In this document: piece by piece, positions 1-64,000 of the stretch
How positions within the stretch are numbered: the first letter of the stretch is position 1
Layout: every line of letters starts with the position of its first letter
Assembly: GCF_036346105.1 (NCBI RefSeq)
Contig: NZ_CP107811.1
Coordinates: forward strand, 4,979,501 to 5,043,500
From: Streptomyces sp. NBC_00539
GTDB lineage: Bacteria > Actinomycetota > Actinomycetes > Streptomycetales > Streptomycetaceae
Reading direction: 5' to 3'
DNA length: 64,000 bases
Notes under the pieces: model-generated
The model's input: only the letters and a program-made list of their open reading frames with translations
The model's database searches: none
Told to the model about the DNA's origin: nothing
Position numbers and translations under genes: made by a program

Positions 1-1769
1 TCGACCTCGAACTCGCCGGCCTCGAGGATGGCCTTGACGGCCGACAGGTACCGGGCCGCGTCCGCGCCGTCCACCAGGCGGTGGTCGTAGGACAGGGTCA
101 GGTACGTCATGTCGCGGACGCCGACGACGGTGCCCTCGGGGGTCTCGATGACCATCGGACGCTTGACGGTGGCACCGATGCCCAGGATGGCGACCTGGTT
201 CGGCGGCACGATGACCGTGTCGAACAGCGCACCGCGCGAGCCGGTGTTGCTGATGGTGAAGGTCGCGCCCGACAGCTCGTCCGGCGTGATCTTGTTGCCG
301 CGGACCTTGGCGGCCAGGTCGGCGGTCGCCTTGGAGATGCCCGCCAGGTTGAGGTCACCGGCACCCTTGATGACCGGGGTCATCAGGCCCTTCTCGGAGT
401 CCACGGCGATGCCGATGTTCTCCGAGTCGAAGTAGGTGATGGTGCCCTCGTCGTCGTTGATCCGGGCGTTGACGACCGCGTGGGCCTTGAGCGCCTGGGC
501 GGCGGCCTTGACGAAGAACGGCATCGGCGAGAGCTTGACGCCCTCACGGGCCTGGAAGGAGGCCTTGGCCTTCTCCCGCAGCTTCATGATCTTGGTGACG
601 TCCACCTCGACCACGGAGCTGAGCTGCGCCTGCGAGTGCAGGGCCTTCATCATGTTGTCGCCGATGACCTTGCGCATGCGGGTCATCTTGACCGTCTGAC
701 CGCGCAGCTCCGACACCGCGGCCGGGGCCTGGGTGGCGGCCGGGGCGGCAGCGGCGGCAACCGGGGCCGGGGCGGCGGCGGCCTTGGCGGCCTCGGCGGC
801 GGCCAGGACGTCCTGCTTGCGGATGCGGCCACCGACACCGGTGCCCGAGACCGTGGACAGGTTGACGCCGGACTCCGAAGCGAGCTTGCGCACCAGCGGG
901 GTCACGTACGCGCCCTCGTCACCGGCCTGGGCCGGGGCGGCGGGGGCGGGGGTGGCGACCGGAGCCGGAGCCGGAGCCGGAGCGGCGACCGGAGCCGGGG
1001 CAGCCGGAGCCGGGGCAGCCGGAGCCGGTGCGGCCACGGGGGCCGGGGCGGGCGCCGGAGCAGCGGCCGGAGCCGGTGCAGCGGCCGGGGCCGGAGCGGC
1101 CGGAGCCGGGGCAGCGGCCGGGGCGGCACCGGCGACGCCGATGACGGCCAGACGCGCGCCGACCTCGGCGGTCTCGTCCTCGCCGACCAGGATCTCCAGC
1201 AGGGTGCCGGAGACCGGCGCGGGGATCTCGGTGTCGACCTTGTCCGTGGAGACCTCGAGCAGCGGCTCGTCGGCCTCGACGGACTCGCCGACCTGCTTGA
1301 GCCAGCGGGTGACGGTGCCCTCGGTGACGGACTCGCCCAGCGCGGGCAGCACGACATCGGTGCCCTCGGCGGAACCGCCACCGGCGGCCGCCTCGGCCGT
1401 CGGGGCCGGAGCCGGGGTCTCGACCTCGGTCGACGGGGCGGCCTGCGGGGCCTCCGGCGCCGGAGCGGCGGCCTCGGCGGCCGGGGCGGCGGTCTCGGCG
1501 GCCGGAGCGGCAGCCTCGGCCGGCGCGCCCGAGCCGTCGTCGATGACGGCCAGCTCGGCGCCGACCTCGACGGTCTCGTCCTCGGCGACCTTGATGGAGG
1601 CCAGGATGCCGGCGACGGGGGACGGGATCTCGGTGTCGACCTTGTCGGTCGAGACTTCGAGCAGCGGCTCGTCGGCCTCGACGCGCTCGCCCTCGGCCTT
1701 GAGCCAACGGGTGACAGTGCCCTCGGACACGCTCTCTCCGAGCGCCGGAAGGGTTACGGAAACCGGCAT
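1..1769 (-). CDS. sucB: Dihydrolipoyllysine acyltransferase (E2), 3' end cut by window
   Basis: E2 core of a 2-oxoacid dehydrogenase complex: it moves an acyl group from lipoyl-lysine to CoA. At least 589 residues are visible, and only the last few C-terminal residues lie outside the window. Two N-terminal lipoyl domains each carry a DKVD motif (lipoyl-lysines near residues 43 and 177). They are joined by Ala/Pro-rich linkers and followed by a peripheral-subunit-binding domain (about 289-325). The catalytic domain ends with the DHRLVDG motif. The ATG at 1769 is chosen because the protein then begins with the lipoyl-domain motif LPALGES. Such proteins are usually annotated as SucB, but in actinobacteria the related DlaT serves pyruvate dehydrogenase, so substrate specificity is open. 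lpdA (E3) lies 53 bp upstream on the same strand, which fits an E3-E2 operon. Confidence 0.93.
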
Positions 1770-1822
1770 GGTTTCAGTTGCTCCTAACGAAAGTGCGGAA
1801 GTGGTCGTCGCGCCCGTGACGA

Positions 1823-3211
1823 TCAGTCGTGGGAGTGGAGCGGCTTGCCGGCCAGGGCCAGGTGGGCCTCGCCGAGCGCTTCGTTCTGGGTCGGGTGCGC
1901 GTGGATGAGCTGCGCGACCTCGGCCGGCAGGGCCTCCCAGTTGTAGATCAGCTGGGCTTCGCCGACCTGCTCGCCCATCCGGTCACCGACCATGTGGACG
2001 CCGACCACGGCACCGTCCTTGACCTGGACCAGCTTGATCTCGCCCGCGGTCTTGAGGATCTTGCTCTTGCCGTTGCCGGCCAGGTTGTACTTCAGGGCCA
2101 CGACCTTGTCCGCACCGTAGATCTCCTTGGCCTTGGCCTCGGTGATACCGACGGAGGCGACCTCGGGGTGGCAGTAGGTGACGCGGGGAACGCCGTCGTA
2201 GTCGATCGGGACGGTCTTGAGACCGGCCAGGCGCTCCGCCACCAGGATGCCCTCGGCGAAGCCGACGTGCGCGAGCTGGAGGGTCGGGACGAGGTCACCG
2301 ACGGCCGAGATGGTCGGCACGTTGGTCTGCATGTACTCGTCGACCAGGACGTAGCCGCGGTCCATCGCGACGCCCTGCTCCTCGTAGCCCAGGCCCTGCG
2401 AGACCGGGCCGCGGCCGATGGCGACCAGCAGCACCTCGGCCTCGAAGGTCTTGCCGTCGGCGAGGGTGACGCGCACACCGTTCTCGGTGTACTCGGCCTT
2501 GTCGAAGAAGGTGCCCAGGTTGAACTTGATGCCGCGCTTGCGGAACGCGCGCTCCAGGAGCTTGGAGCTGTTCTCGTCCTCGACCGGCACGAGGTGCTTG
2601 AGGCCCTCGATGACGGTGACGTCGGTACCGAAGGACTTCCACGCCGAGGCGAACTCGACGCCGATCACGCCGCCGCCCAGGATGATCGCGGACTCGGGCA
2701 CGCGGTCCAGGACCAGCGCGTGGTCCGAGGAGATGATGCGGTTGCCGTCGATGTTCAGGCCCGGGAGCGACTTCGGCACGGAGCCGGTCGCCAGCAGGAC
2801 GTGACGGCCCTGGACGCGCTGACCGTTCACATCGACGGACGTCGGGGAGGAGAGACGGCCCTCACCCTCGATGTACGTCACCTTGCGGGAGGCGACGAGA
2901 CCCTGCAGGCCCTTGTACAGGCCCGAGATGACGTCGTCCTTGTACTTGTGCACGCCCGCGATGTCGATGCCCTCGAAAGAGGCCTTGACACCGAACTGAG
3001 CGGCTTCGCGCGCCTGGTCCGCGATCTCACCGGCGTGCAGCAGAGCCTTCGTGGGGATGCAGCCGTTGTGCAGGCAGGTGCCACCGAGCTTGTTCTTCTC
3101 GATCAGCGCAACGTCGAGACCCAGCTGGGAGGCGCGCAGCGCCGCGGCGTAACCGCCACTGCCACCGCCGAGGATCACTAGGTCGAAAACGGTGCTGGCG
3201 TCGTTCGCCAC
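1823..3211 (-). CDS. lpdA: Dihydrolipoyl dehydrogenase (E3)
   Basis: Flavoprotein that reoxidises dihydrolipoamide of 2-oxoacid dehydrogenase complexes with NAD+. The 462-aa length is normal for the family. The FAD-binding motif GGGSGG sits at residues 15-20. The redox-active disulfide motif GGTCLHNGC follows (Cys46 and Cys51). The C-terminal dimerisation domain carries the HAHPTQNE active-site base motif. An ATG further upstream is possible, but the GTG at 3211 is preceded by GGAGG at 7-nt spacing and starts the protein just before the FAD fold. The gene probably leads an operon with the E2 gene directly downstream. Confidence 0.96.
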
Positions 3212-3449
3212 GTCACGTCCTCCATGCATGTGCGCCGGGCACCGGTCCTCTGTGACCGGGCGGCGGCTGGTATTCGGCCGCTTGTTTCTTCGGCCCTGTG
3301 GTGGGGGCCCTGTCCTGCCGAGAACCCATCTTCGCATTTGTCGGGGGAACGCGGGACGCCGGGCCCCGGCTGGGAACGGCCGTTCCGCCGGAATCGGGGT
3401 TACCAGTGCGTAGAAAACTACTGATCGTCGAGATTACGTCCACAGCGAA

Positions 3450-3484
3450 CGCGCCCCGGGACCTCGTCCGGGTCCCGGGGCGCG
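3450..3484 (-). terminator. Terminator hairpin after pepA
   Basis: Perfect 14-bp inverted repeat (3450-3463 with 3471-3484) around a 7-nt loop, 20 bp past the pepA stop codon. It separates pepA from lpdA on the minus strand. No U-tract follows, as is usual in Streptomyces. The rest of 3212-3449 holds the lpdA leader, with no further feature seen. Confidence 0.8.
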
Positions 3485-3503
3485 TGAGCACGAGGCGGTG
3501 GCG

Positions 3504-5045
3504 TCAGCCGAGGTCGCCCGTCGCGGTGCGCTCGGCCAGCCGCACCAGGGTGCGCACGGCCGAGCCGGTGCCGCCCTTGGGGGTGTAGCCGTACGGGGCG
3601 CCCTCGTGGAAGGCGGGGCCCGCGATGTCGAGGTGGGCCCAGGTGATGCCCTCGCCGACGAACTCCTGGAGGAAGAGGCCGGCCACCAGGCCGCCGCCCA
3701 TGCGGACACCCATGTTGGCGATGTCGGCGGTGGGGGAGTCCATGGTCTTGCGCAGGTCCTCGGGGAGCGGCATCGGCCAGGCGGCCTCGCCGACCTCCTC
3801 CGCGATCTCGTGGATCGAGGTGCGGAAGGCGTCGTCGTTCGCCATGATCCCGAAGGTGCGGTCGCCCAGCGCCAGCACCATCGCGCCGGTCAGGGTCGCG
3901 ACGTCGACGATCGCGTCCGGGTTCTCCTCGCTGGCGCGGGTCAGCGCGTCACCCAGGACCAGGCGGCCCTCGGCGTCGGTGTTGAGGACCTCGACGGTCT
4001 TGCCGCTGTACATGCGCAGCACGTCACCGGGCTTGGTGGCGGAGCCGGAGGGCATGTTCTCGGCGAGCGCGAGCCAGCCGGTGACGTTGACCTGGAGGCC
4101 CAGCTTGGCGGCCGCGACGACGGAGGCGAAGACGGCGGCGGCGCCGGCCATGTCGCACTTCATCGTCTCGTTGTGGCCGGCCGGCTTGAGGGAGATGCCG
4201 CCCGAGTCGTAGGTGATGCCCTTGCCGACGAAGGCGAGGGTCTTCTCCGCCTTGGGGTGGGTGTAGGACAGCTTGACCAGCCGCGGCGGGTTCTCGGAGC
4301 CCTTGCCGACGCCCATGATGCCGCCGAAGCCGCCCTTGACCAGGGCCTTCTCGTCCAGCACCTGGACCTTGACGCCGTTCTCCTTCGCGGTCGCGGTGGC
4401 GACGGCGGCGAAGGCCTCGGGGGTGAGGTCGTTCGGCGGGGTGTTGACCAGGTCGCGAGCGATGTTGACCTCGGTCGCGACGACGGTGGCGCGCTCGGCG
4501 GCGGCCTTGTGTTCCTTGTCGCGCGGCTTGGCGCCGAGCAGGACGACCTCGGCCAGCGGCTGCTTCGGGCCGCCGTTCTTCGCACCGCTCTTCGCGACCT
4601 TGTCCTCGCCGCCCTGGTAGGCGGTGAAGGCGTACGCGCCGAGCAGCGCGCCCTCGGCGACGGCGGTGACGGCGGAGGCGTCGTCCAGGGGAAGGGCGAA
4701 GGCGGCCTTCTTCGTGCCGTGCAGGGCGCGGGCGGCAGCGCCGGCGGCGCGGCGCAGGGCCTCCTCGTCGTACGACTCGTCCTGCTCCGGTACGGAGCCG
4801 AGCCCGACGGCCAGCACGACCGGGACCTTGACGCCGGCGGGCGCGGGCAGCTTGGTGACCTCGCCTTCGGCGCCCGAGGCGCCCATGGCGTCGAGCACGG
4901 CGGCCAGCTTTCCGTCGAACGCCTTGTCCACGGCCTCGGCGCCCGCGGCGACGACGGGCCCCTTCGGGCCCTTCGCCACGCCGACCACGAGGGCGTCGGC
5001 GCGGAGCGTCGCCGCGCCGGCAGTGCTGAGAGTCAGAGCAGTCAC
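3504..5045 (-). CDS. pepA: Leucyl aminopeptidase (peptidase family M17)
   Basis: Cytosolic two-metal exopeptidase that removes N-terminal residues from peptides. It has 513 residues, normal for M17. The N-terminal macro-domain-like half is followed by the catalytic half, with the metal-binding GKGITYDSGG segment near residue 274 and the family signature NTDAEGRLVLGD at about 355-366. The GTG at 5045 starts the protein with MTALTLS; the ribosome binding site there is weak. It stands as its own unit, with a terminator downstream and a 353-bp intergenic region upstream shared with the divergent polysaccharide cluster. M17 proteins can also act as DNA-binding regulators in other bacteria, which cannot be judged here. 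Confidence 0.95.
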   Translation of the reverse strand: MTALTLSTAGAATLRADALVVGVAKGPKGPVVAAGAEAVDKAFDGKLAAVLDAMGASGAEGEVTKLPAPAGVKVPVVLAVGLGSVPEQDESYDEEALRRAAGAAARALHGTKKAAFALPLDDASAVTAVAEGALLGAYAFTAYQGGEDKVAKSGAKNGGPKQPLAEVVLLGAKPRDKEHKAAAERATVVATEVNIARDLVNTPPNDLTPEAFAAVATATAKENGVKVQVLDEKALVKGGFGGIMGVGKGSENPPRLVKLSYTHPKAEKTLAFVGKGITYDSGGISLKPAGHNETMKCDMAGAAAVFASVVAAAKLGLQVNVTGWLALAENMPSGSATKPGDVLRMYSGKTVEVLNTDAEGRLVLGDALTRASEENPDAIVDVATLTGAMVLALGDRTFGIMANDDAFRTSIHEIAEEVGEAAWPMPLPEDLRKTMDSPTADIANMGVRMGGGLVAGLFLQEFVGEGITWAHLDIAGPAFHEGAPYGYTPKGGTGSAVRTLVRLAERTATGDLG

Positions 5046-5398
5046 GGTGGTGAAGTCTCGCTTCCGTTTGTGTATGTGTGCGCTGCGGTCGCGTCAGGGT
5101 CGCCGGCCGCTCCGCAGCGATCGTATTCGGGCGCGGCGGCACCCGGAAACGAGCCTACGCGTACGCGGTCGTCCGTACGTCACTCGAAGGTTTGGCAAGT
5201 TGTTCGACGGGACCACTGACAGGTTCACCCATCTGTGGTCTCTGTTCCAGGTTTGCGCTTTAGACCTGACGAGGTCCTAGAGACTCGACCCACTCTCGCA
5301 AGGGGGCGTGGGGTCCCTTTGCATGATTTCCACAGAGCCTCCCCGGTCGGCCGTCCGCCATGGCCGTCGCCGAGGGAGCCTGCGGGGGGAAGGCCGAA
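5046..5398. promoter_or_regulatory. Divergent intergenic region pepA / exopolysaccharide cluster
   Basis: 353 bp without a plausible gene. It must hold the promoters for pepA (minus) and for the five-gene polysaccharide cluster (plus). Two inverted repeats stand out: GACCAC (5211-5216) with GTGGTC (5235-5240), and a compact GACCT-GACG-AGGTC at 5263-5276. Either could be an operator or a leader hairpin of the plus-strand cluster. No convincing -35/-10 pair could be fixed by eye. Confidence 0.45.
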
Positions 5399-7432
5399 AT
5401 GGTCAGCAAGAGCAAGAACCGGATGAACAGGCTCGCGGCGGCGATGGCCGCGACAGCGCTGATGTCCGTGGCGGTGCCCGCGGCGACCGCCCAGGCGGCC
5501 ACCGTCGTACCGCGCATCGACCTGAGGGTGCTGGTCGTCGACGACGGCGGCAGCTCGGTCGCGGCGATCACCGCCGAACTCCGGGACACCGGAGTCCCCT
5601 ACACCCGCGTCGACCTGGGCAGCAGCAGCCGCCCGGTCATCGACGCGGCCTTCCTGAGCGACACCGTCGACGGCCGGCCGCGCGCCAAGTTCCAGGGTGT
5701 CGTCCTGCCCAACGAGAACCCCTTCGGCGCGGGTTCCGCCGAGTCCGCCGCGCTCACCGCCTACGAGACGGCGTACGGCATCCGCCAGGTGGACGCCTAC
5801 ACCTGGGCGCACCCCGAAGTCGGCCTGGAATACACCGACAACGGCGGCTACGGCGGCACCCTCGACGGCACCCAGGCGGCCGTCACCGCAGCGGGCAAGG
5901 CCGGCCCGTTCGGCTACCTCGGGGGACTGGTCGCCTTCGAGGACAACTCGCCGCTGATCCCGGAGAGCTACGGGTTCATCGCCAAGCCCCGCACCGGCTA
6001 CACCAGCTACCTCGACGCCCCCGTCGGATCGGGACGCGCCTCGCTGCTCGGCGAGTACGCCCACGACGGGCGCAGCGAACTGGTCGTCACCTTCGGCTAC
6101 AACCAGTACCAGCAGCAGTTCCGGCTGCTGGCCCGGGGCATCGTCGAATGGCTGACCCAGGGCGTCCACCTCGGCCAGGAGCGCAACTACTTCGCCGTCC
6201 ACGTCGACGACGTCTTCGCCCCGGACGCCCGCTGGGACCGGGCCCTCAACTGCACGCCGGGCGACTACGCCTGCGCGGGCGGCGAGGGCAAGGAGAGCAC
6301 CATCCGGATGAGCGCTGCCGACGCCCAGTACGCGGTGCAGTGGCAGAAGAGCAAGAACTTCAAGCTCGACATGCTCTTCAACGCCGGCGCCGGGGAGGAG
6401 TGGAAGACGGAGAACGGCGGCACCGACGCCCTGACCGCACAGCTCGTCGCCGACCGGGCCCAGTTCCGCTGGATGAACCACACCTACACCCACCCCTTCC
6501 TCGGCTGCGTCCAGGACGTCACCACCGTCCCCTGGACCTGCACGAAGAACGCCCAGGGCGCCATCAACTGGATGAGCCGCGCCGACATCTCCGCCCAGAT
6601 CCGCGACAACAACAACTGGGCCGCCTCCAAGGGCATCACCACCGACCGCTCCGAGATCGTCACCGGCGAGCACTCCGGCCTCAAGACCCTGCCGCAGCAG
6701 ACGGTCGACAACCCGAACCTGGCGGGCGCTTTCGCCGACAACGGGATCAAGTGGGCCGGCAGCGACAGCTCGCGCGAGCCCGGGCAGCGCGCGGTCGGCG
6801 CCGCCCTGACCGTCCCCCGCTACCCGATGAACGTGTACTACAACACGGGCACCAACGCGGAGATGGCCGACGAGTACAACTGGATCTACACCAGCCGCGC
6901 CCAGGGCGGCAGCGGCGCCTGCGAGGACAACCCGGCGACCTCCACCTGCCTGCCCGCGCCGCTCGACGCCGCCACCGGCTACCTCGACTACATCGTCCCC
7001 GCCGAGGCCCGCACCGCCCTGCGCCACGTCCTGAACAACGACCCGCGCCCGCACTACGTCCACCAGTCCAACCTCGCCGAGGACCGCACCCTCTACCCGG
7101 TCCTCAACCAGGTCCTCGACACCTACCGCACCCTGTACGCCCCCAGCGCCCCGCTCGTGAACCAGAGCATGAAGGACAGCGGCGTCGAGCTCGGCCGCCG
7201 CGCCGCCTGGGACGCCGCCCTCGCCGCCAACAAGGTCACCGCCTACCGCATCGGCAAGGACGTCACCGTCAAGGCGCCCTCGGGCGTGGTCGCACCCGTC
7301 ACGGCGCCCGCCGGGACCAAGAAGCAGCTCCTGCTCGGCACCGCGGACTTCGGCACCGCGTACGCCGGCACCCGCTCCGCGTGGACGTCCCCGGAGCTCC
7401 TCCAGTCGGCGGTCACGCTCAAGCTGGCCTGA
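5399..7432 (+). CDS. Secreted Agd3-like polysaccharide deacetylase (CE18-like)
   Basis: 677-aa exported protein. A basic N-terminus, hydrophobic core and AQA cleavage site near residue 34 form a Sec signal peptide. Two metal-site motifs of NodB-type de-N-acetylases are visible: HVDDVF at 268-273 (metal-binding Asp) and HTYTHP at 361-366 (the HxxxH pair). The layout, a roughly 230-residue N-terminal region before a central deacetylase domain, resembles Agd3 of Aspergillus fumigatus, the CE18 enzyme that deacetylates GalNAc in galactosaminogalactan. The ATG at 5399 follows GGGGGAAGG; an earlier in-frame start at 5360 would add 13 residues ahead of the signal peptide. It leads a five-gene set with a PelF-like transferase and GH135 and GH114 hydrolases, so it probably deacetylates the exported hexosamine polymer. 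The fold assignment is by motif and context. Confidence 0.78.
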   Translation: MVSKSKNRMNRLAAAMAATALMSVAVPAATAQAATVVPRIDLRVLVVDDGGSSVAAITAELRDTGVPYTRVDLGSSSRPVIDAAFLSDTVDGRPRAKFQGVVLPNENPFGAGSAESAALTAYETAYGIRQVDAYTWAHPEVGLEYTDNGGYGGTLDGTQAAVTAAGKAGPFGYLGGLVAFEDNSPLIPESYGFIAKPRTGYTSYLDAPVGSGRASLLGEYAHDGRSELVVTFGYNQYQQQFRLLARGIVEWLTQGVHLGQERNYFAVHVDDVFAPDARWDRALNCTPGDYACAGGEGKESTIRMSAADAQYAVQWQKSKNFKLDMLFNAGAGEEWKTENGGTDALTAQLVADRAQFRWMNHTYTHPFLGCVQDVTTVPWTCTKNAQGAINWMSRADISAQIRDNNNWAASKGITTDRSEIVTGEHSGLKTLPQQTVDNPNLAGAFADNGIKWAGSDSSREPGQRAVGAALTVPRYPMNVYYNTGTNAEMADEYNWIYTSRAQGGSGACEDNPATSTCLPAPLDAATGYLDYIVPAEARTALRHVLNNDPRPHYVHQSNLAEDRTLYPVLNQVLDTYRTLYAPSAPLVNQSMKDSGVELGRRAAWDAALAANKVTAYRIGKDVTVKAPSGVVAPVTAPAGTKKQLLLGTADFGTAYAGTRSAWTSPELLQSAVTLKLA

Positions 7433-7557
7433 CGGCCGCCCCGGCCGTACGCCCGGCCGGAACCGCTCCACTCACCCGCGTACGCAGCATCACCTTGCGC
7501 CGGCGCTCCGCGAACCACGGGCGCCGGCCCCTTTTCCGTCCTGGGGGGACACACCGC

Positions 7558-9072
7558 ATGAGCCATGGGCGTCACGTCACCATGCTCACCGAAGGCACCT
7601 ACCCGCACGTCCACGGGGGCGTCAGCACCTGGTGCGACCAGCTGGTCCGGGGAATGCCGGAGGTCGACTTCAACGTCATAGCCCTGACCGGCTCCGGACG
7701 CGAGCCGGTCACCTGGGAACTGCCCCGCAACGTCTACCGGCACACCGCCGTGCCGCTCTGGGGCCCGCCGCCGCCCCGCACGCTCCGCGCGGCCCTGCGC
7801 GGCAAGGCCCGGCGCCGCTTCACCGACACCTACGAAGCCTTCCTGCTGTCGATGCTCGACCCCGCGCGCGGCGGATTCTCCGAAGCCCTGCGCGAACTGG
7901 CCCTGCTGGCCCGCTCCGGCCGCCTCGCCCCCGCCCTGCGCTCCGAGTCCGTCCTGCGGCTGCTGATGGACCTGTGGACCCGCCCGGGCACGGGCACCGC
8001 CGCGGCCGAGCCCACCATCCACGACGCGCTGACCGCCACCGACCTGCTGGAACACGCGCTGCGCCCGCTCGGGGTCCGCATCCCGCGCGACAGCGTCTCC
8101 CACGCCGTCAGCAGCGGCCTCGCCACCTTGCCGGCGCTCGCCGCGAAACACCTCGACCAGGTGCCCTTCCTGCTCACCGAGCACGGCATCTACCTGCGCG
8201 AGCGCTACCTCGGCTACCGCACCGCCGAACAACGCTGGCCGGTCAAGGCCCTCCTGCTCGGCTTCTACCGGGAGCTGAACACCGAGGGCTACCGGCAGGC
8301 CGACCTGATCACCCCCTGCAACCAGTACAACCGCCGCTGGGAAGAGCGCGGAGGCGCCGCCTCCGACCGCATCCGCACCGTCTACAACGGCGTCGACCCG
8401 CACGCCTTCCCCGAGGCCGGCCCCGAACCCGAGGTGCCCACCCTCAGCTGGTGCGGCCGCGTCGACCCCATCAAGGACCTCGAAACCCTCATCCGCGCCT
8501 ACGCGTTCATGCGACAGGAGATCCCCGCCCTGCGGTTGCGCCTCTTCGGCCCGGTCCCGGCCGGCTGCGAGGACTACAAGCTGCGCCTGGAGAAGCTCGC
8601 CGCCGAAATCGGGGTGTCCGACGGCGTCACCTTCGAGGGCCGCATCGCGCAGGTCGCCCAGGCCTACGCGGCCGGCTCGGTCGTCATGCTCTCCTCCATC
8701 AGCGAGGGCTTCCCGTTCAGCATCATCGAAGCCATGTCCTGCGGCCGCACCACCGTCTCCACCGACGTCGGCGGAGTGCGCGAGGCCGTCGGCGACACCG
8801 GGCTGGTCGTCCCGCCCCGCGAACCCGAGACCATGGCACGCGCCACCCTCGCCCTGCTCCGCGACGACGTGCGCCGCGCCGAACTCGGCCGGCTGTCCCG
8901 CAAACGGGTCGTGGAGAAGTTCACCCTCCACCAGTCCGTGGACGGGTTCCGCCACATCTACCGGGAACTCGCGGGCCAGCCCGTCCTGCCGGTCCACCCG
9001 GGCGACGACTGGACCCAGCGCCTGGCCGACCCCTGGTACCGGGAGCTCGCCGCCGAAGGGAACCCGTGGTGA
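7558..9072 (+). CDS. pelF: PelF-like family 4 glycosyltransferase
   Basis: 504-aa cytoplasmic GT-B glycosyltransferase, close in length to PelF of Pseudomonas. The N-terminus has the PelF-type signature TEGTYPHVHGGVSTW (residues 11-25). The C-terminal nucleotide-sugar domain contains the VDPIKD segment (Lys306) and the GT4 E-x7-E motif (Glu383, Glu391). The ATG at 7558 is preceded by a GGGGGGA ribosome binding site. PelF polymerises a hexosamine (GalNAc/GlcNAc-type) chain in Pel synthesis; the donor here is inferred, not shown. The stop overlaps the start of the next gene by 4 bp, so the membrane protein is probably its partner in polymerisation and export. A longer reading frame runs upstream to 5308, but it only shadows the deacetylase gene in another frame. 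Confidence 0.85.
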   Translation: MSHGRHVTMLTEGTYPHVHGGVSTWCDQLVRGMPEVDFNVIALTGSGREPVTWELPRNVYRHTAVPLWGPPPPRTLRAALRGKARRRFTDTYEAFLLSMLDPARGGFSEALRELALLARSGRLAPALRSESVLRLLMDLWTRPGTGTAAAEPTIHDALTATDLLEHALRPLGVRIPRDSVSHAVSSGLATLPALAAKHLDQVPFLLTEHGIYLRERYLGYRTAEQRWPVKALLLGFYRELNTEGYRQADLITPCNQYNRRWEERGGAASDRIRTVYNGVDPHAFPEAGPEPEVPTLSWCGRVDPIKDLETLIRAYAFMRQEIPALRLRLFGPVPAGCEDYKLRLEKLAAEIGVSDGVTFEGRIAQVAQAYAAGSVVMLSSISEGFPFSIIEAMSCGRTTVSTDVGGVREAVGDTGLVVPPREPETMARATLALLRDDVRRAELGRLSRKRVVEKFTLHQSVDGFRHIYRELAGQPVLPVHPGDDWTQRLADPWYRELAAEGNPW

Positions 9073-10595
9073 GCGGATCCCTGTGGCTCAAAGTGCCCGG
9101 CGGCAACACCCTGCCCGCCATCCCCCGCCCCCGGCGGACGGCCACGGCCGCCGCCGACCCGATGGATGAACTCGTCGAACGCTTCGACGAGTTCATCGCC
9201 GCCGCCGTCCATCCCGACGAGATCGCCGCCATCCTCGAATCCGACGGGATGAACGATGAGTACATCCGCCTGACCTACGGCCGCCACGACTCCTTCGCGC
9301 TCGCGGAGGAGCTCTACGCCCGGGTGCCCCGCTCCTTCCCCGAGCCCCGCAGCACCCCCGACCCCTGGAAGGTCTCCCTCACCGCCTGCCTCCTGCGCGG
9401 GGTGATCTTCGCCCTGCCCGGCCTCGCCTACCTGCTCGGCGCCCCCCTGCTGGAAGGGCCGCCGGACCGGCTCGGCCTGCCCGCCGGGACGCTCACCCTG
9501 CTCGCCGGCGCCCTGATCGGCTGGGTGTGGGACCAGACCCTGTCCCACCGGGCCTACTCCTGGCTCGGCCTCGGCGACCGGGCCGCCGCCGGGCGGACCC
9601 TGCTCGCCGGGGCCCCCGCCGGGGCACTGCTGGGCACCGCCGCCGCCCTGGCGGTGCCCGGCGGGCCGCCGTTCTCCTACGCGTTCGCCGCCGGGCAGGC
9701 GCTGTACGTCGGCGCGGCCACCGTCCTGCTGGTCCTCGGCCGGGAGCGGGTGCTGCTCGCCGCGCTCGCCCCGATGGCCGCCGGGGCGGTGCTCGTCCTC
9801 TTCACCGACCTGCCCGTCAGGGTGCGGGTGACCCTGCTGGTGGTGTCCCTGCTGGCCGCCTGCGCCCTGGCCGTACGCGAACTGCCGCTGGCCGAGGGGG
9901 TACGGGCCCTCGCCGGGCGGGTCCGGGAGCGGACGCGGGCCCGCCCGGGCGGGGGCCCCGTGCGGTGGCGGATGCTGCGCGGCGCCGAGGAGGAGTACGC
10001 GCCGCGCGGGCCCCGGCTCGCGGACTCCGTGCCGTACGGCGTCTTCGGCCTGGGCACCGGGCTGCTCGTGCTGTACGCGGCTCTGGGGGAGGTGCTCGCC
10101 GGGGGGCCCGCCGAGGCGGTCGCCGCGCCCTCGGCGGTGGCCCTCACCCTCAGCATGGGCCCCGCCGAATGGCTGCTGCACCGGTTCCGCAGCGGCAGCC
10201 TCGCCGGGCTGCGGGCCGCCCGCTCGCCCCGGGCGTTCCGGCGCCGGATGCTGGTCACCCTGGCCCGCTGCCTGGCCCGGTACCTGGCGGTGCTGCTGGC
10301 GCTGGGCGTGAGCGGGACCCTGCTGTGGCCCGGCGCTCCCACCCTGACCGGGGCGCGGGCGGCGACGCTGCTGCTGCTGGGCGCCGTCATGTGGACGGGG
10401 CTGCTGCTCCAGTCCTTCGGGGCGGTCCGGCCCGCCGCGGTGGTCTGCGCCTCGGCGGCGTTCGTGCAGAGCCTGGCCGTGCTGACCGGTTCCGGGCCGC
10501 CGCGGCTGGTGCAGTTGGCGGTGGCGGGCGCGGCCGCGGCCGCCCTGGCCACCCTGGTCTGCCTGCTGCTGGGCCGCGCGACGGCCCACCGCTGA
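9069..10595 (+). CDS. Polytopic membrane protein, candidate polysaccharide exporter
   Basis: 508 residues starting at a GTG that overlaps the preceding stop (GTGA). The first 110 residues are soluble and charged, with conserved-looking acidic and aromatic stretches (DEYIRLTYGRHDS). About 11-12 hydrophobic segments follow, split by a basic loop near the middle. I do not recognise a family by sequence. The number of segments and the tight coupling to a PelF-like transferase recall PelG, the 12-segment Pel inner-membrane transporter. They also recall fungal Gt4C, in which a GT4 domain and a large membrane region are one protein. The exporter role is inferred from context. No ABC ATPase or flippase partner lies nearby. 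Confidence 0.75.
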   Translation: MSGSLWLKVPGGNTLPAIPRPRRTATAAADPMDELVERFDEFIAAAVHPDEIAAILESDGMNDEYIRLTYGRHDSFALAEELYARVPRSFPEPRSTPDPWKVSLTACLLRGVIFALPGLAYLLGAPLLEGPPDRLGLPAGTLTLLAGALIGWVWDQTLSHRAYSWLGLGDRAAAGRTLLAGAPAGALLGTAAALAVPGGPPFSYAFAAGQALYVGAATVLLVLGRERVLLAALAPMAAGAVLVLFTDLPVRVRVTLLVVSLLAACALAVRELPLAEGVRALAGRVRERTRARPGGGPVRWRMLRGAEEEYAPRGPRLADSVPYGVFGLGTGLLVLYAALGEVLAGGPAEAVAAPSAVALTLSMGPAEWLLHRFRSGSLAGLRAARSPRAFRRRMLVTLARCLARYLAVLLALGVSGTLLWPGAPTLTGARAATLLLLGAVMWTGLLLQSFGAVRPAAVVCASAAFVQSLAVLTGSGPPRLVQLAVAGAAAAALATLVCLLLGRATAHR

Positions 10596-10636
10596 CGCAC
10601 GTGCCCCCGTACGAGACGCACAAGAAGAAGGACCTC

Positions 10637-11287
10637 ATGCTGCTGGTGCCCCTCTACGAGCACCCCGCCGACCGGCCCGAGGCGTGGGAGCTGCTCATCG
10701 CCTCGGCCGGCCGGCTGCATTCGGTGGTGCTCAACCCCGACAGCGGGCCGGGCGCGGCCCCCGACGAACGGTTCGCCGCGGTCGCCGGGCGGCTGCGGGC
10801 CGCCGGGGTGCCCGTCCTGGGGTACACCGACACCGACTACGGGCGCCGCCCGCACGCGGCCGTCGTCCAGGACCTGCTGCGCCACCGCGACTGGTACGCC
10901 ACCGACGGCGCCTTCCTCGACCAGGCCTCCGCGGAGCCGGGACTCCTGCCGCACTACGGCCGGCTCGCCGTCGCCGCCCGGGCGGCCGGCGCCCGCACCC
11001 TCGTCCTGAACCACGGCGTCCACCCGCACCCCGGGTACGCCGCGCTCGCCGACCTGCTCGTCACCTTCGAGGGTCCCTGGGACGCGTACCGCGACGCGGG
11101 AGCCGCCCCGGGGTGGACCGCCGACCACCCCGCCCAGCGGTTCTGCCACCTCGTGTACGCCGTCCCGCCGGGCGCCCCGGCCGCCGAACTCGCCCTGGAG
11201 CGAGGGGCCGCCGTGCACTGCGCGGTCCCCGGCACCGGCGCGCACCCGTGGGGAACCCTGCCGTACGCCCTGGAGGCCACCGCATGA
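10637..11287 (+). CDS. Spherulin-4 / Sph3-like glycoside hydrolase (GH135 type)
   Basis: 216-aa protein of the spherulation-specific family 4. Family landmarks are visible in order: the VPLYEHP strand at the N-terminus, VLNPDSGPG, LGYTDTDYGRR, and WYATDGAFLDQ with the acidic residues at the strand end of a TIM-like barrel. In Aspergillus the homologue Sph3 is an endo-acting hydrolase needed for galactosaminogalactan production. The ATG at 10637 is preceded by AAGAAGGA; a GTG at 10601 in the same frame has no such site. No signal peptide or membrane anchor is visible from either start, unlike fungal Sph3, so the compartment is unclear. The stop overlaps the next start (ATGA). Confidence 0.82.
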   Translation: MLLVPLYEHPADRPEAWELLIASAGRLHSVVLNPDSGPGAAPDERFAAVAGRLRAAGVPVLGYTDTDYGRRPHAAVVQDLLRHRDWYATDGAFLDQASAEPGLLPHYGRLAVAARAAGARTLVLNHGVHPHPGYAALADLLVTFEGPWDAYRDAGAAPGWTADHPAQRFCHLVYAVPPGAPAAELALERGAAVHCAVPGTGAHPWGTLPYALEATA

Positions 11288-12117
11288 GGCGCCGCGCGCT
11301 GCCCTGGCTGCTCGTCGGCCCGCTCCTGCTCCTGGCCTCCTGCACGTCCGTGCCCGAGTCGCCGGAACCCGACGACCTGTCGCCCGACCCGGCGCCCGGG
11401 CAGCGCTGGCAGCCCGCGCCGCAGGTGAGCTGGCAGTGGCAGCTGACCGGCGCGCTCGATGCCTCCGTGAAGGCGGCCGTGTACGACGTCGACGGCTTCA
11501 ACACCTCCAAGGAGCAGGTGGCCGCCTTGAAGAAGGCCGGCCGCAAGACGATCTGCTACCTCTCCACCGGAGCCTGGGAGGACTTCCGTCCCGACGCCGC
11601 CGACTTCCCGAAGGAACTGCTGGGCAAGGGCAACGGCTGGGAGGGCGAGCGCTGGCTGGACATCCGGCGCTCGGCCGAACTGGAACCGCTGATGGCCAAG
11701 CGGTTCGACATGTGCAAGGCCAAGGGCTTCGACGCGATCGAGCCGGACAACATGGACGGGTACGCCAACTCGTCCGGGTTCCCGCTCACCGCCGCCGACC
11801 AGCTGGCCTACAACCGGCTGATCGCGAAGCTCGCGCACGACCGGGGACTGTCGGTCGGGCTCAAGAACGACCTGGACCAGATCCCCGACCTCGTCGGTGA
11901 CTTCGAGTTCGCCGTCAACGAGCAGTGCGCCCAGTACGAGGAGTGCGAGCGGTACCGGCCGTTCGTCGCGGCCGGGAAGGCCGTCTTCCACGTCGAGTAC
12001 GAGGGCCGGCTGCGCGAGTGGTGCCCCGTCTCGCAGCGGGAGAAGCTCAGCTCGCTCCAGAAGAAGACCGACCTGGACGCCTGGCGCCGCTGGTGCCCGC
12101 CGAGGGGCGAGCCTTAG
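11284..12117 (+). CDS. GH114 endo-alpha-1,4-polygalactosaminidase-like lipoprotein
   Basis: 277-aa lipoprotein. The N-terminus is basic-hydrophobic and ends in the lipobox LASC (Cys about residue 20). The mature part begins with the GH114 pattern: WQWQLTG, then a strand ending YDVDGFN, then ICYLSTGAWE, WLDIR and the strand-end motif EPDNMDGY, followed by LKNDL and NEQC. These belong to the TIM-barrel family of bacterial endo-alpha-1,4-polygalactosaminidases and fungal Ega3, which cut galactosamine-rich polymers. It is the last gene of the polysaccharide set, overlapping the GH135 gene by 4 bp. Its position outside the membrane suggests it trims or releases the deacetylated polymer. A GC-rich hairpin follows. 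Confidence 0.87.
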   Translation: MRRRALPWLLVGPLLLLASCTSVPESPEPDDLSPDPAPGQRWQPAPQVSWQWQLTGALDASVKAAVYDVDGFNTSKEQVAALKKAGRKTICYLSTGAWEDFRPDAADFPKELLGKGNGWEGERWLDIRRSAELEPLMAKRFDMCKAKGFDAIEPDNMDGYANSSGFPLTAADQLAYNRLIAKLAHDRGLSVGLKNDLDQIPDLVGDFEFAVNEQCAQYEECERYRPFVAAGKAVFHVEYEGRLREWCPVSQREKLSSLQKKTDLDAWRRWCPPRGEP

Positions 12118-12121
12118 GCGG

Positions 12122-12147
12122 CCCGGGCCGGCCGTGGCCGGGCCGGC
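12122..12147. terminator. GC-rich hairpin between convergent genes
   Basis: A near-perfect inverted repeat (one mismatch, 2-nt loop) lies in the 52-bp gap between the convergent GH114 and monooxygenase genes. It probably ends transcription from both sides. Confidence 0.5.
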
Positions 12148-12169
12148 GGCCCCGGGGCCCTGTCCCGGT

Positions 12170-13615
12170 TCAGACGCCGGCCAGGACCGCGTAGTCGGCG
12201 GCGCCCGCGCCCGTCGGGCCCGCCCAGCCGACGTAGCCGTCGGGGCGGACGAGGAACACCCCGTCCCCGTACGGTGCGTAGGACGGGATGCGCACCGTAC
12301 GGGCGTCGGGCAGCGCCGGAAGGTGCGCCCCCGCCCCGGCGCCGACGGCGAGCAGAGTCCAGTGCGGTCCGCGGAACGCGTCGAAGAGGCGTACGCCGCC
12401 GCACACCCCGTCCGGTGCGCGGTCGCCGGCGCGCAGGGCGCCCTCGGGCAGCGCGGTGCGGGTCTCCACGGCGAGGGCGGAGCCGCGGTAGCCCAGGCCC
12501 AGCATGCGGGTGGCCTCGCCGCGCCGGGTCTCGCCCCGGTGGACCCGGGTGGACAGGCCGAGCATGTCGGCGGCGACGGGCAGCCGTTCCTCCTCGTAGG
12601 TGTCGAGCAGGGACTCGGGGGCCCGGCCGCCCAGCACCGCGGCCAGCTTCCAGCCGAGGTTGTACGCGTCCTGGACGCTGGTGTTCAGCCCTTGGCCGCC
12701 CGCGGGGGAGTGGATGTGCGCGGCGTCCCCGGCGAGGAAGACGCGGCCCTCGCGGAACCGGTCGGCGAGCGCCGCCCGGGGGCGGAAGTCCGAGGCCCAG
12801 CGGACTTCCGTCACGGCCTCGGGGGCGAGGTGGGTGCGGGCGGCGACGACCGCGCGGATCCCGGCGGGGGAGACGTCGATGTCCGTGCCCTCGGGGAAGC
12901 GGGCCGTGAGCTGGAAGTCCTGCGTCCCGGCCAGCGGACAGAGCGTGAGCACCCCGCAGTCGTCGGCGGCGGGGAAGATGTGCCAGTTCTCGCGGTCGAG
13001 CCCGGTGAGGCGGACGTCGGCCACGAGCATCGGGTTCGGATCCAGGCTCTCGCCGGTCATCGTGATGCCGAGGGCGCGGCGCACGGTGGACCGGCCGCCG
13101 TCGGCGGCCACGGCGTAGCGCGCGCGGACGCTCTGGCCGGAGGCGAAGAGGGCGTTCACCCCGTCGGGGTCCTGGGTGATCCCCGTCAACTCCCTGCCGA
13201 AGGCGACCTCGCCGCCGAGCTCCGCGAGCCGGGTGAAGAGGATCTCCTGGGTGCGCCACTGCGGCACCATCCAGGGCTCGTGGTACGGGGAGTCCTCGCG
13301 GCGCTCACCCTCGTCGAACATCGGGTACTCGCCCTGGCGCCGGCCGTCCTGCCAGATCATCCCGAGCGGGTAGGGGCCGCCGGCCGCACCGATGGCCGCC
13401 CCCACGCCGAGGTCGTCGAAGACCTCCCGGGTGCGCGGCTGGACGCCCTTGCCGCGGGAGCCGGGGAAGAGGCCGTCGGCCCGCTCCACGAGGAGGGAGC
13501 CGATCCCCCGCCGGGCGAGGTCGACGGCGAGGGCGAGGCCGGTGGGGCCCGCGCCGACGATCAGTACGTCCGTGTGCGTGCCCTTGTTCGTACCGCTGGT
13601 CACAGTGCTGCTCAT
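12170..13615 (-). CDS. FAD-dependent aromatic monooxygenase (PF01494 type)
   Basis: 481-aa flavin monooxygenase of the p-hydroxybenzoate hydroxylase/TetX/rifampin monooxygenase group. The Rossmann motif VGAGPTG is near the N-terminus, and the second FAD motif, FLAGDAAHIHSPAGGQG, lies in the middle. The thioredoxin-like C-terminal extension typical of polyketide and phenol hydroxylases is present (about the last 90 residues). The ATG at 13615 has AAGGAG seven bases upstream. It is divergent from a TetR gene across 67 bp that contain two matching palindromes, so it is probably the direct target of that repressor. The substrate is unknown; detoxification of an aromatic compound or antibiotic is plausible by context. 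Confidence 0.88.
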   Translation of the reverse strand: MSSTVTSGTNKGTHTDVLIVGAGPTGLALAVDLARRGIGSLLVERADGLFPGSRGKGVQPRTREVFDDLGVGAAIGAAGGPYPLGMIWQDGRRQGEYPMFDEGERREDSPYHEPWMVPQWRTQEILFTRLAELGGEVAFGRELTGITQDPDGVNALFASGQSVRARYAVAADGGRSTVRRALGITMTGESLDPNPMLVADVRLTGLDRENWHIFPAADDCGVLTLCPLAGTQDFQLTARFPEGTDIDVSPAGIRAVVAARTHLAPEAVTEVRWASDFRPRAALADRFREGRVFLAGDAAHIHSPAGGQGLNTSVQDAYNLGWKLAAVLGGRAPESLLDTYEEERLPVAADMLGLSTRVHRGETRRGEATRMLGLGYRGSALAVETRTALPEGALRAGDRAPDGVCGGVRLFDAFRGPHWTLLAVGAGAGAHLPALPDARTVRIPSYAPYGDGVFLVRPDGYVGWAGPTGAGAADYAVLAGV

Positions 13616-13625
13616 GGCGCATCTC

Positions 13626-13672
13626 CTTAACGTCGTTAAGTTGCCTCCACAGATTCGCCTTAACACTGTTAA
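13626..13672. promoter_or_regulatory. Paired TetR operator palindromes
   Basis: Two palindromes with the same core lie between the divergent monooxygenase and TetR genes. The first is CTTAACGTCGTTAAG at 13626-13640, a perfect 15-mer. The second is TTAACACTGTTAA at 13660-13672, a perfect 13-mer. Their centres are 33 bp apart, about three helical turns. They cover the likely promoters of both genes, as expected for autorepression plus repression of the target. AT-rich palindromes like these are conspicuous in this GC-rich background. Confidence 0.8.
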
Positions 13673-13682
13673 TCTGTCAAGC

Positions 13683-14333
13683 GTGACGACCCGGAGAACT
13701 CCCAAACTGGACAAGAAGCAGGTCGTGGAGACCGCGCTGCGCCTGCTGAACGAGGTGGGCCTGGACGGACTGACCCTGCGGGCCATCGCCAAGGAGCTGG
13801 ACGTGCAGGCGCCCGCCCTGTACTGGCACTTCAAGGACAAGCAGGAACTGCTCGACGAGATGGCCACCGAGATGTACCGGCGGATGACCGCCCAGGTGCG
13901 GCTCGCCCCGCACACGGCGTGGCAGGAGCGGCTCCTGGCCCGCAACCGCTCCCTGCGCGCGGCCCTGCTCGGCTACCGCGACGGAGCCAAGGTCTTCAGC
14001 GGCTCGCGCTTCACGGGCACCGGGCACGCCGTCCAGCTGGAGGCCGATCTGCGGGCGCTGGTCGACGCGGGCTTCACACTGCCCCGGGCGGTGCGCGCCC
14101 TGTCCACCGCCTACTCCTTCACCATCGGCTTCGTCACCGAGGAACAGGGCGTCGAGCCCGTCCCCGGTGACCGCAGGGAGGGCTACGACGTCACCGAACG
14201 CGCTGCCCGGCTGGCGGAGTTCCCCCTTGCCGCAGCGGCGGGCGCCGGCCTCTTCCAGGAGTACGACGAGGGGTTCGAAGAGGGCCTGGCCCTGCTGGTC
14301 CAGGGCATCGAGGCGCGCTACGGCCTCGCCTGA
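13683..14333 (+). CDS. TetR family transcriptional repressor
   Basis: 216 residues. The N-terminal helix-turn-helix (about 10-55) contains LTLRAIAKELDVQAPALYWH, typical of the TetR class. The C-terminal ligand domain resembles the TetR_C branch of tetracycline-type repressors. The GTG at 13683 is chosen because it gives the usual short N-terminal arm and lies just beyond the second operator palindrome; there is almost no leader, so the transcript may be leaderless. Divergence from the FAD monooxygenase and the paired palindromes suggest that it represses that gene and itself until an inducer, perhaps the monooxygenase substrate, binds. Confidence 0.92.
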   Translation: MTTRRTPKLDKKQVVETALRLLNEVGLDGLTLRAIAKELDVQAPALYWHFKDKQELLDEMATEMYRRMTAQVRLAPHTAWQERLLARNRSLRAALLGYRDGAKVFSGSRFTGTGHAVQLEADLRALVDAGFTLPRAVRALSTAYSFTIGFVTEEQGVEPVPGDRREGYDVTERAARLAEFPLAAAAGAGLFQEYDEGFEEGLALLVQGIEARYGLA

Positions 14334-14405
14334 GCCGGGCCCGCCTCCGGCCTCACCCGAGCAGGCCGGGCGCCCCTTGGGGCCCGCCTCCGGGCCCGCC
14401 CCCGC

Positions 14406-15632
14406 TCACGCCGGCAGGACCGCGTGGACGCGGTACCCGCCGCCGTAGCGGGGCCCGGCGGAGCAGGACCCGCCCAGGGCGCCGGTCCGCTCGCGCATCC
14501 CCAGCAGGCCGTGGCCGCCGCCCGGGTCGGCCGGGCGGGGGGCGGAGTCCGCCGAGGTGCCCCCGTCGTCCAGCACGGTCACCTCCACGGACGCCCCCAC
14601 CCGCACCACGCTGACCTCGGCCGTCGCGCCCGGACCCGCGTGCTTGCGCACGTTGGTCAGCGCCTCCTGGATCACCCGGTACGCGGCCAGGTCCACGGCC
14701 GCCGGAAGGGCGTCCCCGTCCCTGCCCAGCTCGACCATCACCTTCACCGGCAGCCCGGCGTTGCGGAAGGTGTCGGTCAGCTCCTCCAGCACCCCCAACC
14801 CCGGCGCGGGCTCCGTCGGCGCCTCCGGATCACCGGACTGCCGCAGCAGCCCGACCGTGGCGCGCAGTTCGTTCAGCGCCGAACGGCTGGCGTCCCGTAC
14901 GTGCGCCAGCGCCTCCTTGGCCTGGTCGGGGCGCTTGTCCATCACGTGCGCGGCCACCCCCGCCTGCACGTTGACCAGGGCGATGTGGTGGGCCACCACG
15001 TCGTGGAGGTCCCGCGCGATCCGCAGCCGCTCCTCGGCGACCCGGCGCCGGGCCTCTTCCTCGCGGGTGCGTTCGGCGCGTTCGGCGCGCTCCCGGATCG
15101 CGTCGATGAAGGCCCGGCGGCTGCGCACCGCGTCCCCGGCGGCCGCGGCCATGCCGGTCCAGGCGAAGACGCCGATGTTCTCCTGCGCGTACCAGGGCAG
15201 CGGCCCGGCCAGCATGGCGACGCCCGTCAGCCCCGCCATGGTGAGCAGACCGACCTTCCAGGTCGTGGGCCGGTCGGTGCGGGCGGCGAGCGTGTACAGG
15301 GCGATCACCGTGCACATCGCGACGGGCGCCCGGGGCTCCCCGGTGGACAGCTCCAGCAGCGAAAGGGCGACGGTCGCGGCGAGCACCGCGCGCGGCCGTC
15401 GGCGCCCGAACACGAGGGCGGCGGAGCCCAGCAGCATCAGCACGAGCGAGAACGGCTCGGGGGTACGGGTGCCGAAGGTGGGACCGTGCGGCCCGTGCGG
15501 GCTGGCGAAGGAGCCGACCACCATGGCGACGAGCGCCCCGAGAGCGAGTGCGGCGTCGGTCGCCGGCGGATGGGTCCGCAGCCACTGCCGGACCGCACGG
15601 AAGCGTCCCTGCCGGACGGGGTCTGTCGTCAC
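14406..15632 (-). CDS. Sensor histidine kinase (HisKA_3, NarL-type)
   Basis: 408 residues. The N-terminal half has about four to five membrane segments. The dimerisation domain follows, with phospho-acceptor His210 in RIARDLHDVVAHH, and then a HATPase domain with an N-box (VIQEALTNVRKHA) and a GHGLLGMRER glycine motif. Kinases of this class pair with NarL-type regulators, but none is adjacent. The nearest, at 25710-26411, is 10 kb away and orphan. The kinase lies 36 bp downstream of the rhomboid-like gene on the same strand. It may therefore be co-transcribed with that gene and the lysyl-phosphatidylglycerol synthase gene, which would fit envelope sensing. Confidence 0.92.
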   Translation of the reverse strand: MTTDPVRQGRFRAVRQWLRTHPPATDAALALGALVAMVVGSFASPHGPHGPTFGTRTPEPFSLVLMLLGSAALVFGRRRPRAVLAATVALSLLELSTGEPRAPVAMCTVIALYTLAARTDRPTTWKVGLLTMAGLTGVAMLAGPLPWYAQENIGVFAWTGMAAAAGDAVRSRRAFIDAIRERAERAERTREEEARRRVAEERLRIARDLHDVVAHHIALVNVQAGVAAHVMDKRPDQAKEALAHVRDASRSALNELRATVGLLRQSGDPEAPTEPAPGLGVLEELTDTFRNAGLPVKVMVELGRDGDALPAAVDLAAYRVIQEALTNVRKHAGPGATAEVSVVRVGASVEVTVLDDGGTSADSAPRPADPGGGHGLLGMRERTGALGGSCSAGPRYGGGYRVHAVLPA

Positions 15633-15668
15633 GGGAAGCTACGGTACGGCCTCCACCCGCAGTCCCGG

Positions 15669-16406
15669 TCAGTCGCTGCGCGAGGACGGCGGGGACGGCG
15701 GGGACGCGGGCGGAGGCCGGCGGCCCAGCGGTATCCGGGAGCGCTCCGGACCCCACTTCGCGCGCACCACGCACACCGCCATGACGGCGGCGATGGCCGC
15801 GAGGTGCTCCTTGCCCGCCAGGTTGTCCTTGAACAGCACCTCGCCGATCATGACGGCGATCACCAGACCGCCCGTCAGGTACGCCCGGTAGCGCCAGCAG
15901 ACGTAGATCGCCAGGCCCACCACCGCCGCCGACGGCCCGGTGTCGTTGACGACGCGGTCGGACACCGGCAGGCCGAAGGGGTGGTCATGGCCCAGCGAGA
16001 GCCCGATCCGGGCGTACGTGGTCCCGGCGAGCGTGGCCACGTAGCCGATCACCAGGGTGCGCCACCACCCGATGCAGATCTCGGAGATGCCGAAGACCAG
16101 CAGGATCTGGGCGAGTGCCCCCCACACCGGCAGGTCGAGTGCCGGCACGAACAGGGAGAGCGGGGTCCGCAGGAGCGCCAGCCAGAGCGGGTCGGCGGCC
16201 TTGACGGAGCCGAGGTCCTGCACCGGCTGGAAACCCCAGTGGGTGTTCTGGACGATCTGGAACAGCGAGGTCAGGGCGACCGCGCCGATCGTCATCGGGA
16301 TCGCGCGCCACTTCTGGTGGACGAGCGCGTCCCGGATCGTCCGGAACAGGGGCCCCCACTCGCGGCGGGCGAACCGCCGCGGTGAGGGGTTCGACCACGC
16401 TGTCAA
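15669..16406 (-). CDS. Rhomboid-like integral membrane protein
   Basis: 245 residues if it starts at TTG 16406, which overlaps the preceding stop by 4 bp (TTGA). No in-frame ATG or GTG is available before the first membrane segment. About six membrane segments are present. TGPSAA resembles the rhomboid GxSx serine motif, and KEHLAAI lies on a later segment where rhomboids have their histidine, as in actinobacterial rhomboid-like proteins. Whether it is an active protease is open because the surrounding motifs are relaxed. It sits tightly behind a lysyl-phosphatidylglycerol-synthase-like gene and is probably translationally coupled to it. Confidence 0.72.
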   Translation of the reverse strand: MTAWSNPSPRRFARREWGPLFRTIRDALVHQKWRAIPMTIGAVALTSLFQIVQNTHWGFQPVQDLGSVKAADPLWLALLRTPLSLFVPALDLPVWGALAQILLVFGISEICIGWWRTLVIGYVATLAGTTYARIGLSLGHDHPFGLPVSDRVVNDTGPSAAVVGLAIYVCWRYRAYLTGGLVIAVMIGEVLFKDNLAGKEHLAAIAAVMAVCVVRAKWGPERSRIPLGRRPPPASPPSPPSSRSD

Positions 16407-18247
16407 CGACGCGTCTCCAGATGTCTGCGGTGCAGCCACTTCGGCAGGCCGGGTGCCTCCAGGAAGCCCTCGGCCCGGCCCGCCGCGATACCGATCCGCA
16501 GCAGGTCGGAACTCTTCTCGAAGAGCATGAACCGCGGCTCCCAGATCGGCCGGTATTTGGCGTTGGCCCGGTAGAGGGACTCGATCTGCCACCAACGGGA
16601 GAAGAAGCTCAGCAGCGAGCGCCACATGCGCAGCACCGGACCCGCCCCGAGCTTGGACCCCCGTTCGAAGACGGAACGGAACATCGCGAAGTTCAGTGAG
16701 ACCTGTGTGACGCCGATCTCCTTCGAGCGCTCCAGGAGTTCGATGACCATGAACTCCATCAGACCGTTCTCGGATTCCCGGTCGCGGCGCATCAGGTCGA
16801 GCGACAGGCCCTTGGGTCCCCACGGCACGAAGGACAGCACGGCGCGCAGCTCGCCCTGCCCGTCGAAGCACTCCAGCATCACGCACTGGCCGTCGTCCGG
16901 GTCGCCCAGCCGGCCCAGCGCCATGGAGAAGCCGCGCTCGGTCGCGCCGTCGCGCCAGTCGTCGGCCCGCTTGAGGAGGTTGTCCATCTCGTCGGCCGGC
17001 ACGTCGGCGTGGCGGCGGATGCGGACGGTGTACCCGGCGCGCTTGACGCGGTTGAAGGCCTGCCGGACGGTCCGCATGGCGCGGCCCTCCAGGGTGAACT
17101 CGTCGGTCTCGACGATGGCCTCGTCACCGAGCTCCAGCGCGTCCAGGCCGTGCCGCGCGTAGATCTGCCCGGCCTCCTCGCTCGCGCCCATCACGGCCGG
17201 GATCCAGCCGTGTTCGCGGGCCTCGGCCAGCCAGGGTTCGATGGCGCCGGGCCACGCCTCCGGGTCGCCGATCGGGTCGCCGGACGCCAGTGAGACGCCG
17301 CCGACGACGCGGTAGGTGACGGCGGCCTTGCCGGTGGGGGACCAGATGACGGACTTCTCCCGGCGCAGCGCGAAGTAGCCCAGGGAGTCGCGGTCGCCCT
17401 GCTTGGCGAGCAGGGCCCGCAGCCGCTCCTCGTCCTCGGGGGTCAGCGGGTCGACGGCGCGGCGCGCGCGGAACGCCGCGAACAGCACGGCGAGCAGCAG
17501 CATCATCGACATCACGTTGATGGAGACGTCCACCCAGCTGGGGGTGGCGATCCCGTCGTAGGCCCGGTCGTTCGGCTCCAGGGTGACCAGCCGCATCACG
17601 CCGTACCGCCAGCGGGCCAGGAACGTCGCCTGGGCGCGGTCGGGGTCGGTGTTGGTGGCGCCGACCAGCAGGGCGGCGACGAGCGAGGTCAGCAGCAGGC
17701 CCACCGCGCCGACGGCGGTGGCGAGCTTGGGGTTGGACCGGTCGCCCTTGGCGTAGAACTCGTGCCGGCCCAGTACCAGCGCACCGACGAAGGCGGCGGT
17801 CAGCACCAGCGACACCCAGTTCTGGGCGTGGTCGCGGAACTCGGGGTAGCAGAAGTTGAACTCCCCGCCCGTGCACGGGGCGAAGGCCGCGGTGGCGAAG
17901 GCGAACAGCAGCATCCCGCTGATCACCAGGTTCAGGATCCAGGCGGCCCGCTTGCGGCGGCGCATGGTGACCGCGAGGATCAGCGAGAACAGCCCGGACG
18001 CGAACCCGGCCGTCAGCAGGTACGGGGTGTAGAAGTCGGCGGTGTTGTGCCGGCGCAGGTCCTGCCCGAGCGAAAGCCACACCGCGCTGAGGAAGTTCAC
18101 GAAGGTGACGGCACGCAGGTACCAGACCGCGAAGGCGGCCCCGCGCCGCGATGGTCCGGTGCCCCTGCGGCCGGCCGCCTTGTCGGCGGGCTCCCCGCCG
18201 GGCTCTTTTCTGCCGTTGGCAACCGTCGTGGTTTCTACGCTGGTCAA
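16403..18247 (-). CDS. Phosphatidylglycerol lysyltransferase-like membrane protein
   Basis: 614 residues. The N-terminal part has about six to seven membrane segments. The C-terminal cytosolic part is the DUF2156/LPG-synthase domain, with a GNAT-like fold, as in MprF and LysX: FALRREKSVIWSPTGKAAV, the YRVVGG stretch and LSLDLMRRD. Such domains move an aminoacyl group from tRNA to phosphatidylglycerol, making the membrane less anionic and more resistant to cationic peptides. A TTG at 18247 has GGAGAGG at 5-nt spacing; the ATG at 18262 has no such site. No lysyl-tRNA synthetase domain is fused, unlike mycobacterial LysX. The rhomboid-like and kinase genes follow on the same strand. Confidence 0.83.
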   Translation of the reverse strand: MTSVETTTVANGRKEPGGEPADKAAGRRGTGPSRRGAAFAVWYLRAVTFVNFLSAVWLSLGQDLRRHNTADFYTPYLLTAGFASGLFSLILAVTMRRRKRAAWILNLVISGMLLFAFATAAFAPCTGGEFNFCYPEFRDHAQNWVSLVLTAAFVGALVLGRHEFYAKGDRSNPKLATAVGAVGLLLTSLVAALLVGATNTDPDRAQATFLARWRYGVMRLVTLEPNDRAYDGIATPSWVDVSINVMSMMLLLAVLFAAFRARRAVDPLTPEDEERLRALLAKQGDRDSLGYFALRREKSVIWSPTGKAAVTYRVVGGVSLASGDPIGDPEAWPGAIEPWLAEAREHGWIPAVMGASEEAGQIYARHGLDALELGDEAIVETDEFTLEGRAMRTVRQAFNRVKRAGYTVRIRRHADVPADEMDNLLKRADDWRDGATERGFSMALGRLGDPDDGQCVMLECFDGQGELRAVLSFVPWGPKGLSLDLMRRDRESENGLMEFMVIELLERSKEIGVTQVSLNFAMFRSVFERGSKLGAGPVLRMWRSLLSFFSRWWQIESLYRANAKYRPIWEPRFMLFEKSSDLLRIGIAAGRAEGFLEAPGLPKWLHRRHLETRR

Positions 18248-18342
18248 GCGGACCTCTCCCATGGAATGCGATGTTATGGGGCGTCACCGTCCACGGGCGG
18301 TTCGAGCACCCCGGACTGCTCAGGCCCGTGGCGCCCGTCGAC

Positions 18343-19407
18343 TCAGTCCTTCGTTTCCTCCGCCGCCCGCTCGGGCAGGTCCGCCGCGAGTGCGGCGGCC
18401 GCTTGGACGAGGGGGAGGGCGAGCAACGCCCCGGTTCCCCCACCTACTGTGACGCCGTGGTCGAGCACCGGGTTGAGCGCCATCCGGTCCAGGGCTTTGG
18501 CCTGGCCCGGCTCTCCGCTGGCCTGGCCGGCCAGCCACCAGTCCGGGGCGCGGAACGCGGCCCGCTGGGCCACCAGCCCGCACGCCGCGGACACGATGCC
18601 GTCGAGGATGACAGGCGTGCGGCGTACCGCGCACTGGAGCAGGAACCCCGTGATGGCGGCGACGTCCGCACCGCCGACCTTTGCCAGCAGGGCCACCTGG
18701 TCCCCGAGGACGGGGCGGGCCCGGCGCAGCGCGTCGCGGATCGCCGCACACTTGCGCATCCAGGTCAGGTCGTCGACGGGGAGACCGCCGCGGCCCGTGA
18801 CGACGGAGGCGTCCGTGCCGCACAGGGCCGCCACCAGGGTCGCGGCCACCGTGGTGCCGCCCACGCTGAGGTCGCCGAGCACGACGAGGTCCGTCCCCGC
18901 GTCGGCCTCCTCGTCGGCGATGCGCATCCCGAGCCGGAGCGCAGCCTCGGCCTCCTCGGGCGTCAGCGCGTCCTCCACGTCGATGCGGCCGCTGCCGCTG
19001 CGGACCCGGTGGCGCGTGACGTCCGACGGGAGCAGCCCGGGGTCGCAGTCCAGTCCCGCGTCGACGATGCGGACGCCGGCGCCGAAGCGGCCGGCCAGGA
19101 CGGCGACCGGGCTCGTCCCGTCGAGCACGGCGCGCACCAGTTCGTGGGCTGAACCGGCGGCCCGGGCGGAGACCCCGGCGGCGGCGATCCCGTGGTCGGC
19201 GGCGAACAGCACGACGCGCGGCCGCTCGATCGCCCTGACCGGTACCCGGCCCTGCGCGGCGGCCAGCCACTCGCCGAGCTCGTCGAGCCGGCCCAGCGCG
19301 CCGGGCGGCACGGCCAGCCGTTCGCGGCGATCCTCGGCATCACGACGGACGCCCCCGTCGGGGCGTTCGATCAGATCGGAGAACTCGTCGAGATTCAGCG
19401 TGGTCAT
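18343..19407 (-). CDS. cobT: Nicotinate-nucleotide--DMB phosphoribosyltransferase
   Basis: 354-aa CobT, which makes alpha-ribazole phosphate from nicotinate mononucleotide and 5,6-dimethylbenzimidazole for the lower ligand of cobalamin. Recognisable elements are the substrate segment VLFAADHGIAAAGVS, the GDLSVGGTT loop, the GGADVAAI motif and the C-terminal GGGTGALLALPLVQ stretch carrying the region of the catalytic glutamate. Length is normal. The CobU fusion gene lies 96 bp upstream on the same strand and cobS is 5.5 kb away on the other strand. No cobalamin riboswitch precedes it. Confidence 0.95.
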   Translation of the reverse strand: MTTLNLDEFSDLIERPDGGVRRDAEDRRERLAVPPGALGRLDELGEWLAAAQGRVPVRAIERPRVVLFAADHGIAAAGVSARAAGSAHELVRAVLDGTSPVAVLAGRFGAGVRIVDAGLDCDPGLLPSDVTRHRVRSGSGRIDVEDALTPEEAEAALRLGMRIADEEADAGTDLVVLGDLSVGGTTVAATLVAALCGTDASVVTGRGGLPVDDLTWMRKCAAIRDALRRARPVLGDQVALLAKVGGADVAAITGFLLQCAVRRTPVILDGIVSAACGLVAQRAAFRAPDWWLAGQASGEPGQAKALDRMALNPVLDHGVTVGGGTGALLALPLVQAAAALAADLPERAAEETKD

Positions 19408-19503
19408 CTGCCAGAGCGTACAGGCGGTGAGGCCTTCCCCAAGCCCCCGATCCGGCCTCTCGGTCAGCCCGCCGACGGCCCCCCGCGGACCGCTCCGCCG
19501 GCG

Positions 19504-20715
19504 TCACGGCTTCAAGATCAACGCCTGGCCCGCGACGACCAGCAGCACGTGCTCGCACTCGGCCGCCACCGCGTTGTTCAGCCGGCCCAGCTCGTCGCGG
19601 AAGCGCCGCCCCGACGCGGTCGCGGGAACCACGCCCGCACCCACCTCGTTGCTGACGAACACCACCGTCCGGCGGGCCGCCCGCACGGCCGCCGCCAGCG
19701 CACCGGTCCGCTTGCGGAGCTCGGTGCGGCCGCCCGCCTCCCACACCGAGTCGTCCCAGGCCCCGGCCCGGTCCATCGCGTCCGTCAGCCACAGCGCCAG
19801 GCAGTCCACCAGCAGCGGCGGCCCGTCCCCGTCCTCCAGCAGCGGCACCAGCTCGCACGTCTCCACCGTCCGCCAGCTCGCCGGACGCCGCTCCCGGTGC
19901 AGCCCCACCCGCTGCGCCCACTCCGCGTCCCCCTCCCGGGAACCGCTCGTGGCGACGTAGACCACCTCGGGGAACGGCGCCAGTCGCCGCTCGGCCTCGT
20001 ACGACTTCCCCGACCGGGCCCCGCCCAGCACCAGCGTCCGCCGCGGCACCTGCGGCAGCGCGCGGTACTCGCCGGCCACCACCGTCGTGCCGTCCGGGAC
20101 CGTCCGCGCCCCGACGGCCGCGCACCGGCGCTCCAGCTCCCGCCCCGGCGGGGTCCCGTGGTCCAGGTGCACGGCGATCACATCGGTGGCCGGGCCGACC
20201 GCCCCGCCCGCCCGCAGCCGTGCGAGCGCCTCGGGGCGGCCCAGCACGTCCGCGAGGACCACGTCGTACGGGAGCTGTCCGCCCGCGCCGGGACCGAGGC
20301 CCGCCGGGGCCCCGCCCGGCGGCAGGTACAGCAGCCGGGCGCCGTCCGGGCCGGTGACCTCGTACCCCGTGCCGGGGGCGTCCATCGGCACCGCCCGCAC
20401 CCGGTGCCCGCTGATCACCGCCAGCTCCCGGCCGTCCGGCACCCGCCCGGCGGCGGGCAGCCCGGGCGGCAGCTCGACGGCCGGGCCGTCGTGCGGGTGG
20501 GTCAGCAGGACCTGCCGTACGCCCGACAGCGAATGCCCCGCACGGGCGCCGGCCAGCACCGCCCCCGGTGTCAGGTCCAGCAGCAGCGCGCCGTCCACGA
20601 GGACGGCGGTCGCGGCGCGGGCGCCCGGGCCGACGGCCAGGGCGCAGGTGGCGCAGGGACAGCCGGGGCGGGGCAGTCCTTCGGGTGTACCGGTACCGAG
20701 GAGAGTGAGTTCCAC
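19504..20715 (-). CDS. cobU: CobU cobinamide kinase/guanylyltransferase with N-terminal MBL-like domain
   Basis: 403 residues in two parts. Residues 1 to about 220 look like a metallo-beta-lactamase-fold domain (start VELTLLGTGTPEG, then a shortened LLTHPHDGP metal motif and a late AVHLDHG). Residues about 225-403 are CobU: the P-loop GGARSGKS near residue 230, then VYVATS and VFVSNEVGAGVVP. CobU phosphorylates adenosylcobinamide and converts it to adenosylcobinamide-GDP, the substrate of CobS. The GTG at 20715 follows GGGAGGA at 6-7 nt. The MBL part has lost some canonical histidines, so its activity is uncertain. Confidence 0.9.
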   Translation of the reverse strand: MELTLLGTGTPEGLPRPGCPCATCALAVGPGARAATAVLVDGALLLDLTPGAVLAGARAGHSLSGVRQVLLTHPHDGPAVELPPGLPAAGRVPDGRELAVISGHRVRAVPMDAPGTGYEVTGPDGARLLYLPPGGAPAGLGPGAGGQLPYDVVLADVLGRPEALARLRAGGAVGPATDVIAVHLDHGTPPGRELERRCAAVGARTVPDGTTVVAGEYRALPQVPRRTLVLGGARSGKSYEAERRLAPFPEVVYVATSGSREGDAEWAQRVGLHRERRPASWRTVETCELVPLLEDGDGPPLLVDCLALWLTDAMDRAGAWDDSVWEAGGRTELRKRTGALAAAVRAARRTVVFVSNEVGAGVVPATASGRRFRDELGRLNNAVAAECEHVLLVVAGQALILKP

Positions 20716-20832
20716 GGGATGATCCTCCCGCGTCACCGGGACTGCTGCGCGCCCGGCTACTCTGCGGGCAGACTCGAGGCGGAGTACGCGCGCGAGCGAC
20801 AGACGAGCGGCGGACGAGCAACGGAGGCGGAC

Positions 20833-21045
20833 ATGGCGTGGACGTGGCGGTTCGAGGCGGCCGACGGCGGCGAGACCAACCCGTCGGTGGAGCCTGAGGA
20901 GTTCACCACGCAGGGGGACGCGGAGTCCTGGATCGGGGAGTACTGGAAGGACCTGCTGGAGGGCGGGGTCGAACGGGTCAAGCTCTCCGACGACGGCGGC
21001 ACCGAGCTGTACACGATGAGCCTGCGCGAGGCGCTGGACGCGTGA
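20833..21045 (+). CDS. Small conserved acidic protein, unknown function
   Basis: 70 residues, strongly acidic, rich in Trp (MAWTW at the start, SWIGEYW in the middle) and soluble. The ATG at 20833 has GGAGG seven bases upstream, and the gene ends at a perfect terminator hairpin, so it is real. I do not recognise a domain. It is divergent from the cobU gene, 117 bp away, and convergent with a methyltransferase gene. No function is proposed. Confidence 0.8.
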   Translation: MAWTWRFEAADGGETNPSVEPEEFTTQGDAESWIGEYWKDLLEGGVERVKLSDDGGTELYTMSLREALDA

Positions 21046-21060
21046 GCGCCTGATCGGGCG

Positions 21061-21091
21061 GCGGTGTGCGGGGCCCGGCCCCGCACACCGC
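21061..21091. terminator. Bidirectional terminator hairpin
   Basis: Perfect 14-bp inverted repeat (21061-21074 with 21078-21091) with a 3-nt loop. It lies between the convergent small acidic protein and methyltransferase genes. Confidence 0.85.
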
Positions 21092-21100
21092 ACAGGTGCG

Positions 21101-21928
21101 TCAGCCCCGTACGCCGCACAGGTGCAGCAGCGCCGCCACCCCGCGGTAGGGGTCGGTCCGGCCGGCCCGGTCCTCGGCGGCCAGCAATCGCTCCAGTTCC
21201 CCGTCCGGGGGCAGGGTCTCGCCGGCCTCGGTGCCGTCGGTGAAGACGCGGACGCCGTACCAGGCGTGGAGCGGCGCGCCGATCCCGGACAGGGTCGCGG
21301 TCAGATCGGCCAGCCGGTCGGCCCGTACCTCGAGGCCGAGCCGGTTCGTGTAGTCGACGGTGTCGAAGGCGGCCAGGGCGGCCGTCCAGTTCCCGTCGAG
21401 CCCCGGTCGCATCGCGAGGGCGTCGCCGTTGCGCACGAGCAGGGACAGCAGCCCGCCCGGCGCCAGCATGCGGGCCAGCCCGGCGAGCATCGGGTCCGGC
21501 TCGGGCACGTACATCAGCACGCCGTGGCACAACACCACGTCGAAGCTGCCGGGACCGAAGTGGGCGCCCGTCTCGCGGCCGTCGCCCTCCATCAGCCGGA
21601 CCCGCTCCTGGATCCCGGCCGGTTCCGCGGCCAGTGCGGCGTGCGCGACCGCGAGCATGTCGGGGTCCTGCTCCAGGCCGGTGACCATGTGCCCGGCGCG
21701 GGCCAGGCGCAGGGCCTGCGTGCCCTGGCCCATGCCGACGTCGAGCACGCGCAGCCGCTGCCCGACGGGGAAGCGGTGCACGATCTGCTCGTCGACCTGG
21801 CGGCCCACGAGTTCCTGGCGGACGGCGTTGCGCAGTCCGCCCAGTCCCTCCAGCCACAGCCGGGCGCCCCCGGCGAATCCCTGTTTCCCCTCCCCTGACG
21901 CCCCTGAGCGGGGCGTCGCTCGGCTCAG
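21101..21928 (-). CDS. SAM-dependent methyltransferase (class I), start uncertain
   Basis: Class I methyltransferase: the SAM-binding motif VLDVGMGQGTQALRLA is followed by an acidic motif II (GLEQDPDML), then EGDGRE and the motif IV region SFDVVLCHGVLMYV. It resembles CmoA/UbiE-like small-molecule or tRNA methyltransferases, but the substrate is unknown. The start is unusual. Coding character begins near 21900, yet no in-frame ATG, GTG or TTG exists until GTG 21808, which would remove about 40 conserved-looking residues. A CTG at 21928 overlapping the previous stop (CTGA) would give 275 residues and is used here. A sequencing error or an unusual start is possible. The last residues reach a terminator shared with the convergent small gene. 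Confidence 0.75.
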   Translation of the reverse strand: MSRATPRSGASGEGKQGFAGGARLWLEGLGGLRNAVRQELVGRQVDEQIVHRFPVGQRLRVLDVGMGQGTQALRLARAGHMVTGLEQDPDMLAVAHAALAAEPAGIQERVRLMEGDGRETGAHFGPGSFDVVLCHGVLMYVPEPDPMLAGLARMLAPGGLLSLLVRNGDALAMRPGLDGNWTAALAAFDTVDYTNRLGLEVRADRLADLTATLSGIGAPLHAWYGVRVFTDGTEAGETLPPDGELERLLAAEDRAGRTDPYRGVAALLHLCGVRG

Positions 21929-21930
21929 GG
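21902..21930 (-). terminator. Hairpin at the DUF3043 / methyltransferase junction
   Basis: CCCTGAGC (21902-21909) pairs with GCTCAGGG (21923-21930) around a 13-nt loop and includes the DUF3043 stop codon. It could be a weak terminator or an attenuating hairpin at the start of the methyltransferase coding region. Confidence 0.45.
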
Positions 21931-22524
21931 CCGTTCCCCGCGCTTGACCTGCGGCTTCGGCAGACGCAGGCGGCGCATCTGGAGCGTGCGCATCAGGCCG
22001 TAGGCGACGGCGCCGCGCTTCGGCTCGTTCGGGAAGCGCGTGTTCAAGGCCTTGCGCAGGCGGATGAACAGGCCGATGGAGTCGAGGATGATCAGGACGA
22101 TCACGCCGAGCCACAGCAGCAGCGCGATGTTCTGGATCGAGGGGATCCGGACCATGCTCAGCACCAGGATGATCACCGCGAGGGGCAGGAACATCTCGGC
22201 GACCGAGTAGCGGGCGTCCACGTAGTCGCGGACGTACCTGCGGACCGGGCCCTTGTCACGGGCGGGCAGGGCCCGCTCGTCGCCGTTGGCCAGCGCCTGG
22301 CGCTGCTTCGCCATCTCTTCGCGGCGGCGCTCACGGGCGCGCTTGGCATCCTCCTTGCGGTTGCCGGTCGGAGCCGCCACTGCCTTGCGCTGCGACTGGG
22401 CCACAGCACGCTTCGGCGTCGGGCGGCCCTTCGGGGCCTGGGGGTCACGGGGCTGCGAAAGGCCGGCGCTCACCTTGTCGGTGGCGGCGTCCTTTTCTTC
22501 CTTGGAGGAACGGCTACCAAACAC
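21925..22524 (-). CDS. DUF3043 membrane protein
   Basis: 199 residues. A highly charged N-terminal cytosolic half rich in Lys, Arg, Gln and Glu is followed by two hydrophobic segments (about residues 112-130 and 138-155) and a basic C-terminus (LRLPKPQVKRGERP). This matches the actinobacterial DUF3043 family of unknown function. GTG 22524 gives the start VFGSRSSKEEKD, as in homologues I recall; TTG 22533 is the alternative. Neither has a clear ribosome binding site, so the message may be leaderless. It is divergent from pspA across 358 bp. Confidence 0.85.
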   Translation of the reverse strand: MFGSRSSKEEKDAATDKVSAGLSQPRDPQAPKGRPTPKRAVAQSQRKAVAAPTGNRKEDAKRARERRREEMAKQRQALANGDERALPARDKGPVRRYVRDYVDARYSVAEMFLPLAVIILVLSMVRIPSIQNIALLLWLGVIVLIILDSIGLFIRLRKALNTRFPNEPKRGAVAYGLMRTLQMRRLRLPKPQVKRGERP

Positions 22525-22882
22525 AAAACCCAAGCGTACGTGGTCGTGCGCTCCCGCCCCACCTCCGCGGGGAACGATCCGGCAACGGCGGGCGTCTTCC
22601 CTGTGCAGGGTTCTTGCGGCGGGCGCACCTCCCGCGCGGACGGCCCGGGAGCGCACCGGGTCCCGGGGATCTCGGGGGTTCTCCTGGGATCACCTACTCC
22701 TCGCGCCCGATACGGCGGGGGAGTCAGTCGTCCTGGAGGAGGAGCGCATCCGGGCAGGAACAGTGCGGTAATGGAGACAGGGCCCGTACTGTGGGTCCTG
22801 ATGGCGGCCGTCTCGGGAGACCGGGCACCGCCATGGCTGTGACCTGGAGCGAAGTCCGTCTAGAAGGGGGCGCGCGAAGCCC
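22525..22882. promoter_or_regulatory. Intergenic region DUF3043 / pspA
   Basis: 358 bp without a credible gene. It should contain divergent promoters. A GGAAC element near 22759, of the kind seen in extracytoplasmic-function sigma promoters, lies about 125 bp before pspA, but no convincing -10 partner was found. Nothing else was recognised. Confidence 0.35.
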
Positions 22883-23677
22883 ATGAGCGGTGTCATGAAG
22901 CGTATGGGGATGATCTTCCGCGCGAAGGCGAACAAGGCCCTTGACCGGGCCGAGGACCCGCGCGAAACCCTCGACTACTCCTACCAGAAGCAGCTGGAAC
23001 TGCTGCAGAAGGTGCGCCGGGGCGTCGCCGATGTGGCGACCTCCCGCAAGCGGCTGGAGCTGCAGCTGAACCAGCTCCAGGGCCAGTCCGCCAAGCTGGA
23101 GGACCAGGGCCGCAAGGCGCTCGCCCTCGGCCGCGAGGACCTGGCCCGCGAGGCCCTGGCCCGCCGCGCCTCCCTCCAGCAGCAGGTCAGCGACCTGGAG
23201 GTGCAGCACCAGACCCTCCAGGGCGAGGAGGAGAAGCTGACCCTCGCCTCCCAGCGCCTGCAGGCCAAGGTGGACGCCTTCCGGACGAAGAAGGAGACCA
23301 TCAAGGCCACCTACACCGCCGCCCAGGCGCAGACCCGGATCGCCGAGTCCTTCTCCGGCATCTCGGAGGAGATGAGCGACGTCGGCCTCGCCATCCAGCG
23401 TGCCGAGGACAAGACCGCCCAGCTCCAGGCCAGGGCCGGCGCGATCGACGAACTGCTGGCCTCCGGCGCCCTGGACGACCAGAGCGGTCTCGGCTCCAAG
23501 GACGACATCCAGGCCGAGCTCGACCGCCTCTCCGGCGGCACCGATGTGGAACTGGAGCTCCAGCGGATGAAGGCCGAGCTGGCCGGCGGCCCGTCCGCGC
23601 AGCAGCAGGCCATCGAGGGCGGTGCCCCCGGCACGGGCCAGCCGTCGCAGACCCAGCACCGGTTCGACAAGCAGTAG
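22883..23677 (+). CDS. pspA: PspA/IM30 phage-shock membrane-remodelling protein
   Basis: 264 residues, almost entirely helical. An N-terminal amphipathic helix (MKRMGMIFRAKANKALD) leads into the long PspA coiled-coil with LDYSYQKQLELLQKVRRGVADV and repeated Gln/Lys/Glu heptads, then a short Gly/Gln-rich tail. PspA proteins are ESCRT-III relatives that coat and stabilise the cytoplasmic membrane under stress. The ATG at 22883 follows a GGGGGCG stretch; an internal ATG four codons on is possible. The PspA-associated gene lies 13 bp downstream. There is no pspF, pspB or pspC here, as is normal in Streptomyces. Confidence 0.93.
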   Translation: MSGVMKRMGMIFRAKANKALDRAEDPRETLDYSYQKQLELLQKVRRGVADVATSRKRLELQLNQLQGQSAKLEDQGRKALALGREDLAREALARRASLQQQVSDLEVQHQTLQGEEEKLTLASQRLQAKVDAFRTKKETIKATYTAAQAQTRIAESFSGISEEMSDVGLAIQRAEDKTAQLQARAGAIDELLASGALDDQSGLGSKDDIQAELDRLSGGTDVELELQRMKAELAGGPSAQQQAIEGGAPGTGQPSQTQHRFDKQ

Positions 23678-23690
23678 GACGGGGCCCGTC

Positions 23691-23969
23691 ATGATTGTCC
23701 GCATCATGGGGGAAGGCCAGGTGGAGCTGGCCGACAGCCACTTCGCCGAGCTCAACGCCCTGGACGACGCCCTCCTGGAGGAGATGGAGTCCGGTGACGA
23801 GTCGGGCTTCCGCAGGACGCTCGGCGAGCTGCTCGATGCGGTCCGACGGCTCGGCCGGCCGCTGCCGGACGACGTACTGGAGCCGTCGGAGCTCATCCTG
23901 CCCGCCCCGGACGCCACGCTGGACGAGGTCCGGCAGATGCTCAGCGACGACGGCCTGATCCCGGGCTGA
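23691..23969 (+). CDS. pspAA: PspA-associated protein (PspAA)
   Basis: 92-residue acidic protein beginning MIVRIMGEGQVEL, the usual start of PspAA-domain proteins. It has two parts: a short beta-rich N-terminus and a helical region LLDAVRRLGRPLP ending in LSDDGLIPG. In actinobacteria this protein is encoded directly after pspA and probably modulates PspA assembly or membrane contact. The gap to pspA is 13 bp, so the two are co-transcribed. No catalytic motif is visible. Confidence 0.88.
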   Translation: MIVRIMGEGQVELADSHFAELNALDDALLEEMESGDESGFRRTLGELLDAVRRLGRPLPDDVLEPSELILPAPDATLDEVRQMLSDDGLIPG

Positions 23970-24004
23970 GCGGCGCGGGGGCTGTTCGGGGCAGGGCCCG
24001 TCGC

Positions 24005-24775
24005 TCAGTGCGGCGGGCCCTTGCGCAGGGGGATCCGCTCCGGGTCCGGGGTGCCGCCGATGAAGTTCTCGAACCTGCGGCGCGGCGCGGCCCAGCGCCG
24101 GTCGTGGTGGAAGGCGCGCAGCCCGGCCCTGGCGCGGGCCCGCGGGCGCTTGGCGTAGAACCGCTTCGCGTACGGGGAACCGGGCCGGGCCAGCCGGATC
24201 GCGCCGATCAGCGCCACGAAGGGGACCACCGTCCCGAACAGCGCGGTGCGCGGCTTGCCCTTCCACAGCGCGACCAGCGCCAGGAAGAAGTTGCCGGCCA
24301 TGTTCAGGACGACCAGGCCGCGGCTCTGCCGTTCGTCGGGGCTGAGGTCGTTGACCCCGAAGGGCAGGAACCCGCCCAGCACCAGCGCCACCAGCGCGGC
24401 CGTCAGGACCACGATCTCGACGCTCTTGCGGCCCTGCTCGCTCCAGTAGACGTCGTCGAGGTGCAGGATCAGCGCGAACTCGTCCAGCACCAGGCCCGCG
24501 CCCAGCCCGAAGAGCACGGCCGAGGCCAGCGCGCCGAAACCGCCCCGGCCGCTGGCGATCGAGCCGAACCCGCCGATGATCACGAGGACCACCCCGGGCA
24601 CGACGTGGTGGATGTGCAGGCCGCCCGGCGACACGTTGCGGAACGGGCCCCGGCCCGCCCGGATCAGCCGGGTGATCACGCGGGTGACCAGGAACGACAG
24701 CACGAAGGACAGCAGGGCGACCAGCAGGGGCAGCTTCCCCGGTTCGACGATGTTCCGATACCACCAGTGACCCAT
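24005..24775 (-). CDS. Integral membrane protein, unknown function
   Basis: 256 residues with six to seven membrane segments in the first 200 residues and a basic cytosolic C-terminus of about 60 residues. A HIHH motif between segments one and two (after VSPGGLHIHHVVPG) and acidic LDEFALILHLDDVYW later in the membrane suggest metal or proton binding, but I cannot name a family. The ATG at 24775 gives MGHWWYRNIVEP. It is convergent with the pspA pair and divergent from cobS, with 86 bp between the starts. Confidence 0.85.
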   Translation of the reverse strand: MGHWWYRNIVEPGKLPLLVALLSFVLSFLVTRVITRLIRAGRGPFRNVSPGGLHIHHVVPGVVLVIIGGFGSIASGRGGFGALASAVLFGLGAGLVLDEFALILHLDDVYWSEQGRKSVEIVVLTAALVALVLGGFLPFGVNDLSPDERQSRGLVVLNMAGNFFLALVALWKGKPRTALFGTVVPFVALIGAIRLARPGSPYAKRFYAKRPRARARAGLRAFHHDRRWAAPRRRFENFIGGTPDPERIPLRKGPPH

Positions 24776-24861
24776 ACCGCCGGCTCCTTCCCCTGACAGC
24801 TCCCGGTTTAGCAGGTATTGGGCAATTTACCGGCCGCCCCGAGCGGGTAGCGTTCGCGCCG

Positions 24862-25683
24862 ATGACAGATTCGTACGAAGATCCGCCGACCGTCCCGCCC
24901 CGGGAGCGCGCCCCGCTCGGCGACGGGCTTCGCTTCGCGTTCGGCACGCTCACCGTGCTGCCCGCCCGCGTCACGCGCTGGGACCGGCCGGCCGCCCGGA
25001 CCGGGATGGCGTGCGCCCCGCTCGTCGGCCTCGTCGTCGGCGCGCTCGCGGCGGCGGCCGGAACGGCCCTGCTCCTGCTCGGCGGCGGTCCGCTGCTGGC
25101 CGCGGCCGTCACCGTGGCCGTCCCGGCCGCGCTGACCCGGGGCCTGCACCTCGACGGACTGGCCGATACCGCCGACGGGCTGGGCAGCGCGAAGCCGGCC
25201 GAGGACGCGCTGCGGATCATGAAGCAGTCCGACATCGGCCCCTTCGGGGTGATCACCCTGCTCTTCGTGCTGCTGATCCAGGTGGCCGCCCTGGCCGACG
25301 CCTACGCCGACGGCTGGGCCCGGGGTGCCCTCGCCGCGGTGACCGCCGCCGTCGCCGCCCGGCTCGCGATGACCCTGGCCTCGCGCGTCGGCGTCCCCGC
25401 GGCCCGGCCCGGGGGCCTGGGAGCGGCGGTCGCGGGCGTGGTCCCGCGCGGCTCGGCCGTTGCCGTCGCCGCCCTCACCGTGGCGGCGGCCGCCGCAGCG
25501 GCCCTGCCGCTGGGCCTGCCCGCCGCCGCCCGGCACGCGGCCGCGGTGCTCCTCGCACTGGGCGCGGCGGGGCTCCTGCTGCGCCGCTGCGTGCGCCGCT
25601 TCGACGGGGTCACCGGCGACGTGTTCGGAGCCCTGTCCGAGGTCGCGGGCACCACCGCGCTGCTGACCCTCGCCCTCGGCTGA
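24862..25683 (+). CDS. cobS: Adenosylcobinamide-GDP ribazoletransferase
   Basis: 273-aa membrane enzyme that joins adenosylcobinamide-GDP and alpha-ribazole to give adenosylcobalamin (or its phosphate). It has the CobS hallmarks: LRFAFGTLTVLPAR at the start, then RGLHLDGLADTADGLGS with its acidic metal-binding residues, MKQSDIGPFGV, and DVFGALSEV near the end, with six to seven membrane segments rich in Ala and Leu. It completes the pathway together with cobT and cobU in the window. The response regulator gene starts 26 bp downstream. Confidence 0.95.
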   Translation: MTDSYEDPPTVPPRERAPLGDGLRFAFGTLTVLPARVTRWDRPAARTGMACAPLVGLVVGALAAAAGTALLLLGGGPLLAAAVTVAVPAALTRGLHLDGLADTADGLGSAKPAEDALRIMKQSDIGPFGVITLLFVLLIQVAALADAYADGWARGALAAVTAAVAARLAMTLASRVGVPAARPGGLGAAVAGVVPRGSAVAVAALTVAAAAAAALPLGLPAAARHAAAVLLALGAAGLLLRRCVRRFDGVTGDVFGALSEVAGTTALLTLALG

Positions 25684-25709
25684 CCGGGCAGCCCCCGTAC
25701 GCTCGGGGC

Positions 25710-26411
25710 GTGGAAGAGACCCCGACGCCCATCAGGGTGCTGCTCGCCGACGACCAGGCGCTGCTGCGCAGCGCGTTCAAGGTGCTCGTCGAGTCCGAGC
25801 CCGACATGCACGTCGTGGGCGAGGCCTCCGACGGCGCCCAGGCCTACGCGCTCGCTCGCGACCACCGGGCCGACGTCGTCCTCATGGACATCCGCATGCC
25901 CGGCACCGACGGCCTCGCCGGCACCCGGATGATCACCGCCGACCCGGAACTCGCGGCGGTGCGCGTCGTCATGCTGACCACCTTCGAGGTCGACGAGTAC
26001 GTCGTCCAGGCGCTGCGGGCCGGCGCCTCCGGCTTCCTCGGCAAGGGCGCCGAGCCCGAGGAACTGCTCAACGCCATCCGCGTCGCCGCCGCCGGCGAGG
26101 CGCTGCTCTCCCCGGCCGCCACCAAGGGGCTGATCGCCACCTTCCTCGCCCAGGGCGCCCACGCCGATCCCCCCGGCCCCGGCTCCGCGCACGCCGAACG
26201 GCTCGCCGCGCTCACCGGCCGGGAGCGCGAGGTCCTCGTACTCGTCGCGGCGGGCCTGTCCAACGACGGCATCGCCGGCCGCCTGGAGGTCAGCCCGCTC
26301 ACCGTGAAGACGCACGTCAACAGGGCCATGGCCAAGCTCGGCGCCCGCGACCGGGCCCAACTGGTCGTCATCGCCTACGAATCCGGCCTGGTCCGGCCCC
26401 GCGCGGACTGA
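25710..26411 (+). CDS. NarL/FixJ family response regulator, orphan
   Basis: 233 residues. The receiver domain has the acidic pair DD near residue 12, phospho-acceptor Asp60 (VLMDIRMPG) and Lys112 (FLGKG). The LuxR-type helix-turn-helix at about 165-225 contains LTGREREVLVLVAAGLSN and LTVKTHV. No kinase is adjacent: cobS precedes it by 26 bp and may be co-transcribed, and an RND gene follows. The only histidine kinase in the window (14406-15632) is of the matching class and also lacks a neighbour regulator, so the two may be partners. The GTG at 25710 lacks a strong ribosome binding site. Confidence 0.93.
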   Translation: MEETPTPIRVLLADDQALLRSAFKVLVESEPDMHVVGEASDGAQAYALARDHRADVVLMDIRMPGTDGLAGTRMITADPELAAVRVVMLTTFEVDEYVVQALRAGASGFLGKGAEPEELLNAIRVAAAGEALLSPAATKGLIATFLAQGAHADPPGPGSAHAERLAALTGREREVLVLVAAGLSNDGIAGRLEVSPLTVKTHVNRAMAKLGARDRAQLVVIAYESGLVRPRAD

Positions 26412-26578
26412 GCGGGGCGCACGGCCCGAGGGGCGGGACGAGCCGCGCAGTAGGGCGGCGTACTGCGGGCGCGGTACGCGGGACGCGAGGACGGCACCTG
26501 GGAGCGACGCGGCGCCGCCGTGCCGTGGGTCAGGGTGAGGGGTCGCTCGTGTCTGAACCTGCAGAGAGATCCCGAACC

Positions 26579-29500
26579 ATGTCGTGGCTGTCCCGCTTCA
26601 GCCTGGCCCAGAGAGCGCTGATCGGCCTCGTGTCGATCGTCGCGCTCGTCTTCGGTGCCATAGCCATCCCACAGCTCAAGCAGCAACTGCTGCCCTCCAT
26701 CGAACTGCCGATGGTGTCCGTGCTCGCGCCGTACGAGGGTGCCTCGCCCGACGTGGTGGAGAAGCAGGTCATCGAGCCGATCGAGGCCACCCTCAAGGGC
26801 GTCGACGGCATCACCGGCATCACCTCGACCGCCAATGAGGGCAACGCCCTGATCATGGCGCAGTTCGACTACGACGAAAGCGGCACGAAGCAGCTGGTCG
26901 CCGACGTCCAGCAGGCCGTGGGCCGCGCCCGCGTCCGGCTGCCCGCCGACGTCGACCCGCAGGTGGTGGCCGGTTCCACCGACGACATGCCGACCGTGGT
27001 CCTCGCCGCCACCTCCGGCAAGGACCAGCAGGCCCTGGCGGACCAGCTGGAAAGCTCCGTCGTGCCCGTCCTCTCGGACATCGCCGGCGTCGGCCGGGTC
27101 ACCGTCGACGGGGTCCAGAAGCTCCAGGTCACCGTCACGCCCGACCCGGCGAGGCTCGCGGCCGCCGGCCTCGACGGCGCCCTGCTCGCCAAGGGCCTCC
27201 AGGCGGGCGGCGCGAGCGTCCCCGCCGGTTCCTTCGACGAGCAGGGCAAGAACCGCACCGTCCGGGTCGGCGCCGGCTACACCTCCCTCGCCCAGCTGGA
27301 GGACCTGCGCCTGAGCGCCGGGCCCGGCAAGCCGGCCGTGCGCCTCGGTGACGTCGCCACGGTCAAGCAGGAGCCCGCCAAGGCCGTCTCCCTGACCCGT
27401 ACCAACGGCAAGCCCAGCCTCGCCGTCACCGTGACCATGGACAAGGACGGCAGCGCCGTCGCGATCTCCGACGCGGTCAAAGCCAAGCTGCCCGAGCTGC
27501 GCTCCACCCTCGGCTCCGGCGCCGACCTGGCCGTGATCATGGACCAGGGGCCGGCGGTCGCCAAGTCCATCTCGGGCCTGACCACCGAGGGCGCCCTCGG
27601 TCTGGTCTTCGCGGTCCTCGTGATCCTGGTCTTCCTCGCCTCGCTGCGCTCGACGCTGGTCACCGCGGTCTCCATCCCGCTGTCCGTCGTGCTCGCGCTG
27701 ATCGTGCTGTGGACCCGGGACCTGTCGCTCAACATGCTGACGCTCGGCGCGCTCACCATCGCCATCGGCCGGGTCGTCGACGACTCGATCGTGGTCCTGG
27801 AGAACATCAAGCGCCACCTCGGCTACGGCGAGGAGCGCGAGGAAGCCATCGTCACCGCGGTGAAGGAAGTGGCCGGGGCGGTCACCTCCTCCACCCTCAC
27901 CACCGTCGCCGTCTTCCTGCCGATCGGTCTGGTCGGCGGCATGGTCGGGCGGCTGTTCAGCTCCTTCTCGCTGACCGTCACCGCCGCCCTGCTGGCGTCG
28001 CTGCTCGTCTCCCTGACCGTCGTGCCCGTGCTGTCGTACTGGTTCCTGCGCGCCCCCAGGGGCGTGGCCGAAGAAGCCGCCAAGAACGCGGAGAAGGCGC
28101 GGCGCGACGCGCAGGAGAAGGAGGCGCGCAGCCGGCTCCAGCGGTTCTACGTCCGCGTCCTCGGCTTCGCCACCCGCCGCAGGCTGACCAGCGTCGCCAT
28201 CGCGGTGGCGGTCCTTGCCGCCACCTTCGCCATGACCCCGCTGCTCAAGACGAACTTCTTCGACCAGGGCGAGCAGGACACCCTGACGGTCAAGCAGACC
28301 CTGGAGCCGGGCACCTCGCTGGCCGCGGCCGACGAGGCGAGCCACAAGGTCGAGAAGGTCCTGTCCTCGGTCGACGGCGTCAAGGACTACCAGGTCACCG
28401 TCGGCTCCTCCGGCTTCATGGCGGCGTTCGGCGGCGGCACGGGCACCAACCAGGCGTCCTACCAGGTCACCTTGGAGAACGCGGACGACGCCGGCTCCGT
28501 CAAGGATCACATCGAGAGCGAGCTGGCCAAGCTCGACGGCGTCGGCGAGACCCGGATCCTCGCGGGCGGCGGCTTCGGCAGCTCCAACCTGAGCGTGGTC
28601 GTCAAGGCCGGTGACGCCGACGTGCTCGCCAAGGCCGCCGGGCAGGTCCAGGCCGAGATGGCCAAGCTCAAGGACGTCACCGACGTCCAGAGCGACCTGT
28701 CCCAGTCCGTGCCCCGCATCTCGGTCACCGCCACCCCCAAGACCGCCGAAGCGGGACTGGACCAAGGCGCGCTGGGCGCGCTCGTCGCCCAGGCCGTACG
28801 CGGCACCCCGGCCGGCAAGGCCGTACTGGACGACACCGAGCGGGACATCGTCATCAAGTCCGCCCGGCCGGCCACCACCCTCGCCGAACTCCAGGCGCTC
28901 CCCGTCGGGCCGACGGCCAAGCTCGGCGACGTCGCCGACGTCAAGATGGTCCCCGGCCCCGTCGCGATGACCCGGATCGACGGCGCGCGCGCCGCCACCA
29001 TCACCGCCCGCCCGGTCGGCGAGAACACCGGCGCCGTCAGCAGCGCACTGCAGAGCAGCATCAAGGCGCTGGACCTGCCCGCCGGCGCCACCGCCTCCAT
29101 CGGAGGTGTCTCCCAGGACCAGAGCGAGGCCTTCGGCTCCCTGGGCCTGGCGATGCTCGCGGCCATCGCGATCGTCTTCATGCTGCTGGTGGCGACCTTC
29201 CGCTCGCTGGTCCAGCCGCTGATCCTGCTGGTCTCCGTCCCCTTCGCGGCGACCGGCGCGCTCGGCCTGCTGATCGTCACCGGCACCCCCATGGGCGTCC
29301 CGGCGATGATCGGCATGCTGATGCTCATCGGCATCGTCGTGACCAACGCGATCGTCCTGATCGACCTCGTCAACCAATACCGGCGCCAGGGCCTGGGCGT
29401 CGTCGAGGCCGTCATAGAGGGCGGCCGGCACCGCCTGCGGCCCATCCTGATGACCGCACTCGCGACGGTCTTCGCGCTGCTGCCGATGGCGCTCGGCGTC

Positions 29501-29704
29501 ACCGGCGAAGGCGGCTTCATCTCGCAGCCGCTCGCGGTGGTCGTCATCGGCGGCCTGGTCAGCTCGACCCTGCTGACCCTGCTCCTGGTGCCGACCCTGT
29601 ACACGATGGTCGAGCTCTTCAAGGACCGCCGCCGCGCCAGGCGGCGGGCCCGCCTGACGGTGGTCCCGGCCCTGAGCGAGGGGGAGACCCCGGCGCGGGT
29701 GTGA
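26579..29704 (+). CDS. RND (HAE1/AcrB-type) efflux transporter
   Basis: 1041-aa inner-membrane proton-driven transporter of the AcrB type. It has 12 membrane segments in two sets of 1+5 and two large extracytoplasmic loops. The fourth segment has the proton-relay pair DD in GRVVDDSIVVLEN. The second half repeats the layout, with the polar counterpart LIGIVVTNAIVLIDLV. The ATG at 26579 gives MSWLSRF; a GTG at 26549 with GAGGGG upstream would add ten residues. No membrane-fusion adaptor or outer channel is encoded nearby, as expected in a Gram-positive cell. Substrate is unknown. A perfect terminator follows. Confidence 0.92.
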   Translation: MSWLSRFSLAQRALIGLVSIVALVFGAIAIPQLKQQLLPSIELPMVSVLAPYEGASPDVVEKQVIEPIEATLKGVDGITGITSTANEGNALIMAQFDYDESGTKQLVADVQQAVGRARVRLPADVDPQVVAGSTDDMPTVVLAATSGKDQQALADQLESSVVPVLSDIAGVGRVTVDGVQKLQVTVTPDPARLAAAGLDGALLAKGLQAGGASVPAGSFDEQGKNRTVRVGAGYTSLAQLEDLRLSAGPGKPAVRLGDVATVKQEPAKAVSLTRTNGKPSLAVTVTMDKDGSAVAISDAVKAKLPELRSTLGSGADLAVIMDQGPAVAKSISGLTTEGALGLVFAVLVILVFLASLRSTLVTAVSIPLSVVLALIVLWTRDLSLNMLTLGALTIAIGRVVDDSIVVLENIKRHLGYGEEREEAIVTAVKEVAGAVTSSTLTTVAVFLPIGLVGGMVGRLFSSFSLTVTAALLASLLVSLTVVPVLSYWFLRAPRGVAEEAAKNAEKARRDAQEKEARSRLQRFYVRVLGFATRRRLTSVAIAVAVLAATFAMTPLLKTNFFDQGEQDTLTVKQTLEPGTSLAAADEASHKVEKVLSSVDGVKDYQVTVGSSGFMAAFGGGTGTNQASYQVTLENADDAGSVKDHIESELAKLDGVGETRILAGGGFGSSNLSVVVKAGDADVLAKAAGQVQAEMAKLKDVTDVQSDLSQSVPRISVTATPKTAEAGLDQGALGALVAQAVRGTPAGKAVLDDTERDIVIKSARPATTLAELQALPVGPTAKLGDVADVKMVPGPVAMTRIDGARAATITARPVGENTGAVSSALQSSIKALDLPAGATASIGGVSQDQSEAFGSLGLAMLAAIAIVFMLLVATFRSLVQPLILLVSVPFAATGALGLLIVTGTPMGVPAMIGMLMLIGIVVTNAIVLIDLVNQYRRQGLGVVEAVIEGGRHRLRPILMTALATVFALLPMALGVTGEGGFISQPLAVVVIGGLVSSTLLTLLLVPTLYTMVELFKDRRRARRRARLTVVPALSEGETPARV

Positions 29705-29725
29705 CCGCAGGGACCGTACCAACGC

Positions 29726-29761
29726 CGAAGGGGCGCCTCCCGGCCGGGAGGCGCCCCTTCG
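29726..29761. terminator. Strong terminator after the RND gene
   Basis: Perfect 16-bp inverted repeat (29726-29741 with 29746-29761) with a GGCC loop. It lies between the convergent RND and nadA genes and should stop transcription from both. Confidence 0.92.
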
Positions 29762-29783
29762 GGCATGCGGGGGAGGGCCCGGC

Positions 29784-30977
29784 CTACGGCAGCGCGAGCA
29801 TCCGCTCCAGGGCGAGCTTCGCGAAGCTCTCGGTCTCCTTGTCGACCTGGATCCGGTTGACGAGGTTGCCCTCGGCCAGGGATTCCAGGGCCCACACCAG
29901 GTGGGGGAGGTCGATGCGGTTCATGGTCGAGCAGAAGCAGACCGTCTTGTCGAGGAAGACGACTTCCTTGTCCTCGGCGGCGAATCGATTCGCCAGGCGC
30001 TGGACCAGGTTCAGCTCGGTGCCGATGGCCCACTTGGAGCCGGCCGGGGCCGCCTCCAGCGTCTTGATGATGTACTCCGTCGAGCCCACGTAGTCGGCTG
30101 CCGCCACGACCTCGTGCTTGCACTCGGGGTGCACGAGCACGTTCACGCCGGGGATGCGGGCGCGGACGTCGTTGACGGAGTCGACCGAGAACCGGCCGTG
30201 GACCGAGCAGTGCCCGCGCCACAGGATCATCTTGGCGTCCCGCAGCTGCTCGACGGTGAGGCCGCCGTTCGGCTTGTGCGGGTTGTAGAGCACGCAGTCG
30301 TCCAGCGACATGCCCATGTCGCGCACGGCGGTGTTGCGGCCCAGGTGCTGGTCCGGGAGGAAGAGCACCTTCTCCCCCTGCTCGAAGGCCCACTCCAGGG
30401 CCTTCTTCGCGTTGGAGGAGGTGCAGATCGTGCCGCCGTGCTTACCGGTGAAGGCCTTGATGTCGGCGGAGGAGTTCATGTACGAGACCGGCACCGTGGT
30501 GCCGGCGATCCCGGCCTCGGTCAGCACGTCCCAGCATTCCGCGACCTGCTCGGCGGTGGCCATGTCGGCCATCGAGCAGCCCGCCGCGAGGTCGGGCAGG
30601 ACGACCTTCTGGTCGTCGGTGGTCAGGATGTCGGCGGACTCGGCCATGAAGTGGACGCCGCAGAAGACGATGTACTCGGCCTCCGGCTTGGCGGCCGCGT
30701 CCTTGGCCAGCTTGAAGGAGTCACCGGTCACATCGGCGAACTCGATGACCTCGTCGCGCTGGTAGTGGTGGCCGAGGATGAAGACCTTGTCCCCGAGCTT
30801 CTCCTTGGCCGCGCGGGCGCGCGCCACCAGGTCCGGGTCCGACGGCGAGGGCAGGTCGCCGGGGCACTCGACCCCGCGCTCGCTCTTGGGGTCGGCTTCG
30901 CGGCCGAGCAGCAGCAGGGCGAGCGGCGTCGGCTGGACGTCCAGGGGCTGGACGTCCATAGGCTGGGCGGTGGTCAC
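29784..30977 (-). CDS. nadA: Quinolinate synthase A
   Basis: 397-aa [4Fe-4S] enzyme that condenses iminoaspartate with dihydroxyacetone phosphate to quinolinate in NAD synthesis. The FILGHHYQRDEV motif and three conserved cluster-ligand cysteines are visible (about 106 in FCGVHF, 286 in HPECKH, and in the VCFCS pair at 347/349). The GTG at 30977 is preceded by AAAGGG at 8 nt; a longer start at 30986 is less likely. nadB and nadC are not in the window. The upstream region carries short repeats that may be regulatory. The adjacent A-type Fe-S carrier gene could help mature the cluster. Confidence 0.96.
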   Translation of the reverse strand: MTTAQPMDVQPLDVQPTPLALLLLGREADPKSERGVECPGDLPSPSDPDLVARARAAKEKLGDKVFILGHHYQRDEVIEFADVTGDSFKLAKDAAAKPEAEYIVFCGVHFMAESADILTTDDQKVVLPDLAAGCSMADMATAEQVAECWDVLTEAGIAGTTVPVSYMNSSADIKAFTGKHGGTICTSSNAKKALEWAFEQGEKVLFLPDQHLGRNTAVRDMGMSLDDCVLYNPHKPNGGLTVEQLRDAKMILWRGHCSVHGRFSVDSVNDVRARIPGVNVLVHPECKHEVVAAADYVGSTEYIIKTLEAAPAGSKWAIGTELNLVQRLANRFAAEDKEVVFLDKTVCFCSTMNRIDLPHLVWALESLAEGNLVNRIQVDKETESFAKLALERMLALP

Positions 30978-31042
30978 GACACGCACCCTTTCTCTTCTGC
31001 GACAAGGGACTTCGGAAGACGTTCGGAGCGACTTCTCGTCTA

Positions 31043-31083
31043 TTTGACGCTATCTATCATAGCCGCTTCACGTCAGTTTGACG
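31043..31083. promoter_or_regulatory. AT-rich repeats upstream of nadA
   Basis: This unusually AT-rich stretch contains two direct copies of TTTGACG (31043-31049 and 31077-31083) and an inverted repeat GCTAT-CTATC-ATAGC at 31049-31063. Read on the minus strand, TATGAT resembles a -10 box for nadA. The repeats could be an operator for an NAD-responsive repressor. The rest of 30978-31298 shows no gene. Confidence 0.45.
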
Positions 31084-31298
31084 ATGCCGATTGTGTCGAT
31101 GTGACGAATTCGCCCGCTCCGTGACTCCTCGTCCGTCAGGTCCGCACCCCGGCCCCGGTGTGTGCGAGCATGAAGAACTGGAACAAGGTGCGGGACCCCG
31201 GAATGAATCCGCGGTCGCGCTGGTTGCCACCGACGGCAAGAGTCCGACGTTTCCCCAGCCCTCCGGCGGGGAGCCGCCCACTTCGGGAGTGAATGCAG

Positions 31299-31655
31299 AT
31301 GTCCGTACAGGACGAAAAGACCACCGTGAGCGACGGCATCCTCCTGTCCGACGCCGCCGCCGAGAAGGTCAGGACCCTGCTGGAGCAGGAGGGCCGCGAT
31401 GACCTGGCGCTCCGCGTCGCCGTCCAGCCCGGTGGCTGCTCCGGCCTGCGCTACCAGCTCTTCTTCGACGAGCGCTCCCTCGACGGCGACGTCGTCAAGG
31501 ACTTCGACGGGGTCAAGGTCGTCACCGACCGCATGAGCTCCCCGTACCTGCACGGTGCGTCCATCGACTTCGTCGACACCATCGAGAAGCAGGGCTTCAC
31601 GATCGACAACCCGAACGCCACCGGCTCCTGCGCCTGCGGCGACTCGTTCAGCTAG
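31299..31655 (+). CDS. erpA: A-type iron-sulfur carrier (HesB/ErpA family)
   Basis: 118-aa small carrier that delivers Fe-S clusters to apoproteins. The three family cysteines are present: one in PGGCSGLRY and two in the C-terminal GSCACGDSF. The fold includes the usual FFDERSLDGD region. Of two ATG codons, 31299 is better spaced from the GGGAG site (9 nt) than 31293 (3 nt). The closest characterised relatives are actinobacterial ErpA-like proteins. It is divergent from nadA, an Fe-S enzyme, and stands alone, with a long perfect terminator directly after it. Confidence 0.92.
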   Translation: MSVQDEKTTVSDGILLSDAAAEKVRTLLEQEGRDDLALRVAVQPGGCSGLRYQLFFDERSLDGDVVKDFDGVKVVTDRMSSPYLHGASIDFVDTIEKQGFTIDNPNATGSCACGDSFS

Positions 31656-31664
31656 GCAGTCCTG

Positions 31665-31706
31665 CGACGAGGGCCCGGACGGCGTTCGCCGTCCGGGCCC
31701 TCGTCG
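31665..31706. terminator. Very strong terminator hairpin
   Basis: Perfect 19-bp inverted repeat (31665-31683 with 31688-31706) with a GTTC tetraloop. It separates the convergent Fe-S carrier gene and the membrane-anchored hypothetical gene. Confidence 0.93.
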
Positions 31707-31732
31707 TGTGCGCACCGTCCTGCCGGACCGTC

Positions 31733-33181
31733 CTACTGGCGGGGCAGCTGCTTGCCGGTCGTCGCGTCGACCACCTTCCGGTCGCCCAGCGGCTTCTGGA
31801 GCGTCACCGTCAGGGACATCTCCTTCGCCAGCATGATGCAGGCCCGCCCCGGCTTGTTCGGGGTGTCGGTGATCTTCACCAGGACGTCGGTCCCCTCCTC
31901 CCGCGCCTCCACGGCGTAGGTGCTGCACACCCCGCCCCAGAAGTTCACGGTCAGCGTCCGGTCGGCCTCCTTGTACGAGAACCCGGGCACGGTACGCGAG
32001 GCCCCCGCGCCCGGCGCGACGGTCTCCCGGGAGGAAGCCGGCTCGACCACGGTGCGGGACGGCCCGCCGTCCTTGCCCGCCACCTCGAAGAACCAGGCCG
32101 GGACCAGACCCCGCTCACCGCTGTCGACCGTTCCCGCGGCGAGCCCCAGCACGGCCCCCCGTACGGTCTCCGTCCGCGGCGGCTTCATCGGACGCGGCTC
32201 CGGGTTGCAGGGCAGGGTGTCCGTCGCCCCCGTCGGCGTGTCCGGGGTCTGCGGGACCGAGGTCGCGCAACCGCTGGGACCGGGGCCGGTCCCGTCCGAG
32301 CCGCCGCTGCGGGCATTGAGCCGGGCCAGCGCCTCGACGGCCCCGACCACCGGCTCGTCGGCCGCGCGGACCGGCGCCTTCAGCTCGCCGCTGCCCGCCA
32401 CCACCGTGCCGTCCGGGCCGACGCTCACCTTGCTGGACCAGCCCTGCGTGGGCAGGCCGCCGATCACCGGGTCCGCCGTCACCACCCGGACCGAGCCCTG
32501 GGTCAGGCGGGCGTCCAGCTTGGTGTCGGCCTGGCCCGCGCCCGCGAGCACCGGGGCGGCGGCGGACTTGGCCGCCTGCTCCGAAACGGGCTGCGCGGTG
32601 TCGCCGGCGCCCTGGGGGAGGGTGGCCGGGCCGCAGGTGTCCTGGCCGCGCTTGCAGTTGTCGCCGCCCGAGCCGCTGCCCGCGCCGTTGCCGTCCCCGG
32701 CCTGGAAGCGGGCGTAGTTCCACGTTCCCGGGGCCGTACGGGTGACCGTGAGCCGGGGCCCGGCGCCGTCGGCCGCCTCACCGGCCAGCCACTGCTCGCC
32801 GTTCAGCCGGGGCGCGCCCGGGATCCCGAGGGCCGCGGCGAGCCGGGCCACCTCCTCGGAGGTCACCTCGCCCTTCGCGGCGAAGGTGGGGGCGCCGGCC
32901 GGTCCGTCGGGGAGCTTGACGTCCGCCCGGTAGGTCACCGCGCCGCCCGAGGGGTCCGGCTCGCCCGGCGCGATGCCCGGCCCCGGCGGGGTCGGCGCGA
33001 CGCGGGGCGCGGAGGCCGCGCCGGCACCCGTACGGTGGTCGCCCGAGCCGTCTCCGTGGGCCGTGGACGCCCAGTAGGCGGTGCCCCCGCCCGCCAGGAG
33101 GACGGCCGCCGCGACCGAGCCGACGGCCCAGCCCGGCCGCCGTCGTGTGGGGCGTGATGTGTCGGGTCGTTCGGTGGTCAC
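31733..33181 (-). CDS. Membrane-anchored extracytoplasmic protein, unknown function
   Basis: 482 residues. A basic N-terminus is followed by one membrane segment (about residues 17-38) and then a Gly/Pro/Ala-rich extracellular part. Two stretches look folded: about residues 75-230, containing the cysteine pair CKRGQDTC, and the C-terminal 120 residues with regular beta-strand spacing (FSYKEADRTLTVNFWGG). The start GTG at 33181 has AAGGAG at 8 nt. I do not recognise a domain. A role as a cell-surface protein is inferred only from topology. It is convergent with the Fe-S carrier gene. Confidence 0.85.
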   Translation of the reverse strand: MTTERPDTSRPTRRRPGWAVGSVAAAVLLAGGGTAYWASTAHGDGSGDHRTGAGAASAPRVAPTPPGPGIAPGEPDPSGGAVTYRADVKLPDGPAGAPTFAAKGEVTSEEVARLAAALGIPGAPRLNGEQWLAGEAADGAGPRLTVTRTAPGTWNYARFQAGDGNGAGSGSGGDNCKRGQDTCGPATLPQGAGDTAQPVSEQAAKSAAAPVLAGAGQADTKLDARLTQGSVRVVTADPVIGGLPTQGWSSKVSVGPDGTVVAGSGELKAPVRAADEPVVGAVEALARLNARSGGSDGTGPGPSGCATSVPQTPDTPTGATDTLPCNPEPRPMKPPRTETVRGAVLGLAAGTVDSGERGLVPAWFFEVAGKDGGPSRTVVEPASSRETVAPGAGASRTVPGFSYKEADRTLTVNFWGGVCSTYAVEAREEGTDVLVKITDTPNKPGRACIMLAKEMSLTVTLQKPLGDRKVVDATTGKQLPRQ

Positions 33182-33302
33182 CGCATCGCTCCTTCGCCTG
33201 TCCCGCGTGTCTCGTTGCGGGTGTGACGGAGCGGACCGCGAACCGGTTCCCTGCCGGCCCGAGAAGATCGCCCGGACAGGGCCGAGATCCGGAAGGCTCG
33301 TC

Positions 33303-33518
33303 CTAGTCGCCGTACTCCGCGGTGGAGGCGATGAGCCGGGCGGACGCGGCCGGGACGCTGACGCCGTGGATCTGGGAGGGCGCCACGGACGCGGGCCGCG
33401 GATCGGCCGGGACCGCCCAGTGCGGGGCCATACGGGCGCAGTCGCCCAGCAGCCGGGCGAAGCCGGGCCGCGTCCCGGCGGAGTGCTCGGCGTACCCGAA
33501 ACCATCGGTGTAGGTCAT
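33303..33518 (-). CDS. Small hypothetical protein
   Basis: 71 residues starting MTYTDGFGYAEHS at ATG 33518; an ATG three codons upstream is the alternative. It is soluble, with one cysteine and the ending VPAASARLIASTAEYGD. Clean coding-like third-position bias and 121 bp of separation from the next gene support it, but no ribosome binding site is obvious. I recall similar small proteins in other Streptomyces near this locus. No domain is recognised and no function proposed. Confidence 0.65.
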   Translation of the reverse strand: MTYTDGFGYAEHSAGTRPGFARLLGDCARMAPHWAVPADPRPASVAPSQIHGVSVPAASARLIASTAEYGD

Positions 33519-33649
33519 GGACGGCACGTTAAGCCCGGGCGGAGCGAGGAGAAAGACCTACTACGGGGTAGTTTCGACGGGTCGGCCCGCAGCTGCCGAC
33601 CGGGTAGTTTTGACTGTCCACCGCCGTCCCCCGCAGGAGCATCCACGCC

Positions 33650-34624
33650 GTGCGTATCGCAGTCACCGGCTCCATCGCCACCGACCACCTGATGACCTTC
33701 CCGGGCCGCTTCGCCGACCAGCTGGTCGCCGACCAGCTCCACACGGTCTCCCTCTCCTTCCTCGTCGACAACCTCGACGTCCGCAGGGGCGGTGTCGGCC
33801 CGAACATCTGCTTCGGCATGGGGCAGCTCGGCAGCCGCCCGATCCTGGTCGGCGCGGCCGGCTACGACTTCGACGAGTACCGCGCCTGGCTGGACCGGCA
33901 CGGCGTCGACACCGAGTCCGTCCGGATCTCCGAGGTGCTGCACACGGCGCGCTTCGTGTGCACCACCGACGCGGACCACAACCAGATCGGCTCCTTCTAC
34001 ACGGGCGCCATGAGCGAGGCCCGCCTGATCGAGCTCAAGGCCGTCGCCGACCGGGTGGGCGGGCTGGACCTCGTCCTCATCGGCGCCGACGACCCCGAGG
34101 CGATGCTGCGCCACACGGAGGAGTGCCGCACCCGCCAGATCCCCTTCGCGGCCGACTTCTCGCAGCAGATCGCCCGGATGGACGGCGAGAACATCCGCAC
34201 CCTGATGGAGGGTGCGACGTACCTCTTCTCGAACGAGTACGAGAAGGGCCTCATCGAGTCGAAGTCCGGCTGGACGGACGCGGAGATCCTCTCCAAGGTC
34301 GGCACCCGGGTCACCACGCTCGGCTCGAACGGCGTGCGCATCGAGCGCGAGGGCGAAGAGCCGATCGTCGTCGGCTGCCCGGAGGAGAACGCGAAGATCG
34401 ACCCGACCGGTGTCGGCGACGCGTTCCGCGCCGGTTTCCTGACCGGCCTCGGCTGGGGCGTCGGGCTGGAGCGGGCCGCGCAGGTCGGCTGCATGCTGGC
34501 GACGCTGGTGATCGAGACCCTGGGCACCCAGGAGTACACCCTGGCCCGCGCGCACTTCATGAAGCGCTTCACCGAGGCCTACGGCGAAGAGGCCGCCGCC
34601 GAGGTCCAGGCCCACCTGGCGTAA
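33650..34624 (+). CDS. PfkB family carbohydrate/adenosine kinase
   Basis: 324-aa ribokinase-fold kinase. It has the N-terminal substrate segment with GGVGPNICFGMGQLG, a central lid strand, and the C-terminal PfkB signature DPTGVGDAFRAGFL containing the catalytic Asp and anion hole. The length and position near ctaC match the mycobacterial adenosine kinase AdoK, from memory, so adenosine is a reasonable candidate substrate. Sugar kinases of the same family cannot be excluded. The GTG at 33650 has AGGAG about 10 nt upstream. A long bidirectional terminator follows. Confidence 0.9.
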   Translation: MRIAVTGSIATDHLMTFPGRFADQLVADQLHTVSLSFLVDNLDVRRGGVGPNICFGMGQLGSRPILVGAAGYDFDEYRAWLDRHGVDTESVRISEVLHTARFVCTTDADHNQIGSFYTGAMSEARLIELKAVADRVGGLDLVLIGADDPEAMLRHTEECRTRQIPFAADFSQQIARMDGENIRTLMEGATYLFSNEYEKGLIESKSGWTDAEILSKVGTRVTTLGSNGVRIEREGEEPIVVGCPEENAKIDPTGVGDAFRAGFLTGLGWGVGLERAAQVGCMLATLVIETLGTQEYTLARAHFMKRFTEAYGEEAAAEVQAHLA

Positions 34625-34632
34625 CGCCACCC

Positions 34633-34677
34633 GTGACGGCGACGCCCCCGGCACCGGCCGCGGGGCGTCGCCGTCAC
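34633..34677. terminator. Bidirectional terminator between PfkB and desulfurase genes
   Basis: Perfect 16-bp inverted repeat (34633-34648 with 34662-34677) with a 13-nt loop. It begins 8 bp after the kinase stop and runs into the stop codon of the convergent cysteine desulfurase gene. Confidence 0.88.
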
Positions 34678-36053
34678 CGCAGGCGGCGGACCGCGTACGC
34701 CGCCCCGACCGGGCGCGGGGTCTCGCCCAGGTACGCGTGGCCCCGCATGGAGCACCACGCCGGGATGTCGAGCCGGGCCACCTCGTCGTCGGACACCACC
34801 GTCACCGTCCCGCCGACGGGCACCGTGCCGATCGCCCGCGCCAGCTCGATGACCGGCTGCGGGCACCGCAGGCCCAGCGCGTCCAGCTCCACCGACTCCG
34901 CGACCGGGACCGTCTCCTGGACCTGCGGCACCCCGAGCCGGGCCCGGATGCCCGCCACCGCCTTCGGCAGCACCTCCAGGAAGCCGTTCACCTCATCGGC
35001 GGTCGTCCCGGCCGGCAGTGACACCCGTACGTTCCCCTCCGACAGCACGCCCATCGCCTTGAGGACGTGCGACGCCGTCAGGGTGGAGCTGGTGCAGGAG
35101 GAGCCCGAGGACACCGAGTAGCCCGCCCGGTCCAGTTCGTGCAGCAGGGTCTCCCCGTCGGCGTACAGGCAGGAGAACGTGACCAGGTGCGGCAGCCGCC
35201 GTTCGGCGTCGCCGACCACCTCCACGTCCGGCACCAGCCGTGCCACCCGTCGCCGGATGCGGTCCACCAGCACCCGCAGCCGGGCCGCCTCCGCGTCCGC
35301 CTCGGCCCGCACGGCCCGCAGCGAGGCCGCCGCCGCCACGATGGCCGGGAGGTTCGCGAAGCCGGGGGAGCGGCCCGATTCCCGCTCGTCCGCGGGGTGT
35401 TGGGGCGCGAACCTGACGCCCTTGCGGACCACGAGCAGTCCCACCCCGGGCGGCCCGCCCCACTTGTGGGCGCTCGCGGTGAGCAGCGACCACGCCCCCT
35501 CGACCGGACCCCAGCCCAGGGACTGCGCCGCGTCCACCAGCAGCGGCACCCCGGCGGCCCCGCACAGCTCGGCCACCTCCGCCACCGGCTGGACGGTGCC
35601 CACCTCGTGGTTGGCCGACTGGAGGCAGGCCAGAGCGGTGGCCGGGTCCAGGGCGGCCGCGTACGCGTCGGGGGACACCGCCCCCAGCCGGTCCACCGCC
35701 ACCTCCGTCACCGTGCCGCCGGAAGCCGCGTGCGCCTCGGCGGCGTGGAGGACGCAGCTGTGTTCGACCGCGGACACGACCAGCCGGCCGCCTACCCTCC
35801 GGCGCCCGGCCAGCGCCCCCGCCACGCCCGTGTGAACCGCGTGCGTCCCCGAAGGAGTGAACACGAGCTCGTCGGCGCGGCACCCCACCGCTTCGGCCGC
35901 CGCCTCCCGCGCCGCGTCCAGCAACAGCCGGGCGCGGCGCCCCTCGCGGTACAGCCGGACGGGATCGGCCCAGCCCTCGTCCAGGGCGGCCAGCAGGGCC
36001 TGCCTGGCCACGGGGTGCAGCGGGGCGGCGGAAGCGGAGTCGAAGTACGGCAT
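34674..36053 (-). CDS. Cysteine desulfurase fused to a TusA sulfur-carrier domain
   Basis: 459 residues in two domains. Residues 1 to about 375 form a class V PLP-dependent cysteine desulfurase: the DSASAAPLHP start, the LVDAAQS cofactor-binding aspartate, Lys in TASAHKWGGP, and a C-terminal SSGSSCTSSTLTASHVL loop with the catalytic cysteine. Residues about 388-459 form a TusA/SirA domain with its signature LDALGLRCPQPVIELARAI and the persulfide-accepting Cys-Pro. The desulfurase would load sulfur directly onto its own carrier. Possible acceptors are tRNA thiolation, molybdenum cofactor or Fe-S pathways; none is encoded next door. The ATG at 36053 starts in the usual PLP-enzyme position. Confidence 0.9.
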   Translation of the reverse strand: MPYFDSASAAPLHPVARQALLAALDEGWADPVRLYREGRRARLLLDAAREAAAEAVGCRADELVFTPSGTHAVHTGVAGALAGRRRVGGRLVVSAVEHSCVLHAAEAHAASGGTVTEVAVDRLGAVSPDAYAAALDPATALACLQSANHEVGTVQPVAEVAELCGAAGVPLLVDAAQSLGWGPVEGAWSLLTASAHKWGGPPGVGLLVVRKGVRFAPQHPADERESGRSPGFANLPAIVAAAASLRAVRAEADAEAARLRVLVDRIRRRVARLVPDVEVVGDAERRLPHLVTFSCLYADGETLLHELDRAGYSVSSGSSCTSSTLTASHVLKAMGVLSEGNVRVSLPAGTTADEVNGFLEVLPKAVAGIRARLGVPQVQETVPVAESVELDALGLRCPQPVIELARAIGTVPVGGTVTVVSDDEVARLDIPAWCSMRGHAYLGETPRPVGAAYAVRRLR

Positions 36054-36227
36054 ACGGGCACGCTAACCGGCCCCCCGCCCCGGGCGAGGTCAGGGCCCGT
36101 CAGAAGGGGTGTCCCGCCCGCCGGTCAGGGCAGGATGGCCCGTCCCCCGGACGGCGCATCCATCCCTTCGGGGGCAGTAGCGGCGCGTTGGGCACCCTCC
36201 CCGCGCGACCCCAAATAGCGTCCAGTA

Positions 36228-36256
36228 GGGTTTGGTCCGCATAAACATCCAAACCC
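36228..36256. promoter_or_regulatory. Inverted repeat upstream of ctaC
   Basis: GGGTTTGG (36228-36235) and CCAAACCC (36249-36256) form a perfect 8-bp inverted repeat with a 13-nt, AT-richer spacer, about 80 bp before the ctaC start. It could be an operator controlling the ctaCDF operon or a 5'-leader hairpin. The rest of 36054-36336 shows no gene. Confidence 0.5.
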
Positions 36257-36336
36257 CTGCCTGCGTCAGGGCCGGCGACCGACCCGAACACGGCCGCGGC
36301 CGGCCGCGCGGGCCGAGACTCTCGGGAAGGCGCTAC

Positions 36337-37311
36337 GTGAGTCCCTACGGCTCCGACCGCTCGCCGCGGCGCCCGATGCGGCGGAAGCTGCTGCAGGCGC
36401 TGACTGCGGGCGCGGTCCTGGCGACCGCCACTGGTTGCTCGTACAACTGGCAAGACTTCCCCCGCCTCGGAATGCCCACCCCGGTCACGGAGGAGGCGCC
36501 CCGCATCCTGTCCCTGTGGCAGGGGTCGTGGGCAGCCGCCCTCGTCACGGGCATCCTGGTCTGGGGCCTGATCATCTGGAGCGTCATCTTCCACCGGCGC
36601 AGCCGGACGAAGGTGGAGGTCCCCCCGCAGACCCGGTACAACATGCCCATCGAGGCGCTGTACACCGTGGTCCCGCTCATCATCGTCTCGGTGCTCTTCT
36701 ACTTCACCGCGCGTGACGAGTCGAAGCTGCTGTCCCTCTCCGCCAAGCCGGCGCACACGATCAACGTGATCGGCTACCAGTGGAGCTGGGGCTTCAACTA
36801 CGTCGAGGACGTCGACGGCGACGGGGCCACTCCGAAGGCGGGTGAGGTTCCCAAGAACCTCGCCAACATCCCGGACCGCTTCACCAAGGACTTCCCCGCG
36901 GGCGCCGAGGGCGTCTACGACAAGGGCGTCCCCGGCGAGCGGAACCCGCAGACCGGCAACCCGGGGCCGACCCTCTACCTGCCCAAGGGCGAGAAGGTCC
37001 GCTTCATCCTGTCGTCGAACGACGTCATCCACTCCTTCTGGGTGGTGCCCTTCCTGTTCAAGCAGGACGTGATCCCCGGTCACACCAACGTCTTCGAGGT
37101 CACCCCGGACCAGTTCGGCACCTACAAGGGCAAGTGCGCCGAGCTCTGCGGCGTCGACCACTCCCGGATGCTCTTCAACGTGAAGATCGTCTCGCCCGCC
37201 GAATACCAGGCGCACCTCAAGGAGCTGGCCAAGAAGGGGCAGACCGGCTTCCTCCCGGCCGGCATCAACCAGACGGACTCGGCCCGGAACGCGGAGACGA
37301 ACAAACTGTGA
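36337..37311 (+). CDS. ctaC: Cytochrome c oxidase subunit II (lipoprotein)
   Basis: 324-aa CuA subunit of the aa3 oxidase; it takes electrons from the cytochrome c domain of QcrC. A basic signal sequence ends at a lipobox-like ATGC near residue 30. Two membrane segments and the cupredoxin domain follow. CuA ligands are visible: His232 ([10 protein letters not shown]) and [12 protein letters not shown] with Cys267, Cys271, His275 and Met278. The GTG at 36337 follows GGGAAGG; longer frames upstream lack a signal sequence at the start. The stop overlaps the ctaD start (GTGA). Confidence 0.96.
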
Positions 37312-39044
37312 GCATCCTCAACGAACCTCAGGGTGCCGCCGCAGCCGACTCGTACGAGAACGAGCTGCCGGTACGGCGCAAGCAGCCGGGCAACGTGGTC
37401 GTGAAGTGGATGACCACGACCGACCACAAGACCATCGGCACGATGTACCTGGTCACGTCGTTCGTGTTCTTCCTGATCGGCGGCGTGCTCGCGCTCTTCA
37501 TGCGCGCCGAGCTGGCCCGTCCGGGCTCGCAGATCATGTCGAACGAGCAGTTCAACCAGGCGTTCACCATGCATGGCACGATCATGCTGCTGATGTTCGC
37601 CACCCCGCTGTTCGCGGGATTCGCGAACTGGATCATGCCGCTGCAGATCGGCGCGCCCGACGTGGCGTTCCCGCGGCTGAACATGTTCGCGTACTGGCTG
37701 TACCTCTTCGGCTCGACCATCGCGGTGGCCGGCTTCGTCACGCCGAACGGCGCCGCCGACTTCGGCTGGTTCGCCTACTCCCCGCTGTCGGACGCGGTCC
37801 GCTCGCCGGGCATCGGCGCCGACATGTGGATCATGGGTCTGGCCTTCTCGGGCTTCGGCACGATCCTCGGCTCGGTCAACTTCATCACCACGATCATCTG
37901 CATGCGCGCTCCCGGCATGACGATGTTCCGCATGCCGATCTTCACCTGGAACGTGCTGCTGACCGGTGTCCTGGTCCTGCTCGCCTTCCCGGTGCTGGCC
38001 GCCGCGCTCTTCGCGCTGGAGGCCGACCGGAAGTTCGGTGCGCACGTGTTCGACGCGTCCAACGGCGGCGCCCTGCTGTGGCAACACCTCTTCTGGTTCT
38101 TCGGCCATCCAGAGGTGTACATCATCGCGCTACCGTTCTTCGGCATCGTCTCCGAGATCATCCCGGTGTTCAGCCGCAAGCCGATGTTCGGTTACATCGG
38201 CCTGGTCGCCGCGACGATCGGCATCGCCGGCCTCTCGGTGACGGTGTGGGCCCACCACATGTACGTCACCGGCGGTGTGCTGCTGCCGTTCTTCTCCTTC
38301 ATGACCTTCCTGATCGCGGTACCGACCGGTGTGAAGTTCTTCAACTGGATCGGCACCATGTGGAAGGGCTCGCTGTCCTTCGAGACCCCGATGCTCTGGA
38401 CGATCGGCTTCCTGGTCACCTTCACCTTCGGTGGTCTGACCGGCGTCATCCTGGCCTCGCCCCCGATGGACTTCCACGTCTCCGACTCGTACTTCGTCGT
38501 CGCGCACTTCCACTACGTCGTCTTCGGCACCGTGGTCTTCGCGATGTTCGCCGGCTTCCACTTCTGGTGGCCGAAGTTCACGGGCAAGATGCTGGACGAG
38601 CGCCTCGGCAAGATCACGTTCTGGACGCTGTTCATCGGCTTCCACGGCACCTTCCTGGTGCAGCACTGGCTCGGTGCCGAGGGCATGCCGCGTCGTTACG
38701 CGGACTACCTCGCCGCCGACGGCTTCACCACCCTGAACACGATCTCCACGATCAGCTCCTTCCTGCTGGGCCTGTCGATGCTGCCCTTCATGTACAACGT
38801 CTGGAAGACGGCGAAGTACGGCAAGAAGATCGAGGTCGACGACCCGTGGGGCTACGGCCGTTCGCTGGAGTGGGCGACCTCCTGCCCGCCGCCGCGGCAC
38901 AACTTCCTCACCCTGCCGCGGATCCGTTCCGAATCCCCGGCGTTCGACCTGCACCACCCGGAGATCGCGGCCCTCGACCACCTCGAGGACCACGCCGCCG
39001 GTGCCACGCAGGCCCTCACCGGCGACAAGGAGGCGGGCAAGTGA
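37308..39044 (+). CDS. ctaD: Cytochrome c oxidase subunit I
   Basis: 578-aa catalytic subunit of the aa3 oxidase, with 12 membrane segments. Heme a and a3-CuB ligands are present: the MHGTIM histidine, FFGHPEVYI with the cross-linked His-Tyr pair, the VWAHHMY histidine pair and the late VAHFHYV pair. It begins at a GTG overlapping the ctaC stop by 4 bp and ends overlapping the ctaF start by 4 bp, so the three genes are translationally coupled. Length is normal for actinobacterial CtaD. Confidence 0.98.
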
Positions 39045-39439
39045 AGATCCAGGGCAAGCTGTTCCTGTGGCTCTCCTTCTTCATCCTGATCATGGCCATC
39101 GTCTACGGCGTGTGGTCGAAGGAGCCCGTGGGCACCACCGCGCTCTTCCTGGCCTTCGGCCTGAGCGTCATGATCGGCTACTACCTGGCCTTCACGGCCA
39201 AGCGCGTGGACGAGATGGCCCAGGACAACCTGGAGGCCGACGTCGCCGACGAGGCGGGCGAGCTGGGGTTCTTCTCCCCGCACAGCTGGCAGCCGCTCTC
39301 GCTGGGCATCGGCGGTGCGCTCGCGTTCATGGGCGTCATCTTCGGCTGGTGGCTCATGTACTTCTCGGCCCCGATCATCGTGATCGGCCTGTGGGGCTGG
39401 GTGTACGAGTACTACCGCGGTGAGAACCAGAACCAGTAG
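39041..39439 (+). CDS. ctaF: Cytochrome c oxidase subunit IV, actinobacterial type
   Basis: 132 residues, four membrane segments in two pairs separated by an acidic loop ([21 protein letters not shown]), ending in [10 protein letters not shown]. This is the small actinobacterial oxidase subunit that stabilises the complex within the bc1-aa3 supercomplex. The GTG at 39041 overlaps the ctaD stop. It is the last gene of ctaCDF and is followed by a hairpin terminator. Confidence 0.95.
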
Positions 39440-39462
39440 CAGGACCCGAGAGCACGGCACCT

Positions 39463-39499
39463 GGGGCCCGGACACCTCCAACGGAGGAGTCCGGGCCCC
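39463..39499 (+). terminator. Terminator after ctaF
   Basis: An 11-bp perfect outer stem (39463-39473 with 39489-39499) continues past one mismatch into an inner CCTCC/GGAGG stem. It lies 23 bp after the ctaF stop and is followed by a short T-containing stretch. Confidence 0.88.
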
Positions 39500-39554
39500 T
39501 CGTTTGCAGTCACCCCGCGCGCCGTAATTGTCATATCTTCATAGCGTTGGCTCC

Positions 39555-40802
39555 ATGAAGCACTCACCGCGTCTTTGGACGGTACTCAGCTGCTCCCTGC
39601 TGGTCGCGTCCCTCGGGGCCGGCGCCACCGCGTGCGGGGGGTCCGACGACAACCCGCTGTCCGCCCGCCCGTACGACGCGGGCGACCACGTCGCCTTCAA
39701 CCAGGCCGCGGGCGGCCGTCCGGTCGACCCCAACCGGCCCTTCGAGGTCACCTCGAAGGGCAGCGGAACCCGGATCACCGACGTGACCGTCGTGGACACC
39801 CACGGCCGCCGGCTGGCGGGCGAGCTCTCCGCCAAGGGCGACCGCTGGCACAGCACCGCCCCGATGGCCGCCGGCGTGCACTACACCGCCACCGTGAGCA
39901 CGGAGGACGAGCGGGGCGCCCCAGGGCAGCGCACGCTGACGTTCGACACCACCCCGGCCAAGAAGGTCCTCCAGGTGGAATTCGGCCCGGACGCGGGCAA
40001 ATACGGCGTCGGCCAGCCCCTCACGGCCGAACTGAACGAGCCGGTCCACGACAAGGCCGCCCGCGCCCTCGTGGAGCGCGGTCTGGTCGTGGACGCGCCG
40101 TCGGGCGTCGAGGGTGCCTGGCACTGGGTGGACGACAAGCACCTGCACTTCCGGCCCAAGGAGTACTGGCCCGCCCACTCCACGGTCTCCGTCCGGAGCA
40201 ACCTCGAAGGCGTCAGGGTCACCGACGATCTCTACGGGACCGTCAGCAAGCCGCTGAAGCTGGAGATCGGGGACCGCGTCGAGGTCACCACCGACGCCGC
40301 GGCCCACTACCTCACCTTCAAGCGCAACGGTGAAGTGATCAACACCATTCCGGTGACCACGGGGAAGCCCGGCTTCTCCACGCGCAACGGCATCAAGGTG
40401 GTCCTGGGCAAGCAGTACTACGTCCAGATGCGCGGGGACACCGTCGGCATCGGCGGCAGCGAGTACTACAACCTGCCCGTCTACTACGCGACGCGCGTCA
40501 CCTGGAGTGGTGAATACGTCCACGCCGCGCCGTGGTCCGTCGACTCCCAGGGCTACGAGAACGTCAGCCACGGCTGCACGGGCATGAGCACCGGCAACGC
40601 CGCCTGGTTCTACGAGAACATCACCGAGGGCGACATCGTCAAGGTGATCAACAGCATCGGCGAGGACATGGACACCTTCGGCAACGGCTTCGGCGACTGG
40701 AACATGGACTGGAAGGACTGGCGCGAGGGCAGCGCCCTGGTGGGCGGCACCCAGGAAGGCCGCAACGCGGTCGACCAGGCCCGACTGCGCCCCCAGGTCT
40801 GA
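39555..40802 (+). CDS. L,D-transpeptidase lipoprotein (YkuD fold)
   Basis: 415 residues. The N-terminal signal ends with the lipobox ATAC (Cys about residue 28), so the protein is membrane-anchored outside the cell. Two immunoglobulin-like regions (about 45-250) precede the YkuD catalytic domain. The active site reads SHGCTGMS, with His339 and Cys341; most relatives have Arg at the position after Cys+1. These enzymes make 3-3 peptidoglycan cross-links, and the layout resembles mycobacterial LdtMt2 and its Streptomyces homologues. The ATG at 39555 has no strong ribosome binding site. It stands between ctaF and a degenerate receiver gene as a separate unit. Confidence 0.93.
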   Translation: MKHSPRLWTVLSCSLLVASLGAGATACGGSDDNPLSARPYDAGDHVAFNQAAGGRPVDPNRPFEVTSKGSGTRITDVTVVDTHGRRLAGELSAKGDRWHSTAPMAAGVHYTATVSTEDERGAPGQRTLTFDTTPAKKVLQVEFGPDAGKYGVGQPLTAELNEPVHDKAARALVERGLVVDAPSGVEGAWHWVDDKHLHFRPKEYWPAHSTVSVRSNLEGVRVTDDLYGTVSKPLKLEIGDRVEVTTDAAAHYLTFKRNGEVINTIPVTTGKPGFSTRNGIKVVLGKQYYVQMRGDTVGIGGSEYYNLPVYYATRVTWSGEYVHAAPWSVDSQGYENVSHGCTGMSTGNAAWFYENITEGDIVKVINSIGEDMDTFGNGFGDWNMDWKDWREGSALVGGTQEGRNAVDQARLRPQV

Positions 40803-40832
40803 ACCGGCCCCGCAGGCACGCCCAGCGGCCCC

Positions 40833-40876
40833 GAACCGGCCCCCGGAAGCCCCTGAGGCTCCCGACGGGCCGGTTC
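40833..40876. terminator. Hairpin between convergent transpeptidase and receiver genes
   Basis: GAACCGGCCC (40833-40842) pairs perfectly with GGGCCGGTTC (40867-40876) around a 24-nt GC-rich loop, in the gap between two convergent genes. Confidence 0.55.
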
Positions 40877-40910
40877 CGCTCGAGCCGCGCCCGGAGGGCC
40901 CGGAGGGGCC

Positions 40911-41312
40911 CTAGGCGTCCAGGGACAGCCGGGCGCGCAGCAGGCGCGCCAGGGTCTGCGGGAACTCCACCGGGTCGACCGGAAGGGTGACCGCCGCGTC
41001 CGCGCGGCTCCAGGTGGCCAGCCAGGCGTCCTGCGGGCGCCCCATCAGCAACAGCACCGGCGGACAACGGAAGATCTCGTCCTTGATCTGCCGGCACACG
41101 CCCATGCCGCCCGCCGGAACGGCCTCGCCGTCCAGCACGCACGCGTCCACGCCGCCCTCGTCCAGCGCCTTGAGGACCGCCGGCAGCGTCGCGCACTCCA
41201 GGAACTCCACCGGCGGCAGGTCCGCGGCCGGCCTGCGCCCGGAGGCCAGCCGCACCTGCTCCCGGGTGCCCGCGTCGTCGCTGTAGACCAGAACTCGCGC
41301 AGTCGCCCGCAT
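40911..41312 (-). CDS. Degenerate response-regulator receiver-like protein
   Basis: 133 residues with the receiver fold order: ARVLVYSDDAGTREQ (acidic pair), a central strand ACVLDGE with the phospho-site Asp, and a late VTLPVDPVEF where normal receivers have a K-P motif. The conserved lysine is replaced, so standard phosphorylation switching is doubtful. There is no output domain. The ATG at 41312 follows GGAGGAACGAA; the upstream start at 41342 lacks one. It is divergent from ctaE across 201 bp. A protein-interaction role is possible but unproven. Confidence 0.82.
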   Translation of the reverse strand: MRATARVLVYSDDAGTREQVRLASGRRPAADLPPVEFLECATLPAVLKALDEGGVDACVLDGEAVPAGGMGVCRQIKDEIFRCPPVLLLMGRPQDAWLATWSRADAAVTLPVDPVEFPQTLARLLRARLSLDA

Positions 41313-41502
41313 TTCGTTCCTCCACGTGTGCCCGTGAATCACGTTGATGTTGCGCGGGATGCTACTCCGTCCGACCGCTTGTCAACATCGGTTCGGCCGG
41401 GCCCGCGGACACCTGCCGGTAAGCCGATCTGATGGGCCGTTCGGGCCTTGCACACCCCTCTGACACTCCGAACGGCACCCCCCGGGGTGAGGGCGGGATA
41501 AG

Positions 41503-41523
41503 CGACCGACATAATGTCGGTCG
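41503..41523. promoter_or_regulatory. 21-bp perfect palindrome over the ctaE start
   Basis: CGACCGACA-TAA-TGTCGGTCG is a perfect inverted repeat with 9-bp arms and a 3-nt centre. The ATG of ctaE (41514-41516) sits at the centre/arm junction, and the next possible start, GTG 41523, lies at its end. It could be an operator at a leaderless start or an RNA hairpin that masks initiation. Confidence 0.7.
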
Positions 41524-42134
41524 TGGCGACAGCAACGACAGTAGATACCGGGCACGCGCACCCGACGGTCAACCGGCCGAACCTCGTCAGCGTCGGAACC
41601 ATCATCTGGTTGAGTTCCGAGCTGATGTTCTTCGCGGCCCTCTTCGCGATGTACTTCACCCTGCGATCCGTGACGGGCGCCGAGTACTGGACAGAACAGG
41701 CTTCGGCCTTGAACCTGCCCTTCTCGGCGACGAACACCACGATCCTGGTGCTCTCCTCCCTCACCTGCCAGCTCGGCGTATTCGCCGCCGAGCGCGGTGA
41801 CGTGAAGAAGCTCCGGACGTGGTTCATCGTCACGTTCGTCATGGGTGCGATCTTCATTGGCGGCCAGGTGTTCGAGTACACCGATCTGGTCAAGGAGGAG
41901 GGACTCTCCCTCAAGTCCGGACCGTACGGATCGGTGTTCTACCTGACCACCGGCTTCCACGGTCTGCACGTGACAGGCGGTCTCATCGCCTTCCTGCTGG
42001 TCCTCGGCCGGACGTACGCGGCCAAGAGGTTCACCCACGAACAGGCCACGTCGGCCATCGTCGTGTCCTACTACTGGCACTTCGTCGATGTCGTCTGGAT
42101 CGGCCTCTTCGCGACGATCTACCTGATCAAGTAG
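41514..42134 (+). CDS. ctaE: Cytochrome c oxidase subunit III
   Basis: 206 residues with five membrane segments, the short form of subunit III typical of actinobacteria. Landmarks are [15 protein letters not shown] in the first segment and the C-terminal FHGLHVTGG and [10 protein letters not shown] motifs. It assembles with CtaC, CtaD and CtaF. The ATG at 41514 has no ribosome binding site and lies within a perfect palindrome; the GTG at 41523 three codons later is an alternative start. It is 76 bp ahead of qcrC and probably leads the ctaE-qcrCAB transcript. Confidence 0.95.
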
Positions 42135-42210
42135 CGAACACGTCGCCGGGCAGGCCCCGGCAACCCATCCAGAAACACCGACGCAGAAGATCCTGACACC
42201 GGGGTAATCC

Positions 42211-43020
42211 GTGAAAAAGCTCTCCGCACGACGACGCCATCCGCTGGCGGCGGTCGTCGTTCTACTCCTCGCGCTGGCGGCCACTGGGGGGCTTTACGCC
42301 GCCTTCGCCCCCGCGGGCAAGGCGCAGGCCGATGAAACCGCCCAGTCCCTCGCCATCGAGGAGGGCAAGAAGCTCTACGCCGTGGGCTGCGCAAGCTGCC
42401 ACGGAACCGGCGGTCAGGGTTCCACTGACGGCCCCAGCCTGGTCGGCGTCGGCTCCGCGGCCGTCGACTTCCAGGTGAGCACGGGCCGCATGCCCGCCCA
42501 GCAGCCCGGCGCCCAGGTGCCGGCGAAGCCTCCGGTCTACACGCAGGCCCAGATCGACCAGCTGGCCGCGTACATCTCCTCCCTGGGAGCCGGCCCGTCC
42601 GTGCCCACCCAGAAGCAGGTCGACCCGGCGGGTGCCGACATCGCCAAGGGTGGCGAACTGTTCCGCAACAACTGCGCGCAGTGCCACAACTTCACCGGCG
42701 AGGGCGGCGCCCTGACGCACGGCAAGTACGCTCCCAACCTTGCGGACGTCTCGCCGAAGCACATCTACGAGGCCATGCTCACCGGCCCGCAGAACATGCC
42801 CTCCTTCCCCGACAGCACGATGCCGGAGAAGCAGAAGAAGGACATCATCGCGTACCTCCAGAACGTGAACGGCGACGAGTCGGTCAGCCCTGGCGGCCTG
42901 AAGCTCGGTGGCCTCGGCCCCGTCTCCGAGGGTCTGTTCGGCTGGATCTTCGCTCTGGGTGCGCTGATCGCTGTCGCCGTCTGGGTCGCGGCCCACACCG
43001 CTAAGGCCAAGAAGTCATGA
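42211..43020 (+). CDS. qcrC: Diheme cytochrome c subunit of the bc1 complex
   Basis: 269 residues. The N-terminal membrane signal anchor is followed by two cytochrome c domains with heme-attachment motifs CASCH (Cys60) and CAQCH (Cys155), and a C-terminal membrane segment. In actinobacteria without soluble cytochrome c, this fused diheme subunit passes electrons straight to CtaC. The GTG at 42211 is followed by a basic signal region. The stop overlaps the qcrA start (ATGA). Confidence 0.97.
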   Translation: MKKLSARRRHPLAAVVVLLLALAATGGLYAAFAPAGKAQADETAQSLAIEEGKKLYAVGCASCHGTGGQGSTDGPSLVGVGSAAVDFQVSTGRMPAQQPGAQVPAKPPVYTQAQIDQLAAYISSLGAGPSVPTQKQVDPAGADIAKGGELFRNNCAQCHNFTGEGGALTHGKYAPNLADVSPKHIYEAMLTGPQNMPSFPDSTMPEKQKKDIIAYLQNVNGDESVSPGGLKLGGLGPVSEGLFGWIFALGALIAVAVWVAAHTAKAKKS

Positions 43021-44075
43021 GTAGCCAAGACATTCCCGAAGAGAAGCACCTGCCGAGCGAGCAGGGCGACGCGCACCACGGTGGCGTAGCAGTCGCGGAC
43101 GACCCGTTCGCCGACCCGGGCCTGCCGGTCCACAAGCCGCGCATCCAGGACATCGACGAGCGGGCCGCCAAGCGGTCCGAGCGCACTGTCGCGATGCTGT
43201 TCACGCTGTCGATGCTGGCCACGATCGGCTTCATCGCCGCGTACGTGACCATCCCCGTCGACAGGTTCGTGTACATCTTCCCCATCGGGAAGGTGAGCGG
43301 CCTGAACTTCGCCCTCGGCCTGACCCTGGGCACGGCCCTCTTCTGCATCGGCGCGGGCGCGGTCCACTGGGCCCGCACCCTGATGTCCGACGTGGAGGTC
43401 GCCGACGAGCGCCACGCCATCGCGGCGCCGCCGGAGGTCAAGGCCAAGGTCCTCCAGGACTTCGCCGACGGTGCGAGCGAGTCGGCCATCGGCCGCCGTC
43501 CGCTGATCCGCAACACCATGCTGGGCGCGCTGGCCATGCTGCCGCTGTCCGCCCTGGTGATCATGCGGGACCTGGGCCCGCTGCCCGAGGACAAGCTCCG
43601 CAAGACCGTCTGGGCCAAGGGCAAGCTGCTCATCAACCAGAACACGATGGAGCCGCTGCGTCCCGAGGACGTGGTCGTCGGTTCGCTGACCTTCGCCATG
43701 CCGGAAGGCCTGGAGGAGACCCAGCACGACTTCCAGAACCAGATCGCCAAGGCCGCCCTGATGATCGTCCGGCTCCAGCCGCAGGACATCAAGGACAAGC
43801 GGGAGCTGGAGTGGTCCCACGACGGCATCGTGGCGTTCTCCAAGATCTGTACCCACGTCGGCTGCCCGATCAGCCTGTACGAGCAGCAGACGCACCACGT
43901 GCTCTGCCCGTGCCACCAGTCCACCTTCGACCTCTCCGACGGCGCCCGAGTCATCTTCGGCCCCGCTGGTCACGCGCTTCCGCAGCTGCGGATCGGCGTC
44001 AATGACGAAGGCTTCCTCGAAGCGCAGGGCGACTTCGAAGAGCCCGTCGGTCCTGCATTCTGGGAGCGCGGATGA
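43017..44075 (+). CDS. qcrA: Rieske iron-sulfur subunit of the bc1 complex
   Basis: 352 residues, longer than proteobacterial Rieske proteins. It has three membrane segments in the N-terminal two-thirds, typical of actinobacteria. The [2Fe-2S] site is CTHVGCP (Cys278, His280, Cys283) and CPCHQS (Cys297, Cys299, His300). It oxidises menaquinol and reduces QcrC. The start overlaps qcrC and the stop overlaps qcrB, both by 4 bp. Confidence 0.97.
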   Translation: MSSQDIPEEKHLPSEQGDAHHGGVAVADDPFADPGLPVHKPRIQDIDERAAKRSERTVAMLFTLSMLATIGFIAAYVTIPVDRFVYIFPIGKVSGLNFALGLTLGTALFCIGAGAVHWARTLMSDVEVADERHAIAAPPEVKAKVLQDFADGASESAIGRRPLIRNTMLGALAMLPLSALVIMRDLGPLPEDKLRKTVWAKGKLLINQNTMEPLRPEDVVVGSLTFAMPEGLEETQHDFQNQIAKAALMIVRLQPQDIKDKRELEWSHDGIVAFSKICTHVGCPISLYEQQTHHVLCPCHQSTFDLSDGARVIFGPAGHALPQLRIGVNDEGFLEAQGDFEEPVGPAFWERG

Positions 44076-45703
44076 GCACTGCCACCACCACCGACAGTCA
44101 GCGCAAAGCGCCCGCCGGCGAGCGGGTAGCGGACTGGGCCGACGGCCGCCTGGGCATCTACAGCCTGGCCAAGTCGAACATGCGCAAGATCTTCCCGGAC
44201 CACTGGTCCTTCATGCTCGGTGAGATCTGCCTCTACAGCTTCATCATCATCATCCTCACGGGTGTGTACCTGACGCTGTTCTTCCACCCGAGCATGAACG
44301 AGGTCGTCTACCACGGCCCGTACGTGCCGATGCAGGGCGTCCCGATGTCAGAGGCCTTCGCCTCGACGCTCGACATCAGCTTCGACGTCCGCGGCGGTCT
44401 GCTCATCCGGCAGATCCACCACTGGTCGGCGCTCATCTTCGTCGCGGCCATGGTCGTGCACATGATGCGCGTGTTCTTCACCGGCGCGTTCCGCAAGCCG
44501 CGTGAGGTCAACTGGATCTTCGGCTTCCTGCTGCTGGTCCTCGGCATGTTCACCGGTTTCACCGGTTACTCCCTGCCGGACGACCTGCTCTCGGGCACCG
44601 GTGTCCGCTTCATGGAGGGCGCGATCCTGTCCGTGCCGATCGTCGGCACGTACCTGTCGTTCTTCCTCTTCGGCGGCGAGTTCCCCGGCGGCGACTTCGT
44701 CGCACGGTTCTACTCGATCCACATCCTGCTGCTGCCCGGCATCATGATGGGCCTGCTGGTGGCCCACCTGATCCTGGTCTTCTACCACAAGCACACCCAG
44801 TACGCGGGCCCCGGCAAGACGAACAACAACGTCGTCGGCATGCCGCTGCTGCCGGTCTACATGGCCAAGGCCGGAGGCTTCTTCTTCCTGGTCTTCGGTG
44901 TCATCGCGGCCATCGCGGCGCTCGCCTCGATCAACCCGATCTGGGCGCTCGGCCCGTACCGCCCGGACCACGTGTCCACCGGTGCGCAGCCCGACTGGTA
45001 CATGGGTATGCCGGAAGGCCTGATCCGTGCCATGCCGGGCTGGGAGATCAACCTGTGGGGCCACACCCTCGTCCTGGGCGTGTTCATCCCGCTGCTGCTC
45101 TTCCCGCTGGTGCTGGGCGCGATCGCCGTCTGGCCGTTCATCGAGTCCTGGGTCACCGGGGACAAGCGTGAGCACCACCTGCTGGACCGCCCGCGCAACG
45201 TCCCGACCCGTACGGCCTTCGGTGTCGCCTGGATCGCGGAGTACATCGTGCTCCTGATCGGCGGTGGAAACGACATGTTCGCGCAGTACTTCCACCTCTC
45301 GATCAACAACATCACCTGGTTCGTCCGGATCGGCTTCTTCGTCGTCCCGGTCCTCGCCTTCATCGCCACCAAGCGGATCTGCCTCGGCCTCCAGCGCCGG
45401 GACCACGACAAGGTGCTGCACGGTCGCGAGACCGGCATCATCAAGCGCCTGCCGCACGGTGAGTTCGTCGAGGTCCACGAGCCGCTGCCGCAGGCCAAGC
45501 TGCACACGCTCACCGCGCATGAGCAGTACCAGCCGATCGAACTCGGCCCGACGGTCGACGAGAACGGCGTGGAGCGCAAGCCCAAGGCCATGGAGAAGCT
45601 CCGCGCGAAGCTCAGCAAGGGCTTCTACGCGGAGAACAACCAGATTCCGAAGCCCACGGTGGAGGAGTACAAGGAGATCCAGAGCGGCCACGGCCACCAC
45701 TGA
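44072..45703 (+). CDS. qcrB: Cytochrome b subunit of the bc1 complex
   Basis: 543 residues with eight or nine membrane segments and a long charged C-terminal tail characteristic of actinobacterial QcrB. The heme-b histidines lie in segments two and four (IRQIHHWSA and the later SIHILLLPG/GLLVAHLILVF region), and the quinol-site motif PDWYMG is present (usually PEWY). It begins at an ATG overlapping the qcrA stop. It is the last gene of the operon, with a hairpin terminator about 60 bp downstream. Confidence 0.97.
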   Translation: MSTATTTDSQRKAPAGERVADWADGRLGIYSLAKSNMRKIFPDHWSFMLGEICLYSFIIIILTGVYLTLFFHPSMNEVVYHGPYVPMQGVPMSEAFASTLDISFDVRGGLLIRQIHHWSALIFVAAMVVHMMRVFFTGAFRKPREVNWIFGFLLLVLGMFTGFTGYSLPDDLLSGTGVRFMEGAILSVPIVGTYLSFFLFGGEFPGGDFVARFYSIHILLLPGIMMGLLVAHLILVFYHKHTQYAGPGKTNNNVVGMPLLPVYMAKAGGFFFLVFGVIAAIAALASINPIWALGPYRPDHVSTGAQPDWYMGMPEGLIRAMPGWEINLWGHTLVLGVFIPLLLFPLVLGAIAVWPFIESWVTGDKREHHLLDRPRNVPTRTAFGVAWIAEYIVLLIGGGNDMFAQYFHLSINNITWFVRIGFFVVPVLAFIATKRICLGLQRRDHDKVLHGRETGIIKRLPHGEFVEVHEPLPQAKLHTLTAHEQYQPIELGPTVDENGVERKPKAMEKLRAKLSKGFYAENNQIPKPTVEEYKEIQSGHGHH

Positions 45704-45761
45704 TCTCCGGGAGGACCCGTTAGAGGGATCGGTTCCGGCCAATCCCCGTGTCGCCACGGCG

Positions 45762-45792
45762 AGAGCCCCGTCCAGGGTCTGGACGGGGCTCT
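45762..45792 (+). terminator. Terminator after qcrB
   Basis: Perfect 13-bp inverted repeat (45762-45774 with 45780-45792) with a 5-nt loop, followed by TTT. It is the clearest intrinsic-type terminator in the respiratory block. Confidence 0.92.
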
Positions 45793-45871
45793 TTGCCGTC
45801 CGCCGAGGCTGGATAGGCTGGGCTCCTCACCCCATTCGACGTGGAACTTTCCCGAGCAGCAGGAGCGGACC

Positions 45872-46936
45872 ATGAACGTTGTGACCCCGGCAGGCGGCGA
45901 CAGCGTGGCGGCCCGCGGCTGGCCGGGTCTCCTCGACGCCCTGCTCACCGGCCGGGACCTGGGCCCGGACGACACCGCCTGGGCCATGGACCGGATCATG
46001 CGGGGCGAGGCCACGGACGCGCAGATCGCCGGGTTCGTGGTGGCGCTGCGGGCCAAGGGGGAGACCGTCGCGGAGATCAACGGCATGGTGCGTGCCATGT
46101 ACGAACACGCCAACCTCATCGAGGTCCCGGGCCGGACGGTGGACATCGTCGGCACGGGCGGGGACGGCGCGAAGACGGTCAACATCTCCACCATGTCGGC
46201 GCTCGTGGTGGCCGGAACGGGCGCCAAGGTGGTCAAGCACGGGAACCGGGCCGCCTCTTCGGCGAGCGGCTCCTCCGACGTACTGGAGAAGCTCGGCGTC
46301 AACCTCAACCTCACCCCGGCCCGGGTCGTCGAGGTCGCGGAAGAGGCCGGCATCACCTTGTGCTTCGCCGTCAAGTTCCACCCCGCGCTGCGGCACGTGG
46401 CGGCGGCCCGCAAGGAGCTGGGCATCCGGACCACCTTCAACTTCCTCGGCCCGCTGACCAACCCGGCGAAGGTGCGCGCGCAGGCCACGGGCGTGGCCGA
46501 CGCCCGGGTGGCGCCCATCGTCGCCGGGGTGCTCGCGGAGCGGGGTTCCTCGGCGCTGGTCTTCCGCGGCGACGACGGCATGGACGAACTGACCACGACC
46601 GCCACCTCGCGGGTCTGGTGGGTCCGCGAGGGCACCGTCACCGAGCTGCCGTTCGACCCGCGCGACGTCGGTATCCCGATCGTGGGCGCCGGGGACCTGC
46701 GCGGCGAGGACGCCTCGTACAACGCGGACGTCGCCCGCCGGTTGCTGGCCGGCGAGACCGGTCCCGTACGCGACGCCGTCCTGCTGAACTCGGCGGCTGC
46801 CCTGGTGGCGCTGGATCCGGGCACGGGCTCGCTGGAGGAGCAGATCGCCGCGGGCATCGCCCGTGCGGCCGAATCCATCGACTCGGGCGCGGCGCGGGCG
46901 GCGTTGGAGCGCTGGGTCGCGGCCAGCAACGCGTAG
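45872..46936 (+). CDS. trpD: Anthranilate phosphoribosyltransferase
   Basis: 354-aa TrpD, which transfers phosphoribose from PRPP to anthranilate in tryptophan synthesis. The PRPP-binding GTGGDG motif is at 94-99. [18 protein letters not shown] and the GPLTNPA segment follow. The ATG at 45872 has AGGAG six bases upstream. No other trp gene is adjacent; in actinobacteria trpD is often alone beside the bc1-aa3 genes. A SAM-IV-type riboswitch begins 84 bp downstream, but it belongs to the next gene. Confidence 0.96.
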
Positions 46937-47020
46937 GTCCTCGGGCGCGGCGGTGGGCCCCGGTCCGGAATGTGGACCGGGGTCCCCGGCGTGGGGGATC
47001 TTGTGGCAGGATGCTGGGCA

Positions 47021-47134
47021 GGTCACGAGTGACAGCGTTTTGGCCCCGGCTCGCTGTCCGGCAACCCTCCTTCCGTGGCGGGGTGCCCCGGGTGATGACC
47101 AGGCCGTAGGCAGTGAGGTCTACGGCAAGCGCGG
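47021..47134 (+). ncRNA. SAM-IV-type riboswitch aptamer
   Basis: The aptamer reads GGTCACGAGTGACAGCG at its 5' end (47021-47037). Next come a CCGGCTCGCTGTCCGGCAACC core, a GGCGGGGTGCCCCGGGTGATGACC strand closing on the first bases (GGTCA with TGACC), a pseudoknot stem around 47104-47126, and GGCAAGCGCGG. This is the layout of the SAM-IV class found in actinomycetes, which senses S-adenosylmethionine. The assignment is from recalled consensus. It precedes a PLP enzyme gene, and sulfur-metabolism genes are the usual targets. Confidence 0.82.
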
Positions 47135-47169
47135 ATCCCTCGAAACCGGGGATCCTGGTTGTCGAGGAG
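47133..47169 (+). promoter_or_regulatory. Riboswitch expression platform masking a ribosome binding site
   Basis: Two competing stems follow the aptamer. Stem A pairs 47133-47139 with 47149-47155 (GGATCCC with GGGATCC). Stem B pairs 47138-47147 with 47157-47167 (CCTCGAAACC with GGTTGTCGAGG, one bulged G) and covers part of the GAGGAG site at 47164-47169. Because they share bases they cannot coexist, so ligand binding could switch access to the site in front of the leader ORF. Confidence 0.65.
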
Positions 47170-47177
47170 CGTTTTCC

Positions 47178-47198
47178 ATGAGCAAGCGAATGCGATAG
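47178..47198 (+). CDS. Six-residue leader peptide MSKRMR
   Basis: ATG AGC AAG CGA ATG CGA TAG, placed 8 nt after a perfect GAGGAG site that the riboswitch platform can hide. It encodes Met-Ser-Lys-Arg-Met-Arg. The main gene starts 153 bp later with its own weaker site, so this ORF is the element directly controlled by the switch. Two of six codons are Met, which may be meaningful under SAM control. It is probably regulatory rather than a functional peptide. Confidence 0.55.
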   Translation: MSKRMR

Positions 47199-47350
47199 GG
47201 CGGCTCCGCCCCTTCTTCACCCTCGGAAACAGGGTCCCTTCCGCGTACCCGCATCCCCGAGGCATCCCCGTACCCCGGACGGCCGCAGGGCCGTACCCGC
47301 GTACGGGCAGACCCCGAAGCCGTTCCGCCCTGCCGCCGGGAGACACCGCC

Positions 47351-48772
47351 ATGTCCGCATACGCATCCGCAACCGCATCCCTGAACACCACCGCCGACCG
47401 CACCCCGTGTGCCGAGCCGCTGCCCGTGCTCGGCCGGGACGTCACCGTCCCGCTCGTCACCGGTGGCGAGGTCACCTACGCGGCGCTCGACTACGCGGCC
47501 AGCGCGCCGGCGCTGCAGCGGGTGTGGGACGACGTGGCCGCGTACGCCCCGTACTACGGCAGCGTGCACCGCGGCGCCGGGTACCTCTCGCAGCTGTCCA
47601 CCGACCTGTTCGAGCAGAGCCGGGTCACGGTCGCGGAGTTCCTGGACTGCCGCCCCGCCGACCAGGTGGTCTTCACCCGGTCCACGACCGACTCGCTGAA
47701 CCTGCTCGCCGCCGTGCTCCCGGCCGGCTGCCAGGTCTTCGTCTTCGAGACCGAGCACCACGCGTCGCTGCTGCCGTGGGGCGACGCGCGGGTCACCTAC
47801 CTCGACGCGCCGCGCACCCCGGACGAGGCCGTCGCCACCCTGGAGCGGGCGCTGGCCGCGCGGGACCCTTACGGCCCGGCGCTGGTGTGCGTCACCGGCG
47901 CGTCCAACGTCACCGGCGAACTGTGGCCGGTGAAGGAACTCGCCGCCGCGGCGCACGCCCACGGCGCGCGGATCGTGCTGGACGCCGCCCAGCTGGCGCC
48001 GCACCACCCCGTCTCGGTGCGGGAACTGGACGTGGACTGGATCGCCTTCTCCGGGCACAAGCTCTACGCGCCGTTCGGCTCGGGCGTGCTCGCCGGGCGG
48101 GCCGACTGGCTCCAGGAGGCGCAGCCCTACCTGGCCGGTGGCGGAGCCTCGCGGAAGGTGGCGCGGCGCGAGGACGGGGGCGTGGACGTCGAGTGGCACA
48201 CCACGGCCGCGCGGCACGAGGCCGGCTCCCCGAACGTCATCGGCGTCTACTCCATCGCCTCCGCCTGCCGGGCGCTGACCGAGGCGGGCTTCGAGGGCCT
48301 GGTCGAGCGGGAGCAGCACCTGATCGGCAAGGTCCGCGACGGCCTGGCGGAGGTCCCGGCGGTCCGCGTGCTGTCCCTGTTCGGCAACGACGCCCCGCGG
48401 GTCGGCGTGATCTCGTTCGTGGTGGAGGGCTGGAACAGCTCGCACTTCGCCGCCGCGCTGTCGGCCGAGTACGGCATCGGCGTCCGCGACGGCCTGTTCT
48501 GCGCCCACCCGCTGGTGCGGACGCTGCTCGGCAGTGAGCCGCAGGCCCAGGGCGAATGCGGAGCGCCGGAGGCGGCGGGCGAGCGGAGCGAGGTGGGGGT
48601 CCCCCCGGCCGAAGGCCGGGGGAGGTCGCTGAACGCGATCCGCGTCAGCTTCGGCGCGGGCACCCCCGACGAGCACGTCGAGCGCTTCGTCCGCGCGGTC
48701 CGCGAGCTCGTCGCGGACGGCGCCAAGTGGAAGTACCGCACCGAAGAGGGCCGCTGCGTCCCCGTTTCCTGA
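47351..48772 (+). CDS. Class V aminotransferase (cysteine desulfurase-like PLP enzyme)
   Basis: 473-aa PLP-dependent enzyme of aminotransferase class V, the SufS/NifS-like fold. The cofactor aspartate is in VLDAAQLAPHH and the Schiff-base Lys237 in FSGHKLYAPFG. The N-terminal VTYAALDYAASAP resembles the desulfurase D-x-A-A-x-x-P start. The C-terminal domain carries an insertion of about 20 residues that coincides with a palindromic repeat at 48570-48626. The ATG at 47351 has GGGAGA about 8 nt upstream. A SAM-IV riboswitch lies 330 bp upstream, so a role in sulfur amino-acid metabolism is likely, though the reaction is unknown. The family's catalytic cysteine loop is not evident. Confidence 0.87.
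   Translation: MSAYASATASLNTTADRTPCAEPLPVLGRDVTVPLVTGGEVTYAALDYAASAPALQRVWDDVAAYAPYYGSVHRGAGYLSQLSTDLFEQSRVTVAEFLDCRPADQVVFTRSTTDSLNLLAAVLPAGCQVFVFETEHHASLLPWGDARVTYLDAPRTPDEAVATLERALAARDPYGPALVCVTGASNVTGELWPVKELAAAAHAHGARIVLDAAQLAPHHPVSVRELDVDWIAFSGHKLYAPFGSGVLAGRADWLQEAQPYLAGGGASRKVARREDGGVDVEWHTTAARHEAGSPNVIGVYSIASACRALTEAGFEGLVEREQHLIGKVRDGLAEVPAVRVLSLFGNDAPRVGVISFVVEGWNSSHFAAALSAEYGIGVRDGLFCAHPLVRTLLGSEPQAQGECGAPEAAGERSEVGVPPAEGRGRSLNAIRVSFGAGTPDEHVERFVRAVRELVADGAKWKYRTEEGRCVPVS
48570..48626. repeat. Palindromic repeat inside the class V aminotransferase gene
   Basis: CCCCCGGCC-GAA-GGCCGGGGG (48602-48622) forms a perfect 9-bp hairpin. It is preceded by a GCGAGCGGAGCGAGGTGGGGGT flank (48579-48600). 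I recall this combination as a recurrent intergenic element in Streptomyces. Here it lies in frame within a gene and is translated as an Arg/Gly/Glu/Pro-rich linker (about GERSEVGVPPAEGRGR). Confidence 0.6.
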
Positions 48773-48940
48773 CGCGCCTGCGGGGGAGCCGCGCTCCCGC
48801 GCACGTCCTGTCCGGCGACGGCACGCCCGGGAGTCCGTGACGGGCAGCCGGCGGCCGAGCGGCCCGGCCGGGGGAGAGCCGGCCGGAGCCGTGGGGCGGG
48901 CCCGGGGCGCCGGCCCGGGTTCCGCTGCCCCCGGCCAGGA

Positions 48941-49222
48941 CTACGCGTCGAGGCCGATGGCGAACGCGGCTTCCAGGTCGTGCTGGGAGTACGTGCGGAA
49001 CGCCACGTGGGTGTCCGTCGCCTCCACGCCCGGGATCTTGCTGATGCGGCCCGGGATGATGTCCGCCAGGTTCTCGTGGCGGGCGACGCGGACCAGCGCG
49101 ATGAGGTCGTAGGTGCCGGTGACGGAGTAGACCTCGCTGACGCTGTCCAGCTGCGCGATGGACTCGGCGATCTCGGGGATGCGGTCCACGCTGGTCTTGA
49201 TGAGCACGATCGCGGTGATCAC
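48941..49222 (-). CDS. Lrp/AsnC ligand-binding (RAM) domain protein
   Basis: 93 residues, consisting only of the RAM effector domain: MITAIVLIKTSVDRIPEIAESI, the VYSVTGTYDLIALVR loop, and IPGVEATDTHVAF at the end. It lacks a DNA-binding domain, as in SraA/stand-alone RAM proteins, which can bind amino acids or modulate Lrp-type regulators. The GTG at 49222 overlaps the upstream rhomboid gene stop by 4 bp, so the two are co-transcribed and coupled. Confidence 0.92.
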   Translation of the reverse strand: MITAIVLIKTSVDRIPEIAESIAQLDSVSEVYSVTGTYDLIALVRVARHENLADIIPGRISKIPGVEATDTHVAFRTYSQHDLEAAFAIGLDA

Positions 49223-49953
49223 GGTTGGCTGTCTCCCTCGCTGGCCGTCGCTGGTCGCTTCACTCTAGTCGCACGCCGATACCGCACCCAGGCGTAGGCG
49301 AACCCGACGGAGAAGCCCACCACGTGGGCCAGGTACGCCACCCCCGGCCCGCTCGCCGCCCGGTGGGCCGCCAGCCACTGCAGGACGAACCAGAACATCA
49401 GCACGATCCACGCGGGGAACCGCAGCGGCAGGAAGAACAGGAACGGGAACAGGCTCGTCACCCGGGCCCGCGGGAACAGGCACAAGAACGCCCCCAGCAC
49501 CGCCGAGATCGCCCCCGAGGCGCCGACCAGCGTCTGGTCGGAGGTGGCGTTGGCCGCCGCGTAGGCCGCAAGGGCCAGGTAGCCGCAGGCGACGTAGAAG
49601 ACCAGGAACGCCGCCCGGCCCATCCGCTCCTCCGCCATCGCGCCGAACACGTGGAGGAAGAGCATGTTGCCGAGCAGGTGCAGCCAGCTCCCGTGCACGA
49701 ACAGTGCCGTCAGCGGCGTGAGCAGGGCCCGTGCCGTCCCCGCGAAGAGCTCGTCCGGGACCACGCCCCAGCGCCGGAAGTACGCCGTCCCCGTCTCCAG
49801 CAGCAGGTCACCCGTCCCGTACTCCGGGTTCAGCCCGGAGGCCGGGCCGAGGACGAACACCAGACAGCAGCCCGCGATCAGCGCGCGGGTGACCACCGGG
49901 CCCCGCACGGCCTCCCGCAAGGCCTCGGCGAGGGCCTGCCACCTTACGATCAT
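49219..49953 (-). CDS. Rhomboid family intramembrane serine protease
   Basis: 244 residues with six or more membrane segments. The motifs expected of an active rhomboid are visible: HGSWLHLLGNMLFLHVFG in the second segment, the catalytic serine in GASGAISAVLG and the catalytic histidine in LAHVVGF. ATG 49953 (MIVRWQ) is preferred; a codon four residues upstream also fits. It is coupled to the RAM-domain gene. Substrate is unknown. Confidence 0.9.
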   Translation of the reverse strand: MIVRWQALAEALREAVRGPVVTRALIAGCCLVFVLGPASGLNPEYGTGDLLLETGTAYFRRWGVVPDELFAGTARALLTPLTALFVHGSWLHLLGNMLFLHVFGAMAEERMGRAAFLVFYVACGYLALAAYAAANATSDQTLVGASGAISAVLGAFLCLFPRARVTSLFPFLFFLPLRFPAWIVLMFWFVLQWLAAHRAASGPGVAYLAHVVGFSVGFAYAWVRYRRATRVKRPATASEGDSQP

Positions 49954-50098
49954 GGGACAGAGCATGACGCAGCACAGCCCCCGTGCGGGTGGTGCCAGGC
50001 CGTAGGGTTACGTGCTGCGGTCCGTCGAAGGTGCCATCGGCCCCCGACGGCCCGCGGGCGGCTTTAATTGAAAGAGCTACGAAGGAGAGAGCGACCTG

Positions 50099-50338
50099 AT
50101 GACGGTTCCCCTGCCGACCGACACCACACGGTGGCGCTGCACCCTGTGCGGCAACCTCACGCGCTTCGACGTCACCCGGTCGTCGAAGGTCGTGGAGTAC
50201 GTCCACCTGGACCTCGCCGGGGAGCCCAAGGTCGAGGAGCGCGAGGTGGTCAATGAGACCATCGAGTCGGTCCGCTGCCGCTGGTGCAACGCGGTGGACC
50301 AGATCGAGCTCGTGGACAGGCCGGGCACGGACTCCTGA
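50099..50338 (+). CDS. Small zinc-ribbon protein
   Basis: 79 residues with two CxxC knuckles, CTLCGN and CRWCNA, about 43 residues apart, a typical zinc ribbon. The rest is charged, with a VVEYVHLDLAGEP strand. The ATG at 50099 is preceded by GAAGGAGAGA at good distance. Such proteins are conserved in Streptomyces near NYN-domain genes, but the function is unknown. The NYN gene starts 42 bp downstream on the same strand, so the pair is probably one transcript. Confidence 0.85.
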   Translation: MTVPLPTDTTRWRCTLCGNLTRFDVTRSSKVVEYVHLDLAGEPKVEEREVVNETIESVRCRWCNAVDQIELVDRPGTDS

Positions 50339-50380
50339 CGGAGCCGGGCCCACAGTAGATCACGGTAGGGGTGACGGATT

Positions 50381-51742
50381 GTGGAGCCAGCAAGCGGCGC
50401 TGAGCCGGCCGACGCGGCCGGCGACGCCGCGGAGGTGCTCGACCGCCCGCTGCCGGAAGGCGTGCGGCGCCGGGTCATCGCGCTCGTCTCGGACGCCTTC
50501 GGCGGCCTGACCGTCGCGGACCTGCCCGCGCAGCTGCGCCAGTACGCCCGGTTCACCCCGACCCGGCGCGCCAAGTTCGCCGGCAACGCGATGGCCGCGG
50601 CGGTGGAGACGGACGCCGTCTTCCGCGGACGCGTCGCGGAGAAGCTCCGGGACGCCCAGGCGGAGCTGGCCGGGGCACTGGAGTGCGGTGCCCCGCCCGC
50701 CGCCGCCGACCCGCTGGACGTGGCGGCGGCCGCGTACGTCCTGCGCCCCTCCGGCTGGGTCAAGCTCGTCGCCGCCGCCGGTGAGGAGGTCCAGCGGGCG
50801 GACGCCGAACGGGTCGGCGACGAGACCCGGCGCGAGCTGGAACGGCTGCGCGAGGAACTCGCCCACGCGCGCGAGACGCAGCGCTCGGGCGGCGAGCAGG
50901 TACGGGCCGAGCTCGACGCCGCCCGCAAGGAAGCGGAATCGCTTCACCGCAAGCTGCGCAGCGCCCAGAGCGACGTCAAGCGGGGCGAGGCGGCCCTGCG
51001 CAAGCTGACCGCCGAGGTCGACGGCATCCGCGGTGACGCGGCCGCCCGGGTCGCCGCCGCCGAGAGCGAGAGCCGCCGGCTCAAGTCCCGTCTGGCGGAG
51101 GTGGAGTCGGCGCTGGAGACCTCGCGCCGGGCCACCCGGGAGGGGCGCAGCATCGAGGACATGCGGCTGCGGCTGCTGCTGGACACCGTCCTCGACGCGG
51201 CCGCCGGGCTGCGCCGCGAGCTGGCACTGCCGCCGGTCTCCACGCGGCCGGCCGACACGGTGGACGCGGTGGAGCCGGGCCGGATGACGCCGAAGGACAT
51301 CGCGGCACGTGCCCTGTCGGAGACCGATCCGGCGCTGCTGGACCAGCTGTTGGCGCTGCCCCAGGCGCACTTGGTGGTCGACGGCTACAACGTGACGAAG
51401 ACCGGCTACCCGACGATGCCGCTGGAGAAGCAGCGGCTGAGGCTGCTGGGCGGGCTGTCGATGCTGGCCGCCCAGACGGGTGCGGAGATGACCTGTGTCT
51501 TCGACGGCGCCGAACTGGCCGCCCCGGTGCTGCTCGCACCGCCGCGCGGGGTGCGCGTGCTGTTCTCCAAGGCGGGGGTGACGGCGGACGAGCTGATCCG
51601 CCAGCTGGTGCGGGCCGAGCCGCCCGGCCGTCCGGTGGTCGTGGTGTCCACCGACCGGGAGGTCGCGGACGGGGTGGCGAAGTCCGGAGCCCGGCCCGTT
51701 ACGTCCGCCTTGCTCCTCAAGCGGCTTTCGCGCGTTTCGTAA
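50381..51742 (+). CDS. NYN-domain (PIN-like) putative RNA-binding protein or nuclease
   Basis: 453 residues. The N-terminal region and a long central coiled-coil (about 145-275, rich in Arg, Glu, Ala and Leu) lead to a C-terminal NYN/PIN domain: LVVDGYNVTKTGYP with its first catalytic Asp, then CVFDGAEL, VLFSKAGVTADELI and VVVSTDREVAD. These acidic positions match metal-dependent RNases such as YacP/Rae1. The GTG at 50381 has GGTAGGGGTGACGG upstream as a weak site. It is linked to the zinc-ribbon gene. Confidence 0.9.
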   Translation: MEPASGAEPADAAGDAAEVLDRPLPEGVRRRVIALVSDAFGGLTVADLPAQLRQYARFTPTRRAKFAGNAMAAAVETDAVFRGRVAEKLRDAQAELAGALECGAPPAAADPLDVAAAAYVLRPSGWVKLVAAAGEEVQRADAERVGDETRRELERLREELAHARETQRSGGEQVRAELDAARKEAESLHRKLRSAQSDVKRGEAALRKLTAEVDGIRGDAAARVAAAESESRRLKSRLAEVESALETSRRATREGRSIEDMRLRLLLDTVLDAAAGLRRELALPPVSTRPADTVDAVEPGRMTPKDIAARALSETDPALLDQLLALPQAHLVVDGYNVTKTGYPTMPLEKQRLRLLGGLSMLAAQTGAEMTCVFDGAELAAPVLLAPPRGVRVLFSKAGVTADELIRQLVRAEPPGRPVVVVSTDREVADGVAKSGARPVTSALLLKRLSRVS

Positions 51743-52042
51743 GGTTCACGCCGTCGATGCGGCGTATTCGGGCGTCTTGGCAACTGCCGTCCCCGATGTC
51801 GGAATTGGCGGTGCATCGAGGGAACGTACCGTCAACTCCCCGGCACCCACAGTGGCCTGGGTGTGAAGAAGTCGTTGAAGGGGCGATTTTTTGCTCCCGG
51901 GGATTTGAAGTGATCACAGCGGGGTCACTAGTGTCTGTTCAAACCTTCGTGCGGTAGATCACTCATTCGGGGTGACGGCGGAGGTGCTGCCGCCGTGTGT
52001 GAGTGCCCCATCGGCGGCCGGAGGAAGAAGGAGCTCGCCTTC
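51743..52042. promoter_or_regulatory. Intergenic region before the NlpC/P60 genes
   Basis: 300 bp with no gene. It is notably AT-richer around 51870-51960 than its surroundings. An inverted pair AGTGA (51908-51912) and TCACT (51925-51929) lies there. I compared it with the c-di-AMP (ydaO) riboswitch, which controls similar genes in Streptomyces, and saw no convincing match. A promoter is expected here. Confidence 0.35.
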
Positions 52043-53065
52043 GTGGCGTCCCACCGTCGACCCAAGCAGCCCACCCGCACGCGCGTGTCCGTGCTCACCG
52101 CCCTCGCCGCGGCCACCGTCGCGCTCACCTCCCAGGCGGCGAGCGCCGCTCCGGGGCAGCCGAGCAAGGACGAGGTCAAGGCGAAGGTCGACGCCCTCTA
52201 CGACGAGGCGGAACAGGCCACCGAGAAGTACAACGGGGCCAAGGACCGCCAGGACAAGCTGGAGAAGGAGATCGCGCAGCTCCAGGACTCGGTGGCGCGC
52301 GGCCAGCTCGAACTCAACGACATGCGCAACACGCTGGGTTCGATGGCCAGCGCGCAGTACCGCACCGGCGGCATCGACCAGTCCCTCACCCTCCTCCTCT
52401 CCGACGACCCGCAGAGCTACCTCGACAAAGCCTCCACGCTCCAGCAGTTGAGCGGCAAGCAGATCGAGGCCGTCGGCAGGATCCAGGCCAAGCAGCGTGC
52501 CCTCGCGCAGCAGCGCCAGGAGGCCGCCGGCAAGCTCGCGGACCTCGACGCCACCCGCAAGGTGCTCGGCGAGCAGAAGAAGGCCACGCAGGACAAGCTC
52601 GCCGAGGCGCAGGCCCAGTTGAACAGCCTGAGCGCGCAGGACCGGGCCCGGCTCCAGGACGAGGAGGGCAAGGCCAGCAGCAGCGCCGCCCAGAGCGCCG
52701 GGAACGTCAAGGGTTCGGGTCGGGCCGGTGCCGCGCTCGCCGCCGCCAAGACGAAGCTGGGCAGCGGCTACCACATGGGCGACACGGGGCCCAACTCCTT
52801 CGACTGCTCCGGACTCACCCAGTGGGCCTACGCGCAGGCGGGTGTCAGCATCAGCCGTGTCACCTACACCCAGGTGAACGACGGGACCCGCATCGGCCGC
52901 AGCCAGCTCCAGCCGGGCGACCTGGTGTTCTTCTACGACGACCTGCACCACGTCGGCCTGTACGCGGGCAACAACATGACGCTGCACGCCTCCAACCCGA
53001 AGGGCGGCGTCAAGTACGAGTCGATGGACAACATGCCGTTCCAGTTCGGCGTCCGCGTCGGCTGA
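52043..53065 (+). CDS. Secreted NlpC/P60 peptidoglycan hydrolase
   Basis: 340 residues: a signal peptide (cut after SAAPG, about residue 36), a long coiled-coil region (about 40-215, QLQDSVARGQLELNDM), and an NlpC/P60 domain with catalytic Cys255 in the motif SFDCSGLTQWAY and a following HHVGLY histidine. Such D,L-endopeptidases cut peptidoglycan stems; RipA-like proteins of mycobacteria share the layout. The GTG at 52043 has GAAGGAG about 10 nt upstream. It is a tandem paralogue of the next gene. Confidence 0.94.
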   Translation: MASHRRPKQPTRTRVSVLTALAAATVALTSQAASAAPGQPSKDEVKAKVDALYDEAEQATEKYNGAKDRQDKLEKEIAQLQDSVARGQLELNDMRNTLGSMASAQYRTGGIDQSLTLLLSDDPQSYLDKASTLQQLSGKQIEAVGRIQAKQRALAQQRQEAAGKLADLDATRKVLGEQKKATQDKLAEAQAQLNSLSAQDRARLQDEEGKASSSAAQSAGNVKGSGRAGAALAAAKTKLGSGYHMGDTGPNSFDCSGLTQWAYAQAGVSISRVTYTQVNDGTRIGRSQLQPGDLVFFYDDLHHVGLYAGNNMTLHASNPKGGVKYESMDNMPFQFGVRVG

Positions 53066-53301
53066 TCCGAACCCCCAGGACGCGCCGTACACCGCCCATC
53101 CGGGCGAATTGCTCGGCTCGGCCCTGACCCCGCGCCCCGCCGGTGACCTGCGTCTGCGGCGGGGCGTCGCCGTGTGTGCCCCCGTACGGCCGTCGTCGGT
53201 GCCCCGCGGCTGCGGCTACTGTCTGCCAGCGCGGAACCCGGCACACGGCCGTCCACGGGGGGCGGACCCGGGCTGCGCGCAGCGCAAGGGAGCGGTTTCA
53301 C

Positions 53302-54345
53302 GTGGCGTCCCATCGCCGGCCCGGGCTCACCGGCCTCGACCGGAGCACCAAGCTCACCACCTTCACCGCCGCCGCGGCCGGCGCCGCCGTCGCCCTCACG
53401 GGAGCGGTCGCGAGCGCGGCACCGGCCCTCCCGCAGGACCCCCCGGCCGGCGCCCGCGCCCAGGTCGACCGGCTCTTCGAGGAGGCCGAGCAGGCCACCG
53501 AGCGCTACAACGAGGCCGACGAGAAGGCAGGCAAGCTCCGCGCCGAGATCAGCCGGGCCCAGGACGCGGTGGCCCGGGGCCAGGACCGCATCAACACCAT
53601 GCGCAACGTACTCGGCGCCTTCGCCGGGGCCCAGTACCGCTCCGGGGGCCTCGACCCCGCCCTCGCGCTGATGCTGTCCGAGGACCCCGACGGCTACCTC
53701 GACAACGCCGCCGTGCTCGACCGGCTCAGCGGCCGCCAGGCCCGGCAGCTCGGCGAACTGCGCGAGGAGCAGCGCAGGATCGCCCAGGAGCGCCAGGAGG
53801 CCTCCGTCAAGCTGGCCCAGCTGGACTCGCTGCGCTCGGACGTCGCGGAGCACAAGCGGGCCGTCACGGCGAAGCTCGCGGCCGCCCGCCGGCTGCTCGA
53901 CGCGATGCCGTCCGAGGAGCGGGCCGACTTCGAGCGGGCCTCGCGCTCGGGGGGCCGCGCCGACGCGCTGCCCGACCTGCCCTCGGCCGTCCCCGCCTCC
54001 TCCCGGGCGGCGGCCGCCGTGCGGGCGGCCCGGGCCGCGGTCGGGCGGCCGTACGTGTGGGGGTCGACCGGACCGTCCGGGTTCGACTGCTCCGGGCTGA
54101 TGGTGTGGTCCTACCGCCAGGCCGGGGTCTCCCTTCCGCGCACCTCGCAGGCACAGCGGTACGCGGGCCGGCACGTGCCGCTGTCGCAGGCGCAGCCGGG
54201 GGACCTGGTGACGTACCGCTCGGACGCCAGCCACGTCGCCATGTACGTCGGCAACGGCCAGGTGATCCACGCCCCCTACCCGGGCGCCCGGGTGCGGTAC
54301 GACCCGGTCGGGATGATGCCGGTGTCCTCCGTGACCCGGCCCTGA
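53302..54345 (+). CDS. Secreted NlpC/P60 peptidoglycan hydrolase (paralogue)
   Basis: 347 residues with the same plan as the preceding protein: both begin VASHRRP, have a signal peptide and a coiled-coil from about 45 to 215 (EEAEQATERYNEADEKAG), and end in an NlpC/P60 domain (Cys263 in FDCSGLMVWSY, His in ASHVAMYVG). The GTG at 53302 is preceded by GGGAG. A tandem duplication is the obvious origin. The two probably differ in timing or substrate. The next gene starts 25 bp downstream and may be co-transcribed. Confidence 0.93.
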   Translation: MASHRRPGLTGLDRSTKLTTFTAAAAGAAVALTGAVASAAPALPQDPPAGARAQVDRLFEEAEQATERYNEADEKAGKLRAEISRAQDAVARGQDRINTMRNVLGAFAGAQYRSGGLDPALALMLSEDPDGYLDNAAVLDRLSGRQARQLGELREEQRRIAQERQEASVKLAQLDSLRSDVAEHKRAVTAKLAAARRLLDAMPSEERADFERASRSGGRADALPDLPSAVPASSRAAAAVRAARAAVGRPYVWGSTGPSGFDCSGLMVWSYRQAGVSLPRTSQAQRYAGRHVPLSQAQPGDLVTYRSDASHVAMYVGNGQVIHAPYPGARVRYDPVGMMPVSSVTRP

Positions 54346-54370
54346 CGCACCGGGTGCGTACGATCGGCGG

Positions 54371-55489
54371 ATGCCCCCCGCCCGCCGCCCCGTACGCCTG
54401 CTCGTGCTCGCCCTGCTGCTGCTGTGCGGGCTGCCGGCCGGCTGCGCCGCTCCCGGCGGCGGCGCCGGGGACCCCGCCGTCCGGCGGGCCGTCGCCGACT
54501 GGGCCGCCGCGCCGCCCGCCCGGCTCGCCGGGATCCCGCTGGAGGGGTGGTCGTACGAGGTCACCTCGGTGCGCCGGGACGGCGTACGGGCCTTCGCGCG
54601 GGCGGCGCTGCACTACCGCCTGACCGGCTACGACACCGCTGCGGCGGACGCGCGGCGCGAGGTGGAACTCGCGCGGGACGACGCCGGCGGCTGGCGGGTC
54701 ACGGCCGACCGCCCCGCGCCCGGGGCGCCGCCGCAACTGTGGGACCAGGGGGCGGTGACGGCCGTACGCGGGGCGCACGCGCTGGTGCTGGGGGTCGGCC
54801 AGAGCCCGGGGACCCTGTCCGCCATCGCGGCGCAGACCGACCGCGCGGTGCCCGCGGCGAGCGCCGCCTGGCCGCGGCCGTGGGCCGGCCGGGCGGTGGT
54901 GCTCGTCCCGGCGACGCTCGACGCGATGGCGGCGCTGCTCGGGCAGCCCGCCGACGCCTACCGGGGGATGGGCGCCGTCACCACCGGCCGGGTGGGGGCC
55001 GGTCCGGCCCCGGCCGACCGGGTCGTGATCAACCCGGAGGGGTACGCGGGGCTGTCGGAAGCGGGCCGGGACATCGTGCTGACCCACGAGGTCACCCATG
55101 TGGCGACCCGCGCCGCGACCTCGGCCACCACCCCCCTGTGGCTGTCCGAGGGCTTCGCGGACTGGGCCGCGTACCGCGCCACGGACCGCACCCCGGCCGA
55201 GGCCGCGCCGGAGCTGGCCCGCGCGGTGCGCCGGGGCGGTCTCCCGGGCGCGCTGCCCGCGGACGGGGACTTCGCCTTCGGCGGTGACCCGCAGGCGCTC
55301 GCGCGGTCGTACGAGGGGGCGTGGCTCGCCTGCCGGCTCATCGCGGCGAAGTGGGGCGACGCGGCCCTGGTGCGGCTGTACGAGAGGGCGGGCGCCCCCC
55401 TGTCCGTGGCCCTGGACGAGACCCTGGGGACGGACCGGGGCGAACTGACCCGGCTCTGGCGCGAGACCCTGCGGGAGCAGCTCGGTTAG
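54371..55489 (+). CDS. Putative gluzincin-like lipoprotein metalloprotease
   Basis: 372 residues. The lipobox AGC at about residue 25 follows a hydrophobic signal. A zinc-site motif HEVTH at 239-243 and a glutamate 21 residues after the first His (Glu260 in LSEGFADW) fit the HExxH...E arrangement of gluzincin proteases. The first half shows a NTF2-like or similar small domain (WSYEVTSVRRDG, ALHYRLTGY). The substrate is unknown. It follows the NlpC/P60 gene by 25 bp and is followed by pimB' after 24 bp. Confidence 0.83.
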   Translation: MPPARRPVRLLVLALLLLCGLPAGCAAPGGGAGDPAVRRAVADWAAAPPARLAGIPLEGWSYEVTSVRRDGVRAFARAALHYRLTGYDTAAADARREVELARDDAGGWRVTADRPAPGAPPQLWDQGAVTAVRGAHALVLGVGQSPGTLSAIAAQTDRAVPAASAAWPRPWAGRAVVLVPATLDAMAALLGQPADAYRGMGAVTTGRVGAGPAPADRVVINPEGYAGLSEAGRDIVLTHEVTHVATRAATSATTPLWLSEGFADWAAYRATDRTPAEAAPELARAVRRGGLPGALPADGDFAFGGDPQALARSYEGAWLACRLIAAKWGDAALVRLYERAGAPLSVALDETLGTDRGELTRLWRETLREQLG

Positions 55490-55513
55490 GGGCGTCCGGT
55501 ACGTTGGCTGGCG

Positions 55514-56656
55514 ATGCACAAGACGCTGATCGTGACCAATGACTTCCCGCCGCGACCGGGCGGCATCCAGGCCTTCCTGCACAACATGGCGCTGCGGCTG
55601 GATCCCGACCGGATCGTCGTCTACGCCTCCACCTGGAAGCACGACGAAGAGGGCCGCGCGGCGACCGCCGCCTTCGACGCGGAGCAGCCGTTCCAGGTCG
55701 TGCGCGACCGTACGACGATGCTGCTGCCGACGCCGCGCGTGACACGGCGTGCGGTGGAGCTGTTGCGCGAACGCGGCTGCCAGTCGGTCTGGTTCGGCGC
55801 CGCGGCCCCGCTGGGCCTGATGGCCCCGGCGCTGCGGCGGGCGGGGGCCCGGCGGATCGTCGCGACCACGCACGGGCACGAAGCGGGCTGGGCACAGCTG
55901 CCGGCCGCCCGGCAGCTGCTGCGGCGGATCGGCGAGGGCACCGACACCCTGACCTACCTGGGCCAGTACACCCGCACCCGGATCGCCTCGGCGGTCACGG
56001 AGCGGGCGGCGGCGCGGATGACGCAGCTGCCGCCCGGGGTCGACGAGAAGACCTTCCACCCCGGGTCCGGCGGAGCGGCGGTGCGGGCCCGGCTGGGCCT
56101 GACCGACCGGCCGGTGGTGGTGTGCGTGTCCCGGCTCGTGCCCCGCAAGGGGCAGGACACCCTCATCGAGGCGATGCCGCGGATCCTGGCGGCGGTGCCG
56201 GACGCGGTGCTGCTCATCGTGGGCGGCGGCCCGTACGAGGCGGACCTGCGGGCACTGGCCGCCTCCACGGGGGTCGCGGACTCGGTGGTCTTCACCGGGT
56301 CGGTCCCCTGGGGCGAGCTGCCCGCCCACTACGGCGCCGGGGACGTCTTCGCGATGCCGTGCCGGACCCGGCGCGGCGGCCTCGACGTGGAGGGGCTCGG
56401 CATCGTCTACCTCGAAGCCTCCGCGACCGGCCTGCCCGTGGTGGCGGGCGACTCGGGCGGGGCGCCGGACGCGGTGCTGGACGGGGAGACCGGCTGGGTG
56501 GTCCGGGGCGGGGCGCCGGACGAGGCGGCGGACCGGATCGTGACCCTGCTCCTGGACCCGGAACTGCGACGCCGCATGGGCGAGCGCGGCCGCGCCTGGG
56601 TCGAGGAACGCTGGCGCTGGGACCTCCTCGCGGAGCGGCTGCGCGAGCTGCTGTAA
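55514..56656 (+). CDS. pimB: PimB'-like alpha-mannosyltransferase (GT4)
   Basis: 380-aa GT4 glycosyltransferase. The N-terminus (VTNDFPPRPGGIQAFLH) is characteristic of actinobacterial PimB', which adds the second mannose to phosphatidylinositol monomannoside from GDP-mannose. The C-terminal donor domain has VSRLVPRKGQDTLIEA, GGGPYE and EGLGIVYLEASATGLPV, with the E-x7-E-type pair. In mycobacteria pimB' lies in the same neighbourhood, from memory. In Streptomyces the same step makes cell-envelope phosphoinositol mannosides. The ATG at 55514 follows a weak site. Confidence 0.88.
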   Translation: MHKTLIVTNDFPPRPGGIQAFLHNMALRLDPDRIVVYASTWKHDEEGRAATAAFDAEQPFQVVRDRTTMLLPTPRVTRRAVELLRERGCQSVWFGAAAPLGLMAPALRRAGARRIVATTHGHEAGWAQLPAARQLLRRIGEGTDTLTYLGQYTRTRIASAVTERAAARMTQLPPGVDEKTFHPGSGGAAVRARLGLTDRPVVVCVSRLVPRKGQDTLIEAMPRILAAVPDAVLLIVGGGPYEADLRALAASTGVADSVVFTGSVPWGELPAHYGAGDVFAMPCRTRRGGLDVEGLGIVYLEASATGLPVVAGDSGGAPDAVLDGETGWVVRGGAPDEAADRIVTLLLDPELRRRMGERGRAWVEERWRWDLLAERLRELL

Positions 56657-56769
56657 CCGCGGAGCCGCGCAGGAGGGGGAATTGTCGCACCCCGTGGCCC
56701 GTCATGGGGCGCGGTCCGTCGAACAGGGCGGGCGACGGCGCAGCGCGGATACGGTCGAGACATGTCTGA

Positions 56770-58452
<1,683 letters not shown>

Positions 58453-58471
58453 GCCCCCCGCGGCGCAAGAC

Positions 58472-60268
58472 CTAACCCCGGTACAGGGCGTCGATCTCGT
58501 CGGCGAAGTCCTTCGCCACCACGTTGCGCTTGAGCTTGAGCGACGGCGTGATGTGGCCCGATTCCTCCGTGAACTGGGAGGCGAGGATGCGGAACTTCCG
58601 CACCGATTCCGCCTTGGAGACCGCCGCGTTGCCGTCGTCCACGGCCTGCTGGACGGCGGCGATGAGGTCGGCGTCCTCGCGCAGTTCCGCCGCCGTCACC
58701 CCGGCCGGCTTGCCGTGCTCCGCGGCCCACCGGCCGAGGAACTCCTCGTCGATGGTGACCAGGGCGGCCACGAACGGCCTCGCGTCGCCGACCACCATGC
58801 ACTCGGCGACCAGCGCGTGCGCGCGGATGCGGTCCTCGATCACCGCGGGCGCCACGTTCTTGCCGCCGGCGGTGACGATGAGCTCCTTCTTGCGCCCGGT
58901 GATCGCCAGGTAGCCGTCCTCGTCGAGGGTGCCGACGTCGCCGGTGTGGAACCAGCCGTCGGACAGCGCCTCGGCGGTCGCCGCCTCGTTCTTCCAGTAG
59001 CCGGTGAAGACGTGCTCGCCGTGCACCAGCACCTCGCCGTCGTCGGCGATGCGCACCACCGAGCCCGGCAGCGGCTGGCCGACCGTACCGATCTTCGTAC
59101 GGTCCCACGGGTTGAAGGCGGTGGCCGCGCAGGACTCGGTCAGGCCGTAGCCCTCCAGGACCGTGAAGCCGATGCCGCGGAAGAAGTGGCCGAGCCGCTC
59201 GCCCAGCGGGGCGCCGCCGGAGATCGCGTACTCGCCGCGGCCGCCGAGGACCGTGTGGAGCTTGCTGTAGACCAGCTTGGTGAAGAGCTTGTGCTTGAGC
59301 CGCAGGCCGAAGGACGGGCCGCCCGGCGTGTCCAGGGCGCGGCTGTAGGCGATGGCCGTCTCGGCCGCCGCGTCGAAGATCTTGCCCTTGCCGTCGGCCT
59401 GGGCCTTGGCGCGCGCCGAGTTGTAGACCTTCTCGAAGACGCGCGGCACCCCGAGGATCAGCGTCGGCTTGAAGGACGCCAGCTCGTCGGTGAGGTTCTT
59501 GATGTCCGGTACGCAGCCCAGGCGGATCGGCGCCAGCACGGACGCCACCTCCACCAGGCGCCCGAAGACGTGGGCGGCCGGGAGGAAGAGCAGCACGGAG
59601 CACTCGCCGGTGCGGAACAGCGGGCTGAGGCGCTCCACGACGTTGCCGCACTCCGCGAAGAAGTTGCGGTGGGTCAGCACGCAGCCCTTGGGGCGGCCGG
59701 TGGTGCCGGAGGTGTAGACGATGGTGGCCGTGTCGTCGGCGTTGGCGAGCGAGCCGCGACGGTCGACCTCGTCGTCGGAGACCTCCGCCCCCGCCGCCTT
59801 GAGCGTCTCGAAGGCGCCCTGCTCGATCTCCCAGACCTCGCGCAGCTCCGGGAGCCGGTCGCGCAGGGCGGCCACGGTGGCGCTGTGCCCCGGGCTCTCG
59901 GTGATCACCGCGGCGGCGCCGGAGTCCCCGAGGATCCACTGGATCTGCTCGGGCGAGCTGGTCTCGTACACGGGGACGGTGATGGCCCCCGCGCTCCAGA
60001 TGGCGAAGTCGAACAGCACCCACTCGTAGCGGGTGCGGGAGATCAGGGCGACGCGCTCGCCGGGCGTGACACCCGCCGCGATCAGGCCCTTGGCCGCGGC
60101 GCGGACCTCGGCGAGGAACTCGGTGGCCGTGACGTCCTGCCACCGGCCGTCGACCTTGCGGCTCATGACGGCGGTGTCGGGATGCTGGGCGGCGTTGCGG
60201 CGGATGAGATCCGTCAGGTTCCCGTCCGACGGGACCTCGTACAGGGCCGGAAGGCTGAACTCGCGCAA
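58472..60268 (-). CDS. Long-chain acyl-CoA synthetase (FadD15-like)
   Basis: 598-aa AMP-forming ligase of the ANL superfamily, activating fatty acids as CoA thioesters. It has the P-loop-like core YTSGTTGRPKG, the substrate-channel motif LEGYGLTES and the C-terminal GWFHTGDVG plus the catalytic lysine region (ITPSLKLKRNVV). The TTG at 60268 is preceded by GGAG at 8 nt, giving MREFSLPALYEV; an ATG at 60340 is upstream but not favoured. FadD15 of mycobacteria occupies the same place in the core neighbourhood. The 229 bp upstream are divergent from the phosphoesterase gene. Confidence 0.95.
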   Translation of the reverse strand: MREFSLPALYEVPSDGNLTDLIRRNAAQHPDTAVMSRKVDGRWQDVTATEFLAEVRAAAKGLIAAGVTPGERVALISRTRYEWVLFDFAIWSAGAITVPVYETSSPEQIQWILGDSGAAAVITESPGHSATVAALRDRLPELREVWEIEQGAFETLKAAGAEVSDDEVDRRGSLANADDTATIVYTSGTTGRPKGCVLTHRNFFAECGNVVERLSPLFRTGECSVLLFLPAAHVFGRLVEVASVLAPIRLGCVPDIKNLTDELASFKPTLILGVPRVFEKVYNSARAKAQADGKGKIFDAAAETAIAYSRALDTPGGPSFGLRLKHKLFTKLVYSKLHTVLGGRGEYAISGGAPLGERLGHFFRGIGFTVLEGYGLTESCAATAFNPWDRTKIGTVGQPLPGSVVRIADDGEVLVHGEHVFTGYWKNEAATAEALSDGWFHTGDVGTLDEDGYLAITGRKKELIVTAGGKNVAPAVIEDRIRAHALVAECMVVGDARPFVAALVTIDEEFLGRWAAEHGKPAGVTAAELREDADLIAAVQQAVDDGNAAVSKAESVRKFRILASQFTEESGHITPSLKLKRNVVAKDFADEIDALYRG

Positions 60269-60497
60269 GACTGCTGCTCCTCTGGGCGCCATCGCCACCG
60301 TGTGGACCGACCGGACGTTACCCACCGGTAGTGGGTTCACGATAGGGGGAACCGGCCAGATGTTCCGTGCGTCACATGACGCGGCGGTCCCCTGCCGACA
60401 GTAGTCGACCCCGCCGAAGACCCGGAAGTAACCGCAGGTCCGGCCGCCTGCGGAGGTGCCCCTACCCGAGGAGCCCAGGCGCCCCTAGGGTGGCCGC

Positions 60498-61280
60498 ATG
60501 AGTGGCGGGAAGAGTCGTACGCGGGTCCACGTCGTCAGCGACGTCCACGGCAACACGGAGGCGCTCGCGCGGGCCGGGGACGGCGCCGACGCGCTGATCT
60601 GCCTCGGTGACCTCGTCCTGTTCCTCGACTACGCCGACCACTCGCGCGGGATCTTCCCCGACCTGTTCGGCGTCGAGAACGCCGACCGGATCGTGGAGCT
60701 GCGCACCCAGCGGCGGTTCGCGGAGGCCCGCGACTTCGGGCGCGAGCTGTGGACCGGGCTGGACCGGGAGCGGCTGATCGAGGGCGCCGTCCGGCGCCAG
60801 TACGCGGACATGTTCGCCGCTCTCCCGAGCCCGACGTACGCCACGTACGGCAACGTCGACGTCCCCGGGCTGTGGAGGGAATACGCCGGCCCCGGCACGA
60901 CCGTGCTCGACGGCCAGCGGGTGGAGATCGGCGGCCGCGTCTTCGGGTTCGTGGGCGGCGGGCTGCCGACGCCGATGCGGACGCCGTACGAGGTGGACGT
61001 CGAGGAGTACGCCGCCAAGGTCGAGGCACTGGGCGAGGTGGACGTGCTGTGCTCGCACATCCCGCCGGAGGTGCCGGAGCTCTGCTACGACACGGTGGCC
61101 CGGCGGTTCGAGCGGGGCAGCGAGGCGCTGCTGGCGGCGATCCGGCGGATGCGGCCGAGGTACGCGCTCTTCGGGCACGTCCACCAGCCGCTGGCCCGGC
61201 GGATGCGGATCGGCGGCACGGAGTGCGTGAACGTCGGACATTTCGCGGCGACGGGGACGCCGTGGGCGCTGGAGTGGTGA
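60498..61280 (+). CDS. Calcineurin-like metallophosphoesterase
   Basis: 260 residues. Metal-ligand motifs of the metallophosphatase family are in order: VSDVHGN (residues about 13-19), CLGDLVLF, GNVDVPGL, SHIPPE and GHVHQPL. A substrate cannot be inferred; relatives act on phosphodiesters or as nucleases. The ATG at 60498 is supported by a preceding GGGTGG region only. It ends with a Leu-Glu-Trp tail beside a short repeat-bearing spacer before the SRPBCC gene. Confidence 0.9.
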   Translation: MSGGKSRTRVHVVSDVHGNTEALARAGDGADALICLGDLVLFLDYADHSRGIFPDLFGVENADRIVELRTQRRFAEARDFGRELWTGLDRERLIEGAVRRQYADMFAALPSPTYATYGNVDVPGLWREYAGPGTTVLDGQRVEIGGRVFGFVGGGLPTPMRTPYEVDVEEYAAKVEALGEVDVLCSHIPPEVPELCYDTVARRFERGSEALLAAIRRMRPRYALFGHVHQPLARRMRIGGTECVNVGHFAATGTPWALEW

Positions 61281-61353
61281 GCGGCCCGCAGGTGCCGGTG
61301 CCGGGGCGGACCCGGAGCGGCCGGGCCGCGCAGCGGCGGGGTCCCCGCGGGGG

Positions 61354-61430
61354 CGGGGCGTTGGAGCGGCGCGGTTCCCCCCAGGGGCGGGGCCTTGGAA
61401 TGCCGGGGTCCCTGGAGTGGCGGGGTCCGC
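61354..61430. repeat. Imperfect short tandem repeats in spacer
   Basis: Three decayed units of about 26 bp share a core like TTGGAGTGGCGGGGTCC (near 61360, 61395 and 61412) between the phosphoesterase and SRPBCC genes. A related CTGGAGTGG also ends the phosphoesterase gene. It may have arisen by local duplication. No hairpin or gene is seen in 61281-61501 otherwise. Confidence 0.45.
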
Positions 61431-61501
61431 ACGCGCGGTAGCCTTCACCCGGCGGCCGGAGGCCCCACACACTTGTCGAACTCCCCGGAGGAGCGACCGC
61501 G

Positions 61502-61942
61502 ATGGCGGAACACACCAGTTCGAGTATCACGATCGATGCGGCCCCGGCCGACGTCATGGCCGTGATCGCCGACTTCGCCCGCTACCCGGAGTGGACCGGC
61601 GAGGTGAAGGAGGCGGAGGTGCTCGCCACCGACGCCCAGGGCCGCGCGGAGAAGGTCCGGCTGCTGCTCGACGCGGGAGCGATCAAGGACGACCACACGC
61701 TCGCCTACACCTGGAAGGGCCCGGACGAGGTCAGCTGGACGCTGCACAAGTCACAGATGCTGCGCCAGCTCGACGGCTCGTACAAGCTGACGCCGGTGGA
61801 CGGCGGCACGCGCACCGAGGTGACCTACCAGCTGACCGTGGACGTCAAGATCCCGATGCTGGGCATGATCAAGCGCAAGGCGGAGAAGGTCATCATCGAC
61901 CGCGCCCTGGCGGGCCTCAAGAAGCGCGTCGAATCCGCCTGA
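61502..61942 (+). CDS. SRPBCC family (polyketide cyclase/dehydrase-like) protein
   Basis: 146-aa START/Bet v 1-like fold: the first strand EHTSSSITIDAA, helix ADVMAVIADFARYPEW, then seven strands and the long C-terminal helix. The fold binds hydrophobic ligands, often lipids. The ATG at 61502 follows GGAGGAGCGACCGCG. It lies next to the ArsA-like gene, and in mycobacteria the two also sit together, from memory, so they may act in one lipid or protein-targeting process. Confidence 0.9.
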   Translation: MAEHTSSSITIDAAPADVMAVIADFARYPEWTGEVKEAEVLATDAQGRAEKVRLLLDAGAIKDDHTLAYTWKGPDEVSWTLHKSQMLRQLDGSYKLTPVDGGTRTEVTYQLTVDVKIPMLGMIKRKAEKVIIDRALAGLKKRVESA

Positions 61943-62048
61943 CCGCTCGTCGGCCCCTTTCGGCCCGAGCACTCGTCCGAGGCCCGGGGGTGTGGGGCGG
62001 AGCCCGGCTCCGCGCAGCCACAGGCACACGACCCGGAGTACCCGCACC

Positions 62049-63206
62049 ATGCACACACTGCTGATCACCGGACCCGGCGGGGCCGGACGGACCACCGTGG
62101 CCGCCGTCACCGCGGTCGCCGCCGCCCGGGACGGGCGGCGCGTGCTGCTGCTGTCCGGCGACCCCGGCGATCCGCTCGCCGCGCAAGCCGGCCGGGACGT
62201 GCCCGGGCTGCGGGTCGGACGGATCGACTCCGGCGAGGAGTTCCGGGCCGAACTCGTCGCCCTCCAGGAACGCGGCGCCGCCCTGCTCGGCATGCTCGGC
62301 AGTCGGCCCCTGAGCGCCGAGGAACTCACCGAGCTGCCCGGCGCCGAGCAGTTCGCGCTGCTCCGCGCCCTGCGGCGGGCCGCCGCCGCCCCCGACACCG
62401 ACCTGGTCATCGTGGACATGCCCCCGCTGCACCAGACGGTGACCACCCTCGCCCTCCCCGCCCAGCTGCGCCGCTACCTCAGCCGGCTGCTCCCCGCCGA
62501 ACGGCAGGCCGCCCGCGCCCTGCGCCCCGTACTGGCCCAGCTGGCCGGGGTGCCGATGCCCGCCCAGTGGCTCTACGAGGCCGCCGCCCGCTGGGACGAG
62601 GAGCTGGCCGCCGTGCAGGCCGTCGTCGAGGCCCCCACGACCGAGGTACGGCTCGTCGCCGAGCCCGGCCCCGGGGCGGACTCCGCGCTGCGCACCGGCC
62701 GGCTCGGGCTGGCCCTGCACCAGCTGCCGGCCGGGGCGCTCGTCGCCAACCGGACCCTTCCGCAGGGCTCCGCCGACCCCTGGCTGGCCGGGCTCGCCGC
62801 CCAGCAGGAGAAGTACGCCGCCCAGTGGGCCGCCGAACTGCCGCTCATCCCGCTCCCGCACCTCGGACGGGACCCCGAGGGCCCCGAGGACACGGCGCTG
62901 CTCGCCGACTCCGCCCCGGGCCTCGCCCCGGCGGCCGCCGCGCCACGCCCCGCCTGGGCCGTCGAGGACCGGCGCGCCGAGGACGGCGTACTCGTCTGGG
63001 CGATCCCGCTGCCCGGTGCCCGCAAAGCCGACCTCGACCTGGTCCGGCGCGGGGACGAGCTGCTCCTGGCGGCCGGCCCGTACCGCAGGATCGTTCCGCT
63101 GCCGTCTGCGCTGCGCCGCTGCACCGTCTCCGGAGCCGCCCTCACCGGCGGGGTGCTCCGCGTCCGGTTCACCCCGGACCCGCAGCTGTGGCCCCGCGCG
63201 CGCTGA
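62049..63206 (+). CDS. ArsA/GET3-like ATPase with degenerate P-loop
   Basis: 385 residues. The nucleotide-binding half starts with GPGGAGRTT (residues 8-16) where ArsA has GKGGVGKTT: both the signature and P-loop lysines are replaced, by Pro and Arg. A later SGDPGDPLAAQ and IVDMPPLHQTV resemble ArsA switch regions. The C-terminus (about 310-380) looks like the small alpha-crystallin-type domain of ArsA (WAIPLPGARKADLDLVRRGDELLLAAG). ATP hydrolysis is doubtful. The ATG at 62049 is preceded by CCGCACC without a strong site. It is downstream of the SRPBCC gene. Confidence 0.85.
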   Translation: MHTLLITGPGGAGRTTVAAVTAVAAARDGRRVLLLSGDPGDPLAAQAGRDVPGLRVGRIDSGEEFRAELVALQERGAALLGMLGSRPLSAEELTELPGAEQFALLRALRRAAAAPDTDLVIVDMPPLHQTVTTLALPAQLRRYLSRLLPAERQAARALRPVLAQLAGVPMPAQWLYEAAARWDEELAAVQAVVEAPTTEVRLVAEPGPGADSALRTGRLGLALHQLPAGALVANRTLPQGSADPWLAGLAAQQEKYAAQWAAELPLIPLPHLGRDPEGPEDTALLADSAPGLAPAAAAPRPAWAVEDRRAEDGVLVWAIPLPGARKADLDLVRRGDELLLAAGPYRRIVPLPSALRRCTVSGAALTGGVLRVRFTPDPQLWPRAR

Positions 63207-63282
63207 TTCCCCTACCGCCGTTCGGGTACCGTCGAAGGTAGCCCGTACCGCACGTATCGCAGCCGCCGCAGGAGTGTCCGCC

Positions 63283-63765
63283 ATGAGCGAGGCCACCGAC
63301 CGCACCACCGACGACGACGCCTGGGCCAGGGCCTGCGCCGAGGACCTCGCCGCCGAGAAGGAGCGCCTCCGCGCCGAGCGGGGCGCCGCCGGGGACGACG
63401 GGTCCCGCGGCGGGACCGGCACCGCCGCCGAGGAGCTGTTCAAGCTCTTCGAAGCCGTCGCCGACAAGGTCTCCGCCCTGAACAACCCCCTGTTCGGCGC
63501 CGCGGCGCAGGGCGCGGTACGCCAGTTCGTCGACCAGGCCAAGACCGCCGTCAAGCCCGTGGTCGAACGCAACCCCGAGGTCTTCGACCACCTCGCGGCC
63601 GCCGGCTCCGAGCTGCTCGCCGCCTACCGCTCCGCCGTGGAGGGCCACGAGCGGCGCTGGACGCAGCAGCGGCCGACGGCCCCGCACGCCGAGGACGACC
63701 CGCGCCGCGACGGCGACGACGGGGACACCGGGCCCGGGCCGGCCGAGCGCATCGATCTCGACTGA
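63283..63765 (+). CDS. DUF5304 protein
   Basis: 160-aa charged soluble protein: an acidic N-terminus (DRTTDDDAWARACAEDL), a central helix-rich part (LFKLFEAVADKVSAL, QGAVRQFVDQAK) and an acidic, disordered-looking tail. It matches the DUF5304 family known from Streptomyces next to glkA. The ATG at 63283 has CAGGAGTGTCC upstream. Function is unknown. Confidence 0.87.
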   Translation: MSEATDRTTDDDAWARACAEDLAAEKERLRAERGAAGDDGSRGGTGTAAEELFKLFEAVADKVSALNNPLFGAAAQGAVRQFVDQAKTAVKPVVERNPEVFDHLAAAGSELLAAYRSAVEGHERRWTQQRPTAPHAEDDPRRDGDDGDTGPGPAERIDLD

Positions 63766-63826
63766 ACCTCCGCCGGGCTCGGGTACGGTTGGCCGTGGCG
63801 GGGCTTGACCGGAAACCGAGGGACTA

Positions 63827-64000
63827 ATGGGACTCACCATCGGCGTCGACATCGGCGGCACGAAGATCGCGGCCGGCGTGGTCGACGAAGAGGGCACCAT
63901 CCTGGAGACGTACAAGGTGCCCACCCCGCCGACCCCGGACGGCGTGACCGACGCGATCTGCACCGCAGTGTCCGAGGTCAGCAGCAGCCACGCCATCGAG
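63827..64000 (+). CDS. glkA: ROK-family glucokinase, 5' part only
   Basis: The first 58 codons: MGLTIGVDIGGTKIAAGVV is the ROK ATP-binding start. The gene runs past the window end. In Streptomyces this gene, following DUF5304 and the ArsA-like gene, encodes the glucose kinase GlkA, which also mediates carbon catabolite control. The ATG at 63827 has no clear Shine-Dalgarno site apart from GAGGG. Confidence 0.93.
   Translation, partial: MGLTIGVDIGGTKIAAGVVDEEGTILETYKVPTPPTPDGVTDAICTAVSEVSSSHAIE

Follow-up and report, generated by a model that had tools for sequence, protein, structure and literature searches.

Within the 64,000-nucleotide stretch of Streptomyces sp. NBC_00539 DNA that was analyzed (the window), positions 5399-12117 hold five consecutive open reading frames on the plus strand (Table 1), with overlaps of 4 bp between genes 2 and 3 and between genes 4 and 5, exactly as described in an earlier, sequence-only reading of this DNA. 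Upstream lie a peptidase M17 (leucyl-aminopeptidase-type) gene and a pyridine nucleotide-disulphide oxidoreductase gene, and downstream a FAD-binding monooxygenase-type gene. Since the neighbors on both sides are on the minus strand, the plus-strand unit comprises these five genes, which would form a single transcription unit. The start of gene 1 was placed at the ATG at 5399, which has a purine-rich stretch ahead of it and matches the N-termini of relatives; an upstream ATG at 5360 is a possible alternative. The unit had been thought to end at a hairpin, but the stability of this hairpin is that of shuffled sequence (z 0.36) and no terminator-like site was found; the hairpin was rejected as a terminator.

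Table 1. The five genes of the unit and their predicted products
Feature	Position	Strand	Description
Agd3/CE18-like polysaccharide N-deacetylase, gene 1	5399..7432	+	677 aa; signal peptide by eye
PelF-like GT4 glycosyltransferase, gene 2	7558..9072	+	504 aa; NCBIfam and Pfam profiles
Membrane protein, gene 3	9069..10595	+	508 aa; helical N-terminal part of ~95 residues, then MOP/MATE-fold domain
Spherulin-4/GH135-like protein, gene 4	10637..11287	+	216 aa; no visible signal peptide
GH114 endo-alpha-1,4-galactosaminidase-like lipoprotein, gene 5	11284..12117	+	277 aa; lipobox LLASC by eye

Computation gave the family and fold assignments, the conservation of the catalytic residues, the co-occurrence of the genes and the lack of a visible signal peptide in the GH135-like protein. 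Conservation was assessed across 59 clusters, namely the window and 58 relative loci selected by the membrane protein. Two further membrane-protein loci in this genome, L083 and L084, fall outside the 59, and at L084 none of the query genes was seen.

The families originally named for the five proteins proved right by profile, homology and fold, with the placement of gene 1 in CE18 holding by fold and motifs and falling short by Pfam score. The gene 1 product has the three-domain Agd3 fold (CBM87, CE and a beta-rich C-terminal domain) and the CE18 motifs Asp-Asp, HxxxH, Arg and His, with candidate catalytic residues D270/D271, H361/H365, R474 and H555 that are invariant across 32 sequences. 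Of the 56 CE18 copies, 55 have all four motifs; the remaining one, in L068, is a piece of 86 residues. Roles of the Agd3 catalytic residues were taken from the account in PMC7229062, and we infer the pairing of the gene 1 motif residues with Agd3 residue numbers. Against Pfam Agd3_CE the protein scored 22.7 bits (E 5.5e-5), under the cut-off of 27.6 bits; the CE18 assignment therefore rests on fold and motifs, and CE18-like is the careful name. Neither the gene 1 product (phmmer, E 0.01) nor a profile of 32 relatives (E 0.1) matched a PDB sequence. Agd3 is described in PMC7229062 as deacetylating alpha-1,4-GalNAc oligomers.

The gene 2 product passed the cut-off of the NCBIfam PelF equivalog NF038011 (170.1 bits against 100, over residues 7-468) and scored 192.9 bits against Pfam DUF3492. 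Its gene adjoins that of the membrane protein, which has a MOP-superfamily fold. PelG belongs to the MOP superfamily, and we regard the membrane protein as PelG-like by position and fold; its own profile matched no PDB chain. In having a PelF-like GT4 beside a polytopic membrane protein and a deacetylase, the cluster resembles the Pel operon, including the Gram-positive pelDEA(DA)FG arrangement described in PMC7112168. It differs in that the deacetylase is CE18-like and not PelA, that no PelD or PelE family match occurs among the five proteins, and that the PelG profile (Pfam PF16933) matched neither the membrane protein nor anything else in this genome.

The gene 5 product scored 287.7 bits against PF03537 and matched Ega3 (6oj1) at E 2.7e-57, with D155 and E213 aligned to Ega3 D189 and E247. 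Ega3 is reported in PMC7229062 to be specific for deacetylated galactosaminogalactan (GAG). Because its lipobox makes it a lipoprotein, the window GH114 protein would not be freely released. By simple pattern matches, 31 of the 45 GH114 copies contain the strict Glu pattern and 27 the lipobox pattern.

Membership of the fourth gene in GH135, a point on which the sequence-only reading had staked its interpretation, held: the gene 4 product scored 102 bits against Spherulin4 (PF12138; cut-off 30.2) and aligned with Sph3 (5c5g) at E 7.9e-9. In this alignment E145 lies opposite Sph3 Glu222, and D95 opposite the Asp of the Sph3 FFDE sequence (residue 166 by count from the alignment); the Asp/Glu pair is kept in all 57 operon copies. 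The Sph3 catalytic pair is named as Asp196/Glu222 in PMC12054363, and Asp196 as printed there is not conserved in the gene 4 product. We took the FFDE Asp as the nucleophile because, as we read the alignment, its barrel position matches that of Ega3 Asp189, and D95 and E145 are probably the catalytic pair. Directly after the conserved Asp, 48 of the 57 copies have Q and nine have R. The change from DE in Sph3 to DQ had suggested a dead enzyme, a reading that was rejected since both the Asp and the Glu222 equivalent are kept.

The N-terminus of the window copy of the spherulin-4 protein is short and polar, with no visible signal peptide. Across the operon copies, signal peptides were judged from N-terminal room and hydropathy. 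All of the 57 copies except L082 were measured. In 40 of these 56 the domain begins so close to the upstream stop that fewer than 15 residues fit ahead of it, and in the remaining 16 the mean hydropathy over 12 residues was at most 1.32, two being too short to score; the same measure gave 1.96 for the N-terminus of the window CE18 protein and 2.38 for that of the window GH114 protein. Since it has no visible signal peptide, the spherulin-4 protein is probably cytosolic. Fungal Sph3 is a secreted enzyme. Without a visible signal peptide, the Sph3-like protein is a doubtful candidate for trimming polymer after export, as was originally proposed. Elsewhere in this genome, a stand-alone spherulin-4 copy (L032) has a hydrophobic, lipobox-like N-terminus.

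Among the 59 clusters, GT4 was present in 59 (split in L050), spherulin-4 in 57, CE18 in 56 and GH114 in 45, and gene order was conserved. All five genes occurred together in 41 of the 59 (58 relatives plus the window). The presence of the membrane protein in every cluster is no evidence in itself because the clusters were selected by it. GH114 is absent from 14 and is therefore dispensable. A second set, selected by CE18, consisted of the best 80 of at least 540 relatives, 79 of the 80 being from Streptomyces; all five genes were found in 58 of these best 80, and the other 22 include short contigs. Both surveys therefore agree with the expectation that the five genes recur together. Of 200 genomes sampled from the family, 110 have a membrane-protein match at E 1e-20 and 153 at the looser E 1e-5, and by the stricter count polymer systems of the GAG/Pel-like kind are common among Streptomyces and its kin. 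Across the phylum, CE18 profile matches were found in 9 of 296 genomes, five of the nine outside the genus. A rival reading is that the cluster attacks foreign fungal or bacterial GAG or Pel, with the glycosyltransferase and membrane protein incidental. A deacetylase and two hydrolase-type proteins in one unit would suit that role, but it is very improbable given that the glycosyltransferase is in 59 of 59 membrane-protein-selected clusters with its gene overlapping that of the membrane protein by 4 bp here, that the spherulin-4 protein has no visible signal peptide, and that the window GH114 is tethered as a lipoprotein.

Of 35 bacterial species, 30 have agd3 genes within or close to operons of carbohydrate enzymes, as reported by Bamford et al. 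(2020; PMC7229062). Every bacterial agd3 operon identified in that account had a cytoplasmic glycosyltransferase and a multi-spanning membrane protein, GH114 was highly consistent and mostly present, and spherulin-4 was found in some Actinobacteria. With CE18 and each of these parts, the window cluster is of the same make-up, and the suggestion that an actinobacterial version would be new or little studied has to be withdrawn; the cluster is real and conserved, and is a further example of the bacterial type reported in 2020, with some new variant details. The section of that paper on bacterial operons does not describe the division into long and short forms that is set out below, the fold of the membrane protein or the location of the spherulin-4 protein. 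Its discussion cites an S. griseus endogalactosaminidase and Streptomyces galactosamine polymers, and among the titles listed for open-licence PMC literature we found no other Streptomyces study of this cluster.

The 59 clusters fell into two forms. In 34, the long form, three extra genes separate the membrane-protein gene from that of spherulin-4 and encode a LegB-like 4,6-dehydratase, a nucleotidyltransferase and an RmlD-like reductase; the other 25, window included, have none of the three. In L043, the one long form that was profiled, an NTP transferase and an RmlD-like reductase accompany a LegB-like protein that scored 449.6 bits against TIGR04180, whose cut-off is 475. All 34 LegB copies contain TSTSETYG, the Glu of which we take to mark 4,6-dehydratases. 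The long-form extra genes were found in none of the CE18-selected loci (best 80 of at least 540), as expected because the CE18 query came from the short form.

A PelF tree was produced from 63 sequences, omitting L050 with its split PelF and using a midpoint root, the outer branches being long. All 24 short-form rows lie on one side of a single branch (support 89/89, below the starred level), and this clade adjoins all of the long forms except one. Outside both groups lie long-form L082 and L202, the latter from another family of the class and carrying a nucleotidyltransferase, a reductase and a weak LegB-type match; because these two branch there, it is simpler to suppose that the short form lost the extra genes. 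Eleven of 20 same-genus short-form genomes also carry a LegB that shares 80% identity or more with the long-form query, two have a distant LegB only (54%), and seven, this genome included, have none at E 1e-60, the best LegB match here being 33% identical. In a sister genus, one of five short-form genomes has a distant LegB and four have none. Long and short clusters coexist in the 11 genomes, because in each of them LegB sits less than 2 kb from a second membrane-protein match.

Because the long form has 6-deoxysugar-type genes, its polymer may contain a 6-deoxyhexosamine rather than GalNAc, and the occurrence of such genes in 34 relatives argues against GalNAc as a family-wide substrate. That the polymer is necessarily made of GalNAc is doubtful given this pathway. 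It is possible, though rather unlikely, that the same machinery makes a non-GalNAc polymer throughout, the family producing a 6-deoxyhexosamine polymer (FucNAc or QuiNAc, say) and the short form using the same sugar made elsewhere or having switched HexNAc. The three genes, with TSTSETYG in every LegB, point that way, as does the dehydration of GDP-GlcNAc by Campylobacter LegB described in PMC7439481; yet the three are missing from the window and its short clade, no LegB in this genome reaches the threshold used, the L043 protein is just under its curated cut-off, and the characterized GH114 and GH135 enzymes named in PMC12054363 act on galactosamine polymers. FucNAc is itself 6-deoxy-GalNAc. 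For the short form we favor GalNAc because GH114, GH135 and CE18 enzymes have been characterized on galactosamine polymers, and UDP-GalNAc from a housekeeping GalE is the most likely precursor, if by a narrow balance. With Pfam and NCBIfam profiles, no UDP-sugar 4-epimerase was found among the five proteins, and two GalE genes scored over the cut-off elsewhere in this genome.

The five-gene set fits the making, deacetylation and cleavage of a putative hexosamine polymer, as the sequence-only reading had it, and we think it quite likely that the genes, as one transcription unit, encode a synthase-dependent system for a hexosamine exopolysaccharide that is partly de-N-acetylated, related to Pel and Aspergillus GAG but working in a cell with one membrane. 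By analogy, the most economical model would be export of a HexNAc polymer by a synthase with deacetylation outside, as described for Pel (PMC7112168) and GAG (PMC4817252). The PelF-like GT4 would polymerize an NDP-N-acetylhexosamine in the cytosol, and the MOP-fold protein would carry the chain across the membrane in the role of PelG, perhaps docked via its N-terminal part. The secreted CE18-like enzyme would then strip acetyl groups to leave a cationic, adhesive polymer, deacetylated stretches of which the GH114 lipoprotein could cut on the outer face, while the GH135-like protein would probably act from the cytosolic side upon chains that are nascent or misdirected. The deacetylase, GH114, GH135 and glycosyltransferase functions are shared with the A. 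fumigatus GAG cluster (uge3, gtb3, agd3, ega3, sph3) as given in PMC4817252, but here the glycosyltransferase and membrane parts are two proteins, no epimerase (uge3) gene is among the five and the Sph3-like protein has no visible signal peptide.

MurJ and WzxE, MOP-fold proteins that are among the fold matches of the membrane protein, flip lipid-linked sugars, and PMC7229062 cites a low-level galactosamine-containing polysaccharide in Streptomyces cell walls. Both would agree with a product that is not a free exopolysaccharide, being instead a wall-bound galactosamine glycopolymer or a glycolipid that the same enzymes would trim and charge. We consider this improbable, since the combination of PelF-type GT4, CE18 and GH114 fits synthase-dependent secretion and none of the five proteins matched a ligase or lipid-carrier transferase family. 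The cluster offers a tractable bacterial host for asking which role Sph3-type enzymes have in making the polymer.

It is tempting to speculate, with more doubt than confidence, that the Streptomycetaceae contain two sister lineages of GAG/Pel-like synthase. The long lineage, with its own 4,6-dehydratase/reductase pathway, would make a 6-deoxyhexosamine counterpart of GAG (e.g. deacetylated poly-FucNAc), the short lineage would have lost that pathway in a single event and switched to another substrate, and GH135 would be intracellular in both. If true, one genome would be able to make two different cationic polymers, and Sph3-type enzymes would be placed in synthesis, not in extracellular trimming. 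Two closely related synthases, perhaps acting on different sugars, provide a natural comparison.

The reduced second cluster in the same genome (L083) contains a PelF-like glycosyltransferase gene (111.8 bits) and a membrane protein (P0006) that is shorter and has, as judged by eye, a similar N-terminal motif. The cluster also includes an RmlD-like gene, and its copy of spherulin-4 has lost the two probable catalytic residues. Neither a CE18 nor a GH114 gene was found at this locus. The stand-alone spherulin-4 gene (L032) appears by eye to encode a hydrophobic, lipobox-like N-terminus, and in this it differs from the operon copy.

Additional spherulin-4 loci in the genome of the window
Feature	Contig	Position (Mb, approximate)	Strand
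L083, reduced second cluster	C1	2.589-2.594	minus
L032, stand-alone spherulin-4 gene	C1	6.0537-6.0544	

Three sister-genus clusters (L050, L052 and L073) have the glycosyltransferase, membrane protein, spherulin-4 and GH114 genes all present, and no CE18 gene was found in the 19 kb fetched around each.

At two loci from another family of the phylum (L204 and L205), the spherulin-4 gene lies on the strand opposite to the PelF-like and CE18-like genes. An actinobacterial arrangement of another kind occurs at L206 (genome G485), where the GH114 gene is divergent from CE18, the latter being in five ORF pieces. The locus also has a membrane protein and a pair of PelF-like ORFs.
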